NCBI RefSeq assembly: GCF_001634365.1
Contig: NZ_CP014579.1
Span: 2,542,001-2,606,000 of the forward strand
Direction: 5' to 3'
DNA: 64,000 bases
From: Paraburkholderia phytofirmans OLGA172
Lineage (GTDB): Bacteria; Pseudomonadota; Gammaproteobacteria; Burkholderiales; Burkholderiaceae
Shown: positions 1 through 64,000 of the stretch, one piece after another
Numbering within the stretch: the first letter of the stretch is position 1
How the letters are laid out: each line of letters opens with the position of its first letter
Position numbers and translations under genes: made by a program
Notes under the pieces: model-generated
Databases searched by the model: none
What the model was told of the DNA's origin: nothing
Seen by the model: the letters and a program-made list of their open reading frames with translations, nothing else

Positions 1-279
1 TAGCGAACGCGGCCGCGAGCGCGATGTCGCCGGTGCCGCCTCCTGCGGGCACCCCGGTCCACAGTGCAGCATGCAGGGCGAGCGCCTGCACGAATTGAGA
101 ACGAAAGGCGCGCCGACGGCGAGGCCGATACCGGCAAGCGCCACCAACACCGCCGCTTTACGCGTATGTGATCTGATCAACGAGGGCCTCAGCAAGTACA
201 GCGTGGCCCTGCTTTCTCCGCGCGATGCGGCATGGAAGCGCTGCTTCGCGGGTGAAACCGGGGCCGTCCGGGGCCTCAT
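1..279 (-). CDS. possible partial reading frame, unidentified
   Basis: From an ATG at 279 the minus strand stays open for 93 codons to the window edge. The predicted peptide has about 40 basic N-terminal residues, then one hydrophobic segment (around KAAVLVALAGIGLAVGAPF), then an arginine- and cysteine-rich stretch that does not look like a normal fold. Another minus frame, reading ALHAALWTGVPAGGGTGDIA near 1-95, looks more protein-like there, so the true frame is unclear or there is a frameshift. It would follow the lytic transglycosylase gene in the same direction and could be the next gene of that cluster. No family was recognised and the call is weak. Confidence 0.22.
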   Translation of the reverse strand, partial: MRPRTAPVSPAKQRFHAASRGESRATLYLLRPSLIRSHTRKAAVLVALAGIGLAVGAPFVLNSCRRSPCMLHCGPGCPQEAAPATSRSRPRSL

Positions 280-308
280 GATAACCACCCGACGCTGCGT
301 TTTCGTGA

Positions 309-776
309 CTAGCGGCTAGCGGCCAGCGACTCACGGGCGGACGGCAACTGCCCCCAGGCGACCAGCACCTGCTGAATGCTGCGTGCGTAGGCGTCGCGCT
401 GCTTCGGCGTTTCCGAGTGGTACGCGCCGATCGCGCGCCAGGTATTGCCGTGCTTGACCATCTTCTGCTTGAGCAGCCAGGCCGCCACATAGACGTTCAC
501 GCACGGGTCGGTCAGCGCACGATGCGGCACACCCTCACGCGCGAGATCGCCGAAATGAATCGAATTGATCTGCAACTGACCGACGTCGATCGAACCGTCC
601 GCGTTCCGGTGTATCGCGCCCGGGTCCCCCTTCGACTCGTACCATGCGACGGCCCGCAATATCCATGGATTGACGCCCTGGTAAGCTGCGGCCTCATTGA
701 AGCAATCATCCGCCGCGCGTGCCACACCGCACATCGACAGCCACGCCAGCGCAATACAGAAGTTTTTCAAGGACAC
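309..776 (-). CDS. lytic transglycosylase, IagB/VirB1/PilT-like
   Basis: A 155-residue secreted lytic transglycosylase, expected to cleave peptidoglycan in the periplasm to make room for an envelope machine. Residues 1-21 form a signal peptide ending ARA. The SLT fold follows: the catalytic glutamate lies in AVAWYESKGDP (about residue 48), then the family signatures DVGQLQINSIHF, a Cys pair (25 and 92) and IGAYHSETPKQRDAY. The size is typical of the small specialised enzymes linked to type III or IV secretion and type IVb pili, shorter than housekeeping Slt enzymes. It follows two other small exported proteins on the same strand, which fits a pilus or secretion cluster continuing beyond position 1, although no ATPase or pilin is visible here. 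Confidence 0.85.
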   Translation of the reverse strand: MSLKNFCIALAWLSMCGVARAADDCFNEAAAYQGVNPWILRAVAWYESKGDPGAIHRNADGSIDVGQLQINSIHFGDLAREGVPHRALTDPCVNVYVAAWLLKQKMVKHGNTWRAIGAYHSETPKQRDAYARSIQQVLVAWGQLPSARESLAASR

Positions 777-833
777 GATTCATCCTTCCGCTTGATCGCG
801 ATAAAAATTGGAGGCAGCGGACCGCTGGCCGAA

Positions 834-1190
834 TCACTTGGCGAGAGCCTGATCGATTTGCCGTTGCACGGAGTCGAGGTACGCATGTGAAGCATCGGAC
901 ACGACGAGCCGGACAGTCGGCATCGGCGGCGCCTTGCGCTCCTGCATCTGTACCGGCGCATGTGATTTCTTTCGATGCAGCGCCGGCTTCACAGGCAAGT
1001 CATCGTCACTGCCACTCGACGGCGGCAGCATCGCAAGCGATGGCAACGGCGGATAAACCTTGTCCGCCGCGGCGGGAAATGCGGCGGCCGACTGCAGATC
1101 CGTTCCCGGCTGGCCTGCAAAGGCAGGCGCGGCGAGCAGCGTGGCCACCGTCAGTAAGGTGATTCGAAGCATCGCGATGGCCCCCCTCAT
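834..1190 (-). CDS. small exported protein of unknown function
   Basis: A 118-residue protein with a signal peptide (residues about 1-25, ending PAFAG), a proline-rich low-complexity middle and a short charged C-terminal part with DSVQRQIDQALAK. I do not recognise a family. The ATG at 1190 overlaps the stop codon of the upstream lipoprotein gene as ATGA, which implies translational coupling. A second ATG at 1172 has a GGGGGG stretch before it and is a possible alternative start. It lies between a lipoprotein and a lytic transglycosylase gene and is probably a structural periplasmic part of the same apparatus. Confidence 0.6.
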   Translation of the reverse strand: MRGAIAMLRITLLTVATLLAAPAFAGQPGTDLQSAAAFPAAADKVYPPLPSLAMLPPSSGSDDDLPVKPALHRKKSHAPVQMQERKAPPMPTVRLVVSDASHAYLDSVQRQIDQALAK

Positions 1191-1558
1191 TGCACCGTCC
1201 TGATCGACACGCTATACGGCTGACCAAGACCGGCGGTTCGATTTTCGAAGCTCACCTTCGACATGCGTTGCACAGGCACGCCCTTCCATACCGCCTGGTT
1301 CAGGTACGCGAAATCCTGACCCAGCGCGGTGACCTGCACGACCGTGGACTGCTGCTGCGCGGCAGCCAAGGCGCCTGCCTTGGCAAGCACGGTGGTGAGT
1401 TGCGGGTCATGCGCCCCGAGCGCATCCGGCGGAATCTCGAAGCTGATGACTTCGTTGGGCGCCTTGTCAGTATGCGCGGCATTCTGCGCAGACATCTGAG
1501 CGCAGCCGGCCAACGCGAGAACGGTCACCAAAAACCACACTTGTCGCTTCACACCCAT
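1187..1558 (-). CDS. putative outer-membrane lipoprotein, unknown function
   Basis: A 123-residue protein with a lipoprotein signal: a short basic N-terminus, a hydrophobic stretch and the lipobox LAGC at residues 17-20, so the mature protein should be lipid-anchored from Cys20. The rest is soluble with a predicted beta-rich C-terminal half (FAYLNQAVWKGVPVQRMSKVSF). No family was recognised; small lipoproteins of this kind accompany type IVb pilus or Dot/Icm-like systems, but the similarity is only one of size and context. It is the first gene of a three-gene minus-strand unit and overlaps the next gene by four bases. Confidence 0.6.
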   Translation of the reverse strand: MGVKRQVWFLVTVLALAGCAQMSAQNAAHTDKAPNEVISFEIPPDALGAHDPQLTTVLAKAGALAAAQQQSTVVQVTALGQDFAYLNQAVWKGVPVQRMSKVSFENRTAGLGQPYSVSIRTVQ

Positions 1559-1678
1559 CTCCAGTCAATCCCGTTGCTATAGCGATGTTTTCGGCAGGCC
1601 GGCGGGAAAAGTTGATAGGCCGAAAACGCGCCCGCGAAAATCAAAAAGAGTTATCTCAAGATCGGCGCAAACGATTGC

Positions 1679-1702
1679 TTCGGCGCTCGATGAAGCGCCG
1701 AA
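1679..1702 (-). terminator. hairpin downstream of the diguanylate cyclase gene
   Basis: TTCGGCGCT (1679-1687) and AGCGCCGAA (1694-1702) form a perfect 9-bp stem with a six-base loop, 70 bases beyond the stop of the minus-strand cyclase gene. There is no good T-run after the stem on the minus strand, so it may be a weak terminator or an mRNA-stabilising structure. Confidence 0.35.
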
Positions 1703-1771
1703 CGAGGCGAAGTTGCCTCGCGTTTCGGGCGGGTTATTCGTATGAGGATTATGAGACCGGCTATCGGCGCT

Positions 1772-3571
1772 TCAGGCAGTCGGCTCCGCTTCACGGCCTT
1801 CCGTTGCCCCTTCGCCCGTCTGCTCCAGCGCGTGCCTCCGCGCCGCCAGCACATCCTGGTAGCGCAGATACCCACACCGTCCATCGGATTTGGCCCCATA
1901 CATCGCCGCGTCGGCGTTGAGCAGCAGCTCCTCTGCCGTAGCGCCATCGTCCGGAAACTGACTGATGCCGATGCTCGCGCCCACCGTCACGCTTTGTCCG
2001 TCGATCCGCAATGCTTCGTTCAACGCGGCCATGATCCGCGACGCAATCCCCGGTTCGGCCTCGGCAGAACGCGGCCCCTCGATCAACACGATGAACTCGT
2101 CACCGCCGAGGCGCGCGGCAACATCCGCCGTGCCAAGCACCTGCTTCAGCCGGTGCGCCACCGCGGCGAGCACCTTGTCCCCAATCGAATGGCCGAAATG
2201 GTCGTTGATCTGCTTGAAGCGGTCGAGGTCGACGAACAGCACGGCGAGCCCTTCCTGACGCAGTGCCGCTTCCTTGATCGCCACCTCGAGCTTCTGCATG
2301 AACAGCATGCGGTTCGGCAGGCCGGTCAGCCCGTCGTGCGTGGCGAGATGCACGAGCTCACGTTGCTTGTTATGCAGCACATCCATCTGCGACTTGATTT
2401 CCCGGCGCAGACGATCGAAGCAGTGCGCCAATATGCCGATCTCGTCGGTACGTTTGAGCGGCAGCGTTTCCATCGCGTGCTCGGCGAACAGATGCGTCGC
2501 TGCGAACGCGAGAATGTGCAAAGGCTTGGTCAGGGCACGCGCAAACAGAACCGCCAGGAACAGCGCCAACACGCTAGAGATCAACACCATGTGAATGATT
2601 CTGTTACCCAGCTCGGTAGCGCCGGACAATACATCCTTGAGCGGCTTGGCGAGGCCGAGCACGATAAAGCGGTTGCCCTCGGACGCGCCGAACGGCCGGC
2701 GCACGAAAGCCAGCACTTGACCCGCCGCCTGCCGCGGCCGCATGAGACCGTTCAGCAGAACTTCGCCTTCCGACTGATCGAAGAGCGGCCTGGTGGCGGA
2801 AAAGCTGTCCTGCATCAGAACACGGCGCCCTCTGTCGAAGCCGAACGTTTTCGAGGCATCCGGATGGACCAGGAAATCGCCCCATTCGTTGGCGAGATAG
2901 ACCTGGTAGTCGCTCGGCAAATCGTTTTGCAAACGGTTGAGCAGGCCGGCCAGATCGATGTCGATAATCACGACGCCCGCCACTGCCCCACTCGCGTCCG
3001 CCACCGGTGTGCCGAGCCGCAGCGTCGGCTTGCCCTCGGCGGCATGCGTGCCGTACTCGTGATTCACCGAGATCGGCGAGGTGTAAATGCGCCCGGGCGA
3101 GAACGCCAGCGTGTCGAACACATACGCGAACTGGCCTTTTTCCTGCAAGCTGTTCCCCGCGACCCGCACCAGGCCGTCCGCATCACGATCGAAACGGACC
3201 AGTTCGAGTCCGTAGTGCTTGCGGGTGATCAGGCGGATTTGCAGGTACTCGGGGTGGTGAACCATGAAGCTGGCATACACCTGTGCCAGCTGTTCGCGTG
3301 GCGCATTCGCACCCATGCCGTTATCGGTCCGCAAGACGTCCACCGAAGACGGCAAGCTCGCGAGCACCAGCGCGTCTGCGCCGACATCGTCGATCGCCAC
3401 GGAAAAGCGCTGGCCCAGCAGTTCCGTTGAAGTCAGCAGGCTGCGTTCGGCTTCGTTCACCAGCATCGTACGGTTGGCACGATACGTGTAGTAGCCGGTC
3501 GCGCCCGACGCGAGCACGCCAATGCACGCCAGCAGAACCGATAACTTGAATGTCAAGCCGGGGCGCATCAT
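1772..3571 (-). CDS. membrane diguanylate cyclase (dCACHE-HAMP-GGDEF)
   Basis: A 599-residue sensor that should make cyclic di-GMP from GTP. Residues 7-27 form a first membrane helix, residues about 28-320 a periplasmic CACHE-type sensor domain, 327-347 a second helix, then a HAMP region and a GGDEF domain from about 410 to 580. The active site is an intact GGDEF (489-493), with the conserved FVDLDRFKQIND upstream. The product-inhibition I-site is altered: the expected RxxD reads GTAD, so feedback inhibition may be lost. There is no EAL domain. The start is taken at 3571 because its ATG shares one base with the TGA of the upstream binding-protein gene (TGATG), a sign of translational coupling; an in-frame ATG at 3613 is less likely. 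Context suggests that the periplasmic binding protein delivers the signal. Confidence 0.9.
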   Translation of the reverse strand: MMRPGLTFKLSVLLACIGVLASGATGYYTYRANRTMLVNEAERSLLTSTELLGQRFSVAIDDVGADALVLASLPSSVDVLRTDNGMGANAPREQLAQVYASFMVHHPEYLQIRLITRKHYGLELVRFDRDADGLVRVAGNSLQEKGQFAYVFDTLAFSPGRIYTSPISVNHEYGTHAAEGKPTLRLGTPVADASGAVAGVVIIDIDLAGLLNRLQNDLPSDYQVYLANEWGDFLVHPDASKTFGFDRGRRVLMQDSFSATRPLFDQSEGEVLLNGLMRPRQAAGQVLAFVRRPFGASEGNRFIVLGLAKPLKDVLSGATELGNRIIHMVLISSVLALFLAVLFARALTKPLHILAFAATHLFAEHAMETLPLKRTDEIGILAHCFDRLRREIKSQMDVLHNKQRELVHLATHDGLTGLPNRMLFMQKLEVAIKEAALRQEGLAVLFVDLDRFKQINDHFGHSIGDKVLAAVAHRLKQVLGTADVAARLGGDEFIVLIEGPRSAEAEPGIASRIMAALNEALRIDGQSVTVGASIGISQFPDDGATAEELLLNADAAMYGAKSDGRCGYLRYQDVLAARRHALEQTGEGATEGREAEPTA

Positions 3572-4692
3572 CAAAAACGCTCCGACCTGTCGCCGGACAC
3601 GATTCTGTTCCACAGTTCTTCACGCCGCTGAATATCTTCCACTGGGCCGATCCAGATAATGTGCGCTTTGTCGCTGTCTTCCGCCGGCGCCGTCAGCGTG
3701 TTGGCGAGCCCCTGACGTTGCGTCAACAACCCACTGACGCCCGGTTCGAGCATGTAGTTGATCCACGCAAGCGCGAGCGGGCGATCCTTGGCGGAACGCG
3801 TCATCGACCAGCAGTCCAGCCAGGCGAGCGCCCCTTCGTCGGGAATCACGTAGCCCACGTCGGCGCCGGCGCGCCGCAACGATTCAACCTGCTGGGTGCC
3901 ATAGTTGCCGAACATCAAGGCAACTTTATGCTGGATGAAGAACGCGGTCGCTTCTTCCGGCAGCGTGTAATAGGTCAGCAGGTTGCGGCGCAGATCGACG
4001 AGTTTGTGAGCGATCACGCGCATCTGCGTGGCGTCGAGCTGGAAGGGACGGGAATAGCCCAGCGCCAGCGCGGTGAACGAGAAATTATGCGGGGCGCTAT
4101 TGAAGTCCAGAACCTTGCCGCGGTAACGCGGATTCCACAATTCGCGCATCGAGCGCGGCGCAACGGCGATCTGCGTACGATCATAGATCAGCCCCATCGA
4201 CGAATACGTGAATGGAATGGCGTACACATTGCCTGCCGAAGTCAGCCCTTCAATCGACGACAGCGCCTGAAACCGCGGCAACTGTTTTTTCGTATTCGGC
4301 AAACTGGCCAGATCGAGCGGCGCCAGCAGATTCGCGCGGGTATAGCGCTCGATTTCAGCCGTATTCGCAGCGAGCACATCGAACTGCGGCATACCCTGGG
4401 CATGCATCTGCGCCCATAGCGCCTCGTCGGAATCGACCAAGGTGACTTCGACCTTCGCGTGGTAGCGCGCTTCGAAAGTCTCGACGACATCGGCGTCCGC
4501 ATAACCGGGCCACGCCAGTACACGCAGAACTTTGTCGGCGGCCACGGCGGGTGCTGACGACAAAAGGCTGCAGCAGAAAGCGGCGTTTATCAGCAGTGTC
4601 AAAAACCCGCAAAACCCGCAGCAGCGCAGCGAATTCGCGCGTGCTGCCGCGACTGCAATTCGGCGTCGGAGCGATGGTTTGAAACAGCGCAT
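3571..4692 (-). CDS. PotD/NspS-like periplasmic polyamine-binding protein
   Basis: A 373-residue exported binding protein of the spermidine/putrescine family. After a long signal sequence ending PAVAA, the mature protein begins with LRVLAWPGYAD, the family opening, and carries EALWAQMHAQGMPQFDVLAAN, YAIPFTYSSMGLIYD and ALAWLDCWSM, where PotD-type proteins place ligand-contacting Trp and Asp residues. No ABC permease or ATPase genes are nearby. Instead it is coupled to a CACHE-GGDEF cyclase, the arrangement of Vibrio NspS with MbaA, so a sensing role is more likely than transport. The start at 4692 gives a normal signal peptide; the frame is open to 4878, and no start has a strong ribosome site. 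The ligand is an inference. Confidence 0.83.
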   Translation of the reverse strand: MRCFKPSLRRRIAVAAARANSLRCCGFCGFLTLLINAAFCCSLLSSAPAVAADKVLRVLAWPGYADADVVETFEARYHAKVEVTLVDSDEALWAQMHAQGMPQFDVLAANTAEIERYTRANLLAPLDLASLPNTKKQLPRFQALSSIEGLTSAGNVYAIPFTYSSMGLIYDRTQIAVAPRSMRELWNPRYRGKVLDFNSAPHNFSFTALALGYSRPFQLDATQMRVIAHKLVDLRRNLLTYYTLPEEATAFFIQHKVALMFGNYGTQQVESLRRAGADVGYVIPDEGALAWLDCWSMTRSAKDRPLALAWINYMLEPGVSGLLTQRQGLANTLTAPAEDSDKAHIIWIGPVEDIQRREELWNRIVSGDRSERF

Positions 4693-5406
4693 TTCGTCTG
4701 CCATCGAAATCGTGTGCATATACAACACCGCTTCGCAGAAGGCCGTTATTACGAACGCAAACAGGCGCGCGGTATTTAACCGCGGACGTCGTGCCCGATC
4801 AGTTTGTTCAGACAGATACCGATACATTCGCACGCCGCGAAGGCAGGCGTGCAAACGGTTGATGATAGCGCCAGGCAATGCATTTTTGGTTCAGGCCCCG
4901 TCCCGATCGAGAAAAACAACCTGTCAGCCATGATTTAACAAATGCACTCATCTGTATTTAACGGTAGTTCCCGCGAAATCTTTAATTCATCGACAGCCAT
5001 TTGAAACAATCGCGAGCGCTGTAATAATTCGCAATAAGCGGCGGTATATAGCGCTATTCTCGAGACTGGTTTTGCCGGCACACCGCATCTTGCGGAGCAT
5101 TCGGGCAAAGCTCCGCCATTAGCTAACTTCATTACGCCGTCTTTACAGGGCAACACGCCGCGCACCGAAAATACGCATGGCGGGCGCCGCCGAATCCCCA
5201 CCACATTCCAGCTTCAAAAGCTATGGCCATGCGCTATCCGGTGTTTCACTAGCTACCCAATCTTTTTGAACTGATAAGCTTTGCGCGCGCTGCTTGGCCG
5301 CCCCGGCTGGCAGCCTCAACCCAGGCCTGGTCGTAAGTCGCGCCGGGCGTCCCGCAGCGGCACAACCGCATGCGGGAGTATTTGAACTACACCGAGGAGT
5401 TAAACA
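4693..5406. other. intergenic region, no supported gene
   Basis: About 700 bases, more AT-rich than the flanking genes, separating the divergent binding-protein/cyclase pair from the amino-acid binding protein gene. It must hold both promoters, but I could not assign convincing -35/-10 boxes. The only sizeable minus-strand frame (4935-5204) has no family resemblance or ribosome site and is not called. Confidence 0.5.
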
Positions 5407-6189
5407 GTGAAAAAACTGCTAGCGGCTTTGACGGTTGCTCTGCTTGCAACCGTCTCGATTGGCGCACACGCTAAAGATTGGTCGACTATCCGTTTCGGCG
5501 TTGACGCCAGCTACCCCCCGTTTGAGTCCAAGGGTTCGGACGGCAAGCTCGCGGGCTTCGACATCGACCTCGGCAATGAAATCTGCGCGCGCCTGAAGGC
5601 CAAGTGCGTGTGGATCGAAAACGACTTCGACGGCATGATCCCGGCCCTGAAAGCGAAGAAGTTCGACGGCGTGCTGTCGTCGATGTCCATGACGCCGCAA
5701 CGCGCTGAACAGATCGCCTTCTCGTCGAAGCTGTTCAACACGCCGACGCGCCTCGTCACGAAGAAGGGTTCGGGCATCCTGCCGACCGCCGATTCGCTGA
5801 AGGGCAAGGCGGTTGGCGTCGAGCAAGGCACGATCCAGGAAACCTACGCGAAGACGTACTGGGAACCGAAGGGCGCGAAGGTCGTGCCGTATCAGAACCA
5901 GGACCAGGTCTACGCGGACTTGCTGTCGGGTCGTCTTGACGCATCGCTGCAGGACGCGGTTGAAGCTGAAATCGGCTTCCTGAAGACGCCGCGCGGCGCG
6001 GGCTATGAGTTCGCGGGCAAGGATATCGTCGACGAGAAGATCCTCGGCAACGGCGCGGGCATCGGCATGCGCAAGGAAGACACCGATCTGAAGGCGAAGG
6101 TCGACAAGGCGATCGCCGACATCATCAAGGACGGTACGTACAAGAAGCTCGAGAAGAAGTACTTCGACTTCGACGTGTACGGCGGCTAA
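5407..6189 (+). CDS. ABC transporter periplasmic binding protein, Lys/Arg/Orn/His type
   Basis: A 260-residue periplasmic amino-acid binding protein of the HisJ/ArgT family, which captures cationic amino acids for an ABC importer. It has a classical signal peptide (1-22, ending AHA), then IRFGVDASYPPFES, GFDIDLGNEIC with a disulfide-type Cys pair as in HisJ (CARLKAKC), FDGMIPALKAKKFDGVLSSMSMT and a C-terminal YKKLEKKYFDFDVYG. The start is a GTG at 5407, preceded by a GAGGAG ribosome site at 5393-5398. The permease and ATPase genes are not adjacent; it is a single-gene unit closed by a strong terminator. Which basic amino acid it binds cannot be told from sequence alone. Confidence 0.93.
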   Translation: MKKLLAALTVALLATVSIGAHAKDWSTIRFGVDASYPPFESKGSDGKLAGFDIDLGNEICARLKAKCVWIENDFDGMIPALKAKKFDGVLSSMSMTPQRAEQIAFSSKLFNTPTRLVTKKGSGILPTADSLKGKAVGVEQGTIQETYAKTYWEPKGAKVVPYQNQDQVYADLLSGRLDASLQDAVEAEIGFLKTPRGAGYEFAGKDIVDEKILGNGAGIGMRKEDTDLKAKVDKAIADIIKDGTYKKLEKKYFDFDVYGG

Positions 6190-6233
6190 GCCAGCCACGC
6201 GCGTCTAACGACGCGCTTGCCGGCTTGCGAGGA

Positions 6234-6268
6234 ACGGGCTCCGCACCATGCGGAGCCCGTTTCGTTTG
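6234..6268 (+). terminator. rho-independent terminator
   Basis: A perfect 12-bp stem, ACGGGCTCCGCA (6234-6245) with TGCGGAGCCCGT (6249-6260), a three-base loop and a T-rich tail TTTCGTTT, 45 bases after the amino-acid binding protein gene. Confidence 0.88.
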
Positions 6269-6471
6269 CAGGGCCGCTTTGCCGCGCCACCCGGACTGCG
6301 ATCGAACCGGACAGGCCTGCCCGCATGCCGCGCACGATCCGCACGACGCCGCAAAAGACCACGCGTTGCGTCATATCGGCTAAGATCGTGCGATAGAGGC
6401 GCGCCAAACCAGCCCGCCGAAGACCGGCCTTGAGACACCCTTTCCCCCTGTAATCAACGACAAAGCGCGGC

Positions 6472-7617
6472 ATGCCCCACTTGCCCGCGGATTTGAAAAC
6501 CATGCAAACCCAAACCCATCCGCTGATTGCCCCGACGCTCGGCACCGCCCGTGATTTGACGAGTTTTCACTATGGCCCCGGCGGCGGGCAGAAGATTTAC
6601 ATCCAGTCGTCGCTGCATGCCGACGAGTTGCCCGGCATGCTGGTCTCGTGGGCGTTGCGTCGCAAGCTCGCGGCGCTGGAAGGCGCCGGCAAGCTGCGCG
6701 GCGAAGTCGTGATCGTGCCGGTGGCCAATCCGATCGGTCTGAATCAGCACTTTCTCGGCCATTTGACGGGCCGCTTCGAGACCAACAGTGCGCAGAACTT
6801 CAACCGCAATTTCTACGAACTGGCGGCGCTGATCAAGCCCGGCATCGAAGCGCGTCTGACCGACAACGCCGACGCCAATCGCACAGCAATTCGCGCGGCG
6901 ATGCGCGAAGCGCTCGACGCGCAAAAGCCCGAAACCGAACTCGAATCGCAACGGCTGGCACTGCAAAAGCTCTCGTGTGACGCCGATGTCGTGCTCGATC
7001 TGCACTGCGACTGGGAAGCCGCGATGCATCTGTACACGAATCCGGACCTGTGGCCGGAAGTCGAGCCGCTTGCCCGCTATCTCGACGCCAAGGCGTCGCT
7101 GCTGGCGCTGAATTCGGTGGGCAATCCGTTCGACGAAATCCACAGCTTCTGCTGGTCGGATCTGCGCGGCCGTTACGGCGACCGTTTCCCGATTCCGAAC
7201 GGCTCGATCTCGGTCACGATCGAACTGCGCGGTCAACGCGAAGTGTCGTACGAGTACGCCGAGCGCGACGCCCAGGCGATCATCGAGTACCTGACCGCGC
7301 GTGGCGTGATCGACGGCACGCCGGCGCCGCTGCCGGCGCTCGAATTCGCCGCGACGCCTCTGGCCGGCGCCGAGCCGATCGTCGCGCCGATCAGCGGTGT
7401 TCTTGTCTATCGCTGCGAAGTCGGTACCTGGGTCGATGTCGGCCAGGAGATCGCCGATATCGTCGATCCGTTGACCGATCGCGTCGTGACGCTGAAGAGC
7501 AACGTGGCCGGCGTGCTGTACGCGCGGCATTTGACGCGCTTCGCGACGGCCGGGCTGGAATTCGCGCGCATTGCCGGTGCGAAAGCGTTCAGAAGCGGGT
7601 CGTTGTTGAGCAACTAA
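6472..7617 (+). CDS. succinylglutamate desuccinylase/aspartoacylase family protein (M14-like)
   Basis: A 381-residue zinc-dependent deacylase-type enzyme. The zinc motif HADELPG (His and Glu, about residue 50) and the third ligand in VLDLHCDWE are present, as is NPIGLNQHFLG and the N-rich FNRNFYE substrate region. The C-terminal part (from about residue 300, EPIVAPISGVLVYRCEVGTWVDVGQEIADIVDP) is a barrel-sandwich-like domain often attached to this family. Such enzymes hydrolyse N-acyl amino acids or related amides; the substrate is not identifiable. It follows an amino-acid binding protein gene on the same strand but a strong terminator separates them. The ATG at 6502 is an alternative start. 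Confidence 0.87.
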   Translation: MPHLPADLKTMQTQTHPLIAPTLGTARDLTSFHYGPGGGQKIYIQSSLHADELPGMLVSWALRRKLAALEGAGKLRGEVVIVPVANPIGLNQHFLGHLTGRFETNSAQNFNRNFYELAALIKPGIEARLTDNADANRTAIRAAMREALDAQKPETELESQRLALQKLSCDADVVLDLHCDWEAAMHLYTNPDLWPEVEPLARYLDAKASLLALNSVGNPFDEIHSFCWSDLRGRYGDRFPIPNGSISVTIELRGQREVSYEYAERDAQAIIEYLTARGVIDGTPAPLPALEFAATPLAGAEPIVAPISGVLVYRCEVGTWVDVGQEIADIVDPLTDRVVTLKSNVAGVLYARHLTRFATAGLEFARIAGAKAFRSGSLLSN

Positions 7618-7683
7618 GGCGCCTTTGAGGAACACCTGCGGCGACGCTCCCCTGTTTTTGCATGCGGGAGCGGTGCCGGCCAA

Positions 7684-7720
7684 GCAGATCGCCCGCTGTT
7701 TCAGCGGGCGATCTGCGTTT
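7684..7720 (+). terminator. rho-independent terminator
   Basis: A perfect 15-bp stem (GCAGATCGCCCGCTG at 7684-7698 with its complement at 7702-7716), a TTT loop and a short GTTT tail, 67 bases beyond the deacylase gene. The long perfect stem is striking; the U-tract is short. Confidence 0.75.
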
Positions 7721-7874
7721 ACGCGCCCGGAGTGTCGCGCCGGCGCGACAGATTCCAAAAATAAACAAAGCTGTCACAGACCTTACTCGGCGCTCCCTTA
7801 AATTTCGGGCCATCGCACGACCTCGCCAAAGAGCACGGTGTGGCGATCGCTTATTTTTTAATCGGAGAATTGTT

Positions 7875-9017
7875 TTGAACAAGAAAGTATTTGCCGCCGC
7901 TACTCTCGCAGTCTTCGCCAGCGCCGCCCACGCACAAAGCAGTGTCACGCTGTATGGCCTGATCGATGCCGGTTTCACGTATGTCAATCACGCCGGCCCC
8001 AAAGGCCAGCACCTCTACCAATACGGCGACGGCGTCTCGCAAGGCAGCCGTTGGGGCCTGCGTGGTTCTGAAGACCTCGGCGGTGGCCTGAAGGCGCTCT
8101 TCCTGTTGGAAAACGGCTTTAACTCCGGCACCGGCGCGCTGGGCCAAGGCAGTTCGCTGTTCGGCCGCCAGGCATTCGTCGGCCTTTCGAAGAACGGCAT
8201 CGGCTCGCTCACGTTCGGCCGTCAATACTCGTTCTCGACCGACTATCTGGGCGGCTCGTACGCCAACGGCGGCCAGACCGTCGCGGGCAACTACGCCTAC
8301 CACATCAACGATATCGACCAGCTCACGTCGAGCCGCATCAGCAACTCGGTCAAGTTCACCAGCGAGAACTTCGCGGGCCTGACGTTCGGCGCGATGTACG
8401 GCTTCTCGAACCAGGCGGGTGCATTTGCTGGCGCGCCGGGCGCTACCGGTTCGTCGTCGGCTTACAGCTTCGGCCTGAACTATGCGAACGGTCCGTTCGG
8501 CATCGGCGCGGCGTATACGGACATCCGCTACCCGGGTTCGGCATCGCCGACGACCTTCTCGACGACGCTCGCTAACTCGGCGATCAGCGGTACGGCTAAG
8601 GACCTGTCGACGGTCGGCGTCGGCACCAGGTACTCGATCGGCGCAGCTACGATGTGGGCTCTCTGGACGCACACGAACATCGAGCAGATCACCGGGCACA
8701 TGACGACGTTCAACGCGTACGAAGCAGGCGGCAAATACGCATTCACGCCGGCACTGACGGGCGCGCTGGGCTACACGTACATGCAGTCCAGGGATCTGAC
8801 CAACGGTCACTGGAATCAGATCGATGCCAGCGCCGACTACGCACTGAGCAAGCGCACCGACGTGTACCTGCTGGGCGTCTATCAGCAAGCTGCGGGCAAG
8901 ACGTCGAAGAATACCGATCTGCAAGCGCAGATTGGCTCTAGCGCGAGCAGCTACCTGCCGGCCGCAGGCGCAAGCACGCAACTGGCGGTTCGCGTAGGCC
9001 TGCGTCACAAGTTCTGA
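7875..9017 (+). CDS. general porin, Gram-negative (OmpC-like, trimeric)
   Basis: A 380-residue outer-membrane porin of the beta-proteobacterial family that allows passive diffusion of small solutes. The signal peptide (about 1-19, ending AHA) is followed by the family opening QSSVTLYGLIDAGF, then SRWGLRGSEDLGGGLKALFLLENGF, FGRQAFVGL and GSLTFGRQYS; the C-terminus RVGLRHKF ends in Phe as required for assembly by the BAM complex. The start is a TTG at 7875 with the ribosome site CGGAGAAT just before it; the open frame runs upstream to 7662, but that part lacks porin features and contains the preceding terminator. A strong terminator follows, so it is a single-gene unit. Confidence 0.95.
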   Translation: MNKKVFAAATLAVFASAAHAQSSVTLYGLIDAGFTYVNHAGPKGQHLYQYGDGVSQGSRWGLRGSEDLGGGLKALFLLENGFNSGTGALGQGSSLFGRQAFVGLSKNGIGSLTFGRQYSFSTDYLGGSYANGGQTVAGNYAYHINDIDQLTSSRISNSVKFTSENFAGLTFGAMYGFSNQAGAFAGAPGATGSSSAYSFGLNYANGPFGIGAAYTDIRYPGSASPTTFSTTLANSAISGTAKDLSTVGVGTRYSIGAATMWALWTHTNIEQITGHMTTFNAYEAGGKYAFTPALTGALGYTYMQSRDLTNGHWNQIDASADYALSKRTDVYLLGVYQQAAGKTSKNTDLQAQIGSSASSYLPAAGASTQLAVRVGLRHKF

Positions 9018-9068
9018 TCGGGTGTTGCCGGCGAGGAGCGCGAGTTCCTTGCTGTCCCGAGGTTCTGG

Positions 9069-9097
9069 AAAACGCCCTGCGGGGCGTTTTTCTTTTT
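9069..9097 (+). terminator. rho-independent terminator of the first porin gene
   Basis: AAAACGCCC (9069-9077), a TGCG loop and GGGCGTTTT (9082-9090) followed by TTCTTTTT form a canonical terminator 52 bases after the porin stop codon. Confidence 0.92.
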
Positions 9098-9148
9098 GGG
9101 GGGTGGTTCGAGTGCCATGCGACGCACTCTGCGCGCCCACGCCGACAC

Positions 9149-9472
9149 TTACGCCGCGAGCTTCATACTCACTAGCCGATTCAGACTGACGCCCTGCTCA
9201 GCCGCTTGCATTGCGAGCGCGCGATGCTGCTCCGGCGGTATCCGAACTCTGAACTCGCCGCTATAGCGCTTCTCGGCCAATGGTTCGGGTGCCGCCTCGC
9301 CGCTTTCCTGCATATCCGCGACTGCTTCGGCGACAGCTGCGCGAATGCCCTTCAGCGCGGCATCCGGCGTGCGCGCGAGCCACGATAATGACGGAAACTC
9401 CGCGCACAAGCCGACATGTTCGCCGTCCTCGGGCGACCAGGTAACGCGATAGGTGTAGTGATCAGCGGGCAT
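9149..9472 (-). CDS. hicB: HicB-family antitoxin
   Basis: A 107-residue antitoxin that should bind and inhibit the HicA RNase and repress its own operon. The N-terminal half is the partly degraded RNase H-like fold of HicB (HYTYRVTWSPEDGEHVGLCAEFPSL, then AVAEAVADMQESGEAAPEPL). The C-terminal part (SGEFRVRIPPEQHRALAMQAAEQGVSLNRLVSMKLA) is a ribbon-helix-helix DNA-binding segment. The gene overlaps the end of the toxin gene by 11 bases, in the toxin-first order typical of this family. It lies between a porin and a small membrane protein gene with no mobile element next to it. Confidence 0.9.
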   Translation of the reverse strand: MPADHYTYRVTWSPEDGEHVGLCAEFPSLSWLARTPDAALKGIRAAVAEAVADMQESGEAAPEPLAEKRYSGEFRVRIPPEQHRALAMQAAEQGVSLNRLVSMKLAA

Positions 9473-9713
9473 GTTGACTCTCCGTGAGCTTTTCTATGGC
9501 TTGTAATACCTGACGTACCTGATACGCCTTGGCTTTGCCGTTATCGTTTTGAATATTGACGCGAGGATCTCCCGGCCACGGCGTTTTGAACACTGCGTGG
9601 CTCGTGCCCGAGCGGCGTGGTTCGCCGAAATATTGCGTGCACACCTTAAGTAACGCCGAGAAACGGACATTGGTCGGCTCGCGGCGCATCTGGCCAAGAA
9701 TTTTCTCCGTCAT
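9462..9713 (-). CDS. hicA: HicA-family toxin (mRNA interferase)
   Basis: An 83-residue toxin of the HicA type, a double-stranded-RNA-binding-fold ribonuclease that cleaves mRNA when the antitoxin is lost. The catalytic histidine lies in GTSHAVFKTPWPGDPRVNIQ, and the C-terminal helix VRQVLQAIEKL follows. The N-terminal 30 residues (RREPTNVRFSALLKVCTQYFG) match the 'ndvrfsdLlrvle' type opening seen in longer HicA proteins. It is the first gene of the pair; a palindromic site lies 6 bases upstream of its start codon. Confidence 0.88.
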   Translation of the reverse strand: MTEKILGQMRREPTNVRFSALLKVCTQYFGEPRRSGTSHAVFKTPWPGDPRVNIQNDNGKAKAYQVRQVLQAIEKLTESQHAR

Positions 9714-9718
9714 GAATC

Positions 9719-9742
9719 AATGGTGCCATTAGTGATACCATT
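9719..9742. promoter_or_regulatory. candidate hicAB operator
   Basis: AATGGT (9719-9724) and ACCATT (9737-9742) are perfect inverted arms separated by 12 bases, immediately upstream of the toxin start codon. The C-terminal ribbon-helix-helix part of HicB makes an autoregulatory site here likely. The binding itself is an inference. Confidence 0.5.
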
Positions 9743-9871
9743 TTTCAAGCGTCAGGCTGAAGTGTGGCACTGAGCGAATCGATCAGCAGCGTCTTGCGCC
9801 ACCTGGCCACTTCCAGCGCTGCCGCCGCATCTGGTACGCTGCGCCCTTCGCTACCGCTTGCATTGGACTCG

Positions 9872-10261
9872 ATGGAAACCCCTTTCAATGACCGCGGTGT
9901 GTCGGTCACGCGCAACGCACTCTCGTCGGCCGGCCAGGTCTTTCCGCTGCGCGACATCGTCGACGTGCAGGTCGTCACCGTGCAGAAGAACAAAGTTCTG
10001 CCGCGCGCGATCTCGCTCGCCGGACTCGTCGGCGCTATTGCCGGCGGGATATTGCGCTCCCCCGTCGGCATGGTATGCGGCACGATGCTGATCGTGGTCG
10101 GCTGGCTCACGTGGGCGACTCAGGACATCACGCATCGTTTGATGGTGCAGACCGCGAATGGCCCGCGTGAAGCGCTCATGAGCACCGACCGCGAGTTCGT
10201 CGAGCGGGTCGCCGCAGCCGTGCACGATGCAAAGGCTGCCACCTCGGCGCCCGGGGCTTGA
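9872..10261 (+). CDS. DUF6232-like small membrane protein
   Basis: A protein of 129 residues with a soluble N-terminal part (METPFNDRGVSVTRNAL, FPLRDIVDVQVVTVQ) and two closely spaced hydrophobic segments (about residues 50-65 and 68-86), then a polar C-terminal helix with DREFVERVAAAVHDA. The pattern of a small beta-rich domain reading 'D-G-V-x-V-T' before a membrane hairpin fits the DUF6232 family, whose function is unknown. The frame is open from 9764; the ATG at 9872 is preferred because the family resemblance begins exactly there. No operon partner is evident. Confidence 0.65.
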   Translation: METPFNDRGVSVTRNALSSAGQVFPLRDIVDVQVVTVQKNKVLPRAISLAGLVGAIAGGILRSPVGMVCGTMLIVVGWLTWATQDITHRLMVQTANGPREALMSTDREFVERVAAAVHDAKAATSAPGA

Positions 10262-10332
10262 GCAACCGCCATCCGCAATCGCGCCACGCTCGGCCGCGCG
10301 CAAGCCACCGTGATCCGCCGTCCGCGCGACTA

Positions 10333-10346
10333 TTGACATAGATCAA
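10333..10346. promoter_or_regulatory. candidate FNR/ANR box
   Basis: TTGACATAGATCAA matches the FNR-type consensus TTGAY-N4-RTCAA exactly. It lies 72 bases after the small membrane protein gene and 256 bases before the aspartyl-protease-like lipoprotein gene, so it may give oxygen-dependent control of the latter. Chance occurrence is possible. Confidence 0.45.
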
Positions 10347-10601
10347 TGCTTGCACGGGCAACTTGCTAGCTGCCCCTCAAATCTTTACACATCTTTGCAA
10401 TTGTCCGCGGGTGGCCGTGTAGAGTCGCCGCTCCTGTTATCGCGTGTTCCCTCCCGCAGGCCCCCGCAAGCGTCCCGGTTTCCCCCGCCCACGCCGCAGC
10501 AATCCAGTGAGATTGCCGCCAGTGCTGTTCGAGTTGCCCAACCGGCAGCTCACGATGCATCGCCTTCGCCAGGGACCCGCCTTTTTGCAAAGCGTGATCC
10601 T

Positions 10602-11729
10602 ATGTCCCTGTCGTATCTCGATGCCGCGCGCCGGCATGTCGGTTTTCATTTCCGTCCTCATTTCCGCCTTCAATTTCGCCTTCAATTTCGTCGTTCTGCC
10701 GCAGCGGCGCTGGTCGCAGCCGGTGCGCTCGCCGCGTTGACCGGCTGCTCCGTCACCTTCCCCACCCCCACGCCGCCGGCCGCCAACGCCGCGCTGATCA
10801 ACGGCGGCAACGATGGCCTGCTGATTCCGCTGCACGTGGAGCGTGCCGACGAAGATCACGCACGCCTCGGCCTGCCGGTCCAACTCGACGGCAAGCCGGT
10901 ATACATGGCGCTCGACACAGGCACGCAAGGCACGCGAGTGTTGAAGTCGGTGCTGCCGGGTTCGAGCTATGCGAGTGCCGGCGGCGTGACGTCGTTGTCA
11001 TTCGCGAACGGCGTAGAAATTCTCGGGGCGGCCGTTAAGGTGCCGTTCAGCCTCGCCGGCACGACGCCAACGCCGATCGCCACACAAGCGGTGGACGTCG
11101 TGCGCTGCCTGCCGAATGCGCGGAAGTGCGTCGGGATGGACGGCTACACCGGTGAATTCGGCTGGGCGTTTTCCGGCATCGTCGGCGTCGGCGCCGCGCA
11201 GCCGGACGATAGCTGCTGCACCCAACCATTGCGTGCGTTGCCCGGCAACATCGGCCAACGTTATCTGGTGCACTCGAATTTCGCGAAGCCGTACATGGTG
11301 TTGAGCCCCTCGAACGCGATTACAAAGGACTACACGATGGTGCCGATGACGGTGTCGAAAGACGGCACGGCGCAATGGCCGCGAGGCTGCGTGAATGTGG
11401 GCGACAAGATGACCTTCTGCGCGCCGCTGGTGTTCGCCACCGGCAGCACCGGCATGATCCGCATCGAAATGGACAAAGCGCCCAACTGGACCGGTGACGG
11501 CGATGTCGGCAATGTGCTCGACCAGGGCAACTATGCGACGGCCATCGGCACGGGTTCGTGGGTGCACCGTTACGAGAAGGCGCAAGTCACGATCGTCAAG
11601 GCGAAGCCGGACGCTAGCCGGATCGTGGTCGGTTTGATGGCGATGCAGAATATCGACGTGCTGTTCGATTTCCCGCGCGGGCAGTTAGGTCTGCATGCCG
11701 CGCAAGAGAGCGAACGATTCGCTCCGTGA
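10602..11729 (+). CDS. lipoprotein with aspartyl-protease-like DTG motif
   Basis: A 375-residue predicted lipoprotein. An arginine-rich N-terminus with a small FRLQF repeat is followed by a hydrophobic stretch and the lipobox LTGC (Cys49). The mature part has VYMALDTGTQGTRVLKS (Asp105-Thr-Gly), the active-site signature of retropepsin-like proteases, in the context VQLDGKPVYMALDTGTQG expected for a retropepsin fold. I do not see a clear second catalytic motif, so activity would need dimerisation or may be absent. Four cysteines cluster around DVVRCLPNARKC and DDSCC. The start at 10602 gives the most sensible signal sequence; the frame is open from 10350. A candidate FNR box lies upstream and an unusual nested palindrome follows the gene. 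Confidence 0.7.
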   Translation: MSLSYLDAARRHVGFHFRPHFRLQFRLQFRRSAAAALVAAGALAALTGCSVTFPTPTPPAANAALINGGNDGLLIPLHVERADEDHARLGLPVQLDGKPVYMALDTGTQGTRVLKSVLPGSSYASAGGVTSLSFANGVEILGAAVKVPFSLAGTTPTPIATQAVDVVRCLPNARKCVGMDGYTGEFGWAFSGIVGVGAAQPDDSCCTQPLRALPGNIGQRYLVHSNFAKPYMVLSPSNAITKDYTMVPMTVSKDGTAQWPRGCVNVGDKMTFCAPLVFATGSTGMIRIEMDKAPNWTGDGDVGNVLDQGNYATAIGTGSWVHRYEKAQVTIVKAKPDASRIVVGLMAMQNIDVLFDFPRGQLGLHAAQESERFAP

Positions 11730-11745
11730 TGTTCATGGGTCGATA

Positions 11746-11841
11746 GAAAAGGCCGTGCGAATAAATGTACTGTGAACTGCACCCCAAAGGTTGGATCGGT
11801 GTCCAACTTTTGGGGTGCAGTTCATTTCGCACGGCCTTTTC
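11746..11841. terminator. long nested inverted repeat between convergent genes, probable bidirectional terminator
   Basis: The outer arms GAAAAGGCCGTGCGAA (11746-11761) and its exact complement (11826-11841) pair perfectly over 16 bp and would act as a terminator in both directions, with T-rich ends on each strand. The interior holds a second, separate palindrome (11773-11824). It sits between the convergent lipoprotein and glycogen phosphorylase genes. Confidence 0.75.
11773..11824. mobile_element. 52-bp palindrome resembling two abutted IS3-family terminal repeats
   Basis: TGAACTGCACCCCAAA (11773-11788) and its exact complement (11809-11824), with the extra inner arms GTTGGA/TCCAAC and a six-base loop, form a 52-bp cruciform. 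From memory, the sequence TGAACTGCACCCCAAAAGTTG resembles the ends of IS3-family (IS150-like) elements. No transposase and no target duplication are visible, so it may be an end-to-end remnant or a very small non-autonomous element inserted in the loop of the surrounding terminator. Confidence 0.45.
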
Positions 11842-11884
11842 TTATTTGAGCACGCATTTTAGCAAGCGCCGCAACACGCCCGCG

Positions 11885-14338
11885 TCACTCCATACTGAGC
11901 GGATTCACATGCCAGATGTTGCGCGCATATTCGCCGATGGTGCGGTCCGATGAAAACTGCCCCATGCCCGCGACATTCTCGATCGCGCTCTCGGCCCACG
12001 CGCGCTTGTCGACGAAACGCGCATCCACCTCGTCCTGCGCTTTCGCAAACGCGGCAAAATCGGCGAGCACCATATAGTGATCGCCCCAATCCACCAACGT
12101 GTGGAAGATGTCCGAGAAGCGCAGCGGATCGTCCGGCGAGAAGAAGCCCGTGCGAATCTGGTCGAGGGCCATGCGCAGTTCCGGATTCTCCTCGTACACA
12201 TGCCGCGGCCGGTAACCGGTGGCGCGCAGGTCGTCCACTTCGTCAGCGGTATGGCCGAAGATAAAGATGTTCTCGCGCCCCACCGCGTCGCAGATTTCGA
12301 TGTTGGCGCCGTCCATTGTGCCGATCGTCAACGCGCCGTTCAGGGCGAGTTTCATGTTGCCCGTGCCTGATGCTTCAGTGCCGGCCATTGAAATCTGCTC
12401 CGACAGATCGGCCGCCGGAATGATCAACTCGGCCACGCTCACGCCGTAGTTCGGCACGAACACTACCTTGAGGCGATCGCCGATCAACGGATCGTGATTG
12501 ACCTTCTCGCTGACGTCGCCGATCAGCTTGATGATCGTCTTCGCCATGCGATACGCGGACGCGGCCTTGCCGGCGAACATCACCACGCGCGGCACCCAAT
12601 CGCGCTCCGGATTCGCGCGAATCTGGTTATAGCGCACGATCACGTGCAGCACGTTCAGCAACTGCCGCTTGTATTCGTGAATGCGCTTGACCTGGAGGTC
12701 GAACAACGCATCGGGATCGAAGTGCAGTTTGGTGTGATGCGCGAGCCGCTGCACGAGCCGCAGTTTGTTCTGCCGCTTCGCTTCACGAAAGGCCTCAAGG
12801 AACGCGCCATCGTTGCGCAGATTGCGCAGTTGTTCCAGCTCGAACAGATTGCTGCGCCAATGCGTGCCGATCTGCTGATCGATCAGCGACGACAGCGACG
12901 GACTCGCCTGCGCCAGCCAGCGCCGCGGCGTGATGCCGTTGGTGACGTTGGTGAAACGGTCCGGATAGAGGCGTGCGAAGTCGGCGAAAATATCGCGCGT
13001 CATCAGTTGCGAGTGCAGCTTCGATACGCCATTCACCTTGTGACTCGCGACGATCGCCAGATACGCCATCCGCACACGCCGCTGGCCATATTCGTCGACG
13101 AGCGAAATGCGGCGGATCATCTCGCCGTCATGTCCCAATTGTTCGCTGACATGCTTGAGAAACCCCGCATTGATCTCGAAGATGATCTCCAGATGCCGCG
13201 GCAAAAGGCGAGCAAGCATCTCGACGTCCCACGTTTCGAGCGCTTCGGGCATCAAGGTGTGGTTCGTGTACGAGAAGATCCTTGTGACGTGCTGCCATGC
13301 CTTGTCCCACGGTTGATGATGAACGTCCACCAGCAAACGCATCAGCTCCGGAATCGCCAGCACCGGGTGCGTATCGTTCAAATGCACCGCGACTTTTTCG
13401 GAGAAGCGCCCGAACGTGCTGTGTGTGCGCTGATAGCGGCGAATCAGGTCCTGCATCGTCGCTGAAACAAAGAAGTACTCCTGACGCAGCCGCAACTCGC
13501 GGCCCGCCGGCGTCGAATCGTCCGGATAGAGCAGCCGCGAGACGTTCTCAGACATGTTCTTGGTGTCGACCGCGTTGCGGTAATCGCCGCGGTTGAAGGC
13601 GCCGAGATCGAGCTCTTCGGTTGCGCGCGCGGACCACAGGCGCAGCGTGTTCGTCGCACTGGTCGCGTAACCCGGAATCACCGTGTCGTAGGCGGTGGCG
13701 TTCACATGCTCGGTGTCGATCCACTCGACATGCTCGCCGCGTTGTACCGTGCGCCCGCCGAAATGCACCATGTACTTGATCTCGGGCCGCGGAAACTCCC
13801 ACGGATTGCCTGCGCGCAGCCAATAGTCCGGCGCTTCGACCTGCTCGCCGTCGACGATCTCCTGACGGAACATGCCGTATTCATAACGGATACCGTAGCC
13901 GAAGCCCGGAATGCCGAGGGTCGCCATCGAATCGAGAAAACAGGCGGCGAGCCGCCCGAGACCGCCGTTGCCGAGGGCCGCGTCCGGCTCGATATTGACC
14001 AGCGTGTCCATATCGACGCCGAGACTGGCGAGCGCCTCCTTCATCTGATCGTGGATGCCGAGCGCGAGCAACGCGTTCGTAAACGTGCGGCCGATCAGGA
14101 ATTCCATCGACAGGTAGTAGACGCGTTTGACGTCCTGTTCGTACTGCAGGCGCGTGGTCTTCATCCAGCGCGCGACCAGCCGGTCGCGCACGGCGAGCGC
14201 CGCGGCATGCAGCCAGTCATGCGGGTGAGCGGTGACGGCGTCCTTGCCGACGCCATACATCATGCGATTGGAAATTGAGCGCCGTAGCGCGTCGACGGTA
14301 CTGTTGAGCTGGTCGAATTCCAGATCGACGGCTGTCAT
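11885..14338 (-). CDS. glgP: glycogen/starch/alpha-glucan phosphorylase
   Basis: An 817-residue cytosolic enzyme that releases glucose-1-phosphate from glycogen or maltodextrin by phosphorolysis. Family signatures run through its full length: RVYYLSMEFLIGR near residue 75, AALGNGGLGRLAACFLDS, the active-site region HLNDTHPVLAIPELMR, FTNVTNGITPRRW, and the pyridoxal-phosphate lysine in EASGTGNMKLALNGAL followed by TMDGANIE. The length matches GlgP. The start is set at 14338, where GGAGG stands six bases before the ATG; an ATG at 14368 lacks this. The usual glg biosynthesis genes are not adjacent, so this copy is probably transcribed alone, ending at the shared bidirectional terminator. Confidence 0.96.
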   Translation of the reverse strand: MTAVDLEFDQLNSTVDALRRSISNRMMYGVGKDAVTAHPHDWLHAAALAVRDRLVARWMKTTRLQYEQDVKRVYYLSMEFLIGRTFTNALLALGIHDQMKEALASLGVDMDTLVNIEPDAALGNGGLGRLAACFLDSMATLGIPGFGYGIRYEYGMFRQEIVDGEQVEAPDYWLRAGNPWEFPRPEIKYMVHFGGRTVQRGEHVEWIDTEHVNATAYDTVIPGYATSATNTLRLWSARATEELDLGAFNRGDYRNAVDTKNMSENVSRLLYPDDSTPAGRELRLRQEYFFVSATMQDLIRRYQRTHSTFGRFSEKVAVHLNDTHPVLAIPELMRLLVDVHHQPWDKAWQHVTRIFSYTNHTLMPEALETWDVEMLARLLPRHLEIIFEINAGFLKHVSEQLGHDGEMIRRISLVDEYGQRRVRMAYLAIVASHKVNGVSKLHSQLMTRDIFADFARLYPDRFTNVTNGITPRRWLAQASPSLSSLIDQQIGTHWRSNLFELEQLRNLRNDGAFLEAFREAKRQNKLRLVQRLAHHTKLHFDPDALFDLQVKRIHEYKRQLLNVLHVIVRYNQIRANPERDWVPRVVMFAGKAASAYRMAKTIIKLIGDVSEKVNHDPLIGDRLKVVFVPNYGVSVAELIIPAADLSEQISMAGTEASGTGNMKLALNGALTIGTMDGANIEICDAVGRENIFIFGHTADEVDDLRATGYRPRHVYEENPELRMALDQIRTGFFSPDDPLRFSDIFHTLVDWGDHYMVLADFAAFAKAQDEVDARFVDKRAWAESAIENVAGMGQFSSDRTIGEYARNIWHVNPLSME

Positions 14339-15009
14339 CGAAGCCTCCGGGAAATGACGACGCGACATGCGCGAACCGCATAGGTGACGGACGGGAGGCG
14401 CGTGCCGGTCAGGCGGGTTAACAAACAGAGTACGACATTTTACGGCCCGCGAACATCGGCGAGCGCAAGCGGGTGTTCATGCACATGCCATGCCCGCCGA
14501 CACACGCTGCTTCACGGCTTTCGCGCACGTACCCGGTGCAGACGCAGCCGGTGCGCGGCACTGCGCGCGTGCATCGGCCCGCAAAACAGGCAAACGATGG
14601 CGAGCGGTGAAAGCCGCCTGCATGGGAGAGGCAGCACGATTATTTTTCCAACGTGTGACTTGCCGATGAATGCGTTGACCGGCTCTATATGTGATCAAAT
14701 CGGAGCGCCTCGTCTGCTGAACGGTGGTGCTGAAGTAGTGCGTGACAATGCCGAGGCGCACCAGTTCGAAGATGCCGCCCGGGCTTGACCGTTAGTTGCA
14801 TTGCAAGCGCTCGACAAAGCGCCCCACCCGCTGACCGGCCAGCACGATTTCCACGTCTCTGTAACAATCGCACCATTCGCCGCGCGAGCCGACCTGACTG
14901 CTCGACTCAGGCCCCGCGCGCTTCACGCCACGCAATCCTGCCGCTTGCGCGCCGCGCTGTCCCTCCGACGCGCCCGGCGCCACGGCATGCATAACCGACG
15001 AGCCACGCC
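14339..15009. other. divergent intergenic region, no supported gene
   Basis: About 670 bases between the divergent glycogen phosphorylase and MFS genes. Open frames here are short, arginine-rich and show no family resemblance. The segment 14630-14720 is locally AT-richer and may hold promoters, but no boxes could be assigned. Confidence 0.5.
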
Positions 15010-16443
15010 TTGCCCGATCACCCCAGCGCCACCCGTGGCGCCACGCTCGACCAAACCCTTCCAGCGGACGGCCCAATGAGCGCCGCCAACCGCCGCGCGA
15101 TGGCCGCGATCATGCTCGCGGTCGCGCTCGCCACGCTCGATACCGCGATCGCCAACACTGCCCTGCCCGCCATCGCCGGGGATCTGCACGCCGCGCCCGC
15201 GGCGTCGGTGTGGATCATCAACGCCTACCAGCTCGCGATGGTCGCAACACTGCTGCCGCTCGCCGCGCTCGGCGACATCGTCGGGCATCGCAGGATTTAT
15301 ATCGGCGGCATTGCGCTGTTCACGCTGGCGTCGCTAGCGTGCTCGCTCGCGTCGACGCTGCCAATGCTGGCCGCCGCGCGCGTGCTGCAAGGTCTCGGCG
15401 CGAGCGCGATCATGAGCGTCAACACGGCGCTGATCCGCTATCTGTATCCGCCGCATCGCCTCGGACGCGGCCTCGGCACTAACGCACTGATCGTCGGCGT
15501 GTCGTTTGCGGTCGGGCCGACGGTGGCGTCGCTGATTCTGTCCGTTGCCGCATGGCCGTGGCTGTTCGCGGTCAACGTGCCGCTCGGCCTGCTGGCGCTG
15601 GCCTTCGCGTGGCCTGCGCTGCCGCACACCGAGCGCGGCAAGCACAACTTCGACCCGGTTGCGGCGCTCCTCAACGTGATCACCTTCGCCGCGCTGATCT
15701 TCGCGCTCGGCGAGGCGGCCCAGCGCGCTTCGACGCAACGGGTGCTGAGTGCGGCCGCGGTCGCCGTGGTGTTCGGCGTATTGCTGATTCGCCGTGAAGC
15801 CGGTCACCCGGCGCCGATGCTGCCGGTCGATCTGTTCAAGCGGCCGGTGTTCGCGTTGTCGGCGGTGACCGCGGTGTGTTCGTTCGCCGCGCAAGCGCTG
15901 GCGTTCGTGTCGCTGCCTTTCTACTTCGAGGATGTGCTGCATCGCAGCCAGGTCGAGACAGGTTTTCTGATGACGCCGTGGCCCGTGGTGGTCGCGTTGG
16001 CCGCGCCGCTGGCGGGCAGTCTGTCCGATCGCTATCCGCCGGGCTTGCTTGGTGCGATCGGCCTTGCGGTGATGTCGGCAGGGATGGCGTCGCTGGCATT
16101 GCTGCCGGTGCATCCGCATGTGCTCGACATCGGCATCCGCATGGCGATTTGCGGCGCGGGCTTCGGCTTCTTTCAGTCTCCCAACCTGAAGGCATTGATG
16201 GCGAGCGCGCCACCCGAGCGCAGCGGCGGCGCCAGCGGCATCGTCGCGACGGCCCGGCTGCTCGGACAGACCACCGGCGCTGCGCTGGTCGCGCTGAGCT
16301 TTGGCATCGCCGGCCGGCACGGACCGACACTCGCGCTCAGCGCCGGCGCCTTCTTTGCCGGCGCGGCGAGCCTCGCGAGCGGACTGCGTCTGTTCGCGCC
16401 GTCGCACCGCGCGGGCGTGCACGCGAAAGCGTCGGCGGAATAA
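15010..16443 (+). CDS. MFS transporter, DHA2 (14-helix) drug exporter family
   Basis: A 477-residue inner-membrane proton-driven exporter. It shows the DHA2 pattern: a first helix with LDTAIANTALPAIAGDL (motif D1), WIINAYQLAMVATLLPLAALGDIVGHRRIY with motif A between helices 2 and 3, RVLQGLGASAIMSVNTALI (motif B) and GPTVASLILSVAAWPWLFAVNVPLG (motif C region). About 14 hydrophobic segments fit the length. The substrate is unknown. The TTG at 15010 is the longest start; an ATG at 15076 (MSAANRR) gives a more usual N-terminus and could be the true one. It is a single gene with its own terminator. Confidence 0.88.
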   Translation: MPDHPSATRGATLDQTLPADGPMSAANRRAMAAIMLAVALATLDTAIANTALPAIAGDLHAAPAASVWIINAYQLAMVATLLPLAALGDIVGHRRIYIGGIALFTLASLACSLASTLPMLAAARVLQGLGASAIMSVNTALIRYLYPPHRLGRGLGTNALIVGVSFAVGPTVASLILSVAAWPWLFAVNVPLGLLALAFAWPALPHTERGKHNFDPVAALLNVITFAALIFALGEAAQRASTQRVLSAAAVAVVFGVLLIRREAGHPAPMLPVDLFKRPVFALSAVTAVCSFAAQALAFVSLPFYFEDVLHRSQVETGFLMTPWPVVVALAAPLAGSLSDRYPPGLLGAIGLAVMSAGMASLALLPVHPHVLDIGIRMAICGAGFGFFQSPNLKALMASAPPERSGGASGIVATARLLGQTTGAALVALSFGIAGRHGPTLALSAGAFFAGAASLASGLRLFAPSHRAGVHAKASAE

Positions 16444-16446
16444 AAG

Positions 16447-16483
16447 AAACGGGCGCACTGCAGTGGCTGTGCGCCCGTTTTTC
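16447..16483 (+). terminator. rho-independent terminator
   Basis: AAACGGGCGCAC (16447-16458) pairs with GTGCGCCCGTTT (16469-16480) across a ten-base loop, followed by more Ts, directly after the MFS gene. Confidence 0.9.
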
Positions 16484-16599
16484 TAAACTGCCTGAGTCGC
16501 GGTATTTTCGATCCCGCCATGTCGATTCAGGCGTTTCTCTCCAAGCCGCTCAAACCTGGCATTTCAATCCCAGTCCTGCCATCCCGCCTGAGCGATCGA

Positions 16600-17607
16600 T
16601 CACCGCGCGGCGAAATACCCCTTCACCGCGGCGATAAACGTATCGATATCCGCACGCGACACATCCTTATGCGTGACGAAGCGCGACGCATAGAGCATCT
16701 GCGTGAGGATGCCGCGCTCCTTGAGCCACGCTTCGAGCGGCGCGCAATGCTGCTGCGGAAACTGCGCGAACACCATGTTGGTCGCGATCGACTGCACCTT
16801 GACCGGGTCGATCGCTTCCAGACCGGCCGCCAGATGCGCGGCATTCGCGTGATCGTCGGCAAGACGCTCGACGTTGTGATCCAGCGCGTACAGGCAAGCC
16901 GCCGCCAGCACGCCGGCCTGGCGCATCCCGCCGCCCAGCACCTTGCGCCAGCGATGCGCCACCTCGATCAGCGTCTGGCTGCCGACCAATACCGAGCCGA
17001 CCGGCGCGCCCAGGCCCTTCGAAAAACAGATCGAGATCGAATCGAACGGTTCGCACAGCGCCGCGACCGGCTTACCCGAAGCAACCGCCGCGTTGTAGAC
17101 CCGCGCGCCGTCGAGGTGCGCCGACAACCCGCGCTGACGCGCCAACTGCACCGCCTCGTCGACATATGCCGCCGGCAGCACCTTGCCGCCGATGGTATTT
17201 TCCAACGCCAGCAGCCGGGTGCGCGCGAAGTGGTTGTCGATCGGCTTGATCGCTGCGGCGATCTTCTCGAGCGGGATCGAACCGTCGGCGGCATTCTCGA
17301 GCGGCTGCGGCTGAATGCTGCCGAGCACCGCTGCGCCGCCGCCTTCGTACTTATAGGTGTGCGCCAACTGGCCGACGATATATTCGTCGCCGCGCGCGCA
17401 ATGCGCCATCAACGCCGCCAGATTGCTTTGCGTGCCGCTCGGGAAGAACAGGCCTGCTTCCTTGCCGGCGCTCTCCGCGACCGCTGCTTGCAGGCGCAGC
17501 ACGGTTGGGTCGTCGCCCCAGACGTCGTCGCCCACTTCGGCGGCTGACATCGCCGCGAGCATGGCCGGAGTCGGACGGGTTACGGTGTCGCTGCGCAAAT
17601 CGATCAT
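16600..17607 (-). CDS. ltaE: low-specificity L-threonine aldolase
   Basis: A 335-residue pyridoxal-phosphate enzyme of fold type I that splits L-threonine and L-allo-threonine to glycine and acetaldehyde. It begins with the family opening [17 protein letters not shown], followed by [41 protein letters not shown] and the PLP-lysine motif [18 protein letters not shown]. The length matches the family. The start at 17607 is chosen because similarity begins at this Met; the frame is open upstream to 17721 with unrelated residues. It is convergent with the MFS gene and unlinked to glycine metabolism genes here. Confidence 0.94.
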
Positions 17608-17768
17608 GGTGAGAGCCTTGTGTGTCCCTGTTTGTGTCAATGCATGACAGCCTGCGACAGGCGGCCCGCGTGCCGCTTCATCTGCTCCGATGGAGGGACG
17701 CGGCTCCTGCCGTTGAGCCACACAGTGTATTCAATTAACGCGGCGCTGAAAACCGCGCTAAAAGCAGC

Positions 17769-18533
17769 TTACCCGCCCGACTTCGGCAGCCACGCAAGCG
17801 GATCGACCGGCTGGCCGTTCTGGCGCACTTCGAACTGGATCGACGCCACGCCCCGGCTATCCACGCCGACTTCGCCGATGGTCTGACCTTGCGCGACAGC
17901 GTCGCCTTCCTTGACCAGCAGCGTGCTGTTCTGCCCGTAGGCGGTGATCAGCGAGTCGTCGTGCTTGATGATGATGAGCGGACCGTAGGCTTCGATCCCC
18001 GTGCCCGCGTACACCACCCGTCCGGTGGCGGCCGCCTTGACCGGATCGCCCGGATGGCCGCCGATCACGATGCCGTTCGACTTGCCCGGCGCAAAGGCTT
18101 TCAGGATGGGCCCACGCAACGGCCACAGCAGCACGCCTTGCTGCGCAACACCGGGCGCGCCAAGCGTCGTAGCCGAATCATTCCGGCCGGCAACATTGAC
18201 CGGGGGGGTCACCACGCTACCCGACGCCATCGGCGGAGCCACCCGCAGCACCTGGCCTGGATTGACGGCCGCATTCGACGCGAGACCGTTCCACGCCGCA
18301 ACCTCCTGCGGCTTACGGCCGTACGCCGACGCGATGCCCGCCAGCGTGTCGCCCGGATTGGCGCGGTAGTAACCGGCCGGCACAGGGACAGTGGCAAGGG
18401 TAGTCGGACGGGACGGCGCGCTGCTGTAGAACGGCGTGCTTTCCCACGGCATCGTGGTACAGCCGCTGAACATCACGCCGAGTGTCGCCGAGATCAGCAA
18501 CCGGGTCGCCGTGAATTGCCATTGTCTTGTCAT
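17769..18533 (-). CDS. NlpD-like lipoprotein with LysM and degenerate M23 domain
   Basis: A 254-residue outer-membrane lipoprotein (lipobox FSGC near residue 25) with a LysM peptidoglycan-binding module (YYRANPGDTLAGIASAYGRKPQEVAAWNGL, about 56-100) and a C-terminal LytM/M23 domain (about 140-250). The zinc-binding residues of active M23 peptidases are missing: the usual HxxxD region reads GIVIGGHPGDPV, and the HxH motif reads SIQFEV. As in E. coli NlpD and EnvC, this suggests an activator of an amidase in cell separation rather than an enzyme. An AGGA ribosome site precedes the ATG at 18533. The gene is not beside surE, pcm or rpoS, so it is probably a paralogue of the main nlpD. Confidence 0.88.
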   Translation of the reverse strand: MTRQWQFTATRLLISATLGVMFSGCTTMPWESTPFYSSAPSRPTTLATVPVPAGYYRANPGDTLAGIASAYGRKPQEVAAWNGLASNAAVNPGQVLRVAPPMASGSVVTPPVNVAGRNDSATTLGAPGVAQQGVLLWPLRGPILKAFAPGKSNGIVIGGHPGDPVKAAATGRVVYAGTGIEAYGPLIIIKHDDSLITAYGQNSTLLVKEGDAVAQGQTIGEVGVDSRGVASIQFEVRQNGQPVDPLAWLPKSGG

Positions 18534-18956
18534 GTAAATTTCCTCGACACTTTGATTCAATCGGATTCAATCAGCCCCCAAGCATTTGCCGTGCCTCTGG
18601 GTGCAGGCGCTGCGGCGTGTATCCATTATGCCGCCCGCATATGCTGGCGATATCGAGCGCGCCCCATGGACGCGCCGCAGTGAAGCGCTTGCTGCGAATG
18701 ATCTTCAGGGCGGATAGCGGCTCGAGAATCAGACGCTGCCGGCGCGTTATCCGTGCCGCATACGGGACCACCCGGCCGGCGGGATCACGCGTTTCGACTG
18801 GGCCCATTATAGGTGTTGCGGCAGGCACGACCGCCGGCAGGAGACCGCCCGAGCACATTCGTATGATCATTGAATCCTTTCAGCCCTCGCCTATACTCAG
18901 TCATGCTGCCGCAGCGTACCGTAAGCAAAACGCCTGAATCCTGCGAGGAGTTGGGG

Positions 18957-19277
18957 ATGAACAAAGCCACGTTTCTGGCCGTGCAATTCAACGTCGACGA
19001 TGTTGCGGCGTCGCCCGGTTTGGTCGAGTTGCTGAACACGCATCTGGTTTTCGCGGCAGACGTCGCCGAAGCCGCCGACGCGCTGGTCCAGTTGGCCAGC
19101 ATCGCGGGATTGTCGAGCGGTGTCGAAGCCAGCGTCGAGATTCCGGCTCTAGCGATCGAACGGCTGCGCGAGGCGCTCGACAATCTCAGCGGCTACGACG
19201 AATCCTGGTTGCTTGCCCTGGAGCCAAGCCGCGCGTTGTTCGACGAAATAGGCCGTCGGCAACGCACCGTGCATTAA
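18957..19277 (+). CDS. conserved small hypothetical protein
   Basis: A 106-residue soluble, acidic, mostly helical protein with no signal peptide or membrane segment. The start at 18957 has a strong GCGAGGAG ribosome site; the longer frame from 18870 does not. I do not recognise a family. Features such as LVELLNTHLVFAADVAEAADALVQL and a Leu/Ala-rich composition suggest a small helical bundle. No operon partners are apparent. Confidence 0.65.
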   Translation: MNKATFLAVQFNVDDVAASPGLVELLNTHLVFAADVAEAADALVQLASIAGLSSGVEASVEIPALAIERLREALDNLSGYDESWLLALEPSRALFDEIGRRQRTVH

Positions 19278-19481
19278 AGCTGCGCTCGGACGGCGAAACG
19301 CGCCGCGCGCAACTCGAAGCGCAACGCGTGGCCGCGCAGGCGCATCTGAACAAGGCGCATCAAGGCGCATCGGCAGATTCATCAGCTCAATCTGACCAGC
19401 AATGAAGGGATTCCGCATTTGCCGAACCGTTGATGCGTGCTTCGAAACCGATCTGACGGCGAAGCCTGGGCCGTAAACGAC

Positions 19482-19513
19482 AAAACGCCGCCCGGCAATC
19501 CGGTCGGCGTTTT
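19482..19513 (-). terminator. rho-independent terminator of the DUF4148 gene
   Basis: AAAACGCCG (19482-19490) pairs with CGGCGTTTT (19505-19513), enclosing a nested CCGG/CCGG pair; on the minus strand the stem ends in a T-run. It lies 56 bases beyond the stop of the minus-strand DUF4148 gene. Confidence 0.85.
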
Positions 19514-19568
19514 CGTTATTGCCCGCCGCCAATCAGCAAGGCGGCGTTTCCATCGGCTTCGGCGCGAA

Positions 19569-19886
19569 TTAGTTGCCGAAGTAGACCGAGTTGCGGTCAT
19601 TGCTGCTCACCGGACGACCCGCTTGCGAGCTGCCTGCGATCGGTGCGCCGTAGCCGCTGTTCACTGCTTGAGCGGTGCCGTTCTGTGCGTCGACGCGTGC
19701 CTGTGCGGCTTGCAGGTTAGCCGGGTAGTTGATTTGATCGCCGCTCGGGTTGTAACCCGCCTTTTCGAGTTGCACCAGTTGAGCGCGTACTTCAGCGCGC
19801 GTCACCGGCTGGTTCGATTGAGCAAACGAAGCAACAGGAGCGACCAGAGCGGCAGCGACGACAACTGCAGAGATAAGAGTCTTCAT
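19569..19886 (-). CDS. DUF4148 domain-containing exported protein
   Basis: A 105-residue secreted or periplasmic protein with a signal peptide (1-22, ending SFA). It is followed by the DUF4148 hallmark VTRAEVRAQLVQLEKAGYNP and a low-complexity C-terminus. The family is abundant in Burkholderiales, usually as short stand-alone genes with many paralogues; its function is unknown. It is preceded by an AGGTTT-type weak ribosome site and ends at a good terminator, so it is a single-gene unit. Confidence 0.92.
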   Translation of the reverse strand: MKTLISAVVVAAALVAPVASFAQSNQPVTRAEVRAQLVQLEKAGYNPSGDQINYPANLQAAQARVDAQNGTAQAVNSGYGAPIAGSSQAGRPVSSNDRNSVYFGN

Positions 19887-20099
19887 GATGTAAACCTCCA
19901 GAACTTGTATTTAATGTGCTTTGGGCTCGTTGTCCCGTAGCGCTTAAGTACAAGTTTAGGAGCGTTGACACCTAGGGGAAACCCCTAAAACGACGAAACT
20001 CTATTTCGAATTTCACAATAATAGACAAGCTGCCGAGTCGGCACGCTATTTGTCTGATAGCCTTCAGCAATAATTGCCTGCTCGATTTCATTCGGTCGC

Positions 20100-20139
20100 G
20101 CGGCCCGGCGCGCCTTACTGCACGCGCGCGCCGGGCCGC
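20100..20139 (-). terminator. GC-rich hairpin after the 6-phosphogluconate dehydrogenase gene
   Basis: A perfect 14-bp stem (20100-20113 with 20126-20139) and a 12-base loop lies 12 bases after the minus-strand gnd stop codon. No T-run follows, so it may be a rho-dependent stop or a transcript-protecting hairpin. Confidence 0.5.
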
Positions 20140-20150
20140 AATTCAAACAC

Positions 20151-21560
<1,410 letters not shown>

Positions 21561-21801
21561 GTGAATTCTCCAGAGTCCAATTATGTCGAGACGCCGCGCC
21601 GGAAGGAACATCGGCGGGACGTCGAGGGTGAAAGGATAAAAGAAATGCCGGCTTGCCGCTCGTTGGCGCACATTGACGCTCAGCGAGCGAACCTTTTCCG
21701 CTACGTGTGGCTGCCTCACGAGACAGCTCGCCCTTTGCCTCGTGACGCGCTTTATGGCGCACGTCACGACGCCGATCAGGCACCCACACGTCGAACGTCT
21801 G

Positions 21802-22530
21802 TCAGACCCGCGCCACGTCCTGGCGTTTCCTGAACACGAGACTGAAATTGTTGGCCGGCATCGCGATCGGCTCGTCGCACACGAGTCCGACCGATGCGCC
21901 CAACGCTACCACGGCCTCCATATCGCGCACGCCCCACGCGGGGTCGCGGCTGCGCAACTGCTGATCGAACGCATCGTTGCTCGGCGAGATATGCGCGCCG
22001 CCGCGTTTATAAGGACCGTACAGATACAGTACACCGCCATCGGCCAGACGGCGGCTCGCGCCGGCGAATAGCGCTTGCGTCGCGCTCCACGGCGAGATGT
22101 GAATCATGTTGATACAGACTACGGCGTCGAGCTTGTCGAGCTTGTCGAGCTTGTCGAGCTTGTCGAGCTTGTCGAGCTTGTCGTGCGTATCGGGCTTGTC
22201 GTGCGTATCGGGCTTGTCGTGCTTATCCACGCCCCAATCCGCCTGATGCACGTCGAGGGCGAGCGGTGCGCGCACGTTCGCCAGCCCTTCGTGCGCAACC
22301 CACGCCGCAATCGACGCACGCGCATCCGCATCGAGATCGCTCGGCTGCCAGTCAAGCCCAGGCAACGCGCGGGCGAAGCAGACAGCGTGCTGGCCCGTGC
22401 CGCTCGCGATTTCCAGCACGCGGCCGGTGGCGGGCAGCACCTCGCGCAATACAGCAAGAATCGGTTCGCGATTGCGTTCGGCGGACGGCGAACGTTGCCG
22501 CAACGCCGCATGAAAATCAGTCATGTTCAC
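21802..22530 (-). CDS. DUF938 family SAM-dependent methyltransferase
   Basis: A 242-residue predicted methyltransferase. It starts with the family-typical [20 protein letters not shown], has the SAM-binding glycine motif [16 protein letters not shown] (about 37-52), and after the middle insertion continues with [27 protein letters not shown] and [11 protein letters not shown]. The target is unknown. Unusually, about 33 residues of HDKPDT and KLD repeats, encoded by a 99-base minisatellite, interrupt the protein between the third strand and the INMIHISPW motif, a position where relatives have a short loop. The frame is kept, so the protein is probably still folded with a flexible charged loop. 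Confidence 0.85.
22126..22224. repeat. 9-bp/18-bp in-frame minisatellite
   Basis: Six perfect copies of GTCGAGCTT (22126-22179), two copies of the 18-mer GTCGTGCGTATCGGGCTT (22180-22215) and one GTCGTGCTT (22216-22224) lie in tandem within the DUF938 methyltransferase gene. All units are multiples of three, so copy-number change alters length but not frame. Confidence 0.95.
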
Positions 22531-22591
22531 CCTGTTTCAATATGAGGCCGTGCACACGCGTTCGGCGCGTTCACGGCTGTAGGTGGCGTGT

Positions 22592-23461
22592 TCAGTCCAG
22601 CGCCAGACGGCCCGCGAGCGCGGTCAGGGTATCGGCGCAGGGTGCGGCGATTTTCAGCGACAGCAGCGCATCGGCGCGCGTGCGCCCGAGATTGATCGCG
22701 ACGATCGGCTTGCCCTGCTTCTGCGCCCACACGCAGAAACGGTAGCCCGAATAAACCATCAGCGACGAGCCGACCACCAGCACTGCGTCCGCCGCATCGA
22801 GCGCCTGCGAAGCCGCTTCGACACGCTCGCGCGGCACGCTTTCGCCGAAGAACACCACCGCGGGCTTCAGCAAACCGCCGCAGTTCGTGCACGCCGGAAT
22901 GCGGAATGATTCGATATCGTGCCACTCCAGATGCGCGTCGCCGTCGGCGGCGGTTTCGGCGGTGACGTTCAGCAACGCGGGATTGTCGGCTTCGAGCGTC
23001 TGCTGGATCGACGCGCGCGAATGCTGCAACCCGCAGTCCAGACACGTCACGGCGTCGATGCCGCCATGCAGTTCGATCACCTCGCGGCTGCCCGCCCGTT
23101 GATGCAAACCGTCGACGTTCTGCGTGACGAGCGTCGGCACATGTCCCGCGGCTTCGAGCCGGGCCAATGCGGTATGCGCGGCATTCGGCTGCGCGTCGGC
23201 CACCACCGGCCAGCCGACCATGCTGCGTGCCCAATAGCGCTGGCGCATCGCGGCCGTGCCGAGAAATTCCTGCAGCGTGATCGGCGGCGAACGCTTCCAC
23301 GCGCCATTGTCGTCGCGATAGCCGGGAATGCCGGAGTCGGTGCTGATGCCCGCGCCGGTCAGCACGAACAGACGCGGATAACGCTGCACGAAGGTATGCA
23401 GGTCGTCCAGCGTGTGCGATTCGTTGAACGGTTCGATGTGCGTGGGTTGAGGGTTGGTCAT
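22592..23461 (-). CDS. Sir2-family NAD-dependent protein deacylase
   Basis: A 289-residue sirtuin that should remove acyl groups from lysines using NAD. All core motifs are present: LTGAGISTDSGIPGYRD (NAD pocket), TQNVDGLHQRAG, the catalytic His in IELHGG, a zinc ribbon CLDC and CTNC, KPAVVFFGESVP and LVVGSSLMVYSG. The sequence style (GIPGYRDDNGAWKRSPPI) fits class II, related to SIRT4, rather than CobB class III, as the Tyr/Arg pair for succinyl recognition is not evident. It follows DUF938 at 61 bases on the same strand, upstream in transcription, and may share its mRNA. Confidence 0.93.
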   Translation of the reverse strand: MTNPQPTHIEPFNESHTLDDLHTFVQRYPRLFVLTGAGISTDSGIPGYRDDNGAWKRSPPITLQEFLGTAAMRQRYWARSMVGWPVVADAQPNAAHTALARLEAAGHVPTLVTQNVDGLHQRAGSREVIELHGGIDAVTCLDCGLQHSRASIQQTLEADNPALLNVTAETAADGDAHLEWHDIESFRIPACTNCGGLLKPAVVFFGESVPRERVEAASQALDAADAVLVVGSSLMVYSGYRFCVWAQKQGKPIVAINLGRTRADALLSLKIAAPCADTLTALAGRLALD

Positions 23462-23558
23462 GACGGGGATAGGGTATGGCTGCGGATTCGACCGGTCATT
23501 GCAACACCCAGTGTTTCAACAAGGTTCGTAAACTGCAAGGTCCGACGAGGTCGACCGT

Positions 23559-23798
23559 TCAGCGGCGCGTGCGCGATTTGCTCTGCCGCGCATGTGCCGT
23601 GCGCACCGTTTGCACCGTTTGCACCGCTCGCGCCACCTGCCGCGCCTGCCACTCGGCGAGCGCTGATCGATAGCGCTCGAACGCTTCATCGTAGAGGTCG
23701 AAGATGCACGGATTGCAGCCACTATGACAACAATCGTCGAGGTCGGGCTGCACGGGCGGCACCGGCTGCAGGTCGTCCTTGGGCGAGGCACGGGGCAC
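23559..23798 (-). CDS. oxidoreductase-like domain protein (PF09791-type)
   Basis: A 79-residue protein matching the small oxidoreductase-like family: a proline-rich lead (PVPPVQPDL) followed by CCHSGCNPCIFDLYDEAFERYRSALAEW, with the characteristic CC-x2-GC-x2-C cysteine cluster and the Tyr-rich helix. In eukaryotes the motif is found at the N-terminus of mitochondrial oxidoreductases; the bacterial stand-alone form has no assigned function but the cysteines suggest metal or Fe-S binding. The C-terminal 25 residues are low-complexity. It lies 97 bases upstream of the sirtuin gene on the same strand. Confidence 0.78.
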   Translation of the reverse strand: MPRASPKDDLQPVPPVQPDLDDCCHSGCNPCIFDLYDEAFERYRSALAEWQARQVARAVQTVQTVRTAHARQSKSRTRR

Positions 23799-23962
23799 GG
23801 CGAATCGCTTTTTCGAAAGGCGGGAAGCGCTCAGTATAAGTTGATCTCCCGCGATGCGCGCTGCAGCGGTTCGACATCAACCCGCGACCTGAATCCGCGC
23901 CTTCAATTCACGCCCCAAGCCCTTTCCTTCAACCCGCTCTCGCCGTGAACGCTGCGCCGTGC

Positions 23963-24727
23963 TCAGCCCCTGCCGACGAACGGCATCTTGCTCGCCATGA
24001 TAGTCATGAACTGCACATTCGCCGACAGCGGCAATTCCGCCATATGCAGCACCGCGTCGGCAACGTGCTGCACGTCCATCAACGGCTCGACCGCAATTTC
24101 GCCGTTCGCCTGCGGCACGCCGCGCGCCATCCGCTCCGCCATTTCCGTTGCGGCATTGCCGATGTCGATCTGCCCGCACACGATGTCGTATTGGCGGCCG
24201 TCGAGCGAAACGGCTTTCGTGATGCCGGTAATCGCGTGCTTGGTCGCCGTGTAGGCAATGCTGTTCGGCCGCGGTGCATGCGCGGAAATCGAGCCGTTGT
24301 TGATGATGCGGCCGCCTCGCGGCGTCTGCGTTTTCATCAGACCGAATGCGGCACGTGTGCAAAGAAACACGCCGGTGAGATTGGTGTCGACCACCGAGCG
24401 CCATTCGTCGATATCGAGTTCGTCGATATCGACTGGGGAGCCGTTGCGGCCTGCGTTATTGAACAGCACGTCGAGCCGGCCGCGCCGCGCACGGATCGTG
24501 TCGAACAGCGCGGCGACGCTGCCGGCATCCGTCACGTCGCAGGCCACGGCGAGCGCGTCGCCACCCAGTTGCTGCGCTTCTTCGACCACGGCGTCGAGCG
24601 GCGCCTGGCGACGGCCGGCGAGGACAACGCTATAGCCATGTTCCAGCATCTTGAGCGCGCAAGCCCGGCCGATGCCGCTGCCCGCGCCCGTCACCAGCGC
24701 CACTTTCTTGGTTCCCGTTCCTGTCAC
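23963..24727 (-). CDS. SDR-family NAD(P)-dependent oxidoreductase
   Basis: A 254-residue classical short-chain dehydrogenase. It has [10 protein letters not shown] (cofactor motif near residue 13), NNAGRNG, the catalytic Ser in [13 protein letters not shown] and the YTATK active-site pair, then a C-terminal substrate loop ending MPFVGRG. The family oxidises or reduces alcohols and ketones; the substrate is unknown. The start is a GTG at 24727 with AGGAG seven bases upstream; the longer ATG frame to 24796 adds a basic stretch lacking family resemblance. Its promoter should lie in the divergent gap shared with the polysaccharide deacetylase gene. Confidence 0.9.
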
Positions 24728-24965
24728 AGCGCGTCTCCTGCTCCGTTTCTTTGGCCTTAGCACCATACAACAGCGGATTGTCCACCACAAATGCAAAGGC
24801 GCGACCGTCGCCAGGCATGACGTCTTTCAATCTGCTTTCAGCATTTACCGTTCATGTCCGCGGCCGCGTCGAACGACGCATCAATGGTATCGTTTGCCGT
24901 TGCGCGTCGCGCGCGCGATTCAAGACCTTCCCAGGACGGAGGAAGGAAGACAGGAAGCACGCTTA

Positions 24966-25823
24966 ATGAACGAACTCTCCACGCCGCCACAAGGCGGTGA
25001 CGCCGCGCCGCCGCGCCGCTGGCCGCGCACCGGCTATCCCGCGATGCTCCCCGCGACCGCCGCCTGGCACGTATTCGTGCTGGCCGGATGGCTGCTGGCG
25101 CCCGCCGCGTGGCCGTGGTGGCTGGCCGCGATCTTCGCGAATCACGCTATTTTCACGGTAGCCGGACTGTTGCCGCGCACCACGCTGCTAGGCCCGAACT
25201 GGACACGCCTGCCTGTTGGCGCGCACAACGCAGACGCGATCGCACTGACCATCGACGACGGTCCCGATCCGGTCGTCACACCACAGGTGCTCGATCTGCT
25301 CGACGCCTTCGACGTGCGCGCCACCTTCTTCTGTATCGGCGCGAAAGCGCAACGTTATCCGGAGCTCACACGCGAAATCGTCGCACGCGGGCATGCGCTG
25401 GAAAACCATTCGCAGGTTCACGTGCACACGTTTTCGGTCACGTTTCCGGGCGCGCTCACGCGCGAGATCGACGCGGCGCAGCGCACCTTCGAAGCAGTGA
25501 GCGGCGAGCGGCCGCTGTTCTTCCGCGCCCCGGCGGGGTTGCGCAACCTCTTTCTCGAGCCCGTGCTGCGCAAACTCGATTTGCGGCTCGCGGCGTGGAC
25601 GCGGCGCGGCTACGACACGCGCGAGCGCGATCCGCAATTGGTCGCGCATCGGCTGCTTAACGGCCTTGCGCCGCGCGACATTCTGCTGCTGCACGACGGC
25701 AATGCCGCGCTCACCATCGAGGGCAAACCGCTGATCCTTGCCGTCCTGCCGCGCGTGATCGACGCGGCCCGCCGGCAGCACTTGCGCTTCGTTACGCTGC
25801 GTGAAGCACGTATCGACGACTGA
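24966..25823 (+). CDS. NodB-type polysaccharide deacetylase, membrane-anchored
   Basis: A 285-residue protein with two hydrophobic segments near the N-terminus (about residues 35-70) and a NodB homology domain from about residue 85. Catalytic motifs are complete: TIDDGPDP (metal Asp pair), ENHSQVHVH (the H-S-x-x-H zinc motif), RAPAGLRN, and LLLHDG at the C-terminal end. Such enzymes remove N-acetyl groups from chitooligosaccharides, peptidoglycan or exopolysaccharide; the membrane anchor suggests action at the envelope. The start at 24966 is chosen because upstream codons back to 24651 overlap the divergent SDR gene. Confidence 0.87.
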   Translation: MNELSTPPQGGDAAPPRRWPRTGYPAMLPATAAWHVFVLAGWLLAPAAWPWWLAAIFANHAIFTVAGLLPRTTLLGPNWTRLPVGAHNADAIALTIDDGPDPVVTPQVLDLLDAFDVRATFFCIGAKAQRYPELTREIVARGHALENHSQVHVHTFSVTFPGALTREIDAAQRTFEAVSGERPLFFRAPAGLRNLFLEPVLRKLDLRLAAWTRRGYDTRERDPQLVAHRLLNGLAPRDILLLHDGNAALTIEGKPLILAVLPRVIDAARRQHLRFVTLREARIDD

Positions 25824-25891
25824 GCCGCCCCCCTTCCCGCGAGTGCCGGCCACCCCGCCCGGCACTCGGCGAGCCACGCAAACATTGCTCA

Positions 25892-25957
25892 CGCAACTCG
25901 AACGCGGCTCAAACGCGGTTTAAGCGCAACTCAAACGCAGCTCAAGCGCGACTAACT
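25892..25957. repeat. degenerate 11-bp tandem repeat
   Basis: Six consecutive 11-base units begin at 25892: CGCAACTCGAA, CGCGGCTCAAA, CGCGGTTTAAG, CGCAACTCAAA, CGCAGCTCAAG and CGCGACTAACT. They fill the gap between the convergent deacetylase and DUF2252 genes. The period equals about one helical turn. Confidence 0.8.
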
Positions 25958-25958
25958 G

Positions 25959-27371
25959 TTACACGCGGAAATCCGCCGCCATGTCTTCGTCCGTGCGCGC
26001 CTCGAGCTCGCCGTTTCGGCAAGCTTTCAGGAACACGTCGTAGTCACGTTCCACCTGGTCCGCGTAGCTGCAGGCATAGCCGGTGAGCGATTCCGCGAAC
26101 TGATCGCCGCGGCCGATATACGCGCTGACTTCGATCGCCTGGCCGCTCGCCTTGCCATGCGCGCGCGCCATGATCCAGCCGCAAAGTTTCGCGTAACCTT
26201 CCAGCAGGTCGGTATCGAACAACTCGATGTTCGCCGACAGTTTCATGTCGCGCAGTTGCCGGAAGTAGAAATGGCGCCCTAACGGACCGTTCGCCCAGCC
26301 GAGAAAGATGTCGCTCGCGGCTTGCAACACGCGCTGCCCTTGCACGACGCGCTCGCCCTCGTGCTTGATGGCCGGCGACTTGTAGTACTGGGAGATCACC
26401 GACGGCCGCGCCTCCTTGAGTTGCAGAAACAAAGGCTTGCCCATGTGATCCACGCTTAGCACAACCATACAGCGAGTGCCGACGCTGCCAACGCCCACCA
26501 CTTTGAACACGATATCCTGCACGGTGAAATGGGCGAGCAACTCGCGCCGGTCGTGCGGCATCGTCTTCAGATACTCGCCCCACATGCGTTCGAGCATCTT
26601 GCGCCAGTTGGCGCCCCTGAATGCTTCGGTTTCTTCCGGCGTGAACAGCGTGTTCGCGCCCAGCACGTGAAACAGCGCCGGCGGCGCGTCGCGGATCGTC
26701 CAGCGGTCGCCGTCGAAATCGGCCATCTTTTCCATCAGGTTTTCGTGAGTACGGCTCGCGGCCTTTTCCATGCCGCGCCGCACGATGCGGCGGCGTTCGG
26801 GGCTCAGTGCGGTTTCCGCCATGCGGTCGAAGGTGATGCGGTCGTACCAGAGCTCGAGCGCGCCGCACTGCGCATACTGCGCCATGCGGTCGCGGTATTC
26901 GGTGACGGCGGTCATCACCAGATGCTCCGCCGTGCCGCGGCTCAAGCGCATGTGGCGCGCGGCGACCACGAGGCTCGCGGTCAGGCGTTTCAGGTCCCAT
27001 TCGAAAGGACCCGTTGCAACTTCGTCGAAGTCGTTCAGATCGAATACGAGTTGACGCTCGGGCGTCGCGAATCCACCGAAATTCATCAGATGGCCGTCGC
27101 CGCAAATCGGCATGGTGAGGCCGGTGTCGGGAATCTGGCTCAGGTCATGGGCCTGAATGATCGCGGTCCCGCGAAAGAACGTGAACGGCGACACCGACAT
27201 GCGCCCGTAGCGCAGCGGCACGAGCCTTTCGACCCGCCCCTCGCTGCTTCGCTTAAGCAACTCGATTGGGTTGCGATGCAATTCGCCTACCGTGCGATGG
27301 CTCGAACGTTTCGAGTGCTCACGGGCGGCACGGCCACGGGCCTCCCGTTCGGCGATGGTGCTGGCTTTCAT
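25959..27371 (-). CDS. DUF2252 family protein, kinase-like fold
   Basis: A 470-residue cytosolic protein of the DUF2252 family. Diagnostic stretches are FFRGTAIIQAHDLS, MPICGDGHLMNFGGF and LVFDLNDFDEVATGPFEWDLKRL; the GDGHLxN and DFDE elements resemble the catalytic and metal-binding loops of aminoglycoside phosphotransferase-like kinases, so a phosphotransfer role is plausible but unproven. A GGAG site precedes the ATG at 27371. It is in the same direction as the outer-membrane protein gene upstream, with a 72-base gap, and may be cotranscribed. Confidence 0.88.
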   Translation of the reverse strand: MKASTIAEREARGRAAREHSKRSSHRTVGELHRNPIELLKRSSEGRVERLVPLRYGRMSVSPFTFFRGTAIIQAHDLSQIPDTGLTMPICGDGHLMNFGGFATPERQLVFDLNDFDEVATGPFEWDLKRLTASLVVAARHMRLSRGTAEHLVMTAVTEYRDRMAQYAQCGALELWYDRITFDRMAETALSPERRRIVRRGMEKAASRTHENLMEKMADFDGDRWTIRDAPPALFHVLGANTLFTPEETEAFRGANWRKMLERMWGEYLKTMPHDRRELLAHFTVQDIVFKVVGVGSVGTRCMVVLSVDHMGKPLFLQLKEARPSVISQYYKSPAIKHEGERVVQGQRVLQAASDIFLGWANGPLGRHFYFRQLRDMKLSANIELFDTDLLEGYAKLCGWIMARAHGKASGQAIEVSAYIGRGDQFAESLTGYACSYADQVERDYDVFLKACRNGELEARTDEDMAADFRV

Positions 27372-27443
27372 GCTCTTCTCCGGTTTTTGTATGAATCTTT
27401 ACTATCGGTTCTAGAAGACTGCTTCTGCGGGCACGGTGAGCCG

Positions 27444-28457
27444 TCACCAACGGTAGCCCACACCGCCGAAAATCACATCTGAATCGCGATCATAGCGTGT
27501 CACGACACGGTTCCATTCGATCCGCGCATCCCAACGATCGGTCAGGCGATACGAGCCCGCGATCGTGACGAGGCCCGAAAATTTCCCGGCACCTGGCCCC
27601 GGCGTAAGACTGTTCTCGTTTTCGTTGATCGCGTAGTAGGTGCCGACGCCGAGCGCCAGCGTGACTTTGTCATCGAGGAACGCGCGGGTCGCCCACAATT
27701 GGCTTGTGATACCGTCGCGGCGCGACACCTTGCTGCTGCCTTCGTGCAGATAGCCGAGCGTCACGTCGAGGTATTTCGCGAGGCCGCGCCGGTACTCGAT
27801 CGCGCCGCCCGGCGCGGTAGGCGAGCTGGTGGAATTGATGATGGTTTCGCCGAGGTAGACCGCCACTTCGTTGTTGGTGACCTTGTGCGTGCTGCCGCTC
27901 GCCCAGTCGCGCGGACCGGGGGTGCCCGGGGCATCGAGCTGATAGCCGACGCCGAACATCACGCTTGTCGCATCCGGCCCGCGTTGCACATGCACGCGAT
28001 TCAACTGCAACTGGGTGATCCACCGGCTCGACGCGTAGTACGCGGCGCGCACGCTGTACACGGCACCCCAGCCGTGCGTGTCCGAATAACTTCCGCCTTG
28101 CACGGCCGTGGTGGTGTCGAAGTAACGGTATGGGCCGATGCCCGCCTGCAGGATGAACTGCGGGCTCCCAACGGGAATGCGGCCCCATAGCTGGATCATC
28201 TGGCCGTCGCGATGATGGTCGGGGATGTGTCCTTCATTGAGCCACGTGAAGCTCGCGGCAAAGTATTGCCCGAGCCCTTCCTGATAATTGAACGCCCACG
28301 TATAGGTGTTTGTGTTGCCCGCGCGCGAACCACCTCCGAAAAGCGAAAACTCCTGAGCGTGAGCCGCGTTGGACGCGAACAGAAGTCCGAGACCGGCAAT
28401 GCAGGAGGCGGCCTGGATTGCCAGCCTACCGGTCACAGCAAAATTCAGGTTCCGCAT
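27444..28457 (-). CDS. outer-membrane beta-barrel protein, unknown role
   Basis: A 337-residue exported protein with a signal peptide ending AAHAQ and alternating hydrophobic/polar strands throughout (for example QYFAASFTWLNEG, IYR-like aromatic girdles, WDARIEWNRVVTRYD). It ends FGGVGYRW, an aromatic C-terminus typical of BAM-assembled barrels. Two halves look similar, each with a strand reading 'Y...LGQYFAASFTWLNEGH' or 'YRRGLAKYLDVTLGYLHEG', suggesting an internal duplication. An ATG at 28502 would add 15 residues; 28457 gives a compact signal peptide but its GGAG is only one base away, so the start is uncertain. No family name was recognised. Confidence 0.7.
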   Translation of the reverse strand: MRNLNFAVTGRLAIQAASCIAGLGLLFASNAAHAQEFSLFGGGSRAGNTNTYTWAFNYQEGLGQYFAASFTWLNEGHIPDHHRDGQMIQLWGRIPVGSPQFILQAGIGPYRYFDTTTAVQGGSYSDTHGWGAVYSVRAAYYASSRWITQLQLNRVHVQRGPDATSVMFGVGYQLDAPGTPGPRDWASGSTHKVTNNEVAVYLGETIINSTSSPTAPGGAIEYRRGLAKYLDVTLGYLHEGSSKVSRRDGITSQLWATRAFLDDKVTLALGVGTYYAINENENSLTPGPGAGKFSGLVTIAGSYRLTDRWDARIEWNRVVTRYDRDSDVIFGGVGYRW

Positions 28458-28502
28458 GCTCCTTGCATCTCCGGATGAGTCGCTGTCGCTGCTGGGATTC
28501 AT

Positions 28503-29081
28503 GAACTGACGAGAAGCCGGTTCACAGCTTGGGGCGCCCGAACCGGCAGTCTTTACAGTTACAAATTGATTGCCATGCTAGCAGACCGCTTGGAAAAAAT
28601 GTCACTCCATGCATTTTGAATAGGCCGGTCACACAGCGATTTCCTCGATTACGCAATCCGCAAATGCCCACGACTAGTTGCAGCCGCAACGACTGACCAC
28701 AATGGATAAAGAACTACCGGAACTCAATTCGATGGACTAACCAGTTGGCGAATATTTGCTTTTCCACGGACTGTTGAAGTCGGCGCGCGCAGCGCCGCCG
28801 GAGGTATGACTGCCTTGTCACTCGCGCCGAATGTGCGAGAACACGGATTCCAGATGCTCCACTACCGCAACTGTGCGGGGGACCCGCTTAGCAGGGGGTT
28901 CGAGCCGCTTTCTTTTGCCTACTTTTCTTTGCGGCAGGCAAAGAAAAGTAGGTGCCCGCCCCGCACAGGGGCGACACTAATAGACCAATAAGAAATCAAG
29001 GAAAGGCCAAAGAGCCAGATCAAGGAAAGGCCAGCGCCGCAGGCATACAGACATACGGCGCCAGCCATCCAGACACCAACG
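28503..29081. other. intergenic region holding a repeat hairpin, no supported gene
   Basis: A 580-base gap between two minus-strand genes. The half nearer 28503 is unremarkable. From about 28870 to 28980 it holds the hairpin repeat described separately, and at 28995-29009 and 29019-29033 a 15-base direct repeat ATCAAGGAAAGGCCA. Short open frames here read through these repeats and are not called. Confidence 0.6.
28918..28952. repeat. dispersed-type hairpin repeat
   Basis: CCTACTTTTCTTTGC (28918-28932), loop GGCAG and the exact complement (28938-28952) form a perfect 15-bp hairpin, flanked by GC-rich sequence (CGGGGGACCCGC upstream, CCCGCCCCGCACAGGGGCG downstream). I recall near-identical hairpins as frequent intergenic repeats in Burkholderia-group genomes; copy number cannot be checked here. 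It may stop transcripts leaving the symporter gene. Confidence 0.7.
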
Positions 29082-30563
29082 TCAAACAGCAGCCACAACC
29101 CTCCGCGGTGACAAAACCGACACAACAAAACTAATCACAATATTAGCGGCCAACGCGATCAGTCCGATATACAGCGGATAGACAGCATCACCGATATGCA
29201 AAGCGAACACCGGCTTGAGCCCTTGCGAAATAGCCAGCCCGGTCCCTAACACGATCCCGACAAGCCACCCGAGAAACAGCCCCGTCGTATTCAGCCGTCG
29301 CGTGTACAAAGAAAACACAATAGCCGGGAAAATCTGCAAAATCCACACCCCACCCAGCAATTGCAAATCAATCGCATACTGCGTCGGCAGAAACACAATA
29401 AACAACAGCGCACCAAACTTCACAACCAGCGAAACGATCTTCGCGGTCGAAGCCTCAGCCTCAGGCGTAATATCCGGCGAAACGAGAGGCCGCCACAAAT
29501 TCCGCGTGAACAGATTAGCCGCGCCAATCGACATGATCGCGGCGGGCACCAACGCGCTAATCGCGATTGCCGCGGCCGCAAAACCGACGAACCACGACGG
29601 GAACAGCGTGTTGAACAGCGCCGGCACCATATCGGACGCCGACTTCACATGCACGCCAGCCGCAATCGCCATATAGCCGAGCAACGCGATCAGCCCCAGC
29701 AACAACGTATACGCCGGCAGAAAAATCGCATTCTTGCGCACTGTGTTAGCCGACGAGGACGACAACACCGCCGTCATCGTATGCGGATACATGAACGCCG
29801 CCAGCGCCGAACCCAAAGCAAGCGATGCATACGCCGTGAACTGCGTCGGTTTCAGAATGATCCCGGTTGCGCCGCCCTTGGCCTTGAAATACGTATCGGC
29901 CGCATCGAACACATGCGCATAGCCGCCAAGCTTCACCGGAATCAGCCAGATCGCCGCGATCACGACGATATAGATCATGATGTCCTTGACGAACGCGATC
30001 ATCGCCGGCGCCCGCAAGCCGCTTGCATAGGTGTACAACGCAAGAATCACGAAGGCGACGATCAGCGGCATTTCACCGGTCACGCCGAGCCCCTTGATCA
30101 CCACCTGCATCCCCACGAGCTGCAGCGCGATATACGGCATTGTCGCGACGATACCCGTGATTGCGACCGCAGCAGGAAGCCACTTGCCGCCGTATTCACC
30201 CTGCACATAGTCCGCTGCCGTGATGTGGTTCTTCGCGTTGGCGATCTTCCATAGCTTCGGCATCACCGCGAACACGAACGGATAGACAATGATCGTATAC
30301 GGCAGCGCAAAGAAACCATACGCGCCCACGGAATAAACCAGTGCGGGGACCGCGATCACGGTATAGGCGGTATAGAAGTCGCCACCCACGAGGAACCACG
30401 AAATCACCGTGCCGAACTGGCGGCCGCCCAGGCCCCACTCATGCAATTGCGTCAGGTCGCCCCGCTTCCAGCGCGCGGCAAAGAAACCGATCACGGTGAC
30501 GAGAACAAAGAACGCGATAAAGACGGTCATTGCGACCGGGTTCACAGGATTGACATCGCTCAT
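29082..30563 (-). CDS. MctP-like monocarboxylate:sodium symporter (SSS family)
   Basis: A 493-residue inner-membrane symporter with about 13 hydrophobic helices. Its N-terminal pattern FFAARWKRGDLTQLHEWGLGGRQFGTVISWFLVGGDFYTAYTVIAVPALV is characteristic of the MctP branch of sodium:solute symporters, which take up lactate, pyruvate, acetate and similar monocarboxylates. ADYVQGEYGG and SSSANTVRKNAIFLPAYTLLLG are further family regions. The start at 30563 overlaps the stop of the DUF3311 gene by four bases (ATGA). A divergent two-component system, the usual partner of mctP, lies next to it, supporting the assignment; the exact substrate is inferred. Confidence 0.88.
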   Translation of the reverse strand: MSDVNPVNPVAMTVFIAFFVLVTVIGFFAARWKRGDLTQLHEWGLGGRQFGTVISWFLVGGDFYTAYTVIAVPALVYSVGAYGFFALPYTIIVYPFVFAVMPKLWKIANAKNHITAADYVQGEYGGKWLPAAVAITGIVATMPYIALQLVGMQVVIKGLGVTGEMPLIVAFVILALYTYASGLRAPAMIAFVKDIMIYIVVIAAIWLIPVKLGGYAHVFDAADTYFKAKGGATGIILKPTQFTAYASLALGSALAAFMYPHTMTAVLSSSSANTVRKNAIFLPAYTLLLGLIALLGYMAIAAGVHVKSASDMVPALFNTLFPSWFVGFAAAAIAISALVPAAIMSIGAANLFTRNLWRPLVSPDITPEAEASTAKIVSLVVKFGALLFIVFLPTQYAIDLQLLGGVWILQIFPAIVFSLYTRRLNTTGLFLGWLVGIVLGTGLAISQGLKPVFALHIGDAVYPLYIGLIALAANIVISFVVSVLSPRRVVAAV

Positions 30564-30757
30564 TTGACACCTCGGTACACAACGTAAATCAGTAGCGAGG
30601 TCAACGGAACCCACAAGAACTGATACCAGTAGAAGAACGGAAAACCGGCGAACGAGGGGCGCGTGTCGTTATAGAACGGCAACCACAGTAACGCGATGTA
30701 CGGGATCAGCAAGATCAGCCATAGCCAAGAACGGCCGGAAGATGGGGAGGTCTCCAT
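30560..30757 (-). CDS. DUF3311 small membrane protein, symporter partner
   Basis: A 65-residue protein with two transmembrane helices (about 10-27 and 42-62) and the family motif PYIALLWLPFYNDTRPSFAGFPFFYWYQFLWVP. DUF3311 proteins are typically encoded just before an SSS symporter, here with a four-base ATGA overlap, and are thought to be accessory subunits, although this is unproven. A strong ribosome site (AGGAGAAGTTC before the ATG) suggests it is well translated. It is the first gene of the symporter operon. Confidence 0.9.
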   Translation of the reverse strand: METSPSSGRSWLWLILLIPYIALLWLPFYNDTRPSFAGFPFFYWYQFLWVPLTSLLIYVVYRGVK

Positions 30758-30915
30758 GAACTTCTCCTAAGTCTATTATTGAAACCGCGCGCTATGACTT
30801 GTAGCCGGACACGCGGAACACCGGTTACCTGATATTAGACGGCAAAACCGGAGTTTGCTTTTTGCAATGCGCGCCGCAACAACGCACGCCAGAAGGCGCG
30901 CTACGCCGCGGGGAT

Positions 30916-30985
30916 GTAGTATTCGCCTTCGTAAGCCTCCTCACAAGCGCGCAACTACGTAAGCCGGCTACGTAATACTACGTAG
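30916..30985. promoter_or_regulatory. candidate operator cluster between symporter and sensor genes
   Basis: Three TACGTA palindromes lie at 30956, 30969 and 30979, the last two inside the near-palindrome CTACGTAATACTACGTAG (30968-30985). GTAGTATT (30916-30923) is an exact inverted copy of AATACTAC (30974-30981). The cluster ends 22 bases before the histidine kinase start, within the divergent gap, so it is a likely binding site for the adjacent LuxR-type regulator. Binding is inferred. Confidence 0.5.
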
Positions 30986-31007
30986 CCCGTCGGCCGTCCT
31001 GTCTACG

Positions 31008-32417
31008 ATGAAACTCAAAGCAAAGATTGTCCTGCTGGCGATCGTGCCCTTCCTGGCGGCCATCGCCAGTATTGAAACCGGCGTGCGCCGGGAAGCCACG
31101 GCGCTCGCCGCAACGCAGCACGCGACCACTCAGGCCGCATACATGGCCAGCAAGGAAATCGAACTCAAACACTACGTCGAGCTCGCGACCACGGCGATCG
31201 CCCCGCTCTACAACGCCGGCCGCGACAACGCGCGCGACGATACGATGCTGCGCACCCGTGCGCTCGACATCCTCCAGAAAATGGATTTCGGCAAGGACGG
31301 CTACTTCTTCGTCTACGACATGCACGGCCGTTCGCTGATGCATCCGCGCGAGCCGGACCTCGTCGGACGCGACCTCTGGGCGCTGCGCGATCCGCAAGGC
31401 GCGCCGACGATCCAGCAACTGCTCGCCGCGGCCTCGGGCGGCGGCGGTTATGTGCGCTACGTATGGCATCGCCCGTCGACAGGCAAGCTCGCATCGAAAT
31501 TGGGCTATGTGGTGCCGCTCGAACGCTGGGGCTGGATGATCGGCACCGGCATCTATCTCGACGATGTCGACACCACACTCGCTCACATCGATCAGGGCGC
31601 GGCGGCCAACATCGATCGCACCATGCAGTGGATCGATGCCATCGCGCTCGCCGGGCTCGCCGTGATCGCCTTGTGTGCGCTGGTGCTCAACGTCACCGAA
31701 TACCGCAGCGCCGATGCGAAGCTGAAGCGGCTCGCGCAGCAGGTGGTCGAATCGCAGGAAAACGAACGGGCGCGCCTGTCGCGTGAATTGCACGACGGCA
31801 TCAGCCAGATGATGGTCTCCGTGAAGCTGCTGCTCGAATCGGCGTTGGCGCGCTTCGAACGCAGCGACGTGCGCGTGCCTGCAGCGGAAGCCGCGCTATC
31901 CACGAGCATTGCGCGCATCGGCGATACCTTGCGTGAAGTGCGCCGCATTTCTCACGCACTGCGTCCGTCGATGCTCGATGACCTCGGCGTAGCCGCCGCT
32001 TTGGAGCAGCTCACGCGCGAGTTGAGCGACGAGTCCGGCATTCAGATCGGATTTACGCAGATCGCCCACACGCATGCAGCGTCCTTACCGGAAGCCGTGA
32101 ACACCGTGCTGTTCCGTATCGCTCAGGAAGCGCTGACGAATATCGTGCGACACGCGCATGCATCCAGCGCGGCGCTATCGCTGGAGGTGTCGAACGACGC
32201 CGTCACGCTGACAATCTCGGACAACGGGCGCGGTTTCGACGTGGCGCACGCACTCGTCAGTCCGCGCGCGGGTGTAGGCCTGCGCAATATGCGCGAACGG
32301 CTCGACGCACTGGGCGGCAAGCTGTCGCTCAGCTCGCAAGCCGGTCATACGATCGTGACCGCGCGCGTGCCAATGGTCGCGTCTGCGCTTCAATCGCCGG
32401 CCATGCAGGAAATCTGA
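31008..32417 (+). CDS. sensor histidine kinase, NarL/UhpB type with Cache domain
   Basis: A 469-residue membrane sensor. Helix 1 (about 5-22) and helix 2 (about 208-229) enclose a periplasmic single-Cache domain with KMDFGKDGYFFVYDMHGRSLMHP, a sensor type often seen for small carboxylates. The cytoplasmic part has a HisKA_3 H-box with His262 in SRELHDGISQMM, an N-box EALTNIVRHAHA (Asn378) and the ATP-lid motif DNGRGF (405-410). It should autophosphorylate and pass phosphate to the response regulator encoded two bases downstream. Divergence from the mctP-like symporter gene suggests it senses the transported monocarboxylate. Confidence 0.93.
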   Translation: MKLKAKIVLLAIVPFLAAIASIETGVRREATALAATQHATTQAAYMASKEIELKHYVELATTAIAPLYNAGRDNARDDTMLRTRALDILQKMDFGKDGYFFVYDMHGRSLMHPREPDLVGRDLWALRDPQGAPTIQQLLAAASGGGGYVRYVWHRPSTGKLASKLGYVVPLERWGWMIGTGIYLDDVDTTLAHIDQGAAANIDRTMQWIDAIALAGLAVIALCALVLNVTEYRSADAKLKRLAQQVVESQENERARLSRELHDGISQMMVSVKLLLESALARFERSDVRVPAAEAALSTSIARIGDTLREVRRISHALRPSMLDDLGVAAALEQLTRELSDESGIQIGFTQIAHTHAASLPEAVNTVLFRIAQEALTNIVRHAHASSAALSLEVSNDAVTLTISDNGRGFDVAHALVSPRAGVGLRNMRERLDALGGKLSLSSQAGHTIVTARVPMVASALQSPAMQEI

Positions 32418-32419
32418 CT

Positions 32420-33067
32420 ATGAACGACATGTCACTCGCCGTCGCACGTTTGATTCTGATCGACGACCACCCGCTTGTGCGCGACGGTTTGCGCGCCCGG
32501 CTCGAAGCCGTGCGCAACATCGAGATCGTCGGTGAAGCCGGCAATGCACAGGAAGCGCTTGCGCTCGCCGCCACCCACGAGCCTCATCTGGTGCTGATGG
32601 ACGTCGGCATGAACGGGATGAACGGCATCGCGCTGGCCGGCCTGTTTCATGAGCGCTTCCCGGCGATTCGCGTGCTGATGCTGTCCATGCACGACAATCT
32701 CGAGTACGTGACCCAGGCAGTGCGCGCCGGGGCCAGCGGTTACGTGCTCAAGGACTCGCCCGCCACCGAAATCATTCAGGCGATCGGCGCGGTGCTGGAA
32801 GGCAAGACGTTTTTCAGCGCGGGACTGGGCGCGCGATTGATTCAGGCATCGGCGACGCAATCGCCCATCGAACGGCTCACGCCACGCGAGCGAGATATTC
32901 TCGATGCGCTCGCGGAAGGTCTCTCGAGCAAGCAGATCGCTCAACGCAACGACCTGTCGGTGCGCACAGTAGAGACGCACCGGCTGAATCTGAAACGCAA
33001 GCTCGATATCGAAGGTCAGGCCGAATTGATCAAGTTCGCCGTCGAATATCGTCGCAAGCGCCAGTGA
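32420..33067 (+). CDS. LuxR/NarL-family response regulator
   Basis: A 215-residue regulator with a receiver domain (1-125; acidic pair IDDHP at the start, phospho-acceptor Asp61 in LVLMDVGMNGMNG, Lys in VLKDSPA) and a LuxR-type helix-turn-helix (about 150-210: LTPRERDILDALAEGLSSKQIAQ and VRTVETHRLNLKRKL). It is the cognate partner of the kinase encoded two bases upstream. It probably controls the divergent DUF3311/symporter operon through the TACGTA-containing region, as MctR does in rhizobia; that link is an inference from arrangement. Confidence 0.95.
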   Translation: MNDMSLAVARLILIDDHPLVRDGLRARLEAVRNIEIVGEAGNAQEALALAATHEPHLVLMDVGMNGMNGIALAGLFHERFPAIRVLMLSMHDNLEYVTQAVRAGASGYVLKDSPATEIIQAIGAVLEGKTFFSAGLGARLIQASATQSPIERLTPRERDILDALAEGLSSKQIAQRNDLSVRTVETHRLNLKRKLDIEGQAELIKFAVEYRRKRQ

Positions 33068-33163
33068 GGGCCTGAGCCACCGCTGCATAATCTCCACTAT
33101 GCAGTCGAGAATCAAACCGGTCGATCCGGCTACCCTACGCTCACAATCCCGGAGCCCAAGACG

Positions 33164-33706
33164 ATGAAACGCCTGATCCAACCGCCACTGGCGAGTCTGC
33201 TGATCTGCATGGCCGCGACGCATGCCTATGCCGAGGCGCAGCGCATCAACCGCGGCCACGACCCGTTCTTTCAGATATCCAAAGCAATCAGCGACTGCCC
33301 GGTGCCCTTAGGCCCGCTCGAAACCGAGCAGGAATGGCTCGACGACAGCCATTACCGGATCGAGCGCGGCAATAGCTGCTGGGTGGAAGGCCGTTGCCGT
33401 CTGTCGAACGCGTACCTCTACGACGCGGAAATCGCCGACGCGGTCCAACGGCGTCTCGCCAACATCAACTACGCCACTCACTGGCGTGAACAGTCGACGC
33501 TGTGGCTCACACTGCAACGCCGCTTCATTTACGTGCAAGGCTGTGTCGCGCCGGGGTTCGACAAACAGACCTTCCTCGCGGAACTCGCGAAAACCGCGGA
33601 CGCCGATCGTGTGATCGACGACACCACAAGCGACCCGCACGCAGCCTCACTACCCTATAAAACGCTCGCCGACCCGGACAAACCCGTGATCGATCCGGGC
33701 AACTAG
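33164..33706 (+). CDS. periplasmic BON-like domain protein
   Basis: A 180-residue exported protein (signal peptide about 1-24, ending AYAEA). Residues 85-150 contain EIADAVQRRLANINY and TLWLTLQRRFIYVQGCVAPGFDKQTFLAEL, which follow the BON-domain pattern of a short helix, a strand 'V-x-G-x-V' and a second helix; BON domains bind phospholipid surfaces or interact with envelope proteins. Cysteines at CPVPLG, SCWVEGRC and GCVAPG could form disulfides in the periplasm. It follows the response regulator gene by 96 bases with its own GGAG site and is convergent with the rhamnolipid operon. Confidence 0.6.
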   Translation: MKRLIQPPLASLLICMAATHAYAEAQRINRGHDPFFQISKAISDCPVPLGPLETEQEWLDDSHYRIERGNSCWVEGRCRLSNAYLYDAEIADAVQRRLANINYATHWREQSTLWLTLQRRFIYVQGCVAPGFDKQTFLAELAKTADADRVIDDTTSDPHAASLPYKTLADPDKPVIDPGN

Positions 33707-33737
33707 CCAAAGTATGTCCGTGGCGCGAAGCGCCGAT

Positions 33738-34994
33738 CTAATCAGCAGCACCGCCGCGATCACTGTTGTCCCGAATGATCTGCGCGATCAACGCATCGGC
33801 GTCACGCGAAACGTTATCGTGGACGCGGGTACTTTGGCTGGCCGCCGGCGTGTCGTTGCCAATCAACTGGCCGCTGCGCACATGCGTATCCACCGACACC
33901 TGCATCGACAGGCCGAGCCGCAATGGATGCGCAGCGAGTTCGACTGGGTCGAGCGAAATCACGATCGGCACGCGCTGCACGACCTTGATCCAGTTACCGG
34001 CCGCATTCTGCGAGGGCAGCATCGAAAATGCGCTGCCGGTGCCGGCCGAGAAACCCTCCACGTGCCCCTGATACACCACTTGCGAGCCGTACACATCCGA
34101 CACGATGCGCACCGGCTGCCCCACGCGCATGCTGCGAATCTGGCCCTCCTTGAAGTTCGCCTCGACCCACAGGCGCTCGAGCGGAACGATCGACATGAGT
34201 GCGAGCCCCGGCCCGACCTGCTGGCCGATCTGCACCGAACGCTGCCCGACCGTGCCGTCGACGGGAGAAACGACGGTGGTGCGCTGCAGATTCCGATAAG
34301 CAAGCCGCACTTGCGCGGCGGCTTGCAGAACCGGCGGGCTGGCTTCGACCGGAAATTTTCCGCCGAGCGCGCGGGCGGCGTCGAGCTGGACTTGCGCCGA
34401 GGCGAGGTTCGCTTGCGCGACGGCCACCGCTTCGCGGGCGCGCGCCAATTCCTCCGGCGACACCACTTCCACCGACGCGTGATCGCGCGCCGCCAGCGCA
34501 CGTTGCGCCAACGCGAGTTCGGCGCGGCGCGCGTCGATCGATTGCACGTAGAGCTTGCGCGAGATCGTCGCGTTCGCCACCTGCCGCACGGCGAGCGTCA
34601 GTTGCGCTTTGGCCTGCGCGAACGCGGCGGCCGCTTCGGCATCGTCGAGTTTGACGAGCGGCTGGCCCGCGCGCACCTGCCGCGTGTTGTCCACCAGAAT
34701 ATCGGTGACCGTGCCAGGTATCTGCGCGGCGATCTGCACGATGTTGCCGGCCACGTAGGCGTCGTCGGTCTCTTCGTAGAAGCGCGCGCTCAAACCCCAA
34801 TACGTCAGCCACACCACGCCGGCGAGCGCCACCACGCCGAAGAAAACGGCAAAGCGGCGCCGGCGCACCGCCCGTTTCGAATCGTGCGCGTCGCTCGCTC
34901 TGCTTGCCGCGCCTGCCACGTTTGCCATGTTTGCCGGATTTGCCTGCCCCTGGGTCCAGCCGGCGGCATGCTGTGCCTGTTTATCGTTGTGCAT
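33738..34994 (-). CDS. HlyD/EmrA-family efflux periplasmic adaptor, rhl operon
   Basis: A 418-residue membrane-fusion protein. A basic segment and one membrane helix (RRRRFAVFFGVVALAGVVWLTYWG, about 43-66) anchor it; the lipoyl-type half (YVAGNIVQIAAQIPGTVTDILV), a long helical hairpin rich in Ala and Gln, the second half (VVSPVDGTVGQRSVQIGQQV) and a beta-barrel domain follow. It should bridge the inner-membrane MFS pump and the outer-membrane lipoprotein, both encoded in the same operon. Its ATG directly abuts the stop of the preceding gene (TGAATG). It is the last gene of the rhamnolipid operon, so export of rhamnolipid or its precursors is the likely job. Confidence 0.92.
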   Translation of the reverse strand: MHNDKQAQHAAGWTQGQANPANMANVAGAASRASDAHDSKRAVRRRRFAVFFGVVALAGVVWLTYWGLSARFYEETDDAYVAGNIVQIAAQIPGTVTDILVDNTRQVRAGQPLVKLDDAEAAAAFAQAKAQLTLAVRQVANATISRKLYVQSIDARRAELALAQRALAARDHASVEVVSPEELARAREAVAVAQANLASAQVQLDAARALGGKFPVEASPPVLQAAAQVRLAYRNLQRTTVVSPVDGTVGQRSVQIGQQVGPGLALMSIVPLERLWVEANFKEGQIRSMRVGQPVRIVSDVYGSQVVYQGHVEGFSAGTGSAFSMLPSQNAAGNWIKVVQRVPIVISLDPVELAAHPLRLGLSMQVSVDTHVRSGQLIGNDTPAASQSTRVHDNVSRDADALIAQIIRDNSDRGGAAD

Positions 34995-36551
34995 TCAATC
35001 GAAGTGCGTATCCGTGATGCGTGCGTGAGAGGGAAAGGTCGGCTGATAGTGAGAGATCGGCGCGCCGGCCACCTTGCGTACGTCGAAACCACCGCCGAGC
35101 GCACCGACCAGCGCGACCTGCAGCATTCTGCGGCGGCCCTGCAAATCGATTTGCTGCGCACGTTCGTCGAGCAGGGACAGGTCCGCCAGCGTCACGTCCT
35201 TCTGCATGCCGATACCGCGACGATGCCGTTCCTCGGCGATCGCGACGATGCGTGAGGCCGCCTCCACCGCGCGAGTCTGCTCGCTAGCGAGCGTATCGAC
35301 CGTACGCAACGAGGTCAGCTGGCGCGCGACCTCGCCGAGCGCCTCGTCGACGGTCTTGTTGTAAAGGCTTATCGCGGCGTCGACGTTGGCGTAATCGCCG
35401 CCGAGTTGCGCGCGCAACCGGGTCCGGTCGAAAACCGGCAAGGAGATCGCCGGTCCCACCGAACCGGTCAGCGCCGCGCGCGAGAAAAGCGCGGCGGGCG
35501 TCAAGGCTGTCAGCCCGGCAAAGGCCACCAGGTTCACGTCGGGATAGAACTGCGCCCGCGTAGCGTCGATGTTGGCAAGCGCGGCTTCGGCCCGCAACCG
35601 CGCTGCCACGATGTCGGGCCGGCGGCCCAGCAGGTCGACCGGCAGTTGTGCAGGCATCGGCGCATCGGCAGCCGCGGCCAGGTGCGGACGATGCAGCGAC
35701 AAACCCCGCTCCGCGCCGCGCCCCGTGAGTACGCCGATCTGCAACTCGGTCAGTTTGATGCGTTCGTCATTGAGCGCCTGTTGCGAGGCGAGCCGGCTTC
35801 GCTTGAGTGCGGCGTCGGCCGAGTCGTACGCGTTATCGATGCCGCGCGCACCACGCTCGCGCAACACCGCATCGACGCTATCCCCGGCCTGTTGCTTTTG
35901 CAGCAGAATGTCCTGCGTCGCAAAGGCGCGGTCGAGCTCGCAGTAAAGCGTCACGAGCGCGACCGTTAGCGTGAGCCGCGCCTGCTCCGCATCGATGCGT
36001 GCCGCGTCCCGCGCGGACAGCAGGCTGCCAGTCAGCGCGGCATTCTTGCCCCACAAGTCGAGCTGGTAGCTCAAGCCCGCGAACAGCGCGGCCGGCGAAA
36101 CCACCGGATCGTTGAACAACTGCACCGGAATCTGCTGGCCGCCGACGGATACGTTGGCCGCTTCGTCCGGCTGCGGCAAACGGGCCTTGCTCACTGCCGC
36201 CCCCGCCGTGCCGGTGAGGCCGGTGAGCGAAGCAAACTGTTCGAGTTGCGCCTGCGCGGCGCCCACCCTCGCCCTGGCGATCTGCAGATCGGGATTGTTC
36301 TGCAACGCTTCGGCGGACAATTCATCCAGTTGCGGATCGCGGTAACGCTTGACCCAATCGGGCGCGGGCCATGCGCCGTTCGCGCCTGGCCCGATGGTCT
36401 GTGCGAGCGCGTCGGCGGATGGCTTGAGCGGCTGGACGTTTGCGTGCAGGCCCGCATCGCTCACGCACCCTGTCAGCGCCGCTGCAATCAGCAGCAATGG
36501 CAGCAACAGCGGCAAAGCGCGTGGCATAGGGAATCGCATAGGCCGCCTCAT
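34995..36551 (-). CDS. outer-membrane efflux lipoprotein, NodT/OprM family, rhl operon
   Basis: A 518-residue TolC-like channel with a lipobox (ALTGC near residue 29). It contains two copies of the OEP domain: NPDLQIARARVGAAQAQLEQF in the first half and LLGRRPDIVAARLRAEAALANIDATRAQFYPDVNL in the second, the latter a hallmark of NodT-family proteins. As a trimer it should form the outer-membrane exit duct. Its start overlaps the end of rhlC by four bases (ATGA) and its stop abuts the adaptor start, showing tight coupling within the rhamnolipid operon. Export of rhamnolipid is inferred from context. Confidence 0.93.
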   Translation of the reverse strand: MRRPMRFPMPRALPLLLPLLLIAAALTGCVSDAGLHANVQPLKPSADALAQTIGPGANGAWPAPDWVKRYRDPQLDELSAEALQNNPDLQIARARVGAAQAQLEQFASLTGLTGTAGAAVSKARLPQPDEAANVSVGGQQIPVQLFNDPVVSPAALFAGLSYQLDLWGKNAALTGSLLSARDAARIDAEQARLTLTVALVTLYCELDRAFATQDILLQKQQAGDSVDAVLRERGARGIDNAYDSADAALKRSRLASQQALNDERIKLTELQIGVLTGRGAERGLSLHRPHLAAAADAPMPAQLPVDLLGRRPDIVAARLRAEAALANIDATRAQFYPDVNLVAFAGLTALTPAALFSRAALTGSVGPAISLPVFDRTRLRAQLGGDYANVDAAISLYNKTVDEALGEVARQLTSLRTVDTLASEQTRAVEAASRIVAIAEERHRRGIGMQKDVTLADLSLLDERAQQIDLQGRRRMLQVALVGALGGGFDVRKVAGAPISHYQPTFPSHARITDTHFD

Positions 36552-37579
36552 GAGTGCCGGGTACGAGGCATCGCGCGCGCTCCTGCCACCGGCGTATTCA
36601 TTTCGCCAAGCCTCGCCGAGTCGGCCGCATTTGCCGCATTTGCCGCCTTAGCGGTCTTAGCTACGTTGGCCGCGAGGCGCGGACGCGTCCGTTCGAGTGG
36701 CCCCATTCGTCCGAAGAACCCATCGAAAAGACCCAGCGCAATCGCCTTGAGCTTCGCCAGCTTGTCTTTTTCCAGCAGCACGATCTGCACGATTTGCCAG
36801 AGCGTCAGCACGTTCGGCACGATTGCGACCGGCAGGCGCATGCCATATTGCAGCGCCAGCTGCATCGCGTTTCGCGCGCTGTAATAGCGGCGGAAGCTGG
36901 GATGATTCATCGTCGTCAATTCCAGGGAACCCAGTTTGTGACGGCGCCGCGAGCCGATCCGATGCAGCAGTACGAGTGACGGCACCACGTACACCGGCAC
37001 ATTGCGCAGCAGTGCACGCAAACAGTACTCGGTATCGACGTGGTCGATAAAAAGCGCTTCGTCGAAGCGGCCGAGCTGGGCGAACGCCTCGCGCGAAACG
37101 ACACAGCCGGACGAAATCAGAAAGGCGCAGCGCTGCAGCGCGGCGTCGGCCTGTATCGGCAGCCTCTGCACCGCCAGGCCGCTCGTCGCGAGCTCGGGCA
37201 GGAAGCGTTGATCGTTTTCATCGAAGATGCGCGGGCCGACCAAAAACGCCCGGCCGCTCATCGACGCGCACCGGTCGCGCATCACCGCGAAGTAGCTGGC
37301 TGGCGCCTCGGAATCCTGGTCGAACAGTGCGACCGCATCCACGCCTTCGTCAAACAGCGCACTCAATCCACAATTGAAGGCGCCGGCAATGCCGTTGCGA
37401 TTTCCGTGATGCAGCACAGCGACGCCCGCCTCGCGCAGCATCATCGCGGCGCGCGCGTCCGGCAAGGGCGAATTGTCGACCACCAGCAAACGATCAGACG
37501 CCGAGCGCATCGCCACCGCGCGCGCGAGCTGCTCTTCACTCGGATGAAACAGAATGATCAATGCGCCCAGAATCGTCAT
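36548..37579 (-). CDS. rhlC: rhamnosyltransferase 2 (RhlC-like GT2)
   Basis: A 343-residue GT-A glycosyltransferase predicted to add the second rhamnose to mono-rhamnolipid. It has an N-terminal hydrophobic strand with LIILFHPS, the nucleotide-sugar region LLVVDNSPLPDA, GNRNGIAGAFNCGLSAL, the metal-binding ALFDQDSEAP (DxD-like) and GRFDEALFIDHVDTEYCLRAL with the catalytic base. C-terminal hydrophobic segments suggest membrane association. An AGGAG site precedes the ATG at 37579. The gene lies ten bases after the MFS gene. In Burkholderia the same order, with rhlC after the MFS gene, is known; di-rhamnolipids are the usual product there. Confidence 0.9.
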   Translation of the reverse strand: MTILGALIILFHPSEEQLARAVAMRSASDRLLVVDNSPLPDARAAMMLREAGVAVLHHGNRNGIAGAFNCGLSALFDEGVDAVALFDQDSEAPASYFAVMRDRCASMSGRAFLVGPRIFDENDQRFLPELATSGLAVQRLPIQADAALQRCAFLISSGCVVSREAFAQLGRFDEALFIDHVDTEYCLRALLRNVPVYVVPSLVLLHRIGSRRRHKLGSLELTTMNHPSFRRYYSARNAMQLALQYGMRLPVAIVPNVLTLWQIVQIVLLEKDKLAKLKAIALGLFDGFFGRMGPLERTRPRLAANVAKTAKAANAANAADSARLGEMNTPVAGARAMPRTRHS

Positions 37580-37589
37580 GCGAAGCTCC

Positions 37590-39203
37590 TCAGTGACCTA
37601 AAGCCATCGCCGCGCCGCGCTTCGGACGCGTAAGCCACATCATCGCGGCGAGCACGAGGCAGGTGATGCTTGCCATGTAGAACATGTCGCCGGTCGCCAT
37701 CATGTAAGCCTGTTGCTGCACGACGTGATGCAAGGTGGTGAGTTCGCGCGCGCCGTCGATACCCATGCCATGCAGACTCTGAACGAAGCGCTGCGTGTTG
37801 CCGGACGATTTCGTCACCGACTGCGCGACGACGTCGTAGTGATACAGCGCGCGGTTATCCCATAGCGTGACGCTCATGGCCGTGCCGAACGCCGCCGATA
37901 GCGTGCGCAAAAAGTTCGACAGGCTGGAGGCCGCGGCGAGCTTGTCGTCGGACACGCGCGAAAGCGTCGCCGCGGTCAACGGAATGAAGAAGCACGGCAA
38001 GCCGATGCCCTGGATCAGACCCGGCGTGATGATCTGCGTAAAGGTCATGGTCAGCGTGAAATGCGCGTCCCACCACAACACGGCCGCAAACAGGAGAAAG
38101 CCGAACGTCGCGAGCACGCGCGCGTCGAAACGCGCCGCATACACGCCGACCAGAATCGAGAACACCAGCGCGAGCACCCCGAGCGGTGCGGTGGCGAGCC
38201 CGGCCTGGTACGCCGTGTAGCCCATCACGGCCTGCAGCCAGAGCGGAAAGATCACGCCGACCACCGAAAAGCTCATCATGCCAAGCGAAATGATCAGCAT
38301 ACAAAACGAAAACGTGCGGTCGCGGAACAGGCTCAGATCGATCACCGGATGCCGTTCACCCGCCTCCCAGATCAACAGCGACACGATCGCCAAACCGGCG
38401 ACAATCGCCAGCGTGAGGATCAAAGGTGAATCGAACCAGCCACGATCGTGACCGAGATCCAACACCGTTTGCAGCGAGCCGACGCCGATGACCAGCAAGA
38501 GAATGCCCGGCAGATCGATCGGCGCAGCCTTGCCAGCGGATGCGTCGGGGCGCAGCAGCGTCATGCACACCGCGAACGAGAAGATGCCGATCGGCAGATT
38601 GATCAGAAAGATCCACGGCCACGAGAAACTGTCGATGATCCAGCCGCCGACCACCGGGCCGAAGATCGGCGCGAGCAGCACCGTCATCGCCCACAGAGCG
38701 AGTGCCACAACGCGCTTATCCGGCGGAAAGGTACGCAGCAGGATAGTTTGCGAAAGCGGCACCATCGGTCCGGAAAAGAGCCCCTGCAATGCCCGGCATA
38801 CCACCAGAAGGTGGAAGTCGCCGGCCACGCCGCATAGCAGCGACGTCAACGTGAAGAGGATCACCGCTCCGAGGAACAGCCGCGTTTCGCCGAGCCGGCG
38901 CGAGAGCCAGCCCGTCAAGGGCACGGCGATGGCTGCGGCCACGGAGTACGAGCTGATCACCCATGTGCCCTGACTGTTGGACACGCCGAGGCCGCCGGAA
39001 ATAGCCGGTACCGCGACGTTGGTTACCGTCGAATCCAGGACTTCGATGAAGGTGGCCAGCGACAGCGCGAACGTCAGCAAGGCGAGCTGCGCACCGCGCA
39101 TGCCGGGTACGCTGCGCCCGGCGGCAGAATCCGGGCCGGGGCCGGGGCCATGCGCCGCGCCGGCCGGCGCGGCGCGCTTCGGCAACGGCGTGGCGGCGCT
39201 CAT
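37590..39203 (-). CDS. EmrB/QacA-family MFS exporter of the rhl operon
   Basis: A 537-residue DHA2-type proton antiporter with 14 hydrophobic helices. Motifs are LDSTVTNVAVPAISGGLGVS (D1), WVISSYSVAAAIAVPLTGWLSRRLGETRLF (A), RALQGLFSGPMVPLSQTIL (B) and GPVVGGWIIDSFSWPWIFLINLPIG (C). The N-terminal 35 residues are proline/glycine/alanine-rich. The ATG at 39203 overlaps the rhlB stop as ATGA; the frame upstream to 39353 lies wholly within rhlB. With the adaptor and outer-membrane lipoprotein encoded downstream it forms a complete EmrAB-TolC-type tripartite pump, presumably for rhamnolipid. Confidence 0.93.
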   Translation of the reverse strand: MSAATPLPKRAAPAGAAHGPGPGPDSAAGRSVPGMRGAQLALLTFALSLATFIEVLDSTVTNVAVPAISGGLGVSNSQGTWVISSYSVAAAIAVPLTGWLSRRLGETRLFLGAVILFTLTSLLCGVAGDFHLLVVCRALQGLFSGPMVPLSQTILLRTFPPDKRVVALALWAMTVLLAPIFGPVVGGWIIDSFSWPWIFLINLPIGIFSFAVCMTLLRPDASAGKAAPIDLPGILLLVIGVGSLQTVLDLGHDRGWFDSPLILTLAIVAGLAIVSLLIWEAGERHPVIDLSLFRDRTFSFCMLIISLGMMSFSVVGVIFPLWLQAVMGYTAYQAGLATAPLGVLALVFSILVGVYAARFDARVLATFGFLLFAAVLWWDAHFTLTMTFTQIITPGLIQGIGLPCFFIPLTAATLSRVSDDKLAAASSLSNFLRTLSAAFGTAMSVTLWDNRALYHYDVVAQSVTKSSGNTQRFVQSLHGMGIDGARELTTLHHVVQQQAYMMATGDMFYMASITCLVLAAMMWLTRPKRGAAMALGH

Positions 39204-40540
39204 ACGCTGTGTCCGCTGGCTGCCAATGCCAGCAAAGACGCGCGGCCGACGGTTTGCGCGCACACCCTGGTCCGCATGAAATCTTCGACATAGCGTGCGG
39301 CTGCCTCGCAACCATCCGGCGACGCCCCGAGCCGGTCCTGCACGCGTCCGCACTGCGTCGCGATTGCTGGGCTGCCGAGCACTTGCTTCAATGCGCGCGC
39401 GAGAGCCTGCGGCTGCAGCGCCCTATCGAGCCGAACACCACAACCGCTCGCGACGACCCGCTGCGCATTGTCGAACTGGTCGTGTGCGAATGGCGTCAGG
39501 ACTTGCGGAATCCCGGCGGCATACGCAAGTGCTGCCGTGCCGATGCCGCCGTGATGCACCAGCGCCCGGCAGCGCGGCAACAGCGTCTGCAGCGGCACAT
39601 AACGCCGCCTGAGCAGCACGCCTCGCGAGGCTGCATGCATATCCGCCCGAGCGGCGGCCGCTTCGGCTCGAGGCGCATCCGGCGTCAAAAGAATGCCGCG
39701 CAGCCCGCCTTCCATCAGCGCCGCGCTCACTGCGCTCGCATAGCGATCCTGATCGATCAAGGTCGAGCCCGCTGTGAAAATCACGGGCCGCTCGCCCGCA
39801 GCGAGAAAAGCGTCGAGTTGCGGATCGGGCGCAGGCGCAGCCGTGTCGTTGAACAGCGGAAAGCCGCTGAGGCAGCGCGGCGCCGGCCAATCCGGCTGAG
39901 CTTGCGCGAACCATTCCGGAAAGAGACACAGCACGCCGTCGGTCGAATGCAGCCACTCGCCGAAAATGCGCCGCGCCGGTGCGAGCCCCAATTCCGCGCG
40001 TACCGCGTTCAATGTGGGGCCACAGACCTTGTCGAGCGCCTGCCGCTCGATCAGCCGCAGCAGCGCGGTTTTTACAGCCAGCGGCAAGCCGCGCGGAATC
40101 GTCAGCCGCGGGTGTGTCGGCGGCGCATGCGCGGAGAGCAGGGTCGACGGCGACACCTGCACCGACACGAACGGCACGCGATACAGTTCCTGCATCAGCC
40201 GCGCGGAAAAGGCCCACAACGTGCCGACCAGCACGGTGTCGCTATCGGTCAACGCAGCCAGTGTGTCGAAATGCGGCCGCAGCGTCGGTGCAATCACCGC
40301 CCACAGCGTGCGGAACGACGTGCGCGGATGCCATAGCGCCGGGTTCGCCATGGCCGCCTCATATTCGGCGGCGGTGCCGATCGGCACGAATGCGAAACCC
40401 TGGCGCGCGACAGCCTCAGCGAACGGCGGATGCGTGCAGAAGACGATCTGGTGGCCGCGCGCAGCCAACGCCGCGCCGATACCGAGCAAAGGATGCACGT
40501 CGCCCGCCGAGCCGATCGCGGTGATGATGACTTTCGTCAT
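39200..40540 (-). CDS. rhlB: rhamnosyltransferase 1 (RhlB-like GT-B)
   Basis: A 446-residue UGT-like glycosyltransferase that should join dTDP-L-rhamnose to the 3-(3-hydroxyalkanoyloxy)alkanoate made by RhlA. The N-terminus has GSAGDVHPLLGIGAALAARGH, the middle FTAGSTLIDQD, and the C-terminal donor-binding domain HHGGIGTAALAYAAGIPQVLTPFAHDQFDNA, all typical of the RhlB branch. The length is close to P. aeruginosa RhlB. It begins nine bases after the methyltransferase-like gene and overlaps the exporter gene by four bases. Genes for dTDP-rhamnose synthesis are not in this window. Confidence 0.93.
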   Translation of the reverse strand: MTKVIITAIGSAGDVHPLLGIGAALAARGHQIVFCTHPPFAEAVARQGFAFVPIGTAAEYEAAMANPALWHPRTSFRTLWAVIAPTLRPHFDTLAALTDSDTVLVGTLWAFSARLMQELYRVPFVSVQVSPSTLLSAHAPPTHPRLTIPRGLPLAVKTALLRLIERQALDKVCGPTLNAVRAELGLAPARRIFGEWLHSTDGVLCLFPEWFAQAQPDWPAPRCLSGFPLFNDTAAPAPDPQLDAFLAAGERPVIFTAGSTLIDQDRYASAVSAALMEGGLRGILLTPDAPRAEAAAARADMHAASRGVLLRRRYVPLQTLLPRCRALVHHGGIGTAALAYAAGIPQVLTPFAHDQFDNAQRVVASGCGVRLDRALQPQALARALKQVLGSPAIATQCGRVQDRLGASPDGCEAAARYVEDFMRTRVCAQTVGRASLLALAASGHSV

Positions 40541-40549
40541 TCAGGCAGC

Positions 40550-41119
40550 TCAGAAGAGACCGGGAATCAGCGCGGCGACGTCGCGACGATACTGCGCATA
40601 CGCACGGCCAAAGTGACCGGTCAGCCAGCTCTCCTCGACCCGCACCTTGTACGCCAGCGACGCGAAAATCAGCAATAGCCCAGCCACGCCACGCCATTGC
40701 GCGCCGATCAGCACCGCCCCCAGAAGCGCCAGCAGGCAGCCGGTATAGATCGGATGACGAACCAGTCCATAGGGCCCGCTGCGCACCAGCTCATGCCCTT
40801 CCTTCAGCGTGACCGACACGCTCCAGTTGGTGCCGAGATGCAGCCGCGCCCACACGGAAAACGCAAGGCCGGCCAGCAGCACCGCGAAGCCGGCCAGTTG
40901 CAGCGGCCCGACCGCATGTGGATCAGCAGACAACGCCGCTGTGTTGAAGTCCGGCAGCACGATCAGCGCGCCACCGCCAATCAATGGAATCGACTGCAAC
41001 GTGCGCGATCGTGACGCCTCCTTGCGCGCGGTCTCCTTGACGCGGTTCGACGTCGCGACCCAATACAGCAGCCACAGCGCCCACGGTACGACAATGGCAA
41101 TGCTCTGAGCGATATTCAC
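40550..41119 (-). CDS. isoprenylcysteine carboxyl methyltransferase (ICMT)-family protein in the rhl operon
   Basis: A 189-residue integral membrane methyltransferase-like protein with about five hydrophobic helices. The ICMT/PEMT signatures are present: GPYGLVRHPIYTG (RHPxY at 121-125, SAM-binding) and VEESWLTGHFGRAYAQYRR (EE at 162-163) near the C-terminus, ending VAALIPGLF. ICMT relatives methylate carboxyl groups at the membrane face. The start is a GTG at 41119 whose last bases form the rhlA stop (GTGA), and rhlB starts nine bases after its end, so it is clearly part of the operon. A likely role is methyl-esterification of the free carboxyl group of rhamnolipid or its hydroxyalkanoyloxyalkanoate precursor; this is inference. 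Confidence 0.85.
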   Translation of the reverse strand: MNIAQSIAIVVPWALWLLYWVATSNRVKETARKEASRSRTLQSIPLIGGGALIVLPDFNTAALSADPHAVGPLQLAGFAVLLAGLAFSVWARLHLGTNWSVSVTLKEGHELVRSGPYGLVRHPIYTGCLLALLGAVLIGAQWRGVAGLLLIFASLAYKVRVEESWLTGHFGRAYAQYRRDVAALIPGLF

Positions 41120-42096
41120 GGTAGTTCGACCTGTTGGAACGAGTGATCGGCGGTGGCCTGCAACACGACGTTCGCGACGTTTGCAATGGCGGCTTGCTGC
41201 ACCGGCATGATGGGCGAGCGGGCGGTAAATGCGTCGAAGCAGTCGAGCTCACGGCCTGCCGCCGGCACCCGAGCGGCACCGAAGTAATCGAAAATCGCCG
41301 TCCTGACCTGGCGCAGCGCGGGCCGTCCTTCGAGATCGAGGAAATGCCCGGCCTGCTCGATCGTGAGAAACTCGGCGCGCTTCAGATGCGCGCTGAGCGA
41401 GCGGGCGTCCTCAGGCGTGGTGTAGTCGTCGAGCTCGCCGTTGAGAAATTTCAATCCGCAATCGATGTTGCGGAACTCGTGCAGATAGTCCTCGGGGCGG
41501 ATGGCCAGAATCTGGTCGACGTGAAACGCCACCTGGTCCTGCTCATCGCGCGGCAGTGTAGAGAGGTAGCGGTAGTTATAGAGCTTCATGATGCGCGGCA
41601 GATGCCGGCCAACAGTATCGTTGAGCAGTTGCGCGGCCTTCAGATTTTCGCCGGCGGCGATGTGGTCGCGTGCCGCGGTTACATACGCGGTCATCGCCGC
41701 GTTGAGCCGCGGCGAGAACGAAGCAATCACCGCGCGCCTCACACTAGTGCGCGCCCGCGAGAGCGCCAGCAGCGACGCCACCCCGCCCCACGACACCGAC
41801 AACAGGAAGCTCGGCTCGAATAAGCCTATTAGATGCAGCAGAATGTCGACTTCATCGTCTTTTGTCAGAACGAAGTCGCAAACGTTATGCGCTTTCGATT
41901 GACCCGCATAAGGTAAATCGAAACAAATTGGGTTATAGCGTTCGCCGAGGTATTTGATTGTCTGTCCGAACGACGCCGTGGTGGCCAGCGCGCCGTTGAT
42001 CAGAATGACACTCTCGAAGGCCGGATCGAATACGTGACGTTCAACGTAGACTTTCAGGCCCGCCGGTAGCGGAACAAGGAGTTTTTCGATGGGCAT
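41116..42096 (-). CDS. rhlA: RhlA, 3-(3-hydroxyalkanoyloxy)alkanoate synthase
   Basis: A 326-residue alpha/beta-hydrolase-fold acyltransferase that dimerises 3-hydroxyacyl units into the lipid part of rhamnolipids. The nucleophile Ser102 lies in LLSVSWGGVASLL, with Asp223 in LNGELDDYTTPEDAR and His251 in EQAGHFLDLEG; these positions agree with the catalytic triad I recall for P. aeruginosa RhlA. LINGALATTASFGQT, FDLPYAGQSKAHN and LTKDDEVDILL also match that protein. The start at 42096 aligns the N-terminus (MPIEKLLVPLPAGLKVYVER) with it. The C-terminus is about 30 residues longer. First gene of the operon; a TTG at 42126 would lengthen it. Confidence 0.95.
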   Translation of the reverse strand: MPIEKLLVPLPAGLKVYVERHVFDPAFESVILINGALATTASFGQTIKYLGERYNPICFDLPYAGQSKAHNVCDFVLTKDDEVDILLHLIGLFEPSFLLSVSWGGVASLLALSRARTSVRRAVIASFSPRLNAAMTAYVTAARDHIAAGENLKAAQLLNDTVGRHLPRIMKLYNYRYLSTLPRDEQDQVAFHVDQILAIRPEDYLHEFRNIDCGLKFLNGELDDYTTPEDARSLSAHLKRAEFLTIEQAGHFLDLEGRPALRQVRTAIFDYFGAARVPAAGRELDCFDAFTARSPIMPVQQAAIANVANVVLQATADHSFQQVELP

Positions 42097-42581
42097 GGCG
42101 TATTCGCATGCACTTGCGCCAGGCAAATGCGTACCGATACCGCGCCCGCACTCGCGGACGCCTTGCGGCCGGACTACCGGGGATCAGGCCCATGTGACTT
42201 GCCTTGACGCCGGCAAATCCGATCCGCGACGACCGCTGCTGCACCGAAAACAGGTTCACTCAACGTGATCCCTGCCGGCTCTCTTTGACGCGCGCCTGAA
42301 CTCAGGTTCGCTTCAATCGAGCGTTCGATGCCTCGTAATGTTTTTATATGTAATTTGGAAAGCGTTGCTTCAATCTCTGCCGCACGCCATTCGTTGACAC
42401 CAGTCTGCTCTTGCTGCGTGAAGACTTGATGTCAATACGCGATGACGGAAAGCTTTTTAACATATTTCAAAAATAAAAGCTGAAAATGTCACTGAGGATA
42501 TGTTCGAAATTGGCAGGGAAAATGTTATTGAAAGGAAATGGCATTGAGTTCCGCAGCCATTGCGCCACGCTACTCAAGACA
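42097..42581. other. upstream region of the rhl operon
   Basis: About 480 bases between rhlA and the next minus-strand gene. It must hold the rhl promoter. From 42420 to 42540 it is notably AT-rich. I looked for a lux-box-like 18-20 bp palindrome and found only the short CCTGA-AC-TCAGG element near 42294-42305, which is not a convincing quorum-sensing site. No gene is supported. Confidence 0.5.
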
Positions 42582-43067
42582 CTACCGGACCAGCGAGAAT
42601 GCTTCCCGGCAGGCGATCTCGCCGGCGCCGTACACGCCGACCACCGTATAGTCCGACGCCACGCATTCGAACGTCGAGCCCTGAAACGTGATGACAAAAT
42701 GGCGCTGCGCAGGACCGGGCGAAGTGACGGCCGAAATCTCGGCGGCCAGCGACGAGTTCATCACTTCGTGAACCGAGTACCCGGTGAGCCCAAGCGAAGC
42801 GAGCGGATGGATCTCGAGATCGATATCGCCGGGCGGCCCCAGTCGATGAAACACGGCGTCGGGAAATAGCACCGTGCAAAACGGATCGTCATCGGAATCG
42901 AATGGTCCGAACTGTTCAAAGTCGGATTCAGCAATTGGATAGGCCAAAATCACCCGGCGGTCGCTGGTGACAATGAATGGTTCGGCGGCGTCGGCTGCCG
43001 GATGAGGAACGGAGTCCAGCAGGACGACATGGTCTTCCTGCTGGGGTGACTCGAGCGTGCTAATCAT
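42582..43067 (-). CDS. hypothetical acidic protein
   Basis: A 161-residue soluble, acidic protein without signal peptide, containing an Asp-rich stretch (FGPFDSDDDPFCTVLFPDA) and beta-rich segments (RHFVITFQGSTFECVASDYTVVGVYG). I recognise no family. It lies 22 bases after the H-NS-like gene on the same strand and may share its transcript. Codon use is in line with neighbours, so it is probably a genuine gene. Confidence 0.6.
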   Translation of the reverse strand: MISTLESPQQEDHVVLLDSVPHPAADAAEPFIVTSDRRVILAYPIAESDFEQFGPFDSDDDPFCTVLFPDAVFHRLGPPGDIDLEIHPLASLGLTGYSVHEVMNSSLAAEISAVTSPGPAQRHFVITFQGSTFECVASDYTVVGVYGAGEIACREAFSLVR

Positions 43068-43089
43068 CTACTTCGCGACTCCATTGCGC

Positions 43090-43899
43090 TCACGCGCCGG
43101 CTTGCACCGTCGAGGTTTGCGGCGCTGCGGCAGCGCTCGTCGCGCCGGCATTGCCTTTGCTCACCGTCTTGCGACCCGGCACTTTCTTTGCCGCCGCGGT
43201 TTTCTTCACGGCAGCCTTCTTTGCGGTGGCTTTTTTCACAGCCGGCTTGGCGGCGCTTTTCTTTGCCGCGGCTTTTTTAGTTGCCGCAGTGCCCTTCCTG
43301 GCGGCCGTTTTGGACGCCACCGCCTTTTTCGCCGTTACTACTTTGCCGGCGGCGACATTGCTGGCCGCCGCGCTATCGATCAGAAACCTGGTTCGGTCTT
43401 TGACCGTTGCGAGCCATGCCGGCGCCGGACCGCGCCCGCTCCAGGTGGCGCCGGTTTTCGGATCGAGGTACTTGGGCGGTTGCGCGCCTTTAGGCTGACC
43501 TTTACTTCCGGCTTTGGCGCGAGTGACTGCCGCATTTGCCGCGGGCTTCAATTCGCTAGCGCCTTCAATCAGGAATTGAGTCCGGTCTTTCACGGCGGCA
43601 ATCCAGGCGGGTGCACGCCCGTGGCCCGTCCAGGTCGCGCCCGTTTTGTTATTGCGGTACTTCGGAATCGACTTGCCTGCGCCGGCGGCTTTTGCCTTGG
43701 CACCTGCAGCATGCCCATTCAAGGCGTGCGCGGCGCGTTTCGCCTGTGCCTTTGCTTCGATATCTGCGGTAGTCAGGCCATGCTTGAGCATCAATTCGCG
43801 AATCTGGTTGACCGCGACTTGTGCTTTCCTGGCAATAAGCGTGTCAGCTTGCGCCTGGAGCTTCTTAAGCTTTGCCTGGATTTGCTCTAACGTGGGCAT
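43090..43899 (-). CDS. H-NS-family protein with two DNA-binding repeats and H1-like tail
   Basis: A 269-residue nucleoid protein. Residues 1-58 form a coiled-coil oligomerisation region (LEQIQAKLKKLQAQAD); residues 80-102 (YRNNKTGATWTGHGRAPAWI) and 143-165 (YLDPKTGATWSGRGPAPAWL) are two copies of the H-NS C-terminal DNA-binding motif, with the GRGPAPAW core; residues 186-248 are a Lys/Ala tail of KKAAAKK type like histone H1. It should bind AT-rich DNA and silence genes. Standard H-NS is about 100-135 residues with one DNA-binding domain, so duplication plus tail is a distinct architecture. It lies beside the AT-rich rhl promoter region. Confidence 0.9.
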   Translation of the reverse strand: MPTLEQIQAKLKKLQAQADTLIARKAQVAVNQIRELMLKHGLTTADIEAKAQAKRAAHALNGHAAGAKAKAAGAGKSIPKYRNNKTGATWTGHGRAPAWIAAVKDRTQFLIEGASELKPAANAAVTRAKAGSKGQPKGAQPPKYLDPKTGATWSGRGPAPAWLATVKDRTRFLIDSAAASNVAAGKVVTAKKAVASKTAARKGTAATKKAAAKKSAAKPAVKKATAKKAAVKKTAAAKKVPGRKTVSKGNAGATSAAAAPQTSTVQAGA

Positions 43900-44079
43900 T
43901 TGATTGCTCCTTATGTGGTAATCGATCGAACTATGCCACGAATAGCGCCAGAAAGGCAGATCTACGCGGCTATAAAGGCAACCGGTTTTACACTGGAACG
44001 CATCCAGTGGAGTACGAACCTTTCGAGTCCACTACCCGATAGTCCCATTCTTTAGTCTTTTCGATTGCTGCCCAACCAC

Positions 44080-44418
44080 TTAAGTCGGCGTAAAAACGAC
44101 AACCTGGCGGTCGGCTATATATCTCACACTGCGCATGAATCGGTACTGTTGATCGTCGGCGGTTATCCGGTTGAGTCCCAACTGCGTCAATGCCAGCATC
44201 TCGTCGGCCTGAAAGGCGGCCACTACGCCGTGATCCGTCAAATCCTCCAGAGCGCCGGACGGATTGCCGACATAAACACTGCGCACCTGCGTGCCGATCC
44301 GCATCAGAACCACGCTCTCCCCTTCGTCGAGCGCCAATTCGAGATAGCCGGCAAGCGTTCGTAATGAATCCGGCGTGCTAGTCTGGACCTGATAGATCGC
44401 AGCATTCGATGGCGTCAT
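44080..44418 (-). CDS. small hypothetical protein
   Basis: A 112-residue soluble protein with alternating strand and helix predictions (AIYQVQTSTPDSLRTLAGYLELALDEGESVVLMRIGTQVRSVYVG, shown here only as a description of its first half's polar/hydrophobic pattern being abbreviated: AIYQVQTS, SVVLMRIG, VRSVYVG). No signal peptide or family was recognised. The start at 44418 has GGGG eight to ten bases upstream; the frame is open to 44526 without support. It stands alone between the H-NS-like gene and a decayed region. Confidence 0.5.
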   Translation of the reverse strand: MTPSNAAIYQVQTSTPDSLRTLAGYLELALDEGESVVLMRIGTQVRSVYVGNPSGALEDLTDHGVVAAFQADEMLALTQLGLNRITADDQQYRFMRSVRYIADRQVVVFTPT

Positions 44419-44540
44419 TTCTGTTTCCCCGTCACCCACGTCAAGAGAAGCCGGCCGCAGTGCATTACGGCAATAACCGCTTCTACTATAGGCAAGCATT
44501 CGGAGATTCAAAGGGCGGCAGTCCATTTTTTTGCTGGTAA

Positions 44541-44663
44541 TCCCGTGTTACCAATCTTGCAGCGGTGGTTGGCGCGGTGGGCGGCTGCCTGGTGGGAAAA
44601 CAGATCGCGAAGAAGCAAGCGGAAGAACGGGCCGTGCAACATCAGCAAGTGAGGGCGGAATAG
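44541..44663 (+). pseudogene. 3' fragment of a glycine-zipper membrane protein gene
   Basis: Reading to the TAG at 44661-44663, the frame encodes AAVVGAVGGCLVGKQIA followed by KKQAEERAVQHQQVRAE. The G-x3-G-x3-G spacing and the following charged helix are typical of the glycine-zipper segment of small outer-membrane lipoproteins. There is no start codon or signal peptide; a TAA closes the frame at 44538. It is therefore a truncated remnant. Confidence 0.5.
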
Positions 44664-45137
44664 CGTGCACTGTTCACGCAATCCGCAGTCCGCACGCCGG
44701 CAGAATCTCCTGTGTCGTCACAAAACGGCGCTCCTTGACGGCGTCGCGGAAGCGCCGGCAATCACTTTTCTCAAAGACTTCGCTCCACCGGGGGCGGTCC
44801 CCGTGGCCCATGCGATGTGGGTTGCGCTGCCGATTAGCGCTGCGACAATCGGACGCTGAATTATCCGGTTTGTTTTTTCTTCTGTAGTCGGCGTCGGCAT
44901 GATCGTCGTTTCCACTATTGTGTATGTGTCGATGCTATGCGCGCCGGCCGAGTAAGATCAGAACTTCTTTTCTTTTAGAAAAACCACGCGATCGAATAGA
45001 CGTCAGCGCCGATCGCCGCGCGAGCACCTCGAGCTTCGTCACGGATAGATTTCAGCGGGCAAATGCATTGCCCTGAAAAAGAAAAACCCCACTTCGATCT
45101 CGGAGCAGGGTTCAGTCTCAGCGCGTTTGGCGCCGTA
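44664..45137. other. intergenic region, no supported gene
   Basis: About 470 bases next to the glycine-zipper fragment. Both strands have frames of about 60 codons, but none has a ribosome site or recognisable protein. The segment may be further decayed sequence of the same lost locus. The part nearest 45137 carries a T/A-rich stretch that may end the isomerase transcript. Confidence 0.45.
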
Positions 45138-45536
45138 TTACTTGACGATTCCAACGAGTTCGACTTCAAACGTCAGATCGCTATTCGGCGGAATCGCGCC
45201 GACGCCGCGCTCGCCATAGGCAGTGGCCGCCGGGCAGGTCAGCTTGGCCTTGCCGCCGACTTTCATTTTTTGCACACCTTGCGTCCAGCACGGAATCACG
45301 CGATTGAGCGGGAAGGTTGCCGGGCCGCCATGCTTCGCCGAGCTATCGAACTCGGTGCCGTCAGCGAGCGTGCCGCGGTAGTTGACCTTCACGACATCGT
45401 CAGCGGCCGGCTGGGCACCCGTGCCTTGCGTAAGATGCTCAACGATTACGCCAGAAGGCAATTTTTCAGTAGTGGAAGCGGCCATCGCCGTGGAAGAAAG
45501 AACAGCCGCGGCGACCAAAGCAACGATAGATTTCAA
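45138..45536 (-). CDS. FKBP-type peptidyl-prolyl cis-trans isomerase, exported
   Basis: A 132-residue periplasmic prolyl isomerase. A signal peptide (1-19, ending AMAA) leads into a single FKBP domain: VKVNYRGTLADGTEFDSS, the PATFPLNRVIPCWTQGVQKMKVGGKAKLTCP core and the flap/C-terminal AYGERGVGAIPPNSDLTFEVELVGI. Active-site aromatic and Asp residues (Tyr, Asp, Phe, Trp, Tyr) are in place. It would speed proline isomerisation in exported proteins. It is a single-exported-domain form, shorter than FkpA or Mip because it lacks their N-terminal dimerisation helices. Confidence 0.94.
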   Translation of the reverse strand: MKSIVALVAAAVLSSTAMAASTTEKLPSGVIVEHLTQGTGAQPAADDVVKVNYRGTLADGTEFDSSAKHGGPATFPLNRVIPCWTQGVQKMKVGGKAKLTCPAATAYGERGVGAIPPNSDLTFEVELVGIVK

Positions 45537-45769
45537 GGCAAGTCTCCAGGTGGGTGGTGCGCGTCATTGTAGCGGATGACATGTCCTATGCCGTCGCCCA
45601 GCGCTGCAAACAATCCCGGACGCGGGGGCAATTGCGCCGCAAGGCCGGGGGTGCAGGTGCAGGCATAGAGAATGCTACTTCTCGATGAGCGACGCGTACC
45701 GTTGCCACCAGACGCGCACACGCGCTTCTATATGAGCGGCAGCTCAACACCGGTTCCCTTTGCAGGCGG

Positions 45770-47065
45770 ATGACGATGACCACTGAAAACCTGGAACCGG
45801 AACTTGTCGTTGAAGACATCGACGAACGCTCCTGGATGAAGCGGCTAGGCCCTGGCCTGATCACCGGCGCCGCGGACGACGACCCGAGCGGTATCGCCAC
45901 CTATTCGCAGGCCGGCGCGCAATTCGGCTTTGGACTGCTATGGACGTTGCTGATTACTTACCCGCTGATGGTGTCGATACAGCTGGTCAGTGCGCGCATG
46001 GGGCGGGTGACGGGTAGCGGACTCGCAACCAATCTGCGCCGCCACTACCCCGCTCCGCTCCTGTATCTCGCGGTACTGGTTCTGCTGGTGGCCAACACCA
46101 TCAATATCGCGGCCGATCTCGCGGCAATGGGCGCCGCCGCCAAACTGGTGATCGGCGGCCCGGTCCAACTCTACGTCGCGTTGTTCGGCACAGCATCGCT
46201 GCTAATGCAGGTATTCATTCCATACGAACGCTACGCGAACATTCTGAAATGGCTGACGCTCGCGTTGTTCGCCTATGTCGCCATCATCTTCGTGATTCCG
46301 ATCGATTGGAAAGCCGTCGGCCTGAGCATCGTGAAACCGCCAGTCCAATTGTCGAGTGACTATTTGACCACCGTGGTCGCAGTGCTCGGGACGACGATCA
46401 GCCCCTATCTCTTCTTCTGGCAAGCGTCGCAGGAAGTCGAGGAGATCCGCTCGAAACCGGCTGAGCAACCGCTATTGCGCGCGCCGCTACAGGCGTCCGC
46501 ACAACTGAAGCGAATCAATACGGACACGTGGGTCGGGATGGCCGTGTCGAACGGCGTGGCATTTTTCATCATGCTCACCGCCGCCGCCACGCTGCACGCG
46601 CACCACATTGAAGTAAAAACCACCGCCGATGCCGCCAGCGCGCTCAAGCCGATTGCCGGCAACATGGCGTTTGCGCTGTTCAGTCTCGGCATCATCGGCA
46701 CGGGCCTGCTAGCGTTGCCGGTGCTGGCGGGTTCGGCCGCTTACGCGGCTGCGGGCACGATGAAATGGCGCAACAGCCTGGCGTTGCAGGTGAATCTGGC
46801 GAAGCGGTTCTATGGCGTGATCGCCGTAGCGATTCTCGGCGGCATTGCGCTCACGTTCATGCGGCTCGACCCAATCAAAGCACTGTATTGGAGTGCGGTG
46901 ATCAACGGCGTCGCGGCCGTGCCAATCATGGCGCTGGTCATGGTGATGGCGGCGAGCCCCAAGGTCATGGGCCAGTTCGTGGTAACCGGCTGGTTGCGCT
47001 GGCTCGGCTGGATTGCGACCGCGGCAATGGGGCTCGCTGCGCTCGGCATGTTCTGGCCGACCTGA
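45770..47065 (+). CDS. Nramp-related divalent metal transporter with altered motifs
   Basis: A 431-residue inner-membrane transporter with 11 hydrophobic helices and the overall Nramp order. In helix 1 the canonical DPGN reads DPSG (GAADDDPSGIATYSQAGAQFG), and in helix 6 the canonical MPH reads ISP (GTTISPYLFFWQASQE). Those residues coordinate Mn2+ or Fe2+ in classical Nramps, and the loss of the Met and His argues for a different cation or mechanism, as known for Mg- or Al-related Nramp branches. The ATG at 45770 has AGGCGGATG just upstream; ATG at 45776 is an alternative. No regulator or other metal gene is adjacent. Confidence 0.88.
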   Translation: MTMTTENLEPELVVEDIDERSWMKRLGPGLITGAADDDPSGIATYSQAGAQFGFGLLWTLLITYPLMVSIQLVSARMGRVTGSGLATNLRRHYPAPLLYLAVLVLLVANTINIAADLAAMGAAAKLVIGGPVQLYVALFGTASLLMQVFIPYERYANILKWLTLALFAYVAIIFVIPIDWKAVGLSIVKPPVQLSSDYLTTVVAVLGTTISPYLFFWQASQEVEEIRSKPAEQPLLRAPLQASAQLKRINTDTWVGMAVSNGVAFFIMLTAAATLHAHHIEVKTTADAASALKPIAGNMAFALFSLGIIGTGLLALPVLAGSAAYAAAGTMKWRNSLALQVNLAKRFYGVIAVAILGGIALTFMRLDPIKALYWSAVINGVAAVPIMALVMVMAASPKVMGQFVVTGWLRWLGWIATAAMGLAALGMFWPT

Positions 47066-47822
47066 TTGCGCCCGACGAAAATCGTCGATCGAATGGCAGG
47101 GCGAATCGCTGTGCCGCTAACTGACGCCGGATGGCTGGCGACATCGGCCATCTCTATCGAGGTCGAAGGCGTTTGCGGCGGCACTTCTCGGGTCACCGGT
47201 ACTGCGGCTTGCGCCGCCGCACGCGCAATAGCATGTATAACTAAATATATTGAGGAATTGAGTAGTGAGACAGGAAGACATCTTCAACATCAGCATAGCT
47301 TTCGCAGCGAGTCTTCAGACGTCGAGACGTGTGAATCCATGCAATCGAGCGCTCGACTGGCCAACGCGTTTTGCCGAGGCGGTTGTCATTGCACAAGCCG
47401 ATTCTTGCGAGTACCTGTGTGATGCCGCGCGCTCAAACGTTGTCGAGCCGACTCCGATCCCGCGGATCGCGTCGAGCGAATGCTTGCCGAACTTGAGAAG
47501 GTAGGTGACTGAAGCGGTGCGACAAGGGGCTCGGGGTAGCGGTTGGCTTTCCTGCTCGGGAAGATGTGCAGGGTGTAGGGGTTCATCGCACCGGCGGAGT
47601 TGCCTTTGGGTTGAAGGCGAATCCGTCGATGGGATTTTTTACTTTCTGAAATATCCCGCATTGGTTTCTCTGTTTCTTTCTGTTTCTCTTTTGCGCGGGA
47701 TTGGCGGGCGTGAGGGTGAGCGGATGGTGGGCTATCCGCTCACGTGATCCCGGCCGGGACGTCAGCGCGGGAAGCCGTTTGCCGGCTGCCGGCTGCCCGC
47801 GCGCTGAGGAGCGCCCGCTGCG
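47066..47822. other. intergenic region, no supported gene
   Basis: About 750 bases. A short plus-strand frame ending at about 47514 encodes a plausible ADRVERMLAELEKVGD tail but has upstream stops and no start, so it may be a remnant. The part from 47640 to 47740 is pyrimidine-rich. No feature can be firmly assigned. Confidence 0.45.
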
Positions 47823-49601
47823 TCAGTGGCCGCGGCCACCGCCGTAACCACCGCCATTGCCGCCGCTGCCGAAGCCGCCGCCGTGGCCCTGGCCGCTGCT
47901 GCCTTTGCCGCCGTCGCCGTGACCACCATGACCGCCGTCGCCGTGGCCGCCATCGCCTCGACCACCATCGCCATGGCCACCGTCGCCATGACCGCCGTCG
48001 CCACGACCACCATCGCCATGGCCGCCGGCACCGTGGCCACCGTCGCCATGACCACCATCACCATGACCGCCATCGCCATGGCCGCCATCACCATGGCCGC
48101 CGTCACCATGGCCGCCATTGCCATGACCGCCATCACCATGACCGCCGTCGCCACGGCCACCATCGCCATGGCCGCCGGCACCGTGGCCACCGTCGCCATG
48201 ACCGCCGTCGCCATGGCCGCCGGCACCGTGGCCACCGTCACCATGACCGCCATCACCATGACCGCCGTCGCCACGACCACCATCGCCATGGCCGCCGGCA
48301 CCGTGGCCACCGTCGCCATGACCGCCATCGCCATGACCGCCATCACCATGACCGCCATCGCCGTGGCCGCCATCGCCATGACCGCCGTCTCCATGACCTC
48401 CATCGCCATGGCCGCCGTCACCACGACCACCATCGCCATGGCCGCCGTCACCACGACCGCCATCGCCATGACCGCCATCACCATGACCGCCATCGCCGTG
48501 GCCGCCATCGCCGTGACCGCCGTCTCCATGACCTCCATCGCCATGGCCGCCGTCACCACGACCACCATCGCCATGGCCGCCGTCACCACGACCGCCATCG
48601 CCATGACCGCCATCGCCGTGGCCGCCGGCACCATGACCGCCATCGCCATGGCCGCCGTCACCATGACCGCCATCGCCATGGCCGCCGTCACCACGACCAC
48701 CGTCGCCATGACCGCCGTCACCATGACCGCCATCGCCGTGGCCGCCATCGCCATGACCGCCGTCGCCATGGCCGCCGTCACCACGACCACCATCGCCATG
48801 ACCGCCATCACCATAACCGCCGTCGCCATGACCGCCGTCGCCATGACCGCCATCGCCATGACCGCCATCGCCATGACCGCCATCACCATGACCGCCATCA
48901 CCATGACCGCCGTCGCCATGACCGCCATCGCCGTGGCCGCCGTCACCATGACCGCCGTCGCCATGACCGCCATCGCCATGACCACTATCGCCATGGCCAC
49001 CGTCGCCATGACCGCCATCGCCATGACCACCATCGCCATGACCACCATCGCCATGGCCACCATCTCCGCCGTGGTGTCCGCCGTTACCACCGCCGTCGCC
49101 ATTGCCGTCCGTCCCACCGCTTCCCGTCCCGCCACTACCAGTCCCGCCACTTCCCTCCCCGCCACTGCCTGCCCCGCCCTTCCCCCCACTGTCACTCCCC
49201 GCGCCCCCTGCACCTAGTCCAGCCGCGCTCGACCCAGTCGCCGAACTTCCGCTGCCGTTGCTGCTCTGTGAGCCCGAATTCGAACCCGAATTCGAACCCG
49301 AATTCGAACCCGAATTCGAACCCGAACCCGACGTCGACCCCGGACCCGCGGCCGCTGACACGCCACCGCCGCCGGCCGCCCGCGATCCACCGTCCTCCTT
49401 CTTGCAGGCAGGCGCACCGGATAGTGCACAACCGATCGGCGATGCTTGCGCAACCATCAGCTTCGTCGAATCTGCCGACGGCGCCTCAGGTACCGCCGGA
49501 CTCGTTTGAGCGCCCGCCATCGCCGCATAAAGACTCACAGCAACCGCCAATACTGCTTTGCCTGTCCCCAACGCCCGCGCGTCCCCGCTCTGCTTCTTCA
49601 T
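47823..49601 (-). CDS. secreted glycine/histidine-rich repeat protein
   Basis: A 592-residue exported protein with a signal peptide (about 1-31, ending MAGAQ), a short region with two cysteines (GCALSGAPACKKEDGG), Ser/Asn/Gly repeats, Gly/Ser spacers, then from about residue 175 to 560 some 75 copies of the pentapeptide GGHGD and variants (GGRGD, GGHGA, GGYGD), and a glycine-rich end GGGYGGGRGH. The regular histidine and aspartate spacing suggests metal binding or a surface polymer; no family was recognised. The real strand is shown by the signal peptide and the AGGAG before the ATG. Other frames of the repeat are open on both strands but are artefacts. It is unusually repetitive relative to every neighbour. 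Confidence 0.8.
   Translation of the reverse strand: MKKQSGDARALGTGKAVLAVAVSLYAAMAGAQTSPAVPEAPSADSTKLMVAQASPIGCALSGAPACKKEDGGSRAAGGGGVSAAAGPGSTSGSGSNSGSNSGSNSGSNSGSQSSNGSGSSATGSSAAGLGAGGAGSDSGGKGGAGSGGEGSGGTGSGGTGSGGTDGNGDGGGNGGHHGGDGGHGDGGHGDGGHGDGGHGDGGHGDSGHGDGGHGDGGHGDGGHGDGGHGDGGHGDGGHGDGGHGDGGHGDGGHGDGGHGDGGYGDGGHGDGGRGDGGHGDGGHGDGGHGDGGHGDGGHGDGGRGDGGHGDGGHGDGGHGDGGHGAGGHGDGGHGDGGRGDGGHGDGGRGDGGHGDGGHGDGGHGDGGHGDGGHGDGGHGDGGRGDGGHGDGGRGDGGHGDGGHGDGGHGDGGHGDGGHGDGGHGDGGHGDGGHGAGGHGDGGRGDGGHGDGGHGDGGHGAGGHGDGGHGDGGHGAGGHGDGGRGDGGHGDGGHGNGGHGDGGHGDGGHGDGGHGDGGHGDGGHGAGGHGDGGRGDGGHGDGGHGDGGRGDGGHGDGGHGGHGDGGKGSSGQGHGGGFGSGGNGGGYGGGRGH
47910..49075. repeat. 15-bp tandem repeat array
   Basis: About 75 tandem copies of a 15-base unit, on the plus strand approximately CCGCCATCGCCATGA with variants such as CCGCCGTCACCATGG and CCACCATCGCCATGG, encode GGHGD units on the minus strand. 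Blocks of several units recur in the same variant order, indicating that multi-unit segments have duplicated. All changes seen keep the frame. Array length is liable to assembly error and to natural variation. Confidence 0.95.
49273..49320. repeat. 12-bp repeat (SNSG units)
   Basis: Four perfect copies of CCCGAATTCGAA lie in tandem, encoding NSGS repeats on the minus strand near the N-terminus of the glycine/histidine-rich protein. It is a second, distinct repeat in the same gene. Confidence 0.95.
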
Positions 49602-49651
49602 TTCATTCTCCTAAACATATATCTCGAAATACGGATCCAGATAAGGAGTGA

Positions 49652-50233
49652 ATCTCTGTTCGCTGTTAAAAAATGAAACTTCAAAGCCCGGTCGACATTG
49701 CCGCGCGCCGCACGAACATAGCGTGACGCTCGACTTCTCTCCCACGAATAATCCCGATCCGAATTGAAGTGATCCGGGACGAACGACTCGCTGCGCGCGA
49801 ACAAAGCCTTGAAAAGAGCACAGCAGGACCCGATTGACGTTGAAGTTATGCGGAGCGCCCTCCAGTGACCGTGCGCTAGCCCACGCAATGCGATATTGAT
49901 GGCCTTTTGCCGATTAATTTCGTTGCGCGTCTGTCAAAGAACGTCAATTTCCGCGCTTCTGAAACGCCGGCAACTTCTGCCTTTAGATACGCAGTCCAAA
50001 CTATTACAGCCATTTAACGAGTGGATCTCTTCATCAGATGAATAGAACAGCCGCAAACTGACCTATCACCCGCAGGATGCGCAGCATCCGAGGAGAGAAG
50101 TAGACCGTGACGCGAATAAACGTTTCATATAAGCGTTTGTCCGGACACAAAAGAGAATTTGCAAAAATGGAAGTGAGGGCAATCACACAGACAATGCAAA
50201 TCACTGGCCAAAATCTGATCGTGGACGGCGTCT
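49652..50233. other. intergenic region, no supported gene
   Basis: A stretch of about 580 bases that includes the promoter of the repeat protein near 49652 and, towards 50233, the 3' side of a decayed oxidoreductase. A minus-strand segment (about 50034-50230) would encode a hydrophobic peptide (RFWPVICIVCVIALTSIFANS) in frame with the fragment below, but it is not part of that family and probably reflects fusion after a deletion. Confidence 0.45.
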
Positions 50234-50546
50234 TCACGACGACCAGGTCGAAACCCACGCCGTCCGTCGCCGACCGGACATATCGCTCAACCGGCTGCGC
50301 ACGGTAATCGATCGGCGTAGCACCGAGCGCCTCGACCACGCCGCGTTCGCGTTCGCGTTCGCTAACTGTCGCAAAGACTTTCGCGCCGGGCGCGAGCGCC
50401 AACTCCACTGAGACGTATCCGACACCGCCCGCCCCGCCATGGACGAGCACCGTTTGCCCTGCCCGCAAATGCGCGCAAACGAAAATGCCAGCTTTCGGGC
50501 ACAAAAGTGTCGCCGCGCAGCCACCACCGCGGCGCGCAACCAACAC
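50234..50546 (-). pseudogene. fragment of a zinc-type alcohol dehydrogenase/quinone oxidoreductase gene
   Basis: The minus strand encodes HLRAGQTVLVHGGAGGVGYV, then VELALAPGAKVFATVSERER, GVVEALGATPIDYRAQPVERYV and TDGVGFDLVV. This is the NADPH-binding core (AxxGGVG motif) of the MDR/quinone-oxidoreductase family. The catalytic N-terminal domain and everything after the Rossmann half are missing, the sequence beyond VVV changes to an unrelated hydrophobic tail, and no plausible start exists. A functional protein is unlikely. Confidence 0.75.
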
Positions 50547-50804
50547 TTCTTCTCGCGGCCTTTTCTCGAAGCATTTCCACCATATGTTGCGGCGGCAACA
50601 GCCATGACCCGCGCCGCGACGCCGGACACTTGCCGCACGCGCTTTCGCGCGGCCTCGATCGCAGACACGGGTTTACCTTTGTTTGACTTACGGAAGCAGA
50701 GCCGTTTACTGGACGCAAATTGAACCTGTCCAGACGCTTTCAATTTACTTTGTTCAGTTCAACGGTGTTGCGAGAGCGTCTCCCACTATGTCTGGAGGTG
50801 TGTC

Positions 50805-52193
50805 ATGGTTAGCGTGTCCAGCAGCGCCGCTGAAGAACTCAAGGCCGCGATCCGAGGCGAATTGTTGCTGCCCGGCGACGCGGGTTTCGACGAGGCCCGC
50901 AGCATCTGGAATGCAATGATCGACCGGCATCCGGCGATGATCCTGCGCTGCGCCGGCGTGGCCGACGTGCGCCGCGGCGTAGCATTCGCGCGCGACAACG
51001 GTCTGCCGCTGGCGGTGCACAGCGGCGGCCATAACATCGCCGGCACCGCGCTGTGCGACGAAGGTCTCGTGATCGACCTGTCGCCGATGAAATCGGTCTA
51101 TATCGATTCGGCAGCGCGGCGCGCGCATGTCGAGCCTGGCGCTACGCTCGGCGATTTCGACCACGAAGCGCAAGCGTTCGGGCTCGCCACGCCGCTTGGC
51201 ATCAACTCGACCACCGGCGTAGCAGGTCTGACGCTGGGTGGCGGGTTCGGCTGGCTGAGCCGCAGATATGGCATGACCGTCGACAATCTGATTTCAGCGG
51301 ACGTGGTCACCGCCGACGGCGAGTTGCTGCACGCAAGCGCCGACTCGCATGAAGATCTGTTCTGGGCGATTCGCGGCGGCGGCGGCAATTTTGGCGTGGT
51401 GACGCGCTTCGAGTTCGCGCTGCATCCCGTAGGGCCACTCGTATACGGCGGCCTCGTCGTGCTGCCGCTGGATCAGGCGAAGCATGCCCTGCACCAGTAC
51501 CGCACGGCTGCGGAACAGATGCCGGACGAGTTGAGCGTATGGGCCGTTTTGCGGCTCGCGCCACCGCTGCCGTTCCTGCCGCCCGAGGCGCACGGCAAGC
51601 CGGTCATCGTATTCGCGATGTGCTACACGGGCCCCGTCGAAAACGGACCGTCCGTGGTGGAGGCCGTGCGCGGCTTCGGCACGCCGCTCGGCGAACATCT
51701 TGGGCCGATGCCGTACGCCATGTGGCAACAGGCGTTCGATCCCCTGCTTACACCGGGCGCTCGTAACTACTGGAAGTCGCACAACCTCGACGGCATACCG
51801 GACGGCCTCATCGATGCGCTGCTCGATGCGATCAACAGGCTGCCGTCGCCTCAATGCGAAATTTTCTTCGGGCAGATCGGCGCACAGACGACCCGGGTGC
51901 CGGTCGAAGCCACAGCCTATTCGAGCCGCGACACGCAGTATGCGATGAACGTGCACGGCCGTTGGGACGACGCGAGCGACGACGAGCGCTGCATAGCCTG
52001 GGCTCGCGCTTTCTTCGACGCGGCCGCACCGTTCGCGCTAGGCAGCGTGTACGTCAACTTCATGACACAGGAGGAAGGCGGCCGGGTGGCTGACGCGTAT
52101 GGGCCGAACTACGAGCGCCTCGTCGCCGCGAAGAACCGCTACGACCCGCAAAACCTGTTCCGCCACAATCAGAATATCCGCCCGGCGGCGTAG
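50805..52193 (+). CDS. FAD-binding oxidoreductase with BBE domain
   Basis: A 462-residue flavoenzyme of the berberine-bridge/6-hydroxynicotine oxidase group. An FAD_binding_4 domain (about 35-205) has PLAVHSGGHNIAGTALCDEG, whose His is the usual covalent FAD attachment site, and LGINSTTGVAGLTLGGGFGWLSRRYG, where bicovalent relatives have a Cys but this one has none, so single covalent linkage is expected. IRGGGGNFGVVTRFEFALHPVG follows. The BBE segment at the C-terminus is typical (AYGPNYERLVAAKNRYDPQNLFRHNQNI). The substrate is unknown; relatives oxidise sugars and alkaloids. The ATG at 50805 has GGAGGTGTGTC upstream. Confidence 0.93.
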   Translation: MVSVSSSAAEELKAAIRGELLLPGDAGFDEARSIWNAMIDRHPAMILRCAGVADVRRGVAFARDNGLPLAVHSGGHNIAGTALCDEGLVIDLSPMKSVYIDSAARRAHVEPGATLGDFDHEAQAFGLATPLGINSTTGVAGLTLGGGFGWLSRRYGMTVDNLISADVVTADGELLHASADSHEDLFWAIRGGGGNFGVVTRFEFALHPVGPLVYGGLVVLPLDQAKHALHQYRTAAEQMPDELSVWAVLRLAPPLPFLPPEAHGKPVIVFAMCYTGPVENGPSVVEAVRGFGTPLGEHLGPMPYAMWQQAFDPLLTPGARNYWKSHNLDGIPDGLIDALLDAINRLPSPQCEIFFGQIGAQTTRVPVEATAYSSRDTQYAMNVHGRWDDASDDERCIAWARAFFDAAAPFALGSVYVNFMTQEEGGRVADAYGPNYERLVAAKNRYDPQNLFRHNQNIRPAA

Positions 52194-52200
52194 GGATCGA

Positions 52201-52233
52201 CGGGGATGCGGCGTTGAACGCCGTGAATCCCCG
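52201..52233 (+). terminator. hairpin after the FAD oxidoreductase gene
   Basis: CGGGGAT (52201-52207) pairs with ATCCCCG (52227-52233), with an inner GGCGTT/AACGCC pair; a two-part hairpin 8 bases after the stop codon. No T-run follows, so termination may be rho-dependent or weak. Confidence 0.5.
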
Positions 52234-52399
52234 CGCGAACGTCAGCGCATGACGGCTGTCTGATGCACAACCCGCGGCGTCAGGCACGCCAAATGCTGGT
52301 TAGCAGGCGTGCGGGCTGGCGGCATACGGACTTACCGGCGCCGCGGCACGCAACGTCGAACAAAAAACGCAACCTTCATCATGCACAAGGAGAACCATC

Positions 52400-52990
52400 A
52401 TGCGCAGACGACAATTCATCATGACCACGAGCGCCGCTTTGGCTACGGCGGGTCTTGGCCTCGCCGGCTGCACGACCACGTCGCCATCCTCGAGCACGTC
52501 GTCTTCGGCGAACGCCGGCAAGCGCGACACGATCAACGCCGGCGTCGATTCCACCCTGTCACGGCTCTACGCGAACGTCACAGGGTCGCATGAACTGGTC
52601 GACAAAGCGCGCGGCGTGCTCGTGTTCCCGTCGGTGATTTCGGCGGGCTTCTGGGTCGGCGGGCAATACGGCGAAGGCGCGTTGCGCGTGGCCGGCCGCA
52701 CGACGGGCTACTACAGCACCGTTGCGGGTTCGTTCGGTTTGCAGATCGGCGCGCAGTCCAAAGCGCTCATCTTCCTGTTCATGACGCAAGACGCGTTCGA
52801 CACATTCCTCAGCAGCCAGGGGTGGGCAGCAGGCGCCGATGCAACGGTCGCCGTGCTGAAGGTCGGCGCGAACGGCGCGGTGGATACCTCGACCGCCACC
52901 AGCCCGGTGGAAGCTTTTGTGCTGACGAATGGCGGCCTGATGGCCGGTATATCGCTCGAAGGCACCAAGGTCTCACGACTGATCATCTGA
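52400..52990 (+). CDS. SYLF/Ysc84-domain lipoprotein
   Basis: A 196-residue lipoprotein with a Tat/Sec-like N-terminus (MRRRQF) and lipobox LAGC (Cys24). The SYLF domain follows: a helix with INAGVDSTLSRLYANV, KARGVLVFPSVISAGFWVGGQYGEGAL, the glycine-rich YYSTVAGSFGLQIGAQSKALIFLFMT and ATVAVLKVGANGAVD, ending AFVLTNGGLMAGISLEGTKVSRL. Eukaryotic SYLF proteins bind phosphoinositides; the bacterial lipoproteins are abundant and of unclear function, perhaps binding lipid. AGGAG lies eight bases before the ATG. Confidence 0.93.
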   Translation: MRRRQFIMTTSAALATAGLGLAGCTTTSPSSSTSSSANAGKRDTINAGVDSTLSRLYANVTGSHELVDKARGVLVFPSVISAGFWVGGQYGEGALRVAGRTTGYYSTVAGSFGLQIGAQSKALIFLFMTQDAFDTFLSSQGWAAGADATVAVLKVGANGAVDTSTATSPVEAFVLTNGGLMAGISLEGTKVSRLII

Positions 52991-53106
52991 GCAAACGCGC
53001 ATGCGAGGCACAGTCACGCAGTCACGCAACCGGCTGCGTGACACCGCTTGCGGCGTCACGCGCACCATGCGCGCCGAAACATCGAATATGAGCGCAACTG
53101 GCTCGA

Positions 53107-53679
53107 TCACTGCCCTTCCGGCAGCGCAAGCGAGGCAACTTCACAGCGCGGCCACTGCTGCAGCACCTCGGGCGCCAACAGTAGCTTGGCCGCTCGCACC
53201 CCTGCCCCCATCACGATCTGAGTACGCTCCATGACTGCGGCGTCGACGAGAATACGCCAGTCTTCCGGCAAGCCGAAGGCAGTAATTCCGCCGAACTCCA
53301 TCCCGCTATGCTCCACGGCGGCCTCCCGTTTGGCGAACGAAAGGCGCTGCGCGCCCAGCGCAGCTTTTACCGCACCATTGATGTCCAGACGCAGCGAACC
53401 CAGCGAGACCAGCGCCGCGTAATGCTCGGCGCCCGCCTTCTTGTAGCGGATCACGATCGTGTTGGCGCAGTCCTCGAGGCCGAAGCCGTAGCGCGCACTG
53501 AATTCGGCGGTGTCCGAAGCGTCGTCGCTAACGGCAAATACGGTCACGCCCTGGGCCGGCAGATTCTCGACGACATGCGCCGGCAAATGCGCGCTCAGTT
53601 GTTCCGCGGGAATGACATCCAGTTGCTTGACGAGTTCGTGCGAGTGCATGGTGATAAGAGTGTGAAGGTCCAGCGGCAT
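53107..53679 (-). CDS. YbaK/ProX-family aminoacyl-tRNA deacylase-like protein
   Basis: A 190-residue cytosolic protein of the YbaK/EbsC fold, which hydrolyses mischarged aminoacyl-tRNA such as Cys-tRNA(Pro). Recognisable parts are ANTIVIRYKKAGAEHYAALVSLGSLRLDI, where the family has its strand with a catalytic lysine, followed by KREAAVEHSGMEFGGITAFGLPEDWRILVDAAVME, a family core near the C-terminus. The N-terminal part from MPLDLHTL is more variable. The start at 53679 avoids an implausible cysteine-rich leader. The true substrate is unknown; it is convergent with the SYLF gene. Confidence 0.82.
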   Translation of the reverse strand: MPLDLHTLITMHSHELVKQLDVIPAEQLSAHLPAHVVENLPAQGVTVFAVSDDASDTAEFSARYGFGLEDCANTIVIRYKKAGAEHYAALVSLGSLRLDINGAVKAALGAQRLSFAKREAAVEHSGMEFGGITAFGLPEDWRILVDAAVMERTQIVMGAGVRAAKLLLAPEVLQQWPRCEVASLALPEGQ

Positions 53680-53858
53680 TCTAACGGCACCCGTGCCTGC
53701 GGCGTATCGCGCGCACATGCATGCAGCGCTTGTTATAGTGACAGGCACACACTTTGCGGAAGGCGTCGATGCCAAGCCTGCGTTGACGCCGCCTCAGGCC
53801 ACCTCAACGGCACGCGCGTGGCGTATCCGGCGCCACCATCCCATTGAGAAGAACGACC

Positions 53859-55181
53859 ATGGACATCGACACGCTTTCCGCCGAGAAGCTCCGATTGGTG
53901 GCCCGCAAGCAGGCCAATTGGGCAATCGGCGCATTCAAGCAGTTTGCCGACGACCGCTGCGCGGCCATGGCCGCCAGCATCGCCTTCTATGCGGCATTCT
54001 CGCTCGCGCCCACGCTGGTCATGGTGATCGCCGTGGCAGGCTGGTTCTTCGGCGCCGCAGCCGCGCGCGGCGAACTGTTCACCCACATTCACGGCCTGCT
54101 CGGCGACCAGGCCGCCGCGGGCGTGCAAACCATCGTTGAGAACGCCCATCACAGCGGCAGCGCCGGTGGCATCGCGGCGATCATTTCGTTCTCGATGCTG
54201 GCGATCGGCGCCTCGGCGACCTTCTCGTCGCTCAATAGCGCACTCAATCTGGTGTGGCCATATACCGGCCCACGCTCGTCGAGCGTGATCGCGATGGTGC
54301 GCGTGCGGCTGATTTCGTTCGGCCTGGTGCTCGGTGTCGCGTTCCTGCTGATCGTCTCGCTGGTGCTCGATACGGTCATCACGTTCGTCGGCAAATGGCT
54401 GTGGGGCGACTCGCCGTACGTGGTGATCGGCAATCTGCTGCAACTCGGCGTCGGCTTGCTGGTGCTGGCCTTCGCCTTTGCCGGCCTGCTGAAGTTTCTG
54501 CCGGACGCCAAGGTGCGCTGGGTCGATGCGCTCGTCGGCGGGATCGTCGCGGCCGTGCTGTTCTCGGCCGGCAAGAAGCTGTTTGCGCTATATATCGCGC
54601 ACGCGGGGATGGCGAGCTCGTTCGGCGCGGCCGGCTCGCTGGCGGTGCTGCTGATGTGGCTGTACTTCTCGGCCGCCGTGCTCCTGCTCGGCGCGGAGTT
54701 TTCGGCGGCGCGCGGGCGCATGCACGATCCGCGCGGCGGCTGGGGCATGCAGGAAGAGTCGCCGCCGGGCAGCCGTGCCAAGCTCGCTTCGGTGCTGGCG
54801 GCATCGACGGTATCGGCGGATGCTGTGCCTCGCATGGAAGATCGCGAAGCCCGTGCTGCCAGGTTTGCGCCTGCAACTGGAGCAGCCGCTTCTGCGCTTG
54901 CCACCGCTGCTCCGGCGTCAGCTTTGTCACGGATGCAAAGGCGGAAGAAGACTTCCGCACGAGCGGCCGCGGTCAAGCTCGGCCGGACCGTCGTCCTTGC
55001 CGAAGCGCAGGCGACACACTTCGCCGCCGTCACGCTCGTAGAAGCGGGCCGCACCGCCGTTGCGGCCGATCGCTATGTCAAACGGCATCCGTGGACCTCG
55101 GTGCTGTTTGCGGCAGCGGCCGGCCTGGCAGCCGCTGCCATGGCGCGCCGCAGCGGGGACGACAACAGCCGGCGCGAGTAG
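53859..55181 (+). CDS. YihY/BrkB-family membrane protein with ElaB/YqjD-like tail
   Basis: A 440-residue inner-membrane protein. Residues about 25-300 form the YihY/BrkB domain with about six helices (ASIAFYAAFSLAPTLVMVIAVAGWFFG; FLPDAKVRWVDALVGGIVAAVLFSAGKKLFALYI; LMWLYFSAAVLLLGAEF). BrkB homologues are poorly understood, once linked to serum resistance and not RNase BN. After a low-complexity linker (310-385), the last 60 residues read AATLVE-like helix then DRYVKRHPWTSVLFAAAAGLAAAAMARR, matching the C-terminal membrane anchor of ElaB/YqjD/DUF883 proteins. That tail is unusual for YihY proteins, which normally end after the sixth helix. The start is set at 53859. Confidence 0.85.
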   Translation: MDIDTLSAEKLRLVARKQANWAIGAFKQFADDRCAAMAASIAFYAAFSLAPTLVMVIAVAGWFFGAAAARGELFTHIHGLLGDQAAAGVQTIVENAHHSGSAGGIAAIISFSMLAIGASATFSSLNSALNLVWPYTGPRSSSVIAMVRVRLISFGLVLGVAFLLIVSLVLDTVITFVGKWLWGDSPYVVIGNLLQLGVGLLVLAFAFAGLLKFLPDAKVRWVDALVGGIVAAVLFSAGKKLFALYIAHAGMASSFGAAGSLAVLLMWLYFSAAVLLLGAEFSAARGRMHDPRGGWGMQEESPPGSRAKLASVLAASTVSADAVPRMEDREARAARFAPATGAAASALATAAPASALSRMQRRKKTSARAAAVKLGRTVVLAEAQATHFAAVTLVEAGRTAVAADRYVKRHPWTSVLFAAAAGLAAAAMARRSGDDNSRRE

Positions 55182-55204
55182 GAAGTGCGGCGGCTCGGCC
55201 AAAA

Positions 55205-55227
55205 ATTGCAATCACAGTGATTGCAAT
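55205..55227. promoter_or_regulatory. perfect 23-bp palindrome
   Basis: ATTGCAATCAC (55205-55215) and GTGATTGCAAT (55217-55227) are perfect inverted arms around a single A. It lies 24 bases after the YihY gene and about 350 bases before the second porin gene. The high symmetry with almost no loop fits a dimeric repressor's DNA site better than an RNA hairpin. No regulator gene is adjacent. Confidence 0.55.
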
Positions 55228-55581
55228 GCTCACAACGCATAAATTCTGTCTAGCGCGCCCGTCAAGCGCGACGCGGCTCCATTTTTATACGGGCGCTGCA
55301 CAACGGCTGCAACAGTTAGACGACTAGGTTACAAAGACCATTCAAACAAGTGTCCAAATCGCAGGTACCGAAGCCGTCACTGTCAACCAAACAACAATAA
55401 TGCGCAGTCAGTGATTCAATATTGCGAAAATAGCAACAATCGTTAACGGGCTTTAAATACAAGGCTTTGCACCTTCTGTCGGTTTTTGGAGACAGTCTTT
55501 TTTTTCCAGTTCTTATCGGTTGAGGCAGTGAGCTATTCTCCTTTTCGCAACAACAAACTAATCATCTGCGTGGAGAAATGG
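55228..55581 (+). other. AT-rich leader region of the second porin gene
   Basis: About 350 bases, distinctly AT-richer than the surroundings, with runs such as CAAACAACAATAATG and TTTTTTTTCC. It likely contains the porin promoter and a long 5' untranslated leader, often a target of small-RNA control in porin genes; no specific box could be assigned. An in-frame extension of the porin frame (55486-55581) has no signal-peptide character. Confidence 0.45.
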
Positions 55582-56769
55582 ATGAAACGAGTCGCACTGT
55601 CTACCCTCTCGCTGGCGCTTCTCGGCGTCACCGGCATGGCGCATGCTCAAAGCAGCGTTACCCTTTACGGCCTGATCGATGAATCGATCCAGTACGTTCA
55701 CAACACACAAGACGCAGCTGGTAAGAATAAGAATCTGGTCGCGATGGTCGCCGGCAACCTGCAAGGCGATCGTTTTGGCCTGAAGGGCACGGAAGACCTC
55801 GGCGGTGGCCTGAAGGCAATCTTCCAGTTGGAAAACGGCTTTGACGTGAACACCGGCAAGCTGAATCAAGGCGGCCGGATGTTCGGTCGTCAAGCCTACG
55901 TCGGCCTGACGGGCGACCAGTGGGGCACGGTCACGCTGGGTCGTCAGTACGACCCGCTGGTCGACCTGGTTCAGCCGCTGACGGGTGACAACTACTTCGG
56001 TTCCACCTTCACAACGCCGGGCGACGTCGATAACAACGACAACTCCTCGCGCACGAACAGCGCCATCAAGTACACCTCGCCGGTGTGGGGCGGCCTCCAG
56101 TTCGAAGGCATGTACGCGCTGGGTGGCGTGGCGGGTCAAACGGGTTCGGGTCAAACGTGGTCGGGCGCTGCAACGTACGCAACGGGTCCGTTCAGCGTGG
56201 CTGCAGGCTACTTCCGCGCCGACAACGGCAACACGCTGGCTAGCCGCACGGCTGGCACGCCGCCGACGGCAGGCTGGAACGGCAGCACGTCGGACGGTAC
56301 GTTCGACGGCCAGGTCAACTCGGCCTACGCTGCAGCCAAGTCGATCGGCATCGCTTCGGTCGCAGCGCAATACGTGACAGGCCCGTTCACGGTCAACCTG
56401 CGCTACAGCAATGCGCAATACAAGCCGGATGCGAATTCGGGCTTCGGTTCGACCGAGAAGTACAACGTCGGCGGCGTGTACTTTGGCTACCAGGCAACGC
56501 CGGCTATGCTGGTGGGCGTGGGCTACATCTACACGAAGGGCACGGGCGACTCGAGCGCAAAGTACAACCAGGTTTCCCTGGGCGGCGACTACAACCTGTC
56601 GAAGCGCACGGACGTCTACCTGGTCGGCGCATGGCAACACGCAAGCGGCGAACAGCGTAACTCGAGCGGCCAACTGGTCTCGGCTGGCGCATCGATCGGT
56701 TCGTACGGCTACAACTCGGCTTCCAACTCGCAAGAAATGGTTAGCCTGGGCATCCGCCACAAGTTCTAA
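55582..56769 (+). CDS. general porin, Gram-negative (second copy)
   Basis: A 395-residue outer-membrane porin. The signal peptide (1-20, ending AHAQ) is followed by SSVTLYGLIDESIQYV, GDRFGLKGTEDLGGGLKAIFQLENGFDV, MFGRQAYVGL and TVTLGRQYDPLVDL, closely matching the porin at 7875-9017, with a C-terminus reading SLGIRHKF. The start is set at 55582 with GGAG six bases upstream. The two porins are about 47 kb apart, differ over the surface loops and so are diverged paralogues. A strong terminator follows. It is probably a major, regulated porin given the long leader and codon bias. Confidence 0.96.
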   Translation: MKRVALSTLSLALLGVTGMAHAQSSVTLYGLIDESIQYVHNTQDAAGKNKNLVAMVAGNLQGDRFGLKGTEDLGGGLKAIFQLENGFDVNTGKLNQGGRMFGRQAYVGLTGDQWGTVTLGRQYDPLVDLVQPLTGDNYFGSTFTTPGDVDNNDNSSRTNSAIKYTSPVWGGLQFEGMYALGGVAGQTGSGQTWSGAATYATGPFSVAAGYFRADNGNTLASRTAGTPPTAGWNGSTSDGTFDGQVNSAYAAAKSIGIASVAAQYVTGPFTVNLRYSNAQYKPDANSGFGSTEKYNVGGVYFGYQATPAMLVGVGYIYTKGTGDSSAKYNQVSLGGDYNLSKRTDVYLVGAWQHASGEQRNSSGQLVSAGASIGSYGYNSASNSQEMVSLGIRHKF

Positions 56770-56806
56770 TCAAGCTTAACGGACTGCTGAAGCAACACGC
56801 AGTTCG

Positions 56807-56846
56807 AAAACCAGCCACGGGCGCAAGCCTGTGGCTGGTTTTTTTT
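56807..56846 (+). terminator. rho-independent terminator of the second porin gene
   Basis: AAAACCAGCCAC (56807-56818) pairs with GTGGCTGGTTTT (56831-56842) over a 12-base loop and is followed by further Ts. Confidence 0.93.
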
Positions 56847-57056
56847 CGCCTGCCGGTTCTGGCGCACGCGGCGACCCCTGTCATGTGGAGACCAGACCGC
56901 AGATCGATGGAGAGTTCGACGCGCACCGCAAGCGTTCATCGCGATCAACTCAACCGATGGAACCAATGAAAAAGGCCGCCGGCAAGCCTTTAACAGGCTC
57001 GCGACGACCTTGCTGCGATGCTCCCGGCCCGTAGCCGTAGATCCACGCTGAACTGC

Positions 57057-57929
57057 CTAGCGGCGCTGGGCCTTTCCCTTCTCCGCCTGCGCCAATGTCT
57101 GCGCCGGCTTCGCATCGAACTCATGCTCCACGCCGTCCGCCCCCACCGGCGCACGATGCAGCACCAGCGCACGCTCGCGCTGCAGTAGCGGCACATTGGG
57201 CGAATCCTGCCAGTCCGGATCGGGAATCTCGCCGAATACCTGACGCAGCCGCTCCCCCCACGTGCTGTGAATCATCTCGAAGTACGCATTGTCGTGATCG
57301 ATCGACACGAAACGCGTGACGCGCAGCGAATCTTTCTCGTAAACCAGCAGATCGAGCGGCAGCCCGACCGAAAGATTCGAACGCAGCGTCGAATCCATTG
57401 AAATGAGCGCGCACTTGGCCGCTTCGTCGAGTGGCGTCGACGGTGTCAGCACGCGATCGATGATCGGCTTGCCGTATTTTGCCTCGCCGATCTGGAAATA
57501 CGGGTTCACGGCCGACGCTTCGATGAAATTCCCCGCCGCGTAGATCATGAACAGGCGCGGCCGGTTGCCCGCGATCTGGCCGCCGAGAATGAAGCTGCAA
57601 TTGAAGTCGACGCCGAATTCCTGCAACGCTTCGGCCTCGCGTTGATGCACGCGGCGCACCGCGCGGCCGATCACGCGGGCCGCATCGGCCATGGTGGGCG
57701 CGCTCCAGAGCGTGGGTTGCGACGGATCGGCGGGCTCGGACAACTCGTGCAGCACCGCTTGCGTGATCGACAGATTGCCGGCGCCCAGCAGCACGAGCAT
57801 GCGCTCGCCTGGCTGCTCGAACACCGACATCTTGCGCGCGGTGCTGATGTGATCGACGCCCGCATTGGTACGCGTGTCCGCCAGGAACACGAGCCCTTCG
57901 TCGACGGACATCGCGACACAGTAAGTCAT
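57057..57929 (-). CDS. Anbu, proteasome-type peptidase
   Basis: A 290-residue protein of the Ntn-hydrolase family, the ancestral beta-subunit group related to HslV and 20S proteasome subunits. The start at 57929 gives MTYCVAM, so removal of Met leaves Thr at the N-terminus as the nucleophile; GLVFLADTRTNAGVDHISTARKMSVFE contains the conserved Asp and Lys (Asp17/Lys33-type). LLGAGNLSITQAVLHEL and FILGGQIAGNRPRLFMIYAAGNFIEA follow. The open frame to 58001 is not favoured because it buries the Thr. It is the last gene of a four-gene minus-strand unit with transglutaminase, alpha-E and ATP-grasp partners. The natural substrate of Anbu is unknown. Confidence 0.93.
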   Translation of the reverse strand: MTYCVAMSVDEGLVFLADTRTNAGVDHISTARKMSVFEQPGERMLVLLGAGNLSITQAVLHELSEPADPSQPTLWSAPTMADAARVIGRAVRRVHQREAEALQEFGVDFNCSFILGGQIAGNRPRLFMIYAAGNFIEASAVNPYFQIGEAKYGKPIIDRVLTPSTPLDEAAKCALISMDSTLRSNLSVGLPLDLLVYEKDSLRVTRFVSIDHDNAYFEMIHSTWGERLRQVFGEIPDPDWQDSPNVPLLQRERALVLHRAPVGADGVEHEFDAKPAQTLAQAEKGKAQRR

Positions 57930-58141
57930 AAGGAAAAGTACCCGCGAAAAACGACAGAACTGCGCTATTGTAATGCGGCGCGCACGCGCCTTAATCCGCA
58001 TTACGGTGGCCGCGGGCCCGATCTGAACAGCTATGCGGGCTAACGCTCATTCAAACCCCCCGCCAGGCCGCCGCCGAGCCGCCCTCCAGGCGATACCCGT
58101 CAAGGGCGGCCCTGGCACCCCGCTGGCCGCGTCCCCCGCCG

Positions 58142-58969
58142 CTATTGCGGCATCTGCCCACTGACCGTGACGGACACCTTCAGTTGCTCCTCCAGCCCGC
58201 CGATACGCCGGCCGCGCACCGGCGCGGCGGCTTCGTAGTCGCGCGCCACAGCGAGCCGGCAGTAAATCTCGCTGGCAAACGCGGCGTGCGTGACGTCGAC
58301 GGAAATCCAGCCCTTGCCGTCGAGCCACACGTCGACCCATGCGTGACTCGCGCCGTGCTCTCCGCCAAGGGGAAGTCCTTCGGGACCGACGTCGCCGGGT
58401 TCGATGTAGCCGCTCACGTAACGCGCCGGGATGCCGCGCGCGCGGCAGCAGGCCAGCATCAGGTGCGCATGGTCCTGGCACACGCCGTTGCCGAGCGCGA
58501 GCGCCTGGGCAGCCGTGCTGGTGACTTCGGTGATGCCGGAGTTGTATTTCACGCGCTGCAAGATCTGCTCGGACAACTCGATCAGATTGCTTGAGCTCGC
58601 GAGGCTCGGCACCGATTCGGCCAGCTCGCGAATCGCCGCGTCGGCCTCCGTGAGACGCGTTGAGCAGGTGAAATGCTCGAGCGGAATCGGGCCGACGGCG
58701 TCGGGTAATCGGCCATCGATCAGCGGAATCGTGTCCACTTCGCCTGCTACATGCAGACGAATCTCGCCATGCGGCTTGTTGATGACGAGTGTATGCAGCA
58801 CATTGCCGTAGGCGTCGACGGTAGCGTCGAGCTTGCCGGGCGCGTCGATGCTCCAGCGCCGCACCACCTGCGAGGCACCGCTCGACGGTGTCAGACGCAG
58901 TTGCTGGATCGAATAATGGACCGTCGCTTCGTATCGATAGGACGTGTCGTGGCGGATCGTCAGGTACAT
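58142..58969 (-). CDS. transglutaminase-like protein of the Anbu cluster
   Basis: A 275-residue cytosolic protein with an N-terminal bacterial transglutaminase-associated domain (MYLTIRHDTSYRYEATVHYSIQQLRLTP, residues 1-85) and a papain-fold core. The triad is visible: Cys in LGNGVCQDHAHLM, His in GASHAWVDVWL and Asp in WISVDVTH; the usual DPTN reads DVTH. It could hydrolyse or form peptide or isopeptide bonds. The ATG at 58969 lies 13 bases after the alpha-E gene, indicating coupling; the Anbu gene begins 212 bases further downstream. Together with the ATP-grasp and alpha-E genes this is a conserved neighbourhood. Confidence 0.92.
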   Translation of the reverse strand: MYLTIRHDTSYRYEATVHYSIQQLRLTPSSGASQVVRRWSIDAPGKLDATVDAYGNVLHTLVINKPHGEIRLHVAGEVDTIPLIDGRLPDAVGPIPLEHFTCSTRLTEADAAIRELAESVPSLASSSNLIELSEQILQRVKYNSGITEVTSTAAQALALGNGVCQDHAHLMLACCRARGIPARYVSGYIEPGDVGPEGLPLGGEHGASHAWVDVWLDGKGWISVDVTHAAFASEIYCRLAVARDYEAAAPVRGRRIGGLEEQLKVSVTVSGQMPQ

Positions 58970-58982
58970 AAATAAAACTCCG

Positions 58983-59933
58983 TCAGGCGACTGGCAGCAT
59001 CAGATAGGTACGCGCAACCAGATTGCCGAGCTCGAACACGCGAGCAAGGAACTGCGTCAGATAGGCGTGCAGGCCGGCTTCGAAAATCTGCCGGATGTCG
59101 GAGTACACCAGCTCGGCGCGCAGCTTGCCGGCAAACCGTTCGCACTGGTTCGAGCCCGGCGTGCGCAGCATCGCCAGATTCGTGCAGACGCCTTCGAGCG
59201 AAGCAAGCAGCGAGCGCGGCATCTGCTGGTTCAGGATCATCAATTCGACCACTCGCGCCGGCGTGACGACGTCGCGATACACCTTGCGATAAATCTCCAG
59301 CGCCGACACCGAACTGAGAATCGAGGTCCAGTAGTAGAAGTCTTCGAGCTGGCGCGCGGCATCGCGTGAATTCGGCTCGACGTCGGCAAAGCGCACATCG
59401 AGAATCCGCGCGGTGTTGTCGGCGCGTTCGAGAAAGGTGCCGAGCTGCGTGAAGAAGAACGCATCGTCCTGCAACGCGGTGCCGATCGTCACGCCGCGCG
59501 ACAGATGCGAACGGAACTTCACCCACTCGAATAGCGCGCCTGGATTGCTCGACGTCTGGCCGGACGAGGCGAGTTCGTTGAACTCGAGCCAGGTGTCGTT
59601 GATGGTTTCCCACCATTCGGTCGTCAAGGTGCCGCGCACGGCGCGGGCGTTTTCGCGTGCGGCGTGCAAGCACGAGTGAATGCTCGACGGATTGGTCGCA
59701 TCTGCCACCATGAAATCGAGCACGTGTTCGCGGGTCGGTTCGTCGTAGCTTTGCGCGAAAGCAGATTCGAGTTCGGAGATGCGCAGCACCGAACGTTGCG
59801 CGCGCGACTCCTGTTCTGGCGTTTGCGGCAACAGCAAGGCCTTCAGGTTGATATCGAGCATGCGGGCGGTGTTCTCCGCGCGCTCCATGTAGCGGGCCAT
59901 CCAGAAGAGGTGATCGGCGGTTCGGCTTAGCAT
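58983..59933 (-). CDS. alpha-E domain protein
   Basis: A 316-residue all-helical protein of the alpha-E family. It starts MLSRTADHLFWMARYMERAENTARMLDI and carries conserved NPSSIHSCLHAARENARAVRGTLTTEWWETIN and TFLERADNTARILDVRF. The function is unknown; comparative studies place it beside circularly permuted ATP-grasp and transglutaminase-like genes, as here, and propose a role in peptide synthesis or tagging. The start at 59933 matches the family's N-terminus. It is separated from the ATP-grasp gene by a 184-base gap holding a hairpin. Confidence 0.93.
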   Translation of the reverse strand: MLSRTADHLFWMARYMERAENTARMLDINLKALLLPQTPEQESRAQRSVLRISELESAFAQSYDEPTREHVLDFMVADATNPSSIHSCLHAARENARAVRGTLTTEWWETINDTWLEFNELASSGQTSSNPGALFEWVKFRSHLSRGVTIGTALQDDAFFFTQLGTFLERADNTARILDVRFADVEPNSRDAARQLEDFYYWTSILSSVSALEIYRKVYRDVVTPARVVELMILNQQMPRSLLASLEGVCTNLAMLRTPGSNQCERFAGKLRAELVYSDIRQIFEAGLHAYLTQFLARVFELGNLVARTYLMLPVA

Positions 59934-60001
59934 GACGGCATTCCGTATCTGGTGACGCGAGACCTTTGCGAAAGTAAAAGGTCCGCGCGGGTTATCCGTG
60001 T

Positions 60002-60034
60002 GCGCCGGCGACTGTCTGACTCATCTGCCGGCGC
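60002..60034 (-). other. hairpin in the ATP-grasp to alpha-E gap
   Basis: GCGCCGGC (60002-60009) and GCCGGCGC (60027-60034) form an 8-bp stem with a 17-base loop in the 184-base gap before the alpha-E gene. It could weaken read-through within the operon or mark a processing point. Nothing more specific can be said. Confidence 0.35.
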
Positions 60035-60117
60035 GTTAGGTTGCGGGCGCGGTTGCCTGCATGTCTACAGGAGTTGCTGCATCAGCTGCGGCATGGGCAA
60101 CCGTATTGGCAACTGCG

Positions 60118-61527
60118 TCAGTCGACCATCCACGTGTCTTTAGTCCCGCCTCCCTGCGACGAATTGACGACGAGCGAGCCCTCCTGCAACGCCACGCGCG
60201 TCAGACCGCCCGCGCACATCGTCACACTCTTGCCGGACAGCACGAAGGGCCGCAAGTCGATATGGCGCGGCGCGATGCCCGCTTCGACAAAGGTCGGACA
60301 CGCGGAGAGCGCCAGCGTGGGCTGCGCGATATAACCCGCGGGCCGCGCAATCAGGCGCTCGCGAAACGATTCGATTTCGGCTTTCGTCGACGCCGGTCCC
60401 ACCAGCATCCCGTAGCCACCCGCGCCGTGCACTTCCTTCACGACCAGCTCCGGCAGATGCGCGAGCGTGTAGGCGAGATCGTCGGGCTTGCGGCACTGGA
60501 ACGTGGGTACGTTGTTGAGGATCGGCTTCTCGCCTAAGTAAAACTCGATCATTTCCGGCACATACGGGTAGATCGATTTGTCGTCGGCGATGCCGGTGCC
60601 CATGGCGTTCGCAAGCGCGACACGTCCGGCGCGATATGCGGTCAACAGACCCGGCACGCCCAGCGCCGAATCGTTGCGGAAGGCGAGCGGGTCGAGAAAA
60701 TCGTCGTCGACGCGGCGGTAGATCACGTCGACGCGCTTCGGCCCCTGCGTGGTGCGCATGAACACATAGTTATCGTCGACGAACAGATCCTTGCCTTCCA
60801 CCAGTTCGACGCCCATCTGCTGCGCGAGGAACGTGTGCTCGAAATACGCGGAGTTGTACATGCCTGGCGTGAGCACCACCACGACCGGATCGTCGACGCC
60901 TTCGGGCGCCACCGAGCGCAGTGTGTCGAGCAGCAGATCGGGATAATGCGCGACCGGCGCAATGCGGTTCTGCACGAACAACTCGGGGAAAAGCCGCATC
61001 ATCATCTTGCGGTTTTCCAACATATAGGACACGCCCGACGGCACCCGCAAGTTGTCTTCGAGCACGTAGAAGTCGCCCTCGTCGCCCGCGCGCACCACGT
61101 CGACCCCGGCGATATGCGCGTAAACACCGAGCGGCACATTGACGCCCTGCATTTCAGGCCGGTATTGCGCGTTGGTATAGACCTGTCCGGCCGGCACGAT
61201 ACCGGCGCGCACGATGTTGCGATCGTGATAGACGTCGTGGATAAACAGATTGAGCGCCTGCACCCGCTGGCGCAATCCGGCCTCCAGCGTCTGCCATTCG
61301 CTGCGCGGAATGATGCGCGGAATCAGATCGAAGGGAATCAGCCGCTCGGTGCCGGACAAATCGCCATTCACCGCGAAGGTGATGCCGACCCGGCGAAACA
61401 GCAGGTCGGCTTCCGCACGCTTGCGTGCGATCGCCTCATTGCCCTGCTGCACCAGCCACCGCTCAAAGCGCGCGTAGTGTGGCCGCACGGAATCGTCATG
61501 ATGACGCATCTCGTCATAGCATCGCAT
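60118..61527 (-). CDS. circularly permuted ATP-grasp type 2 protein
   Basis: A 469-residue enzyme of the permuted ATP-grasp family, expected to ligate amino or carboxyl groups using ATP. Landmarks are HARFERW-like N-terminus (MRHHDDSVRPHYARFERWL), FTVNGD-like GITFAVNGDLSGTERLIPFDLIPRII, FYVLEDNLRVPSGVSYMLENRKMM, GMYNSAYFEHTFLAQQMGVELVEGKDL and VKEVHGAGGYGMLVGP, followed by RPFVLSGKSVTMCAGGLTRVAL and a GGGTKDTWM tail. It is the first gene of the Anbu cluster. The ATG at 61527 is used; a frame to 61575 adds only a variable leader. The product of the reaction is unknown. Confidence 0.94.
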   Translation of the reverse strand: MRCYDEMRHHDDSVRPHYARFERWLVQQGNEAIARKRAEADLLFRRVGITFAVNGDLSGTERLIPFDLIPRIIPRSEWQTLEAGLRQRVQALNLFIHDVYHDRNIVRAGIVPAGQVYTNAQYRPEMQGVNVPLGVYAHIAGVDVVRAGDEGDFYVLEDNLRVPSGVSYMLENRKMMMRLFPELFVQNRIAPVAHYPDLLLDTLRSVAPEGVDDPVVVVLTPGMYNSAYFEHTFLAQQMGVELVEGKDLFVDDNYVFMRTTQGPKRVDVIYRRVDDDFLDPLAFRNDSALGVPGLLTAYRAGRVALANAMGTGIADDKSIYPYVPEMIEFYLGEKPILNNVPTFQCRKPDDLAYTLAHLPELVVKEVHGAGGYGMLVGPASTKAEIESFRERLIARPAGYIAQPTLALSACPTFVEAGIAPRHIDLRPFVLSGKSVTMCAGGLTRVALQEGSLVVNSSQGGGTKDTWMVD

Positions 61528-61777
61528 GTCACGCCCCGCTCTTGTTGTCGGATAGAAGGCGAATGCGCTGCGCATTCGGTGTTCGACAATCGTTCAAGCA
61601 AGCGCTATGCCATTGAGCTTTTCGCGTGCTAAACACGGTGCATGCACGCCAAGAGCGCATCCTGACCGGCATGGCCTCGCTGCCATCGTACTGCGACCGC
61701 TCATGATGCGCTAGTACAGTGCATAAGGGGCACCGTGGCGGGCGGCGGCGCGTTCGCATCACCACGGCGGACGCACA

Positions 61778-61812
61778 TAAAAAATCCCCGCGGATTCACA
61801 TCCACGGGGATT
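61778..61812 (-). terminator. rho-independent terminator of the HU-like gene
   Basis: AATCCCCG (61783-61790) pairs with CGGGGATT (61805-61812); on the minus strand the stem is followed by TTTTTTA. It lies 128 bases beyond the HU-like gene's stop. Confidence 0.85.
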
Positions 61813-61939
61813 CGGACAACTCGCACTGCAGGTCGGCTTAAACGTTAACGACAGTTAAAGGCGCACGGTTAACAGCACACGGCTAAAAACGCACCGCTAA
61901 AACCCACGCTCAAAAACCGCGGTAACGCATGAAGCACGA

Positions 61940-62392
61940 TCAGCCTGCTGCTGCGTCTTTCAGCTTCTTCAGCGGACGTGCCTTGATGCGCACGCTAGCC
62001 GGCTTGGCCGGGAACCAACGCTCTTCGCCCGAGAACGGGTCTTTGCCGAAGCGCTTCTTCTTCGCCGGCACAGCTTGCACGACGATCTTCAGAAGACCCG
62101 ACAGCGTGAATTCGCCAGCGCCCTTCTTGTGCACAGCGCCGAGGATCGTGTCTTCGAGCGCGGCCAGCACGGCCTTGGCGGTCTTCGGTTCCACAGCCGC
62201 GCGTTCAGCGACGTGTGCAGCCAGCGAGGCCTTCGTGAAGGTGTCCTTGATCGGCGACGGAGCGCTGGACGCCTTCACGGCGACCTTCTTAGCTGCGACG
62301 GCTTTCTTCGCAGGGACTTTCTTTGCAGCAACCTTCTTGGTCGGTACCGGGGCAGCAGCCTTCTTGGCCACCTTTTTTGCGGAAGTCGGCAT
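61940..62392 (-). CDS. HU-family DNA-binding protein with lysine-rich N-terminal tail
   Basis: A 150-residue nucleoid protein. Residues 1-45 are Lys/Ala-rich (MPTSAKKVAKKAAAPVPTKK), resembling histone H1 tails; the HU fold spans 46-140 with FTKASLAAHVAERAAVEPKTAKAVL, ILGAVHKKGAGEFTLSGLLKIVVQAVPAKKKRFGKDPFSGEERWFPAKPASVRIKARP, in which the flexible DNA-contacting arm has the usual basic pattern. It should bend and compact DNA. The start is set at 62392, with GGAG five bases upstream; the frame to 62455 adds an implausible leader. Typical HU has about 90 residues, so the tail is an addition. The gene stands alone, closed by a terminator. Confidence 0.93.
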   Translation of the reverse strand: MPTSAKKVAKKAAAPVPTKKVAAKKVPAKKAVAAKKVAVKASSAPSPIKDTFTKASLAAHVAERAAVEPKTAKAVLAALEDTILGAVHKKGAGEFTLSGLLKIVVQAVPAKKKRFGKDPFSGEERWFPAKPASVRIKARPLKKLKDAAAG

Positions 62393-62868
62393 GTTTCTCC
62401 TACCTGTAGTGGTCAGTGAATTGCACGAAGCGCACACGGTATGTGCGCGCTTCAACGCCGGATTCTACAAGCGCTAATACGATTTGCGCGACTCTTTTGT
62501 GTATAACAGCGAAGGTTTGTTGCGCGGCGCAGACTGCGCAACACATTTTGATCCTTGTTTTAGCGGGTAAACGTGCGTCGACGTCCGTCGGCGAGGTCTG
62601 CAACACGAACACGTAACGTGCGTTACAAGCCATTTCGACGCCTGAATAGAGGCACTTTCGGTACCGGGCGATCGTCGACGGATCGCGACTCGATGCAGAA
62701 ACGGTGGCTCGCCGACGACGCGTTCGCCACGCCGATTCACGCGACGGAAAAAACACGCCCCCTGCAGCGAAAGTCTCTGCCGGGGGGCGGCTAACGTTGT
62801 TCTGCGACAGAAAATCGCAGGCCGTTTCAAGGATAGGCTTAGGTAATATTCGAGCGTGTTTTGAGTCG
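62393..62868. other. intergenic region, no supported gene
   Basis: About 475 bases between two minus-strand genes. It should contain the promoter of the HU-like gene and the 3' end of the MocR-like gene. Repeated CGTCGACG-type palindromic words near 62575-62600 and 62670-62690 are noted, but no clear site can be defined. Confidence 0.45.
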
Positions 62869-64000
62869 TCAGCGGGCGAGCCGCGGCAGAATGTCAGCGA
62901 GCCTGGTAAGCGCCGCGTCGATATGTTCGACGGCGATGCTGCCGTAACCAAACATCAAGCCGGGCTGCGGCTTCGCGCGCTGATAAAACGGCGCGAGTCC
63001 ATACAAACCGATCGCGGCTTCACGCGCGGCGCTCACCAGCGCCGCCTCGGTCAACGGCGCCTTCAGCCGCGTTGCCATATGGATGCCGGCGGTCGGCACG
63101 ATCGGATCGAACCACGGCGCGAGATCGCCTTGCAGATGCTTCAGCAGCATCGCGCGGCGCGCCGCATAGGTCTTGTGCATGCGCCGCAGGTGCTTGGCAA
63201 AGTCGCCGTTGAGCATGAAGGTCGCAAGCGCGGTTTGCGTGAGCGTGCAGCCATGGCAGTCTGCGATCTGGCGGACCTTGATGAGCGGCCCATAAAGGGA
63301 AACCGGCGGCACCACGTAGCCGACCCGTAGCTCCGGGAAAATCGTCTTCGAAAACGTGCCCACATACGCGACGAGACCGGCGCGGTCGAGACTTTTCAGC
63401 GGCTCCATCGGCCGGCCTTCGAAACGGAACTCGCAGTCGTAGTCGTCCTCGATGATCACGGCGCCGCGTTTCTGCGCCCATTCCAGCAACTCGACGCGCC
63501 GCTCCAGACTCATCGGCATGCCGAGCGGGAACTGATGCGAGGGTGTCACATAGACGAGCCGCGCCGCGTCCGGGAGCTTGCTCACGATCAGGCCTTCATT
63601 GTCCACCGGCACTGGCACCACGCGTGCGCCCGTGGCCGTGAAGCATGCCTGGACCGGCGGATAGCCTGGGTCTTCGAGCGCCGCGATCTCGCCAGGCCGC
63701 AACGTGATGCGCGCGATCAGATCGAGCGCGTGCTGTGCGCCCTGCGTGACGATCACGTCGTCCCAGTTGCTCGTGACCGCGCGGTTGAACGCCAGGTAGC
63801 GCGAAATCGCGAGGCGCAACGCCTGCTCGCCGGCCACGTCGCGATATGTGCCAGGGCCGCGCGCTTGCACACGCAATGCGTGGTTCACGCAGCGGCGCCA
63901 GACGTCGAAGGGAAACAACGACTTGTCGGTCGCGCCGCCGACGAAATCGTGCGGCGAGGCCACCGTAGACCGCGGCAACGGCAAGGTCTCTGGCATCTGC
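62869..64000 (-). CDS. MocR/PdxR-type transcriptional regulator, aminotransferase part (partial)
   Basis: The window ends inside this gene. The visible 377 codons give a fold-type-I aminotransferase domain: DFVGGATDKSLFPFDVWRR at its start, GDVAGEQALRLAISRYL-like ARGPGTYRDVAGEQALRLA, VTQGAQHALDLIARITL, ALEDPGYPPVQ, TPSHQFPLGMPMSLERR, IIEDDYDCEFRF and the PLP-lysine in YVGTFSKTIFPELRVGY. The pattern with SHQFPLG and DYDxEFRF is that of GntR/MocR regulators such as PdxR, whose N-terminal winged helix lies before it. A Gln codon continues the frame at 63997, so the GntR domain is presumably beyond position 64000. It may control vitamin B6 or amino-acid genes. Confidence 0.9.
   Translation of the reverse strand, partial: QMPETLPLPRSTVASPHDFVGGATDKSLFPFDVWRRCVNHALRVQARGPGTYRDVAGEQALRLAISRYLAFNRAVTSNWDDVIVTQGAQHALDLIARITLRPGEIAALEDPGYPPVQACFTATGARVVPVPVDNEGLIVSKLPDAARLVYVTPSHQFPLGMPMSLERRVELLEWAQKRGAVIIEDDYDCEFRFEGRPMEPLKSLDRAGLVAYVGTFSKTIFPELRVGYVVPPVSLYGPLIKVRQIADCHGCTLTQTALATFMLNGDFAKHLRRMHKTYAARRAMLLKHLQGDLAPWFDPIVPTAGIHMATRLKAPLTEAALVSAAREAAIGLYGLAPFYQRAKPQPGLMFGYGSIAVEHIDAALTRLADILPRLAR

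Follow-up and report, generated by a model that had tools for sequence, protein, structure and literature searches.

A dedicated enzyme for rhamnolipid methyl esterification has been described in P. kirstenboschensis F3 by Liu et al. 2024 (PMC11069360), who showed the roles of rhlA in HAA formation, rhlB in rhamnosylation and rhlM in carboxyl methylation. The rhlM gene of F3 is annotated as a member of the ICMT family and lies downstream of rhlA. Its deletion led to the loss of the methyl esters, with free rhamnolipids and HAAs remaining, and its complementation brought the rhamnolipid methyl esters back; additionally, D3-methionine labelled the methyl esters of F3, which shows that the methyl group comes from methionine. 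Since HAAs were present and methylated HAAs absent in an rhlB mutant of F3, methylation was proposed as the last step. The same study named H122 and E162 as SAM contacts, found that 92% of cluster-bearing Paraburkholderia species have RhlM, and cited reports of natural methyl esters (one earlier and one later) together with an earlier bioinformatic survey. Regarding the wider family, it gives prenylated proteins as the substrates of eukaryotic ICMT enzymes and describes the acceptor of the archaeal protein 4a2n as not determined. At the RNA level, the leader of rhlAB in P. aeruginosa has been reported to contain a ROSE-like RNA thermometer (PMC6761213).

The rhl operon of P. phytofirmans OLGA172

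Our analysis of a 64,000-nucleotide stretch of the Paraburkholderia phytofirmans OLGA172 genome (hereafter, the window) located seven minus-strand genes between positions 33738 and 42096, in the order rhlA, rhlM (ICMT-like), rhlB, MFS, rhlC, NodT and EmrA, all in frame and with no internal stop. Gene order, strand and junctions agree with the first-pass annotation for all seven genes. On the rhlA side, rhlA and rhlM overlap by 4 bases (GTGA), rhlM and rhlB are separated by 9 bp, and rhlB and the MFS gene overlap by 4 bases (ATGA); on the EmrA side, a 10-bp gap between the MFS gene and rhlC is followed by a 4-base overlap of rhlC and the NodT gene (ATGA) and by the directly abutting NodT and EmrA genes (TGAATG, gap 0).

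The rhlA gene (41116..42096, 326 aa, ATG start) encodes an HAA synthase, residues 4-272 of which align with the solved HAA synthase 8ik2 (E 4.3e-71). RhlA carries Ser102, Asp223 and His251, as had been noted from the sequence. The first rhamnosyltransferase is encoded by rhlB (39200..40540, 446 aa; glycosyltransferase family 28, EryCIII-like) and the second by rhlC (36548..37579, 343 aa; TIGR01556, 240.7 bits, cut-off 200.55). The combination of an RhlA carrying Ser-Asp-His with the RhlB and RhlC glycosyltransferases identifies a rhamnolipid biosynthesis cluster. The three remaining genes encode an EmrB-like MFS exporter (37590..39203, 537 aa; TIGR00711, 469.8 bits, cut-off 230.2), a NodT-type outer membrane lipoprotein (34995..36551, 518 aa; TIGR01845, 299.2 bits, cut-off 210.05) and an EmrA-type periplasmic adaptor (33738..34994, 418 aa), which scored below the cut-offs of NF011715 (393 bits against 563) and TIGR00998 (317.4 against 390.8). 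The genome of the window also contains three RmlC-type matches, and, elsewhere than in the window, two autoinducer synthase matches above the cut-off and one below it.

The rhlM gene (40550..41119, 189 aa, GTG start) encodes an ICMT-family membrane protein matching PF04140 and PF04191 in a family search, and its role as a rhamnolipid carboxyl methyltransferase is assigned by comparison with the enzyme reported in PMC11069360. It lies directly downstream of rhlA within the cluster, with a 4-base overlap that points to translational coupling of the two genes. Its start codon is GTG in 45 of 54 Burkholderiaceae loci and ATG in the other nine. H122 and E162 are found at the published numbering in the RhlM of the window and in 53 of 54 orthologues, a count that leaves out one 188-residue protein (L059); across a wider set of 28 sequences, E162 never varies and H122 hardly does. 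RhlM reached 85.5 bits against the protein-S-isoprenylcysteine O-methyltransferase equivalog NF040696, below its cut-off of 160. In a tree, the rhl-linked RhlM proteins form a separate group, and the nearest named relatives of the window RhlM, among the matches listed, belong to Paraburkholderia species, with up to 97% identity. The gene is under purifying selection (NG86 dN/dS of 0.06-0.18 in eight of the 54 possible comparisons), which fits a working gene.

The ICMT-like gene of the window is the counterpart of rhlM in its position, its family and the numbering of its active site and, by analogy with F3, very probably caps rhamnolipids as methyl esters. The first-pass annotation had predicted methyl-esterified, uncharged rhamnolipids from an ICMT-family enzyme, and this is what deletion, complementation and isotope labelling have shown for F3 rhlM (PMC11069360).

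Distribution of rhlM and order of the pathway

Searching with the ICMT protein identified 78 loci, 54 of them from Burkholderiaceae. The ICMT gene is preceded by rhlA and followed by rhlB in all 54, and 51 contain all seven genes; the other three (L031, L032 and L048) end inside rhlB. Since these loci were found with the ICMT protein itself, a count based on rhlA is less biased. Among 144 genomes of the window's genus, 48 have a match to RhlM with an E of at most 1e-20, which is close (60% identity or more) in 45 and distant (31-41%) in three (G025, G050 and G051). The rhlA gene occurs in 47 genomes, namely the 45 with a close rhlM, which adjoins rhlA by coordinates in every case, plus G001 and G056. 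Both of these genomes (loci L093 and L094) lack rhlM and have rhlB, the exporter, rhlC, NodT and EmrA in succession after rhlA, and they may serve as natural comparison strains for methylated versus free rhamnolipids. The proportion of 45 of 47 agrees with the published 92% of Paraburkholderia species (PMC11069360) and indicates that having the extra gene is the norm in the genus.

The rhlA-ICMT-rhlB order that had been proposed for a search across Burkholderiaceae is thus widespread. The accompanying statement that no gene separates rhlA from rhlB is correct for clusters of the B. thailandensis type, G001 and G056, and does not apply to the 54 loci or to the 45 genomes. Chance or artefact was rejected as an explanation, given the conserved order in both sets and the purifying selection on rhlM, and the linkage together with the low dN/dS makes a hitchhiking rhlM unlikely.

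The 3' end of rhlA (window positions 41116-41270, minus strand) varies among the 54 loci. It overlaps rhlM by 4 bases in 20 of them, where RhlA measures 298-330 aa by frame read, and a gap of 35-88 bp separates the two genes in 33, with an RhlA of 297-308 aa; a longer C-terminus of RhlA is thus a feature of the window's close relatives. The remaining locus, L024 (Burkholderia sp. TSV86), was counted among the 54 although its rhlA frame, near 7051-7570, looks interrupted: counted from where the match begins, it stays open for 172 residues, and either a sequencing error or a pseudogene would account for this.

We hold with high confidence that the window carries a rhamnolipid methyl ester operon of Burkholderia sensu lato, in which RhlM methylates the finished rhamnolipid and a pump probably exports the product. 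RhlA would convert two 3-hydroxyacyl chains into HAA, and L-rhamnose, donated by dTDP-L-rhamnose, would be attached to it first by RhlB and then by RhlC. The free carboxyl of the membrane-partitioned rhamnolipid would be methylated by RhlM, an ICMT-family membrane enzyme dependent on SAM, to yield an uncharged methyl ester, and a tripartite pump of the EmrB-like MFS exporter, the EmrA-type adaptor and the NodT channel would probably export this ester. For the window strain, we infer RhlM activity as in F3, the role of RhlC in adding the second rhamnose, the order of the steps and export by the pump.

The location of rhlM, which sits between rhlA and rhlB and whose start overlaps the rhlA stop, could mirror the order of the steps, so that RhlM would act on an earlier intermediate (HAA or mono-rhamnolipid) and sugars would be added later. 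We regard this order as very unlikely, since in F3 no methylated HAAs were seen in the rhlB mutant, which did make HAAs, and free rhamnolipids were still produced when rhlM was deleted (PMC11069360); the finding in that rhlB mutant also lowers the likelihood of methylated precursors, which had been offered as an alternative product. Even less probable, to the point of being nearly dismissible, is that the ICMT-like protein has a different lipid or a protein as its substrate and merely shares the operon. Relatives with 32-54% identity do occur in other bacteria outside rhl clusters, and the substrates of other bacterial ICMT-family proteins are described as largely unknown (PMC11069360), but the close rhlM stands beside rhlA in 45 of the 47 rhlA-bearing genomes, the rhl-linked proteins group apart in the tree, and the genetics of F3 rhlM (PMC11069360) connect the gene to rhamnolipids. 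Methylation of the finished rhamnolipid is the reading retained here.

RhlM-like proteins with about 32-54% identity were observed in Acidobacteria, Verrucomicrobia, Gammaproteobacteria and others (L060-L081, L083 and L084). None of the other six operon genes was detected at E 1e-10 in the 24 non-Burkholderiaceae loci, several of which are short or cut by contig ends, and a role of these proteins as rhamnolipid enzymes was not adopted on that account. Within the window's genus, three further RhlM-like proteins (L095, L096 and L097) are encoded without rhl genes in the DNA examined.

A candidate structured leader upstream of rhlA

Close relatives strongly conserve the stretch of roughly 155 bases that precedes rhlA; further upstream, conservation is lower, with some conserved blocks. 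An alignment of 20 sequences (the window and 19 loci) gave a consensus of 49 pairs in eight helices, with 97.9% of the cells paired, and the resulting candidate structured leader RNA is located at 42088..42250 on the minus strand, including the first 9 bases of rhlA. Compared with shuffles that ignore the relatedness of the sequences, and for a structure derived from the same alignment, changes on both sides were found in eight pairs (shuffle mean 2.5; 0 of 500 shuffles reach eight; slid controls 0-3), and of the covariation measures only that of further pair types was reached by shuffles (12 of 500), the other four being reached by none. The best covariation support is in helix 4, in which three of eight pairs change on both sides. 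In two hairpins closer to the start, the loops vary and the stems are almost invariant. For a 224-nt stretch of the window, the folding z is -2.28, and 3 of 200 shuffles fold equally well. We consider the covariation evidence good, short of conclusive, and the leader may be a new cis-regulatory RNA.

Of the 144 genus genomes, 31 gave a single match each to the leader covariance model, with the match ending 9 nt into rhlA in every case, and these 31 are the genomes with an RhlA at least 79% identical to that of the window. The model matched none of the other 16 rhlA-bearing genus genomes (RhlA identity 57-73%) in this genus-wide search, which used stricter filters at which weak matches are lost. 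Because the genomes partly overlap the sequences of the model, this set is a map and not an independent test. Among the 39 loci searched outside the clade, no significant match was obtained; the best one (L030, 6916-6983, E 0.032) sits within an rhlA leader, so it could be a distant remnant.

Close before rhlA, a GGAG is present in the Burkholderia loci and lacking in the window's clade. In the clade, bases 4-18 before the rhlA start are predicted to be mostly paired, with a mean unpaired fraction of 0.18-0.40 in 10 clade sequences versus 0.36-0.75 in six others. We tentatively propose, at slightly less than even chances, that an undescribed structured leader of about 155 nt controls the rhl operon of this clade by masking a start without a clear Shine-Dalgarno sequence, opening in response to a metabolite, protein or small RNA, and thereby setting the output of methylated rhamnolipids. 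Such a leader, if real, would offer a way into the timing of surfactant production in these bacteria.

An RNA thermometer is not favoured by the pairing predicted for 16 sequences, 10 of them from the clade. Between 20 and 42 C, pairing near the start changes little in nine of the 10 clade sequences, the exception being L018, in which the start codon is predicted to go from 0.48 to 0.68 unpaired. A short coding frame is also unlikely: a frame starting at a conserved ATGGGC is kept throughout in 14 of 20 rows (L021 has ACG for ATG), but indels shift it in the other six (L016-L019, L023 and L047). Alternatively, the region may be conserved as a DNA-level signal or may contain the transcription start; a simple scan returned no promoter-like and no terminator-like site. 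Upstream of the leader, at about 42310-42450 (minus strand), conserved blocks around TTGACAT and ACGAGGCATCGAA were observed in 13 aligned relatives. These blocks are a possible promoter or operator, although the simple promoter scan found none, and their presence suggests that DNA-level signals may exist in addition to the leader. Among the titles listed from a literature of partial coverage, none dealt with such an rhlA leader in Burkholderiaceae, and neither "promoter" nor "untranslated" occurs in the main text of PMC11069360.

Comparison with described systems

The ICMT structures 4a2n (archaeal), 5v7p and 5vg9 (eukaryotic) have fold and sequence family in common with RhlM, at about 20-25% identity. 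The ROSE-like thermometer of P. aeruginosa (PMC6761213) resembles the candidate leader of the window in being a structured rhlA leader; in contrast to that element, the window leader (positions 41900-42600 searched) has no match in Rfam 15 up to E 1 and little predicted temperature response.

The rhl cluster of B. thailandensis E264 (Dubeau et al. 2009, PMC2804600) shares with the window rhlA, rhlB and rhlC, as well as the EmrB/QacA-type transporter, the NodT lipoprotein and EmrA; thus, the transporter gene set has been known since 2009. Unlike the window operon, the E264 cluster is present in two identical copies, and its published table of remaining ORFs names one hypothetical protein and no methyltransferase.

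The F3 cluster is the closest described system. Its rhlM is like the window gene in ICMT family, in its place after rhlA and in the H122/E162 numbering, and on these points of comparison (position, family and active-site numbering) the two clusters do not differ. The suspicion that a dedicated enzyme might be new did not hold: the enzyme, its product, the gene order and its wide distribution are in print (PMC11069360), and a claim to a new enzyme or a new gene order was rejected. The rhlM finding, which is the main one, is already known and ordinary, as a gene of this kind was published together with its function in 2024. It extends a published pathway by one genome and fairly illustrates how gene order alone can lead to a correct prediction of function.
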